Origin: a virus
Virus record (IMG/VR): IMGVR_UViG_3300044998_001391
Coordinates: 1-26,381 of that record
Strand: one strand, 5' to 3'
Length of the DNA: 26,381 nt
This document shows, one piece after another, positions 1-26,381 of this stretch; within the stretch, counting starts at the first letter, position 1, and every line of letters starts with the position of its first letter. The translations under genes were made by a program, and so were the position numbers. The notes below the pieces were generated by a model. The model was given only the letters and a program-made list of their open reading frames with translations, ran no database searches and was not told the origin of the DNA.

Positions 1-96
1 GAACTGCAAAACATGCTCACGAAGAGCCAGGAAAGGAATCATCAGAAGTTCCTTCCGGTACTTCTGGGCGGTGTTGTTTAAGGCATTCAGTGTCAT
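1..96 (-). CDS. Capsid-region protein, N-terminal 32 codons only (candidate major capsid protein)
   Basis: The frame opens with ATG at 96 and runs off the left edge, so only the first 32 residues are visible (they begin MTLNALNNTAQKYRKELL). It follows the coiled-coil protein by 20 bp on the same strand and comes after a prohead protease. In tailed phages the order protease, scaffold, major capsid protein is very common, and that order is the only reason for the capsid call. The visible residues contain no diagnostic motif. A head decoration protein is the main alternative. Confidence 0.45.
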   Translation of the reverse strand, partial: MTLNALNNTAQKYRKELLMIPFLALREHVLQF

Positions 97-116
97 TGTG
101 AAGTGGTATTAAAAGA

Positions 117-479
117 TTAGAAGTTGATTAACTCTTTGGCAGTGGCCACAATTTTTGAGAAGTCATCCTCGGCTGCAGCTTCAGTTTCAGTGGCTGCTTC
201 TTTGGATGCAACAACCTTTGCAGGTTTTTCAGGTGCACTTTGGCGCAAAGCGGCAATGGTGGTATCGCGCTCAGCTACCTGTTGTTCCAGCTCAGTAACA
301 CGAGCCTGGAGGGGATTTTCTTCCGAAGCGGAAGCTACAACAGACTGGATGGCTGCAACAGCATCGAAGTTTTCTTCGGCTGCAGCTTCACCAAACAATC
401 CGTTAATGGCATTGAGGCGCTGCTGAAGTGCATCGCGCTCTGCCACTACCTGATCAAATTTTGATTTGGGTACAAACAT
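117..479 (-). CDS. Scaffold-like coiled-coil protein
   Basis: This 120-aa acidic protein is rich in Ala, Glu and Gln. It has heptad-like runs at about residues 5-25 (SKFDQVVAERDALQQRL) and 57-80 (LQARVTELEQQVAERDTTIAAL), then a low-complexity Ala/Glu/Lys linker and a short C-terminal helix. Small acidic coiled-coil proteins between the protease and the capsid gene usually act as scaffolds for prohead assembly and are degraded by the protease. It sits 2 bp after the protease stop, so the two are very likely co-translated. Function is inferred from composition and position. A head fibre or chaperone role cannot be excluded. Confidence 0.55.
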   Translation of the reverse strand: MFVPKSKFDQVVAERDALQQRLNAINGLFGEAAAEENFDAVAAIQSVVASASEENPLQARVTELEQQVAERDTTIAALRQSAPEKPAKVVASKEAATETEAAAEDDFSKIVATAKELINF

Positions 480-481
480 GG

Positions 482-1363
482 CTATGAGTTTAAAAGTGAT
501 TTGATTACATTTTCCAGCGGCATGATCTCATCGATCAGGCCAATTTTAACGGCATCGCGGGCAAAGAAAACTTTACCGGTGCCCCATTCTTCACGGCCAG
601 ATTTAAGCTTATCAGCCCGGCCAGATTCAACCATTTTCAGAAACCTGTCATTGATGGCATTGAGGTCTTGCTTAATGAGTTTGAACTCGCCTTTATCAAT
701 GGCATCACGATAGGGCTTGTTTTTATCAGTGCTGGCATCGGCATACACTTCAATAATCTTTATGCCCTCTTTTTCAAAATACCCTTTATAGTCAGCCAGG
801 GTTAAAAAGGTTCCAATGGAACCAACCCGGGCCAGCTCCTGATTGGCTACTATGTAGTTTGCCTGCGATGCAATCATCATCCCGGCACTGGCTGAAAGAT
901 CATCAATAAAGGCAACAGTGGGTTTTGAAACTGATTTAACAACCTCTGCCATGGCCATAGCCGCGTAGGCTTCGCCACCTGGAGTATCCATGAGAAGGAT
1001 GTGGGCTTTGATGTTTGGATTTTTATCGGCACGTAGTAAAATATCTGCTTTGGTTACTGTACCAGAATCACCACATGCCTGATCGTATTTGGTGATTACA
1101 TCCTGCATGCTGATGATGGCTACCGAATTTTCGGGAGCTGCTTCGGGGGGAGCGGCTTCGCCATAGGTGCTGATAAAATATGCACCTGGAATGCCGCAAC
1201 CAATTACACCGATTCTTGAATCTTCCTTTGATTTACCTTCTGAAGTAAACGGCTGAAAGTTTCCTTTAATAAAGGAAGCAACCAATGGCAAATAAACTTC
1301 AGCTGCCTCAGGCGATATTGCCCAGGCAGCTGAAAGAGATTGTGTAATGGCTCTGATCTTCAT
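482..1363 (-). CDS. Prohead maturation protease, S49/ClpP-like serine peptidase
   Basis: A 293-aa protein with the ClpP/crotonase fold signature of S49 (SppA-like) phage proteases. The segment HILLMDTPGGEAYAAMAMAE gives the Gly-Gly oxyanion loop. DDLSASAGMMIASQA holds the likely nucleophile (Ser before Ala-Gly-Met, about residue 159), and RVGSIGTF follows as in SppA. A Lys in DKNKPYRD, about 50 residues further on, is the probable general base. In phages this enzyme cleaves scaffold and capsid precursors inside the prohead. I chose ATG at 1363; the in-frame TTG at 1381 adds only six residues. The next gene downstream is the scaffold-like protein, which fits the role well. Confidence 0.82.
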   Translation of the reverse strand: MKIRAITQSLSAAWAISPEAAEVYLPLVASFIKGNFQPFTSEGKSKEDSRIGVIGCGIPGAYFISTYGEAAPPEAAPENSVAIISMQDVITKYDQACGDSGTVTKADILLRADKNPNIKAHILLMDTPGGEAYAAMAMAEVVKSVSKPTVAFIDDLSASAGMMIASQANYIVANQELARVGSIGTFLTLADYKGYFEKEGIKIIEVYADASTDKNKPYRDAIDKGEFKLIKQDLNAINDRFLKMVESGRADKLKSGREEWGTGKVFFARDAVKIGLIDEIMPLENVIKSLLNS

Positions 1364-1407
1364 GAGTGATGCGAAGATCAATCATGAAGCCAGCGTAAAA
1401 AAGGACG

Positions 1408-1935
1408 TTATTCGAAGTCGTCGCTAAAGTCGTTATTAAAAGAACCTTCAATATTTTCTTCATTAATATAGAAGGGAGCCGGCACTTCATTTTCGGACGA
1501 AAATGAAAAGTTGTATCCGGCCAGATCAGAGGTATTATCTCCGGTACTGGATGAAAAATTAAAGATTACAGGCTGGCGTGGTGAGCCCACTAAACGGGTG
1601 CGGCCATTGGAGTCTTTAACGCAAAGCACAAAAAACTCTTTGGTCATTCTGGCGAATAAATCCAAGGCTTCCGGAGTATTAACCGGATAAAAACCCTGAA
1701 AAGGTTTTTTGAAAATATAACCGGCATCAACAATTTCTCCCTGATCTCCCAGTGAAGCTTTAAATGGTGTGCTGTAGCCAATGAGCCAGCCTTTACCTTT
1801 TACAAATTTTACTGGTTCCTGGCATTGCATATTTTCTACCAATGGCATGGCTGCAATGTACCGGGTGGGGGCAAAATAAAATGCAATCACCCCTCCCATG
1901 TTTTCTATCTGTTCTCTGTTTGGAAAGTCTGTCAT
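1408..1935 (-). CDS. Structural protein candidate, possibly tail tube-like
   Basis: This 175-aa protein looks beta-rich: alternating hydrophobic and polar residues, many Gly, Pro and Phe, and an acidic C-terminal tail that ends FNNDFSDDFE. There is no signal peptide, membrane segment or catalytic motif. It lies between the first gene of late block one and the prohead protease, so a virion role is likely. The N-terminal pattern (GGVIAFYFAPTRYIAAMP) and a later LVGSPRQPVIF segment are the kind seen in tail tube or head-tail joining proteins, but I cannot name the family with confidence. Confidence 0.4.
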   Translation of the reverse strand: MTDFPNREQIENMGGVIAFYFAPTRYIAAMPLVENMQCQEPVKFVKGKGWLIGYSTPFKASLGDQGEIVDAGYIFKKPFQGFYPVNTPEALDLFARMTKEFFVLCVKDSNGRTRLVGSPRQPVIFNFSSSTGDNTSDLAGYNFSFSSENEVPAPFYINEENIEGSFNNDFSDDFE

Positions 1936-1990
1936 ATCAAGGGTTATAAATTAAAAGACAAAACGAACATAAAAAAGGACTAAATGCACA

Positions 1991-2425
1991 TTAAAGCCTG
2001 GAGCCATGTCGCTGTATATCTTTAATGATTGCATCGGTAGAAAAATCATCATCGGTAAGTTTTAGATCCTTCTGAAAATCGGAAACAGCTTTTTTGCGTT
2101 GATACCCGAACCTGCCGTAAATTTTAGCATAGGTGCGGCTCCGCTCTTTTATCATAAACTCCAGCAGGTTATTAAACACTGTAAGATTGGTGGTGGTAAG
2201 CCCATGCCCGTATCGGTTAAACACATCTTCTGAAACAGCTATGTGAATGAAGTCGTTGTACACACCAACCAGCTGGTTATCTCGGTGGGTGCATCGCTTT
2301 TCAAGCAATCGGCAAAACACACCGTAAAGGCTTTGATCTATTTTATTCAGGTCAACCGGTTTGCCGGCAGGATCTTCCAGCCATTTACGTACATACTTTT
2401 TACAGGGAACTGTTATTGTATACAT
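1991..2425 (-). CDS. Hypothetical protein, first gene of the late block
   Basis: 144 aa, basic and mostly helical by eye, with a Lys/Arg-rich central segment (MIKERSRTYAKIYGRFGYQRKK). No catalytic motif is recognised. It is the first gene downstream of the repeat-rich intergenic region and the palindromes at 2427-2473, about 55 bp ahead of the structural genes. A basic helical protein at the head of a late operon could be a late transcription regulator, a DNA-binding protein or a small terminase-like subunit. All three are inference. Start is ATG at 2425, with a -7-like TATATTTA a few bases upstream on the same strand. Confidence 0.55.
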   Translation of the reverse strand: MYTITVPCKKYVRKWLEDPAGKPVDLNKIDQSLYGVFCRLLEKRCTHRDNQLVGVYNDFIHIAVSEDVFNRYGHGLTTTNLTVFNNLLEFMIKERSRTYAKIYGRFGYQRKKAVSDFQKDLKLTDDDFSTDAIIKDIQRHGSRL

Positions 2426-2426
2426 A

Positions 2427-2442
2427 GCTGTAAATATACAGC
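2427..2442. promoter_or_regulatory. 16-bp inverted repeat over a -7-like box just before the late gene start
   Basis: GCTGTAAATATACAGC is a perfect inverted repeat (6-bp arms, 4-nt centre) that ends one base before the start codon at 2425. Read on the minus strand it contains TATATTTA, one base off the Bacteroidota -7 consensus TAnnTTTG. It could be an operator over the promoter, or a hairpin in the mRNA leader. Confidence 0.5.
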
Positions 2443-2454
2443 GTATTAACTTTT

Positions 2455-2473
2455 TCGCTAATTGAATTAGCGA
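2455..2473. promoter_or_regulatory. 19-bp palindromic operator candidate upstream of the late block
   Basis: TCGCTAATTGAATTAGCGA is a perfect inverted repeat with 9-bp arms around a single G. It lies 17-35 bp upstream of the -7-like box at 2431-2438, so a bound protein would cover the -33 region. The half-site CGCTAATT also occurs in the repressor/early intergenic palindrome at 8816-8835, which suggests one common regulator. Confidence 0.6.
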
Positions 2474-2542
2474 TGTTTTTTCACGCAGTTTTAAACAGCA
2501 GCCGGAGTAAACTATCCTTTTTTTTGAAGATTTTGAAAAATG

Positions 2543-2554
2543 CTAATGCATTAG
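2543..2554. promoter_or_regulatory. 12-bp palindrome CTAATGCATTAG
   Basis: A perfect 12-bp palindrome, preceded by G so that it contains another GCTAAT half-site (2542-2547). It lies between the operator candidate at 2455 and the TGTAACA array. It may be an extra, weaker site for the same regulator. The spacing between half-sites differs from the others, so confidence is low. Confidence 0.35.
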
Positions 2555-2629
2555 TAAAAATGCAAATGATAAGTGTTTGAATTGTGAAATCGGAAAATTT
2601 CCAGCGACCTGGACTTTTTTTTGTCCCTT

Positions 2630-2980
2630 TGTTACAAAACCTTGTAACTAACTAATTATCAAAGTAACACGGTTGTAACAAACTTGTAACAAAGCTTGTA
2701 ACAGAAATGTAACAGGATGTAACAAGTTGTAACAGATTTTTAACTTTGTTACACTCAAAAACAGGATTCAAAGCCTTGTTATTATTCACTTTTTACTTTT
2801 TTGAAAATGATTTGTAACAATGTAACAGAGCAGTTAGCCAAAAAAATTCGGTGTGCAAACATGCCAAAAACACCTCTTTTTACCCTTTCAGCGGCAAAAA
2901 TCGAAAGTAGAAGAGGCTACTCCTTCTGCATCTAAAAAAGGCAATGGATTGAAAAACAGAGTTGTAACAGAAATGTAACA
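2630..2980. repeat. Iteron-like array of TGTAACA repeats (candidate replication origin)
   Basis: Exact forward TGTAACA starts at 2674, 2685, 2697, 2708, 2718, 2728, 2813, 2821, 2963 and 2974. Exact reverse copies (TGTTACA) start at 2630 and 2747 and bracket the main block. One-base variants start at 2643 and 2663. Start-to-start steps in the main block are 20, 11, 11, 12, 11, 10 and 10 bp, about one or two helical turns, so a protein would bind along one face of the DNA. A/T-rich sequence follows at about 2781-2812 and could unwind. The region holds no gene. Such arrays are typical of replication origins with an initiator. A transcriptional control array is the alternative. Confidence 0.75.
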
Positions 2981-2984
2981 ACAC

Positions 2985-3008
2985 AAAAAAGCCCCCAAAA
3001 AGGGGGCT
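2985..3008 (-). terminator. Intrinsic terminator of the early operon
   Basis: On the minus strand a 7-bp stem (AGCCCCC, loop TTTTT, GGGGGCT) is followed at once by a T run. It lies 28 bp past the stop of the last early gene (3036) and shields the repeat-rich region from early transcription. Confidence 0.85.
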
Positions 3009-3035
3009 GCATATGGGGAGTAAGAGGTAAACTAT

Positions 3036-3404
3036 TTAGTTGTCATGGTTTGGATATGTTGCCGGAATAGTATAATGCGATGACGTATCAAACGAATAAA
3101 GGCTCCAGCTAAATTGGCCGTGAAAAGGCCGGACGTGTGTAAGGAAACGATGTGGCCGGATGATACCGGAGGTAACAATCACCACCGGGCCATCATTAAA
3201 CCTTACGAATTTGATCCAGTGCTCTAACTCATCCTCGTCATCTATGCCCCGGTGAATGATAAAGTCAGCCTCCGGATCCGGTACAAAATCTTTTACTGGT
3301 AAATAGAAACTTACTTCAGATATTTTATCTGAAGGCAAAACGAGCTGATTAATGATCTGCTCCATTCCGTTGGAATGATGATGTATAAAAATGATTTTTT
3401 TCAT
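3036..3404 (-). CDS. Hypothetical early protein, alpha/beta type
   Basis: 122 aa from ATG at 3404. It begins with a hydrophobic strand and a His cluster (MKKIIFIHHHSNGMEQII), continues with an acidic segment (FVPDPEADFIIHRGIDDEDELE), and then a second strand, GPVVIVTSG. The alternation suggests a small Rossmann- or receiver-like fold, but no known active-site set is visible. An in-frame extension upstream exists, but ATG at 3404 follows a leader that is repeated before the neighbouring gene, which supports this start. It is the last gene before the early terminator. Confidence 0.55.
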   Translation of the reverse strand: MKKIIFIHHHSNGMEQIINQLVLPSDKISEVSFYLPVKDFVPDPEADFIIHRGIDDEDELEHWIKFVRFNDGPVVIVTSGIIRPHRFLTHVRPFHGQFSWSLYSFDTSSHYTIPATYPNHDN

Positions 3405-3416
3405 GTGATAAGGTTT
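3401..3416 (-). repeat. Duplicated translation leader, copy 1
   Basis: The 16 bp TCATGTGATAAGGTTT (plus strand) recur exactly at 3739-3754. On the coding strand this is AAACCTTATCACATGA and includes the start codon of the gene at 3404. There is no Shine-Dalgarno. Both copies are followed by an A/T-rich stretch. Confidence 0.7.
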
Positions 3417-3424
3417 TAAAATTT

Positions 3425-3742
3425 TTAGGCGCAAGTTGTGCCTGGACGCTCAAAAACTTCTAAAAAAGGAGTATCTCCAACAAGCCCGGCAATTTCGGCA
3501 GCGATCTTTTGAAACCTGATACATGGATGCATTTCGAAATCTGTATCTATTTCCATGCACTCTTTTTTGCCAAAAGCTTTCCGGACTGCCCGAATGTCGA
3601 ATGTGTATTCGCCCCATGTGTACCAGTAAATCATGCCCCCGATAGGATGCAGCATTTTGCCTTGAAAATCGACACCGTAACGGGTATCGTGTTTTAATTT
3701 TTTTTGCTCGTACTTGTCGAGCTCTGACACTTTTAAAATCAT
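3425..3742 (-). CDS. Hypothetical early protein
   Basis: 105 aa from ATG at 3742. The central part (HPIGGMIYWYTWGEYTFDIR) is aromatic-rich, and the C-terminus contains FLEVFERPGTTCA. I recognise no family. The ATG was preferred over a longer in-frame extension because it sits in a 16-bp leader shared with the downstream gene. The stop lies 21 bp before that gene. A strong hairpin separates it from the upstream 98-aa gene, so these two genes may form their own expression unit. Confidence 0.55.
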   Translation of the reverse strand: MILKVSELDKYEQKKLKHDTRYGVDFQGKMLHPIGGMIYWYTWGEYTFDIRAVRKAFGKKECMEIDTDFEMHPCIRFQKIAAEIAGLVGDTPFLEVFERPGTTCA

Positions 3743-3754
3743 GTGATAAGGTTT
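3739..3754 (-). repeat. Duplicated translation leader, copy 2
   Basis: Exact 16-bp copy of the leader at 3401-3416, again spanning the start codon (3742). The two downstream proteins share no obvious similarity beyond the first residues, so the leader, not the gene, appears to have been duplicated or conserved. Confidence 0.7.
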
Positions 3755-3776
3755 AAATATTTGTATGGATAACAAA

Positions 3777-3806
3777 TTATTGGCGACATGACAACGTCGC
3801 CAATAA
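3777..3806 (-). terminator. 11-bp perfect hairpin between early genes, possible terminator
   Basis: TTATTGGCGAC and GTCGCCAATAA form an uninterrupted 11-bp stem with an 8-nt loop (3788-3795). Read on the minus strand it lies 12 bp past the stop of the 98-aa gene and is followed by TTTGTTATCC, a short and imperfect T run. It could be a partial terminator, an mRNA stability element or a dyad for a protein. Confidence 0.55.
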
Positions 3807-3818
3807 GACTGTTATCAT

Positions 3819-4115
3819 TTAAAACAATGATAATTGTCCGGATTTCCATTTAATCAGCCGGGATTTATGAATGCCCATTGGCAGGATGTATTCTTCTTCT
3901 TTTCCGGTAACACCAAAAGGTAAGGGATCACTGTCCACCAGGAACCATTTAACATACAGATCATCTGTTTCTGCAATAATTGTCATTTCGGGATTTTTTG
4001 TCTCCAAATGATCAATATTAAACACTCCCGTTCTGGGGGTATCGTATTTAAAAAACCCATTGGCCCTGATTGGCAATGATGGAAATTTGCTTAATGCTTC
4101 AATGCCCATTCTCAT
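3819..4115 (-). CDS. Hypothetical early protein
   Basis: 98 aa, beginning MRMGIEALSKFPSLP and ending LIKWKSGQLSLF. No membrane segment or catalytic motif is seen. The start overlaps the end of the preceding TPGPW-type gene by 4 bp (ATGA arrangement), so translation is probably coupled. The C-terminal sequence QLSLF resembles the short QL(S/D)LF motif by which some proteins bind the bacterial sliding clamp. This is a suggestion from the motif alone, but it would suit a protein encoded near the replication gene. Confidence 0.55.
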   Translation of the reverse strand: MRMGIEALSKFPSLPIRANGFFKYDTPRTGVFNIDHLETKNPEMTIIAETDDLYVKWFLVDSDPLPFGVTGKEEEYILPMGIHKSRLIKWKSGQLSLF

Positions 4116-4642
4116 TCTGAAAATCCGTTTAAAAAGGTTACCGGGAAAAGATCATCGGATGGGTTGATTACTATAATGTTATCGGTGCCATCTGTCGTGT
4201 CGGTAGCCCACATGTACACAGTCTCGGCTCCCTTCACGTTTTCGTAGGCTTTCCGGTAACGCTCGAAGGGTGCTGCCTCACTGACCTGTTTAGGTTCAAT
4301 GTATAAGAATGCCACCGCCAGCGCAACTAAGGTATAGGCGATCATAAATAGTCGTAATAAGCTTAGCTTCCGCTGAGCTTCATCCCTCTGGTGTACGATG
4401 TAATCGTAGTTTTTTTCGAGCACCTTAGCCGTCCGGACGAAGTTCTCCGGATCGTCAACATCTTCCAGCGCGTTCACGCAGGAAACGATGCGGTCTGCGT
4501 TTGCGTCTTGATTATCCATTGGTGTCTCGTCTTTATACCACAGCTGGCATATTGCATTGCCGTCAGCATCAATAATCCTGTGGGCTTCGTATTTTTGGCC
4601 TTCAATTACCCACGGCCCTGGGGTGTGTTTTGTTGTGCTCAT
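4112..4642 (-). CDS. TPGPW-motif phage protein with a membrane segment
   Basis: 176 aa from ATG at 4642. The N-terminus carries HTPGPWVIEG (residues 6-15), followed by ADGNAICQLWY and DANADRIVSCVNALEDVDDPENFV. This TPGPW domain is widespread in small accessory proteins of phages and has no settled function. After a basic helical stretch comes one membrane segment (about residues 95-115, LLRLFMIAYTLVALAVAFLY) and a polar C-terminal domain of about 60 residues. The membrane anchor is unusual for TPGPW proteins, which are mostly small and soluble. The ATG at 4687 would overlap the upstream gene by 26 bp, so the internal start is preferred. Confidence 0.7.
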   Translation of the reverse strand: MSTTKHTPGPWVIEGQKYEAHRIIDADGNAICQLWYKDETPMDNQDANADRIVSCVNALEDVDDPENFVRTAKVLEKNYDYIVHQRDEAQRKLSLLRLFMIAYTLVALAVAFLYIEPKQVSEAAPFERYRKAYENVKGAETVYMWATDTTDGTDNIIVINPSDDLFPVTFLNGFSE

Positions 4643-4661
4643 AGGTTTATGTGTTTGTTTA

Positions 4662-4955
4662 TTATTTGCATTTGAGTTTGCCTGCATCCAGCAGATTATG
4701 TATGTGGTGAAAGCTTTTTTGCACTTCCAGTATTACCTCTCTTTGAAAATTGGTTTCCTGCAGGATGTAATAGCTGCGATGCATATCGGTTTCATCGGGT
4801 TCTGCGTTTGGTAATGGTTCAGCAATTATCAGCTGGCCGGTGCCGGAATCGTACCCCACGCCTCCCATGGTAATGTGGTGCCGGCTTTTAATTCTAAACC
4901 ACCGGTTGCCAGATACCAGGCGCTGTTCATCTTCTAAAAAACAAAAGCTATTCAT
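4662..4955 (-). CDS. Hypothetical early protein
   Basis: 97 aa. It starts 2 bp after the primase-helicase stop and shares its strand. The N-terminal half is beta-like (WFRIKSRHHITMGGVGYD, QLIIAEPLPNAEPDETD). The C-terminal half is a helix ending DAGKLKCK. No family is recognised. The context suggests an accessory role in early infection. Confidence 0.55.
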   Translation of the reverse strand: MNSFCFLEDEQRLVSGNRWFRIKSRHHITMGGVGYDSGTGQLIIAEPLPNAEPDETDMHRSYYILQETNFQREVILEVQKSFHHIHNLLDAGKLKCK

Positions 4956-4957
4956 AC

Positions 4958-7384
4958 TTAAAAGTCAAGTTCAGGATCGGGTGTGTATTCTTTAGTGGGC
5001 AGCGATTTGTTCAGCAGTTCCTGTTCCGGATTACCCATACTTTTCATTTCTTCGGGGGTAAGAAACATTTCGGGTGTAAAAACATAGGGCCGTCCCTGGC
5101 AGGTTACTTCTACCCTTTTCATTTCGCTGTTGCCATCAGAATAAACCTGATGCCATTTTGGATATGAGTATCGGCAGGTTACTTCGCGGCGCTCTATGTC
5201 TTCCATGTTGGCATGTGGGTAATGCTTCAATATGGCTTTGAGGCTTTCATACTGAGCCTGCTTGTAATAAAACTTGCAGTACTTCTCGGCTTTGAGGTCA
5301 TTTTGTATCACCTTGGCCAGATAGTTGGCTTCATATCTTCCCCGGAAGCATTCCTGGTGTACATCCATACGGGACATGAGTATTTGATCGCAGCCAAAAT
5401 CAAGGAATTTCTCCCGGAAGAATTCCCGGAGTTCTTTTTCGATAGTTGGTTTTGAGAATGAAATTACTTTGCGGAGTGCATCGGTTTTGATGATGTTGTG
5501 ATCGAACCATGCCCGGCTCATTTTATTGGTTTTGAGCTGGCGTTTATTCAGGTAGTTCAAAAAGGCGGGTATTTCATCCATCATAATTTTTTCCATGTCT
5601 GGAATTTTATTGGTGATGGAAGGAATTTTGCGCACCCAATAACGAACATCGTCCTCTGATGCGTAAATGAAATTTTCTTCATTGTTGGTAAGCAGGATGA
5701 ACTTTCCAAAGAAGTCTATTTCTACCTGGTCTTTACCTTTGGCATTCATCATGATTTTATCTGCTGTGCTCAGCGACTTGATTTTTTCGATTACGATGTG
5801 CTTGTCAATCTTTGCCTCATCGCAAATTACCAGCAGCTTGCTGCTCCATGATGCGTTAAAGTCGTTGCTGAGATCTGAGTTACCCACAATGGCCACATTG
5901 CTGGTAAAAATCAGTTTGAGCCACTTGGCAAAGGTGGATTTACCCGTTTCGTTTTCTCGCGATACCAAACATAGGATGGGTAAAATCTGCGTTGGCTTTT
6001 GGTACAGCAGCTGAATATAATCTAACCCTAGATCCAGCTCATCAATTTCAAACGATTCACCATTTTTTGCCAGCTTGCAGGAAATTTTCCCGGAGCCGAA
6101 AATGTGCTTTAAAAAGTTGAGGGTAATGTCGCAGTCACCATCTTCAGGTTCGTGTTCAAACTGGCCGTATATGTTATAGCAGCCATGTATTACCTCTTGC
6201 CAGTTGTTATGATCGGGTACATTGCAAAAAGCTTTGAACTTAGGAACGAACTTGATGATACCCTTTCCATGATCATCAATGATGGTTTGTTTTTGGCGAC
6301 GATGGAAGGTATGCTCCAGCTGGTTGTACTTGTTTGGAATGGCTACCTTTTCATGGTACTGATCGCCCACACGAAAGAAACGGCTGGCATCTGCCGGCAC
6401 CACAATATCACAGATCTGTTTCTCCCGGTTCCATTTGTAGCGCGTACCATGAAAAGTGAACTCTTTTTCCAGCAATTCAGGGCGGCGTTCAGCATGTTCA
6501 AGTACAAAATCTGATACTGAATGAATGTGAAAATAACGGTGCAGCTTCTTGGTGTTGTGGGTAACATTCATCTTAAAGAAATAGCTTCCCTCAGTAAAGC
6601 TGTACAGGTCAGTAAGAATATCGTCTATTTTATCCGGAGCTGCAATCAGCATATCGTCCAGCCCTTTGGGAAATCCGTGAATAGAATCACTGATACAGTG
6701 AGAAAACCACACATCTATATCACTTCTTAGATCAAGCAACAGATCTCTAACCGCCAGCGTGCTAAAGAAAAAGTTACTTGGCCGCTTGTACAGGTCAACC
6801 TCTTCAACGTCTTTAGAGGAAATATCCCGGCAATCGCCATCAAGAAGCCAAACAACCCGCTGAACCTGGCATGTTTTAATAAGTCGAATAACATCATGAT
6901 GCAGCTTTCCGGTGTCTTTATCCTTGTAGTGAGTTATGCTAGAGAGCCCAACCACATCAGCCCCATGCATCCCTGCTTTAAAGGCTTTTATATAGCCTTC
7001 GGTTAAAAACAGGGTTTCGATGGTTTCTTTATTTTGAAACTTCTTTACCAGGTTTGGTGGGAAGAAAGGCCAGGTACCTGCCCTTCTTGGAATGTGGTAT
7101 TTTTTAAGGTCACCGGTTTTAGTTTTTTCAGGTACAGCCAACCGGGTAATTACAAATTCATTTTTTTTCCATCGGCTTCCTTCTCTTGCAAAATTGATAC
7201 TGCAGCCATCGATTGTATAAACAAAAATGTCAATGCCTTTATCACTTGGCCTGAAAATGGGGCGAATCTTCACCACATTTTCTCTTTGTTCAGAATCGTA
7301 TTCCAGAATTCCGATTTTGTTCAATTCATCGGTAATACCTAGCAGCTCCATTCGCTGCTGGAAGTATTCATTATTTTCTGCCAT
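4958..7384 (-). CDS. Primase-helicase: TOPRIM domain plus SF3 (D5-type) helicase
   Basis: 808 aa. The N-terminal half has a TOPRIM signature: FLTEG with Glu129, then VVWLLDGD with the DxD at 182-184. This matches the toprim-like domain of phage and plasmid primases. The C-terminal half is an SF3-type helicase: Walker A in ENETGKST (477-484), Walker B in LLVICDEAK (Asp522-Glu523) and motif C KFILLTNN (561-568), followed by an arginine-bearing RYWVRKIP segment. SF3 helicases unwind origins as hexamers. It is the only replication enzyme in the window, so it probably primes and unwinds the phage origin and uses host polymerase. A replicon-type D5/DUF5906 relative is the closest assignment I can make. 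Confidence 0.85.
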   Translation of the reverse strand: MAENNEYFQQRMELLGITDELNKIGILEYDSEQRENVVKIRPIFRPSDKGIDIFVYTIDGCSINFAREGSRWKKNEFVITRLAVPEKTKTGDLKKYHIPRRAGTWPFFPPNLVKKFQNKETIETLFLTEGYIKAFKAGMHGADVVGLSSITHYKDKDTGKLHHDVIRLIKTCQVQRVVWLLDGDCRDISSKDVEEVDLYKRPSNFFFSTLAVRDLLLDLRSDIDVWFSHCISDSIHGFPKGLDDMLIAAPDKIDDILTDLYSFTEGSYFFKMNVTHNTKKLHRYFHIHSVSDFVLEHAERRPELLEKEFTFHGTRYKWNREKQICDIVVPADASRFFRVGDQYHEKVAIPNKYNQLEHTFHRRQKQTIIDDHGKGIIKFVPKFKAFCNVPDHNNWQEVIHGCYNIYGQFEHEPEDGDCDITLNFLKHIFGSGKISCKLAKNGESFEIDELDLGLDYIQLLYQKPTQILPILCLVSRENETGKSTFAKWLKLIFTSNVAIVGNSDLSNDFNASWSSKLLVICDEAKIDKHIVIEKIKSLSTADKIMMNAKGKDQVEIDFFGKFILLTNNEENFIYASEDDVRYWVRKIPSITNKIPDMEKIMMDEIPAFLNYLNKRQLKTNKMSRAWFDHNIIKTDALRKVISFSKPTIEKELREFFREKFLDFGCDQILMSRMDVHQECFRGRYEANYLAKVIQNDLKAEKYCKFYYKQAQYESLKAILKHYPHANMEDIERREVTCRYSYPKWHQVYSDGNSEMKRVEVTCQGRPYVFTPEMFLTPEEMKSMGNPEQELLNKSLPTKEYTPDPELDF

Positions 7385-7595
7385 TATTGTGATTGTGTGT
7401 AAATAGGTTATGGTTAAATTCGTTGAGCAGGCTTTGCATCCTTTTTAACTCTTGAATGGTAATAGGATTTTTCTCCATGTTTTTCATGCCATCTTCAATA
7501 AAAAGTTTGAGCACCTGCAGATCTTCTTCACTCAGGTTTTCAATACTGAAGAGTGGTTTTCCATCGCTGAATCGGTAATCAATTTGAATCTGCAT
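7371..7595 (-). CDS. Hypothetical small acidic protein upstream of the primase-helicase
   Basis: 74 aa. The N-terminal hairpin-like segment MQIQIDYRFSDGKPLFSIEN is followed by two helices, and the tail is His/Asn-rich (NLFTHNHNNGRK). It overlaps the start of the primase-helicase by 14 bp and the preceding gene by 17 bp, so all three are translationally linked. No family is recognised. It may assist the primase-helicase, by position only. Confidence 0.6.
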   Translation of the reverse strand: MQIQIDYRFSDGKPLFSIENLSEEDLQVLKLFIEDGMKNMEKNPITIQELKRMQSLLNEFNHNLFTHNHNNGRK

Positions 7596-7839
7596 AGTAT
7601 TTCTGAATTAAGTCCATCAGTCTTTTTTTGTATAATTCAGCTTCTTTTCCTGCCAATACATCACCCGGACCGATGGTATGAGCTATGGGGGTGTCGTACG
7701 TACTGATGGCAATAGAATCAGCATCTGATTTTAAAGAAAGCACTTCATGCAGGCGAAGTGTTTTGTTTTTATTGACAAAGAGTGTTTCAATAACCAGTAC
7801 TCTTTTTTCGTGTTCGATTTTTCTGGCTTGTGTTATCAT
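7579..7839 (-). CDS. Hypothetical early protein
   Basis: 86 aa from ATG at 7839. It starts with a basic helix (MITQARKIEHEKR), then strands (VLVIETLFVNKNKTLRLHEVLSL), and ends in a helix with KKRLMDLIQKYY. The frame stays open further upstream through the tRNA-like element to about 8020, but the extension is Gly/Pro/Lys-rich and has no ATG except within the tRNA-like sequence, so the shorter start is preferred. The function is unknown. Confidence 0.55.
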   Translation of the reverse strand: MITQARKIEHEKRVLVIETLFVNKNKTLRLHEVLSLKSDADSIAISTYDTPIAHTIGPGDVLAGKEAELYKKRLMDLIQKYYADSN

Positions 7840-7856
7840 ACGTTTGATTTTGTTAG

Positions 7857-7961
7857 CGGAGAGAGCTGGATTCGAACCAGCAGGCAGCGTTTTTGGTTGT
7901 CCGGGCTTTGCTGTCATAAACCCCAATCGTTTAATTAACTTGCTTCCAAGCTTACCTCTCC
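7857..7961 (-). other. tRNA-Ser-like element: 3' half of a tRNA, possibly a degenerate tRNA gene or att remnant
   Basis: On the minus strand a perfect T arm (GCTGG, TTCGAAT, CCAGC; 7865-7881) is followed by TCTCTCC and discriminator G (7857), as in class II tRNA-Ser 3' ends. A candidate 5' acceptor strand GGAGAGG (7955-7961) pairs over all 7 positions and is followed by T-A as at positions 8-9. A stem TAAAC/GTTTA with a 7-nt loop lies between, but the base at position 33 is A, the D arm is poor, and the total of 105 nt is too long. It fills a 160-bp gap between genes. It may be a decayed tRNA, or a tRNA 3' end captured by integration. Confidence 0.5.
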
Positions 7962-7984
7962 GGTTGCCGGTCTTTCCCGGCTGT

Positions 7985-7998
7985 TGAGCATTTATGCT
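7985..7998. repeat. 14-bp repeat TGAGCATTTATGCT, copy 1
   Basis: TGAGCATTTATGCT contains the dyad AGCAT-TT-ATGCT and occurs again at 9314-9327 before the integrase. This copy overlaps nothing coding: it lies just after the 50-aa gene stop and 24 bp upstream of the tRNA-like element. Confidence 0.6.
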
Positions 7999-7999
7999 A

Positions 8000-8152
8000 T
8001 CAAAGAACGTCCAGTAACCGAGCTACGACGAAGCATAGCGTAATGAACACGGCGAAAATGGCCACATATTCACCGATGTAATTTTTGTCGCTACGTGCAG
8101 AGCGACGAATCTCCTGAAGGCTGTCTTGCCTTCTGCCGTTTACTTCTCTCAT
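8000..8152 (-). CDS. Small single-pass membrane protein
   Basis: A 50-residue frame from ATG at 8152 to TGA at 8000. The first 25 residues are basic and polar (MREVNGRRQDSLQEIRRSAR). They are followed by one hydrophobic span at about 28-47 (EYVAIFAVFITLCFVVARLL), giving a cytoplasmic N-terminus by the positive-inside rule. It lies 5 bp after the preceding gene on the same strand, and codon use looks normal. It may be a superinfection-exclusion or membrane accessory protein, since many temperate phages encode such small proteins in early regions. Only the topology is directly supported. Confidence 0.6.
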   Translation of the reverse strand: MREVNGRRQDSLQEIRRSARSDKNYIGEYVAIFAVFITLCFVVARLLDVL

Positions 8153-8157
8153 GTTGA

Positions 8158-8523
8158 TTAGGAATTAAAAAGAGTTCCACATCGAGCTGCCAGGGCAATC
8201 TCTCTTTTTGCCCATTGTTCAGCATGTTCAAACATCTTCATTATTGAATTGTGAGAACTGCATGATTTACCAGGTAGCAAGTCAACGATCAGATCTTTTT
8301 GCGCAAAAAAGAATCTGGCCCACCCGGTTTCTGTTCTTTTTGGAATACTTCCAAAAAGGCAGATCAGTTTGCCTGTTTTAACATGCATATCGGCAGTGCA
8401 TCTGCCCAGGTTATTTCGGAGAGTATATCTCCGCATTTCCAGAACTTTTACCAAAAGTTCTGTTACCGGGTTTTCTTCCACCCAGATGGGTGAACTGTAT
8501 GGGTATTGTTTGAATTGCAACAT
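8158..8523 (-). CDS. Hypothetical early protein
   Basis: 121 aa from ATG at 8523, 10 nt after the upstream stop (8534). An alternative ATG at 8541 would overlap that gene by 8 bp. It contains an aromatic N-terminus (MLQFKQYPYSSPIWVEENPV), a central KTGKLICLFGSIPKRTETGWARFFFAQK segment that looks like two strands with a turn, and a C-terminal helix (MFEHAEQWAKREIALAARC). The function is unknown. It is the second gene of the early operon. Confidence 0.55.
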   Translation of the reverse strand: MLQFKQYPYSSPIWVEENPVTELLVKVLEMRRYTLRNNLGRCTADMHVKTGKLICLFGSIPKRTETGWARFFFAQKDLIVDLLPGKSCSSHNSIMKMFEHAEQWAKREIALAARCGTLFNS

Positions 8524-8533
8524 AACACTTATG

Positions 8534-8767
8534 TTAATCATTAAACAACTCGTTAACTGATATTCCAAAAAAAATGCTGAAGAACCGCTCTTCTGCGGCA
8601 CTCAGCTTAGTTTCTGGATTGTTCAATATATAATAGTACCTGGCAGTTTTGCCACCGGCATTTCTAAACTGAGCCAGCGCCTTGGAGCTGGAAAAGTTCG
8701 TATTCTCGAACAATTCCTTTATTCTGTGGGCTTTTGACTGGATTAGAATTTCATTTGTACTTTTCAT
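8534..8767 (-). CDS. First early gene, small helical protein, Cro-like by position
   Basis: 77 aa (MKSTNEILIQSKAHRIKELF...), mostly helical, with a NFSSSKALAQFRNAGGKTARYYYILNNPET segment that could be a degenerate helix-turn-helix. It is the first gene leftward from the divergent switch and is transcribed away from the XRE repressor 91 bp away. In temperate phages this position is usually held by a Cro-type regulator or an antirepressor. The DNA-binding role is inferred from place and size, with only weak support from sequence. Confidence 0.5.
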   Translation of the reverse strand: MKSTNEILIQSKAHRIKELFENTNFSSSKALAQFRNAGGKTARYYYILNNPETKLSAAEERFFSIFFGISVNELFND

Positions 8768-8809
8768 AATCTATTTGTAATTTTAATAATGCAATAGTAA
8801 TTCATTAAG

Positions 8810-8835
8810 GCTAATAATTAGCGTACACGCTAATT
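8810..8835. promoter_or_regulatory. Overlapping operator palindromes in the repressor/early divergence
   Basis: Two inverted repeats overlap: GCTAAT-A-ATTAGC (8810-8822) and the perfect 20-bp dyad AATTAGCGTACACGCTAATT (8816-8835; 9-bp arms, 2-bp centre). The half-site GCTAAT therefore appears three times in 26 bp between the start codons of the early gene (8767) and the repressor (8859). This is the expected location and form of a lysogeny switch operator. Confidence 0.7.
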
Positions 8836-8858
8836 GAGTTTTTCAACAAATTATTAAC

Positions 8859-9227
8859 ATGAAAGCACATCAAAGGCTACAAAAGGTGCTAACAGCCTTA
8901 GCCACAGACCAAAAAGAGATTGCAAAGAAGATCGGCAAGCACGAAGTATCGGTTAGCAGAATGGTTAACGGAGTAATGGATCCCAGCTTCGACACTTTGG
9001 TAGCGTTAAAAAAGAGCTATCCGATGATCAACATTAATTACCTGGTATCAGGAGAGGGGCCAATGTTCATGTCAGGATCAGATATGAACTATGCCAATGA
9101 AGATCAGGCCGGGTATGGTTCACCAGCCATGGAAAAGATTTTGAAGGAGTTTACAGAGGTAAATGGCGCTTTGTTGGACTTTTTAAAAGCCAATACGACA
9201 CCAAAAAGTTCACAGTACAAAAAATAA
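8859..9227 (+). CDS. XRE-family phage repressor (CI-like, no peptidase domain)
   Basis: 122 aa. An HTH_3 domain covers about residues 5-65: QKEIAKKIGKHEVSVSRMVNG (18-38) is a clear helix-turn-helix, followed by PSFDTLVALKKSYP and INYLVSGEGPMF, a pattern common in XRE regulators of Bacteroidota. The C-terminal 45 residues form a probable dimerisation helix (MEKILKEFTEVNGALLDFLKAN). There is no S24/LexA peptidase domain, so RecA-stimulated self-cleavage is unlikely, and induction would need an antirepressor or another trigger. It is divergent from the early operon over dyads at 8810-8835, which are its likely operators. Confidence 0.82.
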   Translation: MKAHQRLQKVLTALATDQKEIAKKIGKHEVSVSRMVNGVMDPSFDTLVALKKSYPMININYLVSGEGPMFMSGSDMNYANEDQAGYGSPAMEKILKEFTEVNGALLDFLKANTTPKSSQYKK

Positions 9228-9259
9228 CACTTGACTATCAAGCAATTTGAGCCGAGAAA

Positions 9260-9277
9260 GAGTCCCGTCCAGACCGC
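9260..9277 (+). other. Candidate attP core: 3' end of a tRNA-Asp gene
   Basis: GAGTCCCGTCCAGACCGC matches, from memory, the end of Bacteroidota tRNA-Asp genes: T-loop end, 3' T-stem strand, CCAGACC acceptor strand and discriminator G. Upstream bases do not continue the tRNA (no T-stem 5' strand), so this is a fragment. Phage sequence continues on both sides and the integrase starts 125 bp downstream. That is the usual place for the attP of an integrase that restores the tRNA after insertion. Confidence 0.65.
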
Positions 9278-9280
9278 AAA

Positions 9281-9303
9281 AAGCCTCGGAAACCCCGGGG
9301 CTT
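9281..9303 (+). terminator. Hairpin, possible terminator after the repressor
   Basis: AAGCCTCGG and CCGGGGCTT pair over 9 bp with one G-U, and the loop is 5 nt (9290-9294). The T run after it is weak (CATTGTTT). It follows the repressor gene and the tRNA-Asp fragment directly, so it may end repressor transcription before the integrase. Confidence 0.55.
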
Positions 9304-9313
9304 CATTGTTTAA

Positions 9314-9327
9314 TGAGCATTTATGCT
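9314..9327. repeat. 14-bp repeat TGAGCATTTATGCT, copy 2
   Basis: Exact copy of 7985-7998. It also overlaps a longer inverted repeat, AATGAGC (9312-9318) with GCTCATT (9338-9344). It lies between the attP candidate and the phased GGTTCACAG repeats, so it may be an integrase, excisionase or regulator site. Confidence 0.6.
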
Positions 9328-9355
9328 GCTTTCAAAGGCTCATTTTGTCGCTTGT

Positions 9356-9397
9356 GGTTCACAGTTGGTTCACAGGATGCCAAAATTAGGTTCACAG
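9356..9397 (+). repeat. Three phased direct repeats GGTTCACAG before the integrase
   Basis: GGTTCACAG occurs at 9356-9364, 9367-9375 and 9389-9397. Start-to-start spacing is 11 and 22 bp, one and two helical turns. The array ends 4 bp before the integrase start codon. Its position beside the attP core fits integrase arm-type sites, or operators that let the integrase control its own expression. Confidence 0.7.
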
Positions 9398-9401
9398 AAA
9401 A

Positions 9402-10577
9402 ATGCAGCACATGATAACATTCAATTTTGTTCTACGATCAGACTTCTCCAATTCAAAGGGAGAAGCTCCCGTTTCCTTAAGAATTATCGGTAAATCAGTC
9501 ACCGGTAAGAAAATTAAAAAGGAAATATCCATGCACATTAAAGCACGGCCAGAATTTTGGAATCCTGCCAGGCAACGTATTGATTCAAAAGATAAAACTG
9601 AAATAGACAAGAATTTTATTCTTTCGAATGAGGAAGCAAAATGCAGTGATATTCTTACCAGATACCGCCTTATGGGCGTATATCCAACCGTTGAAGAGTT
9701 CATTGAGCTTTATAAAAAGTATCAGGAAAAACTTCTGCTTACTTCCTTTATTGAAGCTGAAATAAAGGAAATTGCCGAAAAGAGAATGGTTGCAAAGAAT
9801 ACGATTACTCAGTACATCACTTTTTTTGAATGTATTAAAACTCTTTTCCCGGCTTTGCCTATTAGCCAGTTATCGTTAAATCATATTGAAAAGCTGGACG
9901 GCTACCTATATCAGCAGCAATACTCACATAATACCCGGTGGAAGTATCACAAGAACTTTAAAAAGTTCATTCACCTGGCAGACAAAAAGAACTTGCTTCT
10001 TCGGAATCCATACGACGAATTCAAAATCAAAAAAGGCCCCGGACGAATTATCTATTTGGAAACTCACGAACTGGAAAGGATGATATCTATATATAAGGAT
10101 GATCTTCCGGAAACGTATAGAAAGGCATTAGCCAGGTACTTGTTTTCATTTTATGCATGCGGCCTAAGAATTTCTGATATTCAGAGAATAGGATGGGAAG
10201 ATCTCTCCGGTAATACCCTTAGGGTGATGCCTCAAAAAACAGCCCGATTTTTAAAGATACTGGATATTCCGGTAACCGAGCAGATGCTTGGTTACATAGA
10301 AAACAGCAATGGATTGTTTTTTAATAGGATGCCAGAGGCAACCATAAATAAAGCATTGAAGGAAGTGGCTAAGCTCTGTAATATCCATAAACCAATAACT
10401 TTTCATACGGCCCGGCATACGTTTGCAACATTGTTTTTGGAGTCAGGAGGTAAAATAGAAGTATTGAAAGAACTGCTGGGGCATAGCAAAATGGAAGATA
10501 CTATGGTGTATGTGCATGTGAGCCGTGCACGAAAGAAATCATCGCTTACTGCAATGTTTGACTACATCAGCCGGTAG
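9402..10577 (+). CDS. int: Tyrosine integrase
   Basis: 391 aa. The N-terminal part (about 1-100) is an arm-DNA-binding domain of the Bacteroidota type, followed by a SAM-like core-binding domain (about 110-210) and the catalytic domain. All catalytic residues are seen: Arg256 in CGLRISDI, Lys279 in PQKTAR, His335 and Arg338 in HTARHTF, His361 in LLGHSKMEDT and the nucleophile Tyr370 in MVYVHV. It should integrate and excise the phage at the tRNA-Asp-like att site 125 bp upstream. A second in-frame ATG at 9411 is an equally possible start. It lies between the repressor and a consensus promoter that overlaps its 3' end. Confidence 0.92.
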   Translation: MQHMITFNFVLRSDFSNSKGEAPVSLRIIGKSVTGKKIKKEISMHIKARPEFWNPARQRIDSKDKTEIDKNFILSNEEAKCSDILTRYRLMGVYPTVEEFIELYKKYQEKLLLTSFIEAEIKEIAEKRMVAKNTITQYITFFECIKTLFPALPISQLSLNHIEKLDGYLYQQQYSHNTRWKYHKNFKKFIHLADKKNLLLRNPYDEFKIKKGPGRIIYLETHELERMISIYKDDLPETYRKALARYLFSFYACGLRISDIQRIGWEDLSGNTLRVMPQKTARFLKILDIPVTEQMLGYIENSNGLFFNRMPEATINKALKEVAKLCNIHKPITFHTARHTFATLFLESGGKIEVLKELLGHSKMEDTMVYVHVSRARKKSSLTAMFDYISR

Positions 10578-10588
10578 TGTTATATTTG
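10557..10588 (+). promoter_or_regulatory. Bacteroidota-type promoter (TTTG, 20 bp, TATATTTG)
   Basis: TTTG at 10557-10560 and TATATTTG at 10581-10588 match the -33/-7 consensus TTTG-N19-21-TAnnTTTG exactly, with a 20-bp spacer. The -33 box lies inside the end of the integrase gene. The expected start of transcription, 3-7 nt past the -7 box, coincides with the first base of the structured RNA at 10592. Confidence 0.8.
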
Positions 10589-10591
10589 TAT

Positions 10592-10691
10592 GCCCGCATT
10601 TTACAGAGTACAAAAGTCTCCGGTTATTGGAGATCCGGTGAAAGTCCGGTGCAGTACTCTGTATTGCGGGCCCACCAATAACCGGTTTTTT
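10592..10691 (+). ncRNA. Compact pseudoknotted leader RNA, family unknown
   Basis: GCCCGCA (10592-10598) pairs with TGCGGGC (10665-10671), and ACAGAGTAC (10603-10611) pairs with GTACTCTGT (10654-10662), giving a long two-part helix. Inside lie a hairpin TCTCC/GGAGA (10617-10633) and a CCGG/CCGG hairpin with loop TGAAAGT (10635-10649). The first hairpin and its loop, CCGGTTATTGG (10620-10630), are complementary over 11 bp to CCAATAACCGG (10675-10685), which lies outside the helix. Forming that pairing makes an H-type pseudoknot. Six Ts (10686-10691) follow directly, as in a terminator, and then the ATG at 10692. The layout fits a riboswitch-like or ribozyme-like leader. Confidence 0.78.
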
Positions 10692-10916
10692 ATGACAGCA
10701 ATAGAAATCATCCTTCAAAGCTTTGAGCCAGCGCCTGAGTTATCAAAAAACACAAAGCTTTATACAACGAGAGAACTGATTAAGATGATATCAGGAATCA
10801 TTGATGTTTCAGAAGATGAAATGGCCGATGATTTAAAGAGTGCAGGCTTTAAGGTTCATCTGCATACTGATGACGGAGAGCCGGTTGGTTTTAGATGGAT
10901 GATCAATAAAAAATAG
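10692..10916 (+). CDS. Small protein controlled by the structured leader
   Basis: 74 aa. Residues from about 23 on (LYTTRELIKMISGIIDVSEDEMADDLKSAGFKVHLHTDDGEPVGF..., ending WMINKK) look like a small winged-helix fold: three helices followed by a beta hairpin. The true start is ATG at 10692. An ATG at 10590 in the same frame would force the pseudoknotted RNA to be translated and is rejected. There is no Shine-Dalgarno: the six Us that close the RNA end right before the ATG. The stop codon abuts the stop of the convergent gene. The function is unknown. Regulation by the leader is inferred. Confidence 0.65.
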   Translation: MTAIEIILQSFEPAPELSKNTKLYTTRELIKMISGIIDVSEDEMADDLKSAGFKVHLHTDDGEPVGFRWMINKK

Positions 10917-11435
10917 CTAGCCTCCAACCTTTATTAAAAAGTTGCCAGCGCGTATCTTTTGAGCAGGAGCTATTAGTTGAAATATTAAACCAACCCCTGA
11001 AAATCCAATACCAACATAAGTTAATTCAGGTGTTCCCGTTGCTGCCCCAATAGCAGTGCCAATCAGACCAACGCCTCCTATAATATACCCGGCATATTGA
11101 TATTTAGCGGAGCTGATTAATGCTCTTCCTGCCATAGTAATATCATTATAAGATTCTATCAAAGGTTTATCTTCCCTTTTTACGTTACTAATCTGATAGC
11201 CTTTTTTATGGAATTCATTTCTTACCTGTAAAGAAGTTCTTACTACTACTCTATCTATCGAATCTCTTCCAATGTCAATGACCGAATTTCCGTCAACAGA
11301 AAACTCTATGGATTTGTTCCAAGGCCACTTGGCTGTTCCAGTAATTATCCTTCCGGAAGTTAAGAATACTGTGTCAATTTGTGCTTTAGCGTTTACAGAT
11401 AAAGCTAACAATAGTATCAAAATGTAATGTCTCAT
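10917..11435 (-). CDS. Secreted or envelope protein at the end of the late operon
   Basis: 172 aa from ATG at 11435. The N-terminus is a clear Sec signal peptide (MRHYILILLLALSVNAKAQ, cleavage after AKA). The mature part starts with a strand-rich domain (IDTVFLTSGRIITGTAKW...). It then has two hydrophobic Gly/Ala-rich segments (YAGYIIGGVGLIGTAIGAATG and YVGIGFSGVGLIFQLIA). A GTG at 11462 overlaps the stop of the tail gene but would precede the signal peptide with nine extra residues. It is the last gene of the late operon. It may be a lysogenic-conversion or envelope-modifying cargo gene. No family is recognised. Confidence 0.6.
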   Translation of the reverse strand: MRHYILILLLALSVNAKAQIDTVFLTSGRIITGTAKWPWNKSIEFSVDGNSVIDIGRDSIDRVVVRTSLQVRNEFHKKGYQISNVKREDKPLIESYNDITMAGRALISSAKYQYAGYIIGGVGLIGTAIGAATGTPELTYVGIGFSGVGLIFQLIAPAQKIRAGNFLIKVGG

Positions 11436-11458
11436 AGGATTCAGTTTTTTCAAAAATA

Positions 11459-13315
11459 TCACATTTTGATCATATCCATTTCAGCCAGGGTAATTTTTTC
11501 CATGTTGAGCTGCACCGATACAGAAACAAGAAAGTATTCTCCCTGGTCGATTCGGTATTTTTTACGCAAATCAAGTTTGTTTAATTCCTCTGGAGATAGC
11601 ATTTTCCACATTCTTACCGGTACGGTATTAAAACCCAGTGCTTTGGCATAGCCTTCTAAAAAATTGGCTACAATTCCGGAACCTGGTACCTGATGATCAT
11701 TGTTAAGCAATAAGGCTATGGTGGAATTTGTATAAACATTCCCTGCTGCGTTTATCAAATCTACTCTTCCCCATGGGTAACGCCTGTCAGCCGCAACTTC
11801 AGTTTCTGTTGGCACTCTACCCAGAAAATTGGTATGCGCTATTCCTTCGTATATCATCATCATGAATCCGAAATCGTTGGTATTCTGCCACTGACTACCA
11901 ACCATCGGGCAGTTAACGTGTGGCACAGATACCCTTTTGTTGAACACTCCGCTGTAATACCAAAGTATTGCAGGGTTCTTTTGCATGGGGTAAGAAAGTT
12001 CTGTTTCAAGCTTCAGGGCATCTTCCTCTCCTGAACAATATTCATCAAAATAGTTACATGCGTTGTTGTTTCCATCAGGCTCATACTTTGCCCAGCCAAA
12101 TGTAACCGGGTATTTGCTGATTTGTTTGTAGATATAATAACCATCACCAGTAACTAAAACAACCTGACCATTAACCGGAGAACCAACAGTCCCGGTGGAT
12201 GAAACTTCGATTATTGCTAACGGTGGATCCGGCATTTTGGCAGGATAAGCAATATCATCCAGATTGGAAACATTCATTTTTATACAAAGCTTTCTGGATG
12301 CGGCTTCGTTGTTTTTTTCATATTTCTCGGTTACCAGGTTTGAAAATTCAACTACTTCTGCATTTTCAAAATCAAATATTACCGGGCGAATCTCTACCGT
12401 TTTTTCCAGCGAATTGAACCAAAAGGTAACGCCATAACCTACTTCCAGAGAACGGATAAAGTCCTCAACTTTAATGTTTGGAAGTAAATCAAAGGGATCC
12501 ATCCAAAAGGATGTGCTGGTATTGTCAAACTCACCTGCAATATCACGGTTATTGTAAATAACCATCTTCCTGAATTCAGGAAGATGGGTGAAAAAGTTGT
12601 ATGTTATCCGGTAACCGAGCTCTGCAAATAAGTTTTGCAATACCCAGTTAAGTTTTAAAAACGGACTTACAACATTGGGAACTCCCCACAGGGTATCCGG
12701 GAATTGAAAATCAGCCCCGGTGAGATCAGGATAGACTGCATCAATATTGGGTGGCGGTCCGATTGGGCCCGGCCAAACAATAACATTGATGTTATTCTGC
12801 ATGTGCAGATTATTATTTACAGCCCCAGAAATATCAAAGAGGTATTTATTCTCTACCGGGAAAATATGATAGACATCAAAAAGGGTGTTGCAGCCGTTTG
12901 TAAGCAGTTCAACTATCCAGTCATTGTAATTATCGGCTGTAAAATAATAGCGGCCACCGTATTCATAATCCCTTAGGGTTTTATCTTTAACAAGGGTATA
13001 AAAATCTGCATCATCCAGCCCCGAATAAACTTCATACCCCAGATTGGTTGATTTTTTAAGCTTCAAAACGCCTGAGAATACCATCAGGGTTTTCCAGTAA
13101 TATTGCACCGGCTTGGTGATGCTTGAAAGTTCTTTTTTGTGCAGCTTCCTGGCAAACTCAAATATCTCATCATTAATAGGGCATTTGGGCAGCGTATGGT
13201 TAAGTGCGAACGACTTTGATTCACGAAGCCAAAAGAATTGGGTTTGCTTGACAAAATCTATTGAAGTGCGGTTATCTACTACCGCCTCTACACCATCAAT
13301 TACTATTCTAAGCAT
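11459..13315 (-). CDS. Large distal tail/baseplate protein
   Basis: 618 aa, beta-rich, with many aromatic residues and no signal peptide. It starts MLRIVIDGVEAVVDNRTSIDF and has a Pro-rich strand (IVWPGPIGPPPNID) and several Tyr/Trp-rich segments. It overlaps the preceding 665-aa gene by 13 bp and follows the tape measure by one gene. In siphophages the genes after the tape measure encode the distal tail and tail-associated host-contact proteins. No enzymatic motif was found. Which of these roles it fills cannot be decided from the sequence. Confidence 0.6.
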   Translation of the reverse strand: MLRIVIDGVEAVVDNRTSIDFVKQTQFFWLRESKSFALNHTLPKCPINDEIFEFARKLHKKELSSITKPVQYYWKTLMVFSGVLKLKKSTNLGYEVYSGLDDADFYTLVKDKTLRDYEYGGRYYFTADNYNDWIVELLTNGCNTLFDVYHIFPVENKYLFDISGAVNNNLHMQNNINVIVWPGPIGPPPNIDAVYPDLTGADFQFPDTLWGVPNVVSPFLKLNWVLQNLFAELGYRITYNFFTHLPEFRKMVIYNNRDIAGEFDNTSTSFWMDPFDLLPNIKVEDFIRSLEVGYGVTFWFNSLEKTVEIRPVIFDFENAEVVEFSNLVTEKYEKNNEAASRKLCIKMNVSNLDDIAYPAKMPDPPLAIIEVSSTGTVGSPVNGQVVLVTGDGYYIYKQISKYPVTFGWAKYEPDGNNNACNYFDEYCSGEEDALKLETELSYPMQKNPAILWYYSGVFNKRVSVPHVNCPMVGSQWQNTNDFGFMMMIYEGIAHTNFLGRVPTETEVAADRRYPWGRVDLINAAGNVYTNSTIALLLNNDHQVPGSGIVANFLEGYAKALGFNTVPVRMWKMLSPEELNKLDLRKKYRIDQGEYFLVSVSVQLNMEKITLAEMDMIKM

Positions 13316-15300
13316 TTGTATATTTTAATTGAACGAATAAACAGATGACGATCCCAGTTGAGTGTTCCGTTTAAATTTTCTACCTGTAAAATAATATCAT
13401 TTACAGGATCAGCATTGGTGATAAATGTTTGCCTTATGATTCTTCTTTCGTTGTTTATTATTTCCTGATCGCCCCAAATACCGGTAATTACTGGCGTAAT
13501 TGCCATATCATACGGATAGAGGTTTTCTACATCTATTTCTACCTCATACTTGGTATTGGATAACAGGAAATTAAAAGCAGCCGGCCATGCCATGGCTCCA
13601 AATAAACTGGTCTGGCTTCGGTATTGATAGCCATCACCACCTCCCAGAAAATACCAGTCTGGGTTGGTTCCAATCAGGTCATCGTAAGTTCTAAGCCATA
13701 CACCGGCCGAAGCGAATAAATCTTCCCAAATCTTTACTTTACGCTGAGTATCCAATGGTACTTCTGGTCGTGTGTATTCTATGGTCATTTCCCAGGTAAA
13801 GTCTTTATCTTTTACTTTGGCGCTGGCTGTAGATGTAATATTTACCGGATACAATTCATTGTTTACTATTTCCCAGCAGCCGTATTCTTCGGATGTAAAT
13901 AGTTCTTTCAGCCAGTTAAGCTTTTCGAGGTTCAGGTGCCCGGTGTTGGCTTTTACTTTGTCTTTGCCCAGCGTATTGTAGTTAAAACGCTTCCTGCGTT
14001 TCATTGGGTTTTCAAGAGACGGGCCTTCAATCAGTTCATCCCGTTCATATTCTCCTTCTATTTCCTTCACTCCGGTAAGTGTTACCAGGTCAAACCCGCC
14101 TTTTTCCGAATGGATGAGCAGCTTATGTTCGTGGTGTTCAGGTTCTTGGTTAATAATAAATGTAAATGTATCTGATATTTTAGGGCCTCCTGGCCGTCGA
14201 ACATAGAAATCATATTTATAAATTTCTTTGGAAGGTTGAATGTTTTCCAATAAGTGAATATAAATAGATGGATTATATTCAATTACGCAGTCTTGATTAT
14301 AACTGCTGCTCTTTGTGTAGGTAGTAGTGGTTCCGTCTGTATATTCAATTTTCCACACAAAAAGAACGCCATTAAATCCTGTTTCTGGAACAAATGGAAG
14401 AAATAATCTTTCATGATCGTCTTTCCGGATAAATTTTACCCGGGGCTGGTTGGTAAGGAATTCGCCCAACTTATTAAAGGCTGTTCTAAAAGTACTCCAA
14501 TTGATATCATTTTCACGATATTTTTCTTCAAATATATAATCGTTTTCTTTTCCAGGTATAGCAATCATTTCAGATGATTCTACCATTCCCTGAACTGCAG
14601 GTGGATCTCCCCAGGCTTCACCATATCGGATAAAAAATCGGCGGAGTAAATTTGGATAATTTGTGGCAATGTTAACACTCGGCCAGCGAAATTGTGGTAC
14701 AATAAGCGGCTGAATGTATTCAGAAACATTAAACCGGGCATTTCCATCTGCATCGGGCTTAATCCATTCTTCACCGGCTAATACATCATCAATTGCCGTT
14801 TTTACCCACACTTGCAATACAATATGAAAGTTAGGACGTTTAATTGGGTCAAACCCTCCTATCTGGCTATAAAAAACAAATCTTCCATTTGTACTTGAAA
14901 AAGAAATGAAGGTGTAATCCTGTGATTTTATTCTCGCTGTAAAGCGAATGCACCAAGTACTTAGAATTTGAATTGCTTCAATAAAAAACCAGTTGTTTAA
15001 GGTATAATTTCTACGCAGGTATTCTACTACAGATTTTACATAGTTTTCAATGGATAATGTTCCACGTCTTGGAATTTGAATCCCTGAATTGTTTGGTGAT
15101 GTTTTATGTGTGAACACAAAAACTTGTTGGTTAACTTCAAACTGTAGTGTATCATTTTCTGCAGGATCTGTTGCATATTGAATTGTAAAAACTTCATAAT
15201 AACCAGGTGATGAGTAAAGATTATTAGTTTGCAAAAAGAATAAAATTGGATTCTTTACTCGACAAATCGTTGGAGCTTGTTTTAAAATTGTTATAGCCAT
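13303..15300 (-). CDS. Large distal tail protein
   Basis: 665 aa, beta-rich, and the first gene after the tape measure (4 bp gap). A PGYYEVF motif near the N-terminus and repeated NWFFIEA- and WEMTIEYTRPEV-type strands suggest several jelly-roll or immunoglobulin-like modules. By position it is the best candidate for the distal tail protein that joins tail tube and tip, or for a carrier of receptor-binding domains. No conserved catalytic residues were seen. The C-terminal 130 residues (from about WYFLGGGDGYQYRS) look like a carbohydrate-binding-type beta domain, which is inference. Confidence 0.6.
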   Translation of the reverse strand: MAITILKQAPTICRVKNPILFFLQTNNLYSSPGYYEVFTIQYATDPAENDTLQFEVNQQVFVFTHKTSPNNSGIQIPRRGTLSIENYVKSVVEYLRRNYTLNNWFFIEAIQILSTWCIRFTARIKSQDYTFISFSSTNGRFVFYSQIGGFDPIKRPNFHIVLQVWVKTAIDDVLAGEEWIKPDADGNARFNVSEYIQPLIVPQFRWPSVNIATNYPNLLRRFFIRYGEAWGDPPAVQGMVESSEMIAIPGKENDYIFEEKYRENDINWSTFRTAFNKLGEFLTNQPRVKFIRKDDHERLFLPFVPETGFNGVLFVWKIEYTDGTTTTYTKSSSYNQDCVIEYNPSIYIHLLENIQPSKEIYKYDFYVRRPGGPKISDTFTFIINQEPEHHEHKLLIHSEKGGFDLVTLTGVKEIEGEYERDELIEGPSLENPMKRRKRFNYNTLGKDKVKANTGHLNLEKLNWLKELFTSEEYGCWEIVNNELYPVNITSTASAKVKDKDFTWEMTIEYTRPEVPLDTQRKVKIWEDLFASAGVWLRTYDDLIGTNPDWYFLGGGDGYQYRSQTSLFGAMAWPAAFNFLLSNTKYEVEIDVENLYPYDMAITPVITGIWGDQEIINNERRIIRQTFITNADPVNDIILQVENLNGTLNWDRHLFIRSIKIYKCLE

Positions 15301-15304
15301 TTGT

Positions 15305-18300
15305 TTATGGTTTAAAATCGTTTTTTATAACTGATATATTTTCTTCCATTTCTTCCAGATCCCGGTAAACCAGCTTAGCCTTAATTCCTTTTTTAGCCAT
15401 TGAAATAAATTGATTCAAAGCTTCTTTCAGCTCTGGATTTATATACATAGACTCTTTGCTTTCTCTGATTATTTCACGTGTTGGCTGAGGATAATATCCA
15501 TCAGCAAAGCCACGTACACGACTTGATTCAATGGCTGAAATGGCTTCAGGGAAATTTATCTGAAGATTTCGGAATGTGGGGCCATCGATAATCATTTCTG
15601 GCATTGCGCTACCGTCTTCACCTGCTAAGAATACGGTAGGGCGATCAACTATTCCTGTACGTGCTACACCTCCAAAATTGGCATTATATCGTTGGCCATT
15701 TTGATCAGTTACCGGATAAAGACCATGTCTATAACCTTGAATTTTAGCCAATTCTTGTCCTGCAATAACCCCTTGGGCAGCACCAGTAGCAATAATAAAT
15801 GGAGTTGCAATGGCCGCTCCAATGGGTCCTAATTGTGCCCATGCCTGCATTACAGCGGCTGCAGTGTTTGCTACGATTGATGCTATTTTTACAAGAAACT
15901 CAGCTACAGCATATTTCTTGGCAATTTCTTTTTTCTTGCGTTCTGCCTGTTCTTTGCTGATTATACCCCGTTCTTCCTGTTCTTCGATAGCCGAAAATTC
16001 TGCTTCTTTAATAGATGAAATAGCATTGCTGAAATGCTGGGTTATAGCTTGCTGTTCCTGGAGGAATTTATTGAAGTCTTCAAAATCTTCTTCCCGGGCT
16101 TTTTGGTCTTCGGCCTTTTTGCCTTTCCGGTATTTTTCTTCCAGATCTGCTTTCAATTTGAGGTATTCCTCATAATTGATAGCATCCAGCATATAGGCTG
16201 TTTTAAGCTCCTGCAGTTCCTGAGCAAGCTTCTGTTCAAGCGTAATCAGGCCGTATTCTTCACGCAGTTCAAGCTTTCTTTTTTCTAAGGCTTCCTCATC
16301 CTCCAGTTCTTTTCTTCGTTGTTCCAGACGTTGCAGGTATTGCTGGTATTCCTGATCTGCCATTTGGGCAGCAAACTTTTCGTTGATTCGCCTGATTTCT
16401 TCATTCATCTGGCGCTCATGTTCCTGCTTTACCCTACCCCACTCACGGCCTAGTTCGGTACGATCATTTTCGTATTTTGATGCCTCATCAATTAAAGATT
16501 GATATTTCCTTTTAACTTCTTCAATTTCTCTATCTTGAAGTGATTTATATTCTTGAGATAACTTAAAATTTTCTTCAACAATTTTCTTTTTGTGCTCTTG
16601 TAATGCTTTAAGCATTTCATCATGCTTCTTTTGAGCATCTTCAGAAATGCTTCCTACAGATGAAACTTCTGCAGATGGTGAACCAAGTATATTTTCTAAG
16701 ACTGAATTCCCATAAGATTTGGCTAGTTTATCAATTTCAGCATCTAATTTTTTAATTTCTTTAGATGTAGCTAAAACTAAATCGGCACGATGTCTCCATT
16801 GTAATGCATCAGTGCTTGATTCCATAAAACCAACACCTTTCTTCTGCATTAATTCTGACCATTTATTATAGGCCTGAACAGCTTTTGTATGCTCTTCCTG
16901 GGCTTTGGTTCGTTCCCTCATTAAAATGGTTAGCTGTTCTTCCTTTAGCTGGGCATCAATTTTTCTTTTTATGCCGTCAATTACCTGTTGCTGTGCAATG
17001 GCAATCTGATCAAGAAATGCTTTTTCGTCCTGCATGTTTTTGAGGTGGGTACCATAGTTTTTGTTGAGGTAATCTATGAGCTGTGCCCGTTCTTTGCTTT
17101 GCGGATTTGTTTTTTTCAGAGCATCGAACAATGAGTTTACTTTCCCCGTTTCGGCAGCAAGATTGGCCTCAGAATCTTTGGCAGCCTGAGCCAAGTCTTT
17201 TTGCCATTGTGCAGCTTCTTTGGCTTTGTTGTTAAAAGCAACAAAAGCAACTACAGCAGCCGAAACGGCAGCAGCTATCAACCCAATGGGCGAAGCTTTG
17301 GCTGCCAGGTTCATGAGTTTGATGGCTGCGGTGGCCCGTGTAATATTTCCGGTAAGCAATGCTTTGGCTGCGGCATATGCCAGGGTAATGGTTCTGGCTG
17401 ACGCCTGAGCCATGGTGAGCAGTTTCTGTGCTACGGTTACCCCTTTGGTGGCAACCCAGTAAGCTGCGATACCGGCTGTTAAACCTGCAATGGCTTTACC
17501 TAAAGCGGTTGCTATGGTTCTGTTTTTTTCAAGCCAGGTCATTAAATTCAAAAAGGCAATCATCAACTTATTTACAAAGTTGGTGCTGAACGTAAGTACA
17601 GGCATCAGCCTTTCTCCCAATTCAATGGCCGATTTTTGGGCTTTGTTCATTGCCTGGGCTTGTCTGCTGGCGGCATTATCCGTATTGATGGCAGCCTGTT
17701 CTGACGCTACACCGGTTTCGGTAATTTGTTCTGCCAGCTCTTTGTATCGTGGTAATGAAGTAAGCAGCGCCTCGGCAGCGTTTTTATTTTCAAGTCCGAA
17801 AACTTTGATCATTGCAGCGGTATCTCCGCTGATTTTAGATACTTCCTGCAACCTGACTTCAAAAGGAATGCTTTTGTCTGTAATCAGGTCAATGTTAACA
17901 CCATACCTTTCCAGGCTTTCAATGGCATCTTTTCCAAGGCCTTTGGCACCGGCCATTTTGTTTAGAATACCATTGAGTTTGGTTCCGGCTTCAGAACCTT
18001 TCAACCCTTTTTCGCCCAAAAGTTCAATCAGTGCTACTGATTCCTGAACGGATATATTGGAGTTGGCTGCACCAACCCCAAATTTCACTATCGCATCGGC
18101 TATCTCAGGGATGGCGGCTGCACCATATTTTGAACCAGCTGCCAGGGCATCAATATAAAGTCCGGCTTCTTCGGCCGGTGCATTAAACTGGTTCATCGTA
18201 TCGGTAAGCGATCTTACCGCATCAGGAAGTGCCATGCCCGAAGCTTCACTCAGAATAATGGCTTGCTTGGTAACTTCTGCCAGGGCTTCTTTGTTTGCCA

Positions 18301-19018
18301 GCAGTTCGGGTTTGGCTGATCCAACCAGTGTAAAAGCTTTTACGATATCCTGCGCACTGGCAGTTACCCGTATGCTACCTTCCAGCATACCGGTAGATAA
18401 CTCTTTGGCCTGGGTGCTGAGCCACTCAAGGTCATCACCTACAAGTCCGGTCAAAGAGCTAAGTTCATCTACCGATTTTTCATATTCTTTAAATGCATCT
18501 GTGGTTTTTTTAAATGAAAATACAATACCTGTGAGAGAAGCTGCCAGTGTGGTAACAATTCCAAAGTATTTATTAAATCCATCAGTTAGGCGTGAAAAAA
18601 AACCTGCTTGTGAAGCAGACATGCCGTTCATTTCATTTTTCACTTTACGTATCTCGGCTTGAACCAATTGAAGTTGTTTAGATTTAGCAACATATTCTGA
18701 TGTTCCTCTTGACATTTTACTTAGCTCTGCTGTAATAGCCCGTTGGCTTCTTTGAAGATCATTTAGATTTGTTCCGTTTAGGTTTTTCATTACCTGCGCA
18801 ACATTAAAGGTTTCAGCCTTAAGTTGACGCATTTGTTGATTAATTAATTTGAGTTCTTTCTCTTTTCTATCATACCCGGCTTTGTCATTTGCTTTTCCAA
18901 GTTCAATCATTTCTTTTCGAACTTCAGCCGCTCGTTGCTTTAAATCTTTAAGTTGATTTTCGGCATTTCTGCCATCCAAATTTACAACTGCATTTGCTGT
19001 TTCTACCTGACGGGCCAT
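15305..19018 (-). CDS. Phage tail tape measure protein (TP901 type)
   Basis: 1237 aa. Residues 1-130 form a coiled coil. Then comes the tape-measure core (about 170-460) with motifs typical of TP901/PhageMin_Tail proteins: FGLENKNAAEALL, ALPDAVRSLTDTMNQF and GSEAGTKLNGILNKMAG. Hydrophobic helices follow (IATALGKAIAGLTAGIAAYW, PIGLIAAAVSAAVVAFVAF and a segment near 1040-1090). A long charged coiled coil (about 800-1030) separates them. At about 0.15 nm per residue the tail would be roughly 185 nm, which suggests a long-tailed siphovirus. The start is ATG at 19018, 54 bp after the preceding gene. Confidence 0.9.
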   Translation of the reverse strand: MARQVETANAVVNLDGRNAENQLKDLKQRAAEVRKEMIELGKANDKAGYDRKEKELKLINQQMRQLKAETFNVAQVMKNLNGTNLNDLQRSQRAITAELSKMSRGTSEYVAKSKQLQLVQAEIRKVKNEMNGMSASQAGFFSRLTDGFNKYFGIVTTLAASLTGIVFSFKKTTDAFKEYEKSVDELSSLTGLVGDDLEWLSTQAKELSTGMLEGSIRVTASAQDIVKAFTLVGSAKPELLANKEALAEVTKQAIILSEASGMALPDAVRSLTDTMNQFNAPAEEAGLYIDALAAGSKYGAAAIPEIADAIVKFGVGAANSNISVQESVALIELLGEKGLKGSEAGTKLNGILNKMAGAKGLGKDAIESLERYGVNIDLITDKSIPFEVRLQEVSKISGDTAAMIKVFGLENKNAAEALLTSLPRYKELAEQITETGVASEQAAINTDNAASRQAQAMNKAQKSAIELGERLMPVLTFSTNFVNKLMIAFLNLMTWLEKNRTIATALGKAIAGLTAGIAAYWVATKGVTVAQKLLTMAQASARTITLAYAAAKALLTGNITRATAAIKLMNLAAKASPIGLIAAAVSAAVVAFVAFNNKAKEAAQWQKDLAQAAKDSEANLAAETGKVNSLFDALKKTNPQSKERAQLIDYLNKNYGTHLKNMQDEKAFLDQIAIAQQQVIDGIKRKIDAQLKEEQLTILMRERTKAQEEHTKAVQAYNKWSELMQKKGVGFMESSTDALQWRHRADLVLATSKEIKKLDAEIDKLAKSYGNSVLENILGSPSAEVSSVGSISEDAQKKHDEMLKALQEHKKKIVEENFKLSQEYKSLQDREIEEVKRKYQSLIDEASKYENDRTELGREWGRVKQEHERQMNEEIRRINEKFAAQMADQEYQQYLQRLEQRRKELEDEEALEKRKLELREEYGLITLEQKLAQELQELKTAYMLDAINYEEYLKLKADLEEKYRKGKKAEDQKAREEDFEDFNKFLQEQQAITQHFSNAISSIKEAEFSAIEEQEERGIISKEQAERKKKEIAKKYAVAEFLVKIASIVANTAAAVMQAWAQLGPIGAAIATPFIIATGAAQGVIAGQELAKIQGYRHGLYPVTDQNGQRYNANFGGVARTGIVDRPTVFLAGEDGSAMPEMIIDGPTFRNLQINFPEAISAIESSRVRGFADGYYPQPTREIIRESKESMYINPELKEALNQFISMAKKGIKAKLVYRDLEEMEENISVIKNDFKP

Positions 19019-19072
19019 GAGGAATGTTTAACCCAAAAATCGGTTGTAATGCATCGGCAAAAAAGGACAGCG

Positions 19073-19450
19073 CTATTCGGCCTTTCCTTCTATTCCGTCT
19101 ACAATGGTAATGGCTCCCATGTAGCCGTATTTCTCGGCAATGATGTAACCTAGTTTTTTTACTTCACGCATAAATGTTTTTGTGTACCAGGGCTTGGGTT
19201 GCCTTGGAGATCCGGCAAACCTGTCGGCAAGTTTCATTCCTCTTCCAACACCCATATCCACAAACATTCCGTAATAGTTAAAGGCAAATTCAATGCGTTG
19301 AACATCGCCCCCGGCATTTCCTATCACATGAAACGCAAAAGAATTGGCTAATTGAAATGTGTCTGATATACCGAGCTGAAGCATTTTTTCTTCCCAGATC
19401 TTCACCACAATTTCTGCCCATTCTTCTACGGTAAGCTTAATATCGCTCAT
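19073..19450 (-). CDS. Tail completion or assembly protein candidate
   Basis: 125 aa: a helical N-terminus (LTVEEWAEIVVKIWEEKML), then a beta region (FAFHVIGNAGGDVQRIEFAFNYYGMFVDMGVGRGMK) and a basic C-terminal helix (WYTKTFMREVKKLGYIIAEKYG). The pattern FNYYGMFVDMGVGRG...W resembles HK97-gp10-like tail completion proteins, in which a tyrosine/glycine-rich strand precedes a basic helix. It lies directly before the tape measure, 8 bp after the upstream gene. A tail assembly chaperone is the alternative. Confidence 0.5.
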   Translation of the reverse strand: MSDIKLTVEEWAEIVVKIWEEKMLQLGISDTFQLANSFAFHVIGNAGGDVQRIEFAFNYYGMFVDMGVGRGMKLADRFAGSPRQPKPWYTKTFMREVKKLGYIIAEKYGYMGAITIVDGIEGKAE

Positions 19451-19458
19451 GATAGAGG

Positions 19459-19965
19459 TTATATGCTAAAGTCTTGAATGATGTCGTGTGGTTGTATGTT
19501 GAGTTCTGCACTGGTTAACACGGTAAACGTGCACATTTTGCCAATGATATTATCACCTATAGCCGGCACTTCAAAAAAGGAAAAACTGTTCATGTCCAGA
19601 TCACGAAGTCCGTTCATGGCTCTGCCCTTATCCCGTTTCATTTTGGCAACTATTTTTTTCATCACCACATCCAGGTCTGCCTTTACCTGCATTTTATCAG
19701 TCGGTGCAAGGTTCCGGGCTTTTTTAAAAAGCCCGAAGGTGTAAAACTTGGTTTCCTGCACATTATCAGCCAGCCTTTCTACGTATCGGCTTTCGTCGTT
19801 ATCAATGGCAACAATGCATGGAAACTTCATGGTTCTGGTAGCCATGAGCAAGCCTTCCATGTTATTAATGCTGTCGGCAACAAAAAAACGGCCATCGGCT
19901 GTACCATTTCCCAGTAACACCAGATTGGCGGCCATGGCCTCAAAGTATGCTGTGAAGTTAAACAT
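19459..19965 (-). CDS. Head-tail completion candidate
   Basis: 168 aa. Strands near the N-terminus (ANLVLLGNGTADGRFFVAD) lead to a helical and then beta C-terminal half (NIIGKMCTFTVLTSAELNIQP). A basic central stretch (VDLVMKKIVAKMKRDKGRAM-like) is seen. It overlaps the preceding 301-aa gene by 8 bp. The position between connector and tape measure suggests a head-tail joining or tail terminator protein. No family motif is strong enough to name it. Confidence 0.5.
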   Translation of the reverse strand: MFNFTAYFEAMAANLVLLGNGTADGRFFVADSINNMEGLLMATRTMKFPCIVAIDNDESRYVERLADNVQETKFYTFGLFKKARNLAPTDKMQVKADLDVVMKKIVAKMKRDKGRAMNGLRDLDMNSFSFFEVPAIGDNIIGKMCTFTVLTSAELNIQPHDIIQDFSI

Positions 19966-20863
19966 TTGTTTTAGCTGATTTTAGTTTTTTCTGAGCCGCT
20001 ATTTCATCTTTCCGGGCGGTTTCTATTCTCTGTAAAACCGTGTACAGATAGATATTATCTATCTCAGCAACCTTGGTTACATCACCTCCTGAAAGGCGAT
20101 CTTTTAAAATCTGGAATTGCTGAAACGGATCTGAAGCCGGTTTATCATCATCCGGTTCGCCGAAAGTATTGGGGTAATTGTATGAAAGCAGCTTGCAGCA
20201 TCCTTCCCAAAAAAACAAGGTGGCCAGCTTCAGTTCTCCAGGAATGGCAGAAACTATTTTAGCATCCTCATCTAAACGGTATTCATTCAGGGGCTCCCGG
20301 CAATCTCCTTTATACGCTTCATCCGTTGGTTCCAGTGCCTTTTTTCTGTACATGATAGCCATAAAGAGATCCAGGTATTTTGTATCCTGGCTCTTTTGGA
20401 ATCGGTAATAAAAGGTATTTGCCAATTCCCATTCTTTATAAACCAGATTGGTAAGCTTGTCAGCCGGTCCGGCATACGTTACTTTATCAATGATAATTTC
20501 CGGAAATTTATTGGTGCTCAGCTGGCTTGATATCTTCAAGTGCACCTGATTATCTTTTCCGGTAACTTCCTCAAACAAAAAATCAAACGAGGAGGAAAGA
20601 AAAGCAAGATCGGCTGCTGTAATCCAGGCAAATTCTCGGGGTTTAATTTCAATAAGAAATGTGCTTTGGCCCATGTATTCACCTTTTCTCTTTTTGCCTG
20701 ATGCTTTCCACCCATGATGTGCCATCAGCACTTTGAGTTTAAATTCAGAGGCAGGCATTTGCTCTACACTAAGCAAGGCTATTTTACGCAACGAGTCGGC
20801 ATTGAGTTCATCCCACTTGGATGGATTTTCGAAGCGATGATGATTAATCAGTAGCTGCTTCAC
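19958..20863 (-). CDS. Hypothetical late protein between connector and completion genes
   Basis: 301 aa, mixed alpha/beta, with acidic middle parts (DKPASDPFQQFQILKD). A KGEYMGQSTFLIEIKPREFAWITAADLAFLSSSFDFLF segment looks like a beta core followed by a helix. The start is GTG at 20863, overlapping the stop of the previous gene in a GTGA arrangement, so translation is coupled. It has no membrane segment or catalytic motif. Its place in the head-tail joining region suggests a virion or assembly role. Confidence 0.55.
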   Translation of the reverse strand: MKQLLINHHRFENPSKWDELNADSLRKIALLSVEQMPASEFKLKVLMAHHGWKASGKKRKGEYMGQSTFLIEIKPREFAWITAADLAFLSSSFDFLFEEVTGKDNQVHLKISSQLSTNKFPEIIIDKVTYAGPADKLTNLVYKEWELANTFYYRFQKSQDTKYLDLFMAIMYRKKALEPTDEAYKGDCREPLNEYRLDEDAKIVSAIPGELKLATLFFWEGCCKLLSYNYPNTFGEPDDDKPASDPFQQFQILKDRLSGGDVTKVAEIDNIYLYTVLQRIETARKDEIAAQKKLKSAKTNV

Positions 20864-21759
20864 AGAGAAGCCCCTCCACCGGCCAGAAAGAATCCGTTAT
20901 TATCTGAATTTTCAAAGCGATTGTAGCTTGCTCCGGCCTGATAGGTGGAAGATTGCTCATACAGCGGATAGTCTGATATGTTTGCATCCATGATCTGCCG
21001 GGCCTGAATCATGTAATTATAACCGGTGTCGTATTGTTCCCGGCTTCCGTCTATCTTTCCTTTGGTAAGATATGCCACGGCAGGCCTTATCAGGTCTAGT
21101 ACTTTTTTATTGGCCGGGCTAACAGCATTTGCAGTTACTTGCGTTTTTATTTGCGTGGCCAGCTCCGGACTGATGGCGGGAACCACAACAAGGTTTTCAA
21201 TGTTGGCTATTTCCTGCCACATACGCATGTAAGTGAGCCTGCTTTGATCAATATTTACATATTTATCAAACTCTTCGGCTGAGTTGATGAAAAGCTGATT
21301 GTTCAGGGTATATCCGGACGAACTTACCCAAGCTGCATAGTTTGCTTTATTGAGCTCCAAAAAGCGCAGCATTTCTTCAATCCAAAACCAACCTAACTCT
21401 GCCCGGTTATCATGAAATGATTTTACCCGTTCTTTACTGGCAGGGGCAAATTGCTGATTGCTGATTACGGCAAACCCTCCCTCGGTAACCTGCAAGTCCA
21501 GATCGGGAGTCATCATAGAAAAGGCGAACTGCGCTACAGCCTTTTGTGTGTATGGCAGCAGGGCAGAGTAATGTGGATTGCTGGGAAGAGGATCAGTATT
21601 ATACCAGGCATCCAATGCACTTAAAAGTGCATCGCCCAGGTATTTTCTAAGAAACTTTCGTTGGGCTGCATCCACATACGGCAAAAAATCAGGCACCTCA
21701 AATGTGATGTTTACTTTCAGGCAATCCTGTATTTCTTCTATGGTTTTAAAAAGCGCCAT
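20860..21759 (-). CDS. Head-tail connector candidate
   Basis: 299 aa. The N-terminus is helical (MALFKTIEEIQDCLKVNITFEVPDFLPYVDAAQRKFLRKYLG). The body holds several helices with Trp and Tyr (GWFWIEEMLRFLELNKANYAAWV) and a C-terminal Gly/Asn-rich tail (NSDNNGFFLAGGGASL). Its start overlaps the portal stop (TAATG). A mostly helical protein right after the portal is usually an adaptor or head completion protein. I recall related unnamed proteins in Bacteroidota phages, but I cannot cite a family with certainty. Confidence 0.55.
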   Translation of the reverse strand: MALFKTIEEIQDCLKVNITFEVPDFLPYVDAAQRKFLRKYLGDALLSALDAWYNTDPLPSNPHYSALLPYTQKAVAQFAFSMMTPDLDLQVTEGGFAVISNQQFAPASKERVKSFHDNRAELGWFWIEEMLRFLELNKANYAAWVSSSGYTLNNQLFINSAEEFDKYVNIDQSRLTYMRMWQEIANIENLVVVPAISPELATQIKTQVTANAVSPANKKVLDLIRPAVAYLTKGKIDGSREQYDTGYNYMIQARQIMDANISDYPLYEQSSTYQAGASYNRFENSDNNGFFLAGGGASL

Positions 21760-23147
21760 TAGCTGATGATTTTTTGTGAGCCGGTACCCTGGTCAAGAGT
21801 GGTAAGCATCAGGTTGGGTATTTCAAACTGAATTTCTTTGGGCCAGCCGTTCAGGTTTTTAATCACATAAAACGGCTTCAGCAACATATCCCGGATCGGT
21901 TTCATCAAGGCTTGCTTGATGATAAATAGTTCCCTGGCTTCTGTGCCGTTAATGGTTTTGTTTTTACCGGGGCTCGATCCGTTAAGCGATGGGTGAACGC
22001 CCATTGCATACGATAATATGTTGCTGGCTTCTTCGCTATCTTCAATGTACTCCCCGCCTTTGTAATGGTTTTCAATGACTTTGATTTTCATACTGGCCAG
22101 TTCCTTTCCTTCGTGTGAATATCTGGTAAATGAAATCACAGATTTGCCAGTGTTCTTGGTGTTGGAAAGAAACTTGTTGAGATCCTGATATTCTCTCTTG
22201 GTACGCTCCTGCTTTTTCACCGGATCGGTAATACCTTCTGCATTAAAGATGCGGTTAAAGTAATCATCTGTGAGTTCTATGTGGTATTTAATGGTAGCCT
22301 GGTTGGTCATGATATACTTTTTGAACTCAGGAATGGCAACAGCAAAATCATACCATCCGGAATCAAACATGCTCCACCAGTAAGGATGAGAATAGTACAA
22401 CCGGCCTGCCGTGGGAATAGATACCGGTACAATGAACCTGGCTTCCTTCAGATCTTTGAGTTTCCCATCCTCATTGGGTCGTTTTCCGGTGCGCTGCATA
22501 GCATCCAGTACCGTGGCATAATCTTTCAGCACAGGGGTAACAACAATATCTTTCTCAGTAATGGTTTCGCCCCATTTGGCTGAGTAAAAATGATTTTCGA
22601 TGTAGCCTGTTTTGGGGTTCATTTCTTCCCAACGGGAAAAAACTCCCTGTTTGGAGTCTATACCAATTACCTTTCTTTTTCCGTCAACATCATTATTCAT
22701 GATGAGTTCCGGAAATCCAATGCCAAACAATTGAAGGTTGGTAATCTCTTTGAGCAGGTATGAACGGATGTCGTTCATTTCAAAGAAATCTTCAATCTCC
22801 TGCACTTCTACAGGTTCCAGCTTTTTAAGACCTTTTTCATCGCGTACCAAACGCCCGTATTCAATGCCGCTGCCGTAAGTAACCAAAATGTTGAAAAACA
22901 GGTTAGCCGAAACAATTTCGCTGCGGTTTACTTTGGCAACTACCTGCTTGGGCAGGTCGTTGTTTTCGCCCCAGGGCACAATCTTTCGGTATTTTTTGTT
23001 GGGGTTGATGATCGGATCAGCATCCGGTTTTTCAAAAATACGGCTGCTTTGGCCTATGGTAACAGCGGCTTTAACACCAGAAAGGTAGGCACCTTTGCCG
23101 GTAATTTCGTAAATGCCGTGGCCGTGATTGATTACTTCTTCAGACAT
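21759..23147 (-). CDS. Portal protein
   Basis: 462 aa from ATG at 23147 (an in-frame upstream extension to 23213 is rejected). It shows the usual portal pattern. An N-terminal segment is followed by VPWGENNDLPKQVVAKVNRSEIVSANLFFNILVTYGSGIEYG. A clip/stem-type central region has LQLFGIGFPELIMN, and a long helical C-terminal half contains EDSEEASNILSYAMGVHPSLNGSSPGKNKTINGTEARELFI. The last segment resembles the helical crown region of portals. The protein forms the dodecamer through which DNA enters the head. The purine run GGGGAGGAGG 3 bp before the ATG looks like a strong ribosome site but is also the Gly-Glu-Glu codons of the gene before. Confidence 0.8.
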   Translation of the reverse strand: MSEEVINHGHGIYEITGKGAYLSGVKAAVTIGQSSRIFEKPDADPIINPNKKYRKIVPWGENNDLPKQVVAKVNRSEIVSANLFFNILVTYGSGIEYGRLVRDEKGLKKLEPVEVQEIEDFFEMNDIRSYLLKEITNLQLFGIGFPELIMNNDVDGKRKVIGIDSKQGVFSRWEEMNPKTGYIENHFYSAKWGETITEKDIVVTPVLKDYATVLDAMQRTGKRPNEDGKLKDLKEARFIVPVSIPTAGRLYYSHPYWWSMFDSGWYDFAVAIPEFKKYIMTNQATIKYHIELTDDYFNRIFNAEGITDPVKKQERTKREYQDLNKFLSNTKNTGKSVISFTRYSHEGKELASMKIKVIENHYKGGEYIEDSEEASNILSYAMGVHPSLNGSSPGKNKTINGTEARELFIIKQALMKPIRDMLLKPFYVIKNLNGWPKEIQFEIPNLMLTTLDQGTGSQKIIS

Positions 23148-23385
23148 AGACCTCCTCCCCGTTAAATTCAATAATAGTAATGGTGCGGATGGTTCGTATT
23201 TCGTCCGAACCATCTATTTTAACATTGATACAACGCTTTGGGAAATATTCAGACGTAAGTGTGGCACTGAGTATGTGAATTACTTCTCCGGTGCTTTTTT
23301 TTACAAACTTAAACGAAAACGAAACCGGCTTGCCTTTGGCATCTTTGCGGTTCCATATTACGGGAAGTTTGCTGCGGTGTATCAT
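23140..23385 (-). CDS. Small beta-rich protein before the portal
   Basis: 81 aa (MIHRSKLPVIWNRKDAKGKPVSFSFKFVKKSTGEVI...). The alternation of hydrophobic and charged residues suggests a small beta barrel. It overlaps the portal start by 8 bp, so it is translationally linked to it. No family is recognised. A head or packaging accessory role is suggested by position only. Confidence 0.55.
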   Translation of the reverse strand: MIHRSKLPVIWNRKDAKGKPVSFSFKFVKKSTGEVIHILSATLTSEYFPKRCINVKIDGSDEIRTIRTITIIEFNGEEVYV

Positions 23386-23400
23386 GCCAGCGAAGATATT

Positions 23401-23928
23401 TTAACTAAAAGGCAACTTAAAGGACAGCAATTTGAGCCACCATTTTCTGGTAAGGTGAAGTATAATGCCCAGCAAAACACCCCAGGCCACGTATCCGCTG
23501 GTTATAAAAAACCGTTGCCAGCGGGTAAGTTTGTTTACTTCAATGGTTCTTTGTTCATGACGGGAGAATCTTTCCATGGTTTTACGGATCACTTCCCTCA
23601 GGGTAACTTTCATTTGCAGCGCATGGCAAACGGCTGTAGCGGTAAGTACACCGTCTGTAGCCGTTAAGGTAATGGATGCCCTGCCTGAATTGGCATGAAG
23701 CTGAACTGATTTGTGTGCCAGCAAGCTATCACAAAGTAGTTTCATCTGAATGCGGATGGAGGCAGTATCGGCAGGAATGTGGATGGTTGTATCGCGGTAA
23801 ACTATACTGTCTTTTGTTTCTTTTATGTATTCGGAGCTAATGGATGGAGGAAAAAGCCTGTTACACTTTTCTGCTGTGTAACAGGCCGTTAACAAAACCA
23901 AACCTATGAACATGAAAAAATATCGCAT
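23401..23928 (-). CDS. Candidate unimolecular spanin (lipoprotein with C-terminal membrane segment)
   Basis: 175 aa from ATG at 23928, one base after the endolysin stop. The N-terminus is a short lipoprotein signal (MRYFFMFIGLVLLTAC) with lipobox LTAC and modified Cys16. The middle (about 17-130) is periplasmic, with beta-like segments. The C-terminus has one membrane span (about 140-159, FFITSGYVAWGVLLGIILHL) followed by a basic tail (RKWWLKLLSFK). An outer-membrane lipid anchor plus an inner-membrane span in one chain is the layout of u-spanins such as T1 gp11, which fuse the two membranes at lysis. It lies directly after the putative endolysin. Confidence 0.72.
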   Translation of the reverse strand: MRYFFMFIGLVLLTACYTAEKCNRLFPPSISSEYIKETKDSIVYRDTTIHIPADTASIRIQMKLLCDSLLAHKSVQLHANSGRASITLTATDGVLTATAVCHALQMKVTLREVIRKTMERFSRHEQRTIEVNKLTRWQRFFITSGYVAWGVLLGIILHLTRKWWLKLLSFKLPFS

Positions 23929-23929
23929 A

Positions 23930-24418
23930 CTATTTTTTAATTGATGGGCGTACTTCTGTAACAATGTACTCACATTTATTATAAAAAGAAATTCCGCGTA
24001 GCCAGCCATTAGCATCAGCTTTAAGAATATTGGTTTCGTGAGTACCTTTGTATTCGTAGCTGGTGCCTGGATCATAAAACCGATAACCAGATAAAGTTTT
24101 GCTTACAATTACTACAAAATGCGATGTGGCTTTATTTGCATTTCCTACCGAGTTATTTTGCCGGTTTACCCCAACCATTACAGGATATCCTTTTGCTATA
24201 CAATTATCCAGCAAAAGCTGAGCTTCTGAAAATGTTTTAGCATTAATCAATTGATTGGATTTATTCCAAACCAGCATATCTATTCTATCAGATGAAGTTG
24301 TTTCTATAAAACCTGCATCTGTCATCATTTTTTTGCATGCCTTGGCACATGCTACATTTTGCCTGTCACGTGTACCGAAAATTGGGTCGAATTGCGTTTG
24401 AAATTTTACTCCGTTCAT
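23930..24418 (-). CDS. Endolysin candidate: C39/papain-like cysteine peptidase
   Basis: 162 aa. NVACAKACKKMM puts a likely nucleophile at Cys24. SHFVVIVSK places His100 at the start of a strand, and YRFYDPG provides Asp116. With the preceding GYPVMVGVNRQ strand this is the order of C39 and related papain-fold peptidases. There is no signal peptide, so release would need a holin. The flanking membrane coiled-coil gene and spanin support a role in cell-wall cleavage. A protein-processing peptidase is the alternative. The start overlaps the end of the upstream gene by 4 bp (ATGA). Confidence 0.68.
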   Translation of the reverse strand: MNGVKFQTQFDPIFGTRDRQNVACAKACKKMMTDAGFIETTSSDRIDMLVWNKSNQLINAKTFSEAQLLLDNCIAKGYPVMVGVNRQNNSVGNANKATSHFVVIVSKTLSGYRFYDPGTSYEYKGTHETNILKADANGWLRGISFYNKCEYIVTEVRPSIKK

Positions 24419-24708
24419 GGGTGATGGTTTTCAAGTTCAGAAATTCGTTTCTTCAGCAACCGGTTTTCTTCGGTAAGGGTATCAAGCTTGTTTTCCAGCT
24501 TGTTTACTTCCGTTTTCAGTGACAGTATTTGCTGGCTGTTATCTTCCAGAATTTTACGATAGATCTCCAGGGCTTTCTCTACATTTTCCAGTTCGCTGGA
24601 TTTAGTTTCGGCTTTTTGTTTTCTACGGCCAAAAAGCCAGGTTACAAACCCACCTCCCAACGTACCGAGGGTAGTCCATAACCAAGATATATCAAAATGA
24701 TTATTCAC
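24415..24708 (-). CDS. Membrane-anchored coiled-coil protein, holin candidate
   Basis: 97 aa. A single hydrophobic segment (about residues 7-26, ISWLWTTLGTLGGGFVTWLF) is followed by GRRKQK, and residues 40-95 form an almost perfect coiled coil (EKALEIYRKILEDNSQQILSL...). The basic flank after the span predicts N-out, C-in topology with the coil in the cytoplasm. It is the first gene of a lysis cassette. The start overlaps the tail-fibre stop by one base, and the stop overlaps the endolysin by 4 bp. Many short membrane proteins in this position are holins, but a long cytoplasmic coil is atypical. Confidence 0.6.
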   Translation of the reverse strand: MNNHFDISWLWTTLGTLGGGFVTWLFGRRKQKAETKSSELENVEKALEIYRKILEDNSQQILSLKTEVNKLENKLDTLTEENRLLKKRISELENHHP

Positions 24709-26141
24709 TATTGAAACGGTAATAAATAAAATTCTTTGAAGTAATACTTATTACTTTCATTAGTAGGCAAAACAGCAACAAATAATGGGTTTCGCAATAA
24801 TGTATATAAACCATTATCATTACTGAATATTAGATTAGAAAAAGGTATTAGCTTTCCATCATTGGCAAGAATAAAAAGCCTGGAGAATAAATCATTTGAA
24901 AAAGAATATGAGCCGTCTATTTCGAAAACAGAGGGGTATTTTGTTTTTAAAATTGCATTTGCTCCTGATATATTAACAAGTTGCCCAATAAATAATTCTT
25001 CAACAACACCACTATTAGGTAAGACATTTTGTTGTATTGTATCAACATTAAAAAAGCTATATAAAGTATAAATTTCAACGATATCATCATAGCTCGTTGG
25101 AATATTATTATAATATAGCCTTATGGCAGTTGTTTCTAAATTGAAGGAAAAATAACTAGATAATGAAATATCATTAGTCAGATAGTCTAAAAGCTTTTCA
25201 GAAAATTGTTCTAAATCATCAGGCCAATATAAATCAGCTAAAAGCTCTCCCGTTGTATTTGCATTTAATATATCAGCAAGAGAAATATTTATCTGATTAG
25301 GGCCGATGTTAAAAGATAAAATAAATGAATTTGCTGTTTGCAGGTTATTATCATTCCCAGTAACAATATTACCAACCGTTATTTTTGGCGTATTAGAAGC
25401 AAACGCCAAAGAATTTCCTGCTGTACCAGCATATTCTTGACCAACCTCCCAAGTAAAAAGTTTATTGTCAAAATCAAAAGTAAGAGTACCCTCGTTTAAA
25501 GGCCCCCAATAATCATTTAAAACATCAGATATTAATAAAAGAGAAGAATTTAAATCATCAGATACAGAGAATTCAGTATTGCTAGAAGGATATTCACGAG
25601 CAGTAAAAACAACACCATTTAAAGTAAAATACTCCCCATCAGTATCTAAAGGTGCAGAAAAAGCAAATTGAACTTTTCGTTTTGTTGGTTTTGTAGGCAA
25701 TATGTTTGATTCAATAAGCCATTCCCCTGATACGCCAGGAGTGTCAGGTTGCCTATATGACAAATCGACCTTGTTACTGTTATTTAGTATACAAGCTCGA
25801 CCTATAAGCGTATTATCAAAATTATCAATCAGACTATCACTAGCAGGAAGTATAATATAATCATCACTAACGCCCTCTGCAAGAATAATCTCCCACTTAT
25901 TAGGATCAAATATGCCAGAAGTGTTTTCCTTACATATGTAAAACTTTAATCCGGCTCCGCTATCGTATAAGCAAAGATCATCTATATAATAAGGTCTATC
26001 AGTTTGATAAAGAATGTTATCTTTCTTCTGCCAGATATTCTTTAAAAGAATCTGAAGTGCATTTCCAGAAATTGCACCTATGTTATTACTGTATACGGTT
26101 GCAGTAATATTATCTGAAATGTTTTTCCATTGGCTTGGCAT
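24708..26141 (-). CDS. Tail fibre or receptor-binding protein candidate, AT-rich
   Basis: 477 aa. The N-terminus (MPSQWKNISDNITATVYSNN...) resembles the attachment region of fibre proteins. Next comes a carbohydrate-binding-like module (about 48-90): YIDDLCLYDSGAGLKFYICK, then NTSGIFDPNKWEII, the spaced Trp/Tyr pattern of chitin-binding type 5/12 domains. A later EYAGTAGNSLAFAS segment resembles repeats in phage fibres. The C-terminal third is rich in Asn, Ser and Leu. The gene is visibly poorer in G+C than its neighbours, which fits exchange of host-range genes. A second role in binding capsule sugar is possible. It is first in its operon. Confidence 0.62.
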   Translation of the reverse strand: MPSQWKNISDNITATVYSNNIGAISGNALQILLKNIWQKKDNILYQTDRPYYIDDLCLYDSGAGLKFYICKENTSGIFDPNKWEIILAEGVSDDYIILPASDSLIDNFDNTLIGRACILNNSNKVDLSYRQPDTPGVSGEWLIESNILPTKPTKRKVQFAFSAPLDTDGEYFTLNGVVFTAREYPSSNTEFSVSDDLNSSLLLISDVLNDYWGPLNEGTLTFDFDNKLFTWEVGQEYAGTAGNSLAFASNTPKITVGNIVTGNDNNLQTANSFILSFNIGPNQINISLADILNANTTGELLADLYWPDDLEQFSEKLLDYLTNDISLSSYFSFNLETTAIRLYYNNIPTSYDDIVEIYTLYSFFNVDTIQQNVLPNSGVVEELFIGQLVNISGANAILKTKYPSVFEIDGSYSFSNDLFSRLFILANDGKLIPFSNLIFSNDNGLYTLLRNPLFVAVLPTNESNKYYFKEFYLLPFQ

Positions 26142-26143
26142 GC

Positions 26144-26161
26144 TGCTAAGTTATATTAGCA
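26144..26161. promoter_or_regulatory. Imperfect operator-like dyad upstream of late block two
   Basis: TGCTAA (26144-26149) and TTAGCA (26156-26161) form an inverted repeat with a 6-bp centre, starting 3 bp upstream of the start codon at 26141. It shares GCTAA/TTAGC with the dyads at 2455-2473 and 8810-8835 and may be a weaker site for the same regulator. Confidence 0.45.
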
Positions 26162-26189
26162 AAAAAAAATTGGAAAGGACAGCAAATAA

Positions 26190-26207
26190 CGTTACATTTT
26201 TGTAACG
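26190..26207. promoter_or_regulatory. Palindrome CGTTACA-TTTT-TGTAACG
   Basis: An 18-bp inverted repeat (7-bp arms) whose arms share TGTAAC with the iteron array at 2630-2980. It lies 49 bp upstream of the late block two start codon. It could be a site for the same protein or a hairpin in a leader. The rest of 26142-26381 is A/T-rich without a gene. Confidence 0.5.
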
Positions 26208-26343
26208 CTTTTATCGAAAAAAATAATTTTTTAACATTTTTAATATTCTGATATACAGCCATTTACATAGATTTTAATTTTTATAGATACCTGTAAATCA
26301 AATATTTATACATAAATGTTTCAATCTGTATAATTTGCGGGGT

Positions 26344-26366
26344 TAAGGGGCAAAAATAGCCCCTTA
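26344..26366. terminator. 8-bp hairpin at the right edge, possible terminator
   Basis: TAAGGGGC (26344-26351) and GCCCCTTA (26359-26366) pair fully around a 7-nt loop. There is no T run on either side, and the loop is A/T-rich. It may end an upstream gene outside the window. Confidence 0.4.
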
Positions 26367-26381
26367 TCTGTCAGAATTGAC

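What the first reader, a model, noticed from the sequence alone, without database searches (positions are those of the whole stretch)
10557..10691. Promoter-driven pseudoknotted leader RNA after the integrase, family unknown
A consensus Bacteroidota promoter (TTTG-N20-TATATTTG) places transcription at the first base of a highly structured RNA. The outer helix has 7 and 9 bp arms. Two small hairpins lie inside it. An 11-bp complement (10620-10630 with 10675-10685) crosses the outer helix to form a pseudoknot. The second strand is followed by six Us and then by the AUG of a 74-codon gene, so the pseudoknot helix doubles as a possible terminator or a start-site block. The hairpin CCGG-UGAAAGU-CCGG resembles the P5 part of cobalamin riboswitches, but no other conserved part was found. 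A metabolite-, phage- or host-signal-responsive switch, or a self-cleaving RNA, are open possibilities. This is my strongest candidate for an undescribed element.
Basis: partly seen in the sequence, partly recalled or inferred. Interest (0 to 1): 0.88.

Follow-up and report, generated by a model that had tools for sequence, protein, structure and literature searches.

The report
Phage leader RNA with complementary loops
Just after the integrase gene, two related viruses of Bacteroidota-type bacteria carry a strongly folded RNA of about 100 bases, kept almost unchanged and ending at the start of a small gene; it most likely acts as an on/off brake on that gene, but its signal is unknown and only two copies were found.

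Summary
At 10592-10691 (+) lies a compact RNA: a 7-bp and a 10-bp stem, two hairpins, and an 11-bp complement between the first hairpin loop and the tail, then six U and the AUG of a 74-codon gene. A Bacteroidota-type promoter sits upstream. It folds far better than shuffles (z -4.5), and the 11-bp complement is reached by 1 of 20,000 tail shuffles. One relative was found (IMGVR_UViG_3300028735_000019). There 10571-10699 differs at 3 of 129 positions, against 78/400 and 39/169 in the flanks (P about 1e-7). Two of the three changes compensate each other in the 10-bp stem; the third turns A-U into G-U in the pseudoknot. So it is a real, conserved RNA on the + strand. I refine the pseudoknot: its core is a 7-nt hairpin loop exactly complementary to the 7-nt loop of a weak tail hairpin. 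It matches no Rfam family. The cobalamin likeness stops at one T-loop hairpin. No further homologue turned up in viral contigs, phage and plasmid records, or about 1,390 genomes scanned with a covariance model. Best reading: a cis-acting attenuator of the 74-aa (winged-helix-like) gene, in a cargo slot between integrase and tail genes. Ligand, if any, unknown.

The parts
10557..10588 (+). Bacteroidota-type promoter: -33 TTTG (10557-10560), 20-nt spacer, -7 TATATTTG (10581-10588), inside the end of the integrase gene
   Evidence: consensus from PMC7366714; unchanged in L002 except 10570
10592..10598 (+). P1 5' strand GCCCGCA (pairs 10665-10671)
10602..10611 (+). P2 5' strand UACAGAGUAC (pairs 10654-10663); 10606 G>A in L002 compensated at 10659
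10616..10634 (+). P3 hairpin GUCUCC-GGUUAUU-GGAGAU; 7-nt loop L3 10622-10628
10620..10630 (+). Pseudoknot 5' strand CCGGUUAUUGG (pairs 10675-10685); 10626 A>G in L002 gives G-U
10635..10649 (+). P4 hairpin CCGG-UGAAAGU-CCGG, T-loop-like; the only part resembling cobalamin riboswitches
10654..10663 (+). P2 3' strand GUACUCUGUA
10665..10671 (+). P1 3' strand UGCGGGC
10675..10685 (+). Pseudoknot 3' strand CCAAUAACCGG; its middle AAUAACC (10677-10683) is the loop of a weak 3-bp tail hairpin (10674-10676/10684-10686) and exactly complements L3
10686..10691 (+). U6 run directly after the pseudoknot helix: terminator-like tail, or structure-proximal start region
10692..10916 (+). 74-aa gene, predicted winged-helix-like fold, the likely regulated gene
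10917..11462 (-). Convergent 181-aa gene with N-terminal signal-peptide-like stretch; rest of the cargo slot between integrase and tail genes

Best explanation
It is a cis-acting regulatory leader (attenuator) of the 74-aa phage gene. Its own promoter starts transcription at or near 10592 (inferred). As the RNA emerges, P3 and P4 fold first, then P2 and P1 close a three-way junction (predicted energies). When the tail emerges, its AAUAACC pairs with the 7-nt loop L3, by kissing or by strand exchange into the full 11-bp helix, directly before U6 and the AUG. With this contact formed, expression of the 74-aa gene is off or low: the 11-bp helix plus U6 acts as an unusual intrinsic terminator, and/or the helix, ending 6 nt from an AUG that lacks the favoured upstream A, blocks the ribosome. 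Anything that keeps L3 and the tail apart (a protein on the T-loop hairpin, the gene product itself, a competing RNA, or a ligand) would switch the gene on. Shown: structure, non-randomness, conservation, pairing kept in a relative. Inferred: transcription, off-state, mode of control, signal.
For: Fold z -4.52; the 105-nt windows at 10578 on both strands rank among the top four of 7,508. Promoter abuts P1. Block 10571-10699 has 3/129 changes against 78/400 in int (P 1.7e-7) and 39/169 in the gene body (P 5.5e-8). Of the 3 changes, 10606 G>A with 10659 C>T is compensatory in P2, and 10626 A>G keeps the pseudoknot as G-U. 11-bp tail complement 1/20,000 by chance. Predicted energies put the P3 form (-40.4) near the pseudoknot form (-31.5 for P1+P2+P4, plus about -20.8 stacking, less a pseudoknot penalty of roughly 9 that is my estimate): poised for switching. 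U6 and AUG follow at once; Bacteroidota starts favour A at -3/-6 and low structure from -20 to +20 (PMC6847099), while this start has T at both.
Against: Only one relative, so one covarying pair; the formal shuffle test cannot be significant with two sequences. No transcript data. The + strand terminator scan (loops 3-8 nt) finds nothing here; the terminator helix would enclose a 44-nt structured loop. The reverse strand folds about as well. P1+P2 (about 17 bp) with only 3 nt between P1 and the tail strand constrains the pseudoknot geometry. The 74-aa gene has no recognised family.
Confidence: 0.55

Rival explanations
1. A stand-alone small RNA (about 95-100 nt) that ends at U6 and acts in trans, for example through the exposed L3/tail loops, with the 74-aa gene expressed only by read-through or from elsewhere.
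For: Own promoter, compact fold with U6 end; TSS plus terminator is the usual anatomy of Bacteroides sRNAs (PMC7366714). The sequence itself, not only the pairing, is conserved.
Against: Conservation runs a few codons past the AUG, to 10699; no target proposed; no canonical terminator hairpin; loops pair with each other rather than staying free.
Confidence: 0.2
2. A ligand-binding riboswitch of an undescribed class, or one descended from a cobalamin aptamer core.
For: Complex fold with T-loop hairpin and tail kissing loop, like the logic of corrinoid riboswitches, where L5-L13 kissing controls the expression platform (PMC10653944). Rfam AdoCbl aligns at 16.9 bits with the pseudoknot helix as its outer stem. 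The model built here weakly picks up cobalamin riboswitches.
Against: Below the gathering score (50); beyond the hairpin the similarity is as good in 364/3000 shuffles; no GCCACUG and no UCCCG loop; only two copies known, next to no metabolic gene.
Confidence: 0.12
3. A DNA-level element: the inverted repeats are protein-binding or recombination (attP) sites next to the integrase.
For: Two nested inverted repeats beside int; both strands fold.
Against: Likely arm-type repeats (three TGGTTCACAG) lie on the other side of int, 9355-9397. The 10626 A>G change keeps pairing only as RNA G-U on the + strand. A promoter points into it.
Confidence: 0.06
4. The stretch is simply the first 34 codons of a 108-aa protein starting at AUG 10590.
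For: The frame is open in both phages.
Against: The three changes fall at codon positions 1 and 2, none at position 3, while the rest of the gene changes freely (codon positions read from the sequence); the promoter places the start of transcription at or after this AUG; the strong fold would be unexplained.
Confidence: 0.05
5. A self-cleaving RNA.
For: Pseudoknotted compact RNA of ribozyme size.
Against: No match to any Rfam ribozyme family.
Confidence: 0.02

Closest known systems
Corrinoid (cobalamin) riboswitches, Rfam clan CL00101 (RF00174, RF01482)
   Same: T-loop hairpin CCGG-UGAAAGU-CCGG like P4/L4; regulation there works through a loop-loop contact with an expression-platform hairpin (PMC10653944)
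   Different: No J6/3 GCCACUG, no UCCCG L5, no P6 domain; kissing loops are different hairpins; score far below threshold; flank similarity not significant
HMP2_4078 candidate structured RNA (PMC8040213)
   Same: About 109 nt, folds on both strands, Bacteroidetes, near phage integrase and D5 domains; our phage has an integrase and a DUF5906 (D5-like) primase
   Different: Its sequence could not be compared here; its structure is only in a figure. Identity is open
Transcription attenuators / translational leader switches with mutually exclusive hairpins
   Same: Leader with a helix directly before U-run and start codon that competes with an upstream hairpin
   Different: Off-state helix is a tail-to-loop pseudoknot instead of a local hairpin; signal unknown
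Intrinsic terminators
   Same: GC-containing 11-bp helix followed by six U
   Different: Helix strands are 44 nt apart with structure between; not detected as a canonical terminator

Membership tests
Cobalamin / AdoCbl riboswitch | Rfam covariance score at or above gathering | tested here: not met
   RF01482 16.9 bits against 50; RF00174 not listed
Cobalamin / AdoCbl riboswitch | P4 hairpin with T-loop | tested here: met
   CCGG-UGAAAGU-CCGG, identical hairpin in L131 cobalamin riboswitch
Cobalamin / AdoCbl riboswitch | J6/3 GCCACUG and L5 UCCCG core | tested here: not met
   GCCCACC and UACUCUGUA instead
Cobalamin / AdoCbl riboswitch | Sequence kinship around P4 | tested here: inconclusive
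   364 of 3000 hairpin-preserving shuffles as similar
Cobalamin / AdoCbl riboswitch | Binds a corrinoid | not testable with these tools
   needs in-line probing
Any Rfam family (ribozymes, known riboswitches, tmRNA, introns) | Match at gathering score | tested here: not met
   0 of 4227 families
Conserved cis-regulatory structured RNA | Structure more stable than shuffles and conserved above flanks | tested here: met
Conserved cis-regulatory structured RNA | Covariation in helices over many homologues | tested here: inconclusive
   one compensatory pair and one wobble in the only relative
Intrinsic terminator | Short-loop GC-rich hairpin followed by U-run on + strand | tested here: not met
   only the long-range 11-bp helix precedes U6
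HMP2_4078 candidate RNA | Sequence/structure model | not testable with these tools
   model not in Rfam search or readable text

The most novel reading that the evidence does not exclude
A new class of phage-borne RNA switch in which a junction hairpin loop kisses a tail hairpin sitting on the U-run and start codon of a lysogenic cargo gene, responding to a host or phage signal; in the boldest form it was built from a cobalamin-aptamer hairpin.
Probability: 0.2. Interest if true: 0.72.

Novelty: new variant of a known kind. Interest (0 to 1): 0.45.

Why it matters
Structured leader RNAs in temperate Bacteroidota phages are hardly known. If the loop-tail contact controls the cargo gene, it would be a compact, testable example of RNA control of prophage gene expression in a phylum that lacks Shine-Dalgarno control, and a usable switch for engineering these bacteria.

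Tried and rejected
Rfam at gathering and at relaxed thresholds: nothing credible. Homologues: 8 viral-contig scans by protein, integrase, tail protein and four RNA patterns found only IMGVR_UViG_3300028735_000019. The other pattern hits (L007-L009, L152-L168, L174-L176) lack the helices. GTDB scans with the small protein (nothing) and an integrase fragment (80 loci, none of those searched with the RNA). Model R1 over about 1,390 genome searches in Bacteroidota, some genomes sampled twice (399 in the order of G001, 396 across the phylum, 251+108+237 in three orders): only weak chance-like hits or cobalamin riboswitches. The CCAAUAACCGGUUUUUU match in L117 shows none of the other helices. Phage and plasmid records: none. 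A nested cobalamin-like fold with a P5 hairpin (10651-10656/10662-10667) was considered: -26.0 against -40.4 kcal/mol for the three-way junction, so at most a minor state.

Full report
What is there. The window is a virus record with a Bacteroidota-phage layout: a regulator gene (+), an integrase (+, PF00589/PF17293), then convergent tail genes and the tape measure protein (-). In the named relatives Flavobacterium phage FPSV-D35, Cellulophaga phage Ingeline_1 and Flavobacterium phage laban6-1 the integrase meets the next (-) gene with no gene between them; these are only comparable in layout, since the downstream protein itself is not recognisably similar to that of FPSV-D35. In this phage and its one close relative an extra cassette sits in that slot: promoter, structured RNA, 74-aa gene (+) and a 181-aa gene (-). 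That is the usual place for cargo (moron-type) genes of temperate phages; this last step is inference. Bacteroides phage BT-TP2 carries a DUF4376 gene and a reverse transcriptase after its integrase.

The RNA. Promoter TTTG-N20-TATATTTG (10557-10588) ends just before GCCCGCA, the 5' strand of P1. P1 (7 bp) and P2 (10 bp) enclose P3 (6 bp, 7-nt loop GGUUAUU) and P4 (4 bp, loop UGAAAGU). Predicted energy is -42.2 kcal/mol, z -4.52, none of 200 shuffles as good. Scanned over the whole window with GC taken into account, the 105-nt windows at 10578 on the two strands are among the four most stable of 7,508. The tail CCAAUAACCGG complements CCGGUUAUUGG around L3 over 11 bp; shuffling the tail reaches 11 in 1 of 20,000 trials. 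Because both hairpins are closed by CC/GG, the complement extends to 11 bp, allowing either a kissing contact or strand exchange into a full helix (pairs listed).

Conservation. The only relative (L002, IMGVR_UViG_3300028735_000019; 74-aa protein 74% identical, integrase 83% identical) has the same element. Positions 10571-10699 hold 3 differences in 129, against 78 in 400 in the preceding integrase DNA (P 1.7e-7) and 39 in 169 in the following gene (P 5.5e-8). The three are G10606A and C10659T, which turn one G-C pair of P2 into A-U, and A10626G, which turns an A-U pair of the pseudoknot into G-U. The G-U is a pair only in RNA of the + strand. None falls at a third codon position of the overlapping open frame from AUG 10590 (read), which argues for selection on RNA, not on protein.

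Function. U6 and the AUG follow the pseudoknot helix with no spacer. In Bacteroidota, initiation is favoured by A at -3 and -6 and by low structure from -20 to +20 (PMC6847099); here both positions are T and the helix ends 6 nt before the AUG. So the loop-tail contact would repress the gene, by termination at U6, by blocking the ribosome, or both. Energies put the hairpin form and the pseudoknot form close together once a typical pseudoknot penalty is added (my estimate), as a switch would need. The 74-aa protein has no Pfam or PHROG family. Its two-sequence AlphaFold model (mean pLDDT 84 in the best model but 45-51 in the other four, so use with care) is winged-helix-like, closest in BFVD to a virulence-associated-protein-E (primase-type) protein of Flavobacterium phage lotta8-1 (E 9.8e-4); PDB matches are weak winged-helix proteins. 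A DNA- or RNA-binding regulator that controls its own leader is a reasonable guess only.

What it is not, as far as tested. No Rfam family at gathering. AdoCbl aligns at 16.9 bits, gathering 50. I compared the region with 18 cobalamin cores from one Bacteroidota order: keeping the hairpin and shuffling the rest, 364 of 3000 are as similar, so kinship beyond the T-loop hairpin is not supported. The invariant GCCACUG and UCCCG are absent. No canonical + strand terminator is found. A candidate RNA from a human-microbiome survey, HMP2_4078, is described as about 109 nt, palindromic, in Bacteroidetes near integrase and D5 domains (PMC8040213). It may or may not be the same kind of element; its model could not be examined here.

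Limits. Two sequences cannot give a covariation test. All functional steps are inferred. Homologue searches were broad, but exact-pattern or sampled: the whole viral collection by patterns and about 1,390 Bacteroidota genome searches by covariance model, so divergent copies may exist, above all in metagenomes, which could not be scanned.

Noticed in passing
window 9355-9397: Three direct repeats TGGTTCACAG (third AGGTTCACAG) directly upstream of int, in a stretch about 88% conserved in the relative: likely integrase arm-type sites, so attP probably lies on this side.
   Followed up: partly
window 7860-7895 (-): T arm and acceptor 3' end of a tRNA (CTGGTTCGAATCCAG...CTCTCCGC on the - strand) without a whole tRNA; a possible tRNA-derived attachment core or relic, in a stretch 83-90% conserved.
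   Followed up: partly
window 7986-7998 and 9315-9327: The same near-palindrome GAGCATTTATGCT occurs twice around the regulator genes: candidate operator pair of the phage repressor.
   Followed up: no
window 1233-1400: Another region of unusually stable predicted structure (105-nt windows at 1289 and 1296 on the - strand, ranks 2-3 of 7,508), around the start of the head protease gene.
   Followed up: no
window 11459-13315 against L002: Tail genes are mostly 90-99% identical between the two phages while the integrase/regulator part is only about 75%: mosaic evolution.
   Followed up: no
L008 5790-5846 (-): Phage contig with TCCGGTGAAAGTCCGG inside a CCTTGCAAG...CTTGCAAGG stem followed by seven T before a replication-type gene; same hairpin in another leader/terminator setting, possibly chance.
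   Followed up: partly
L177 2475-4266: Bacteroides phage BT-TP2 carries a DUF4376 gene and a reverse transcriptase after its integrase, in the slot where this phage has the RNA cassette.
   Followed up: no
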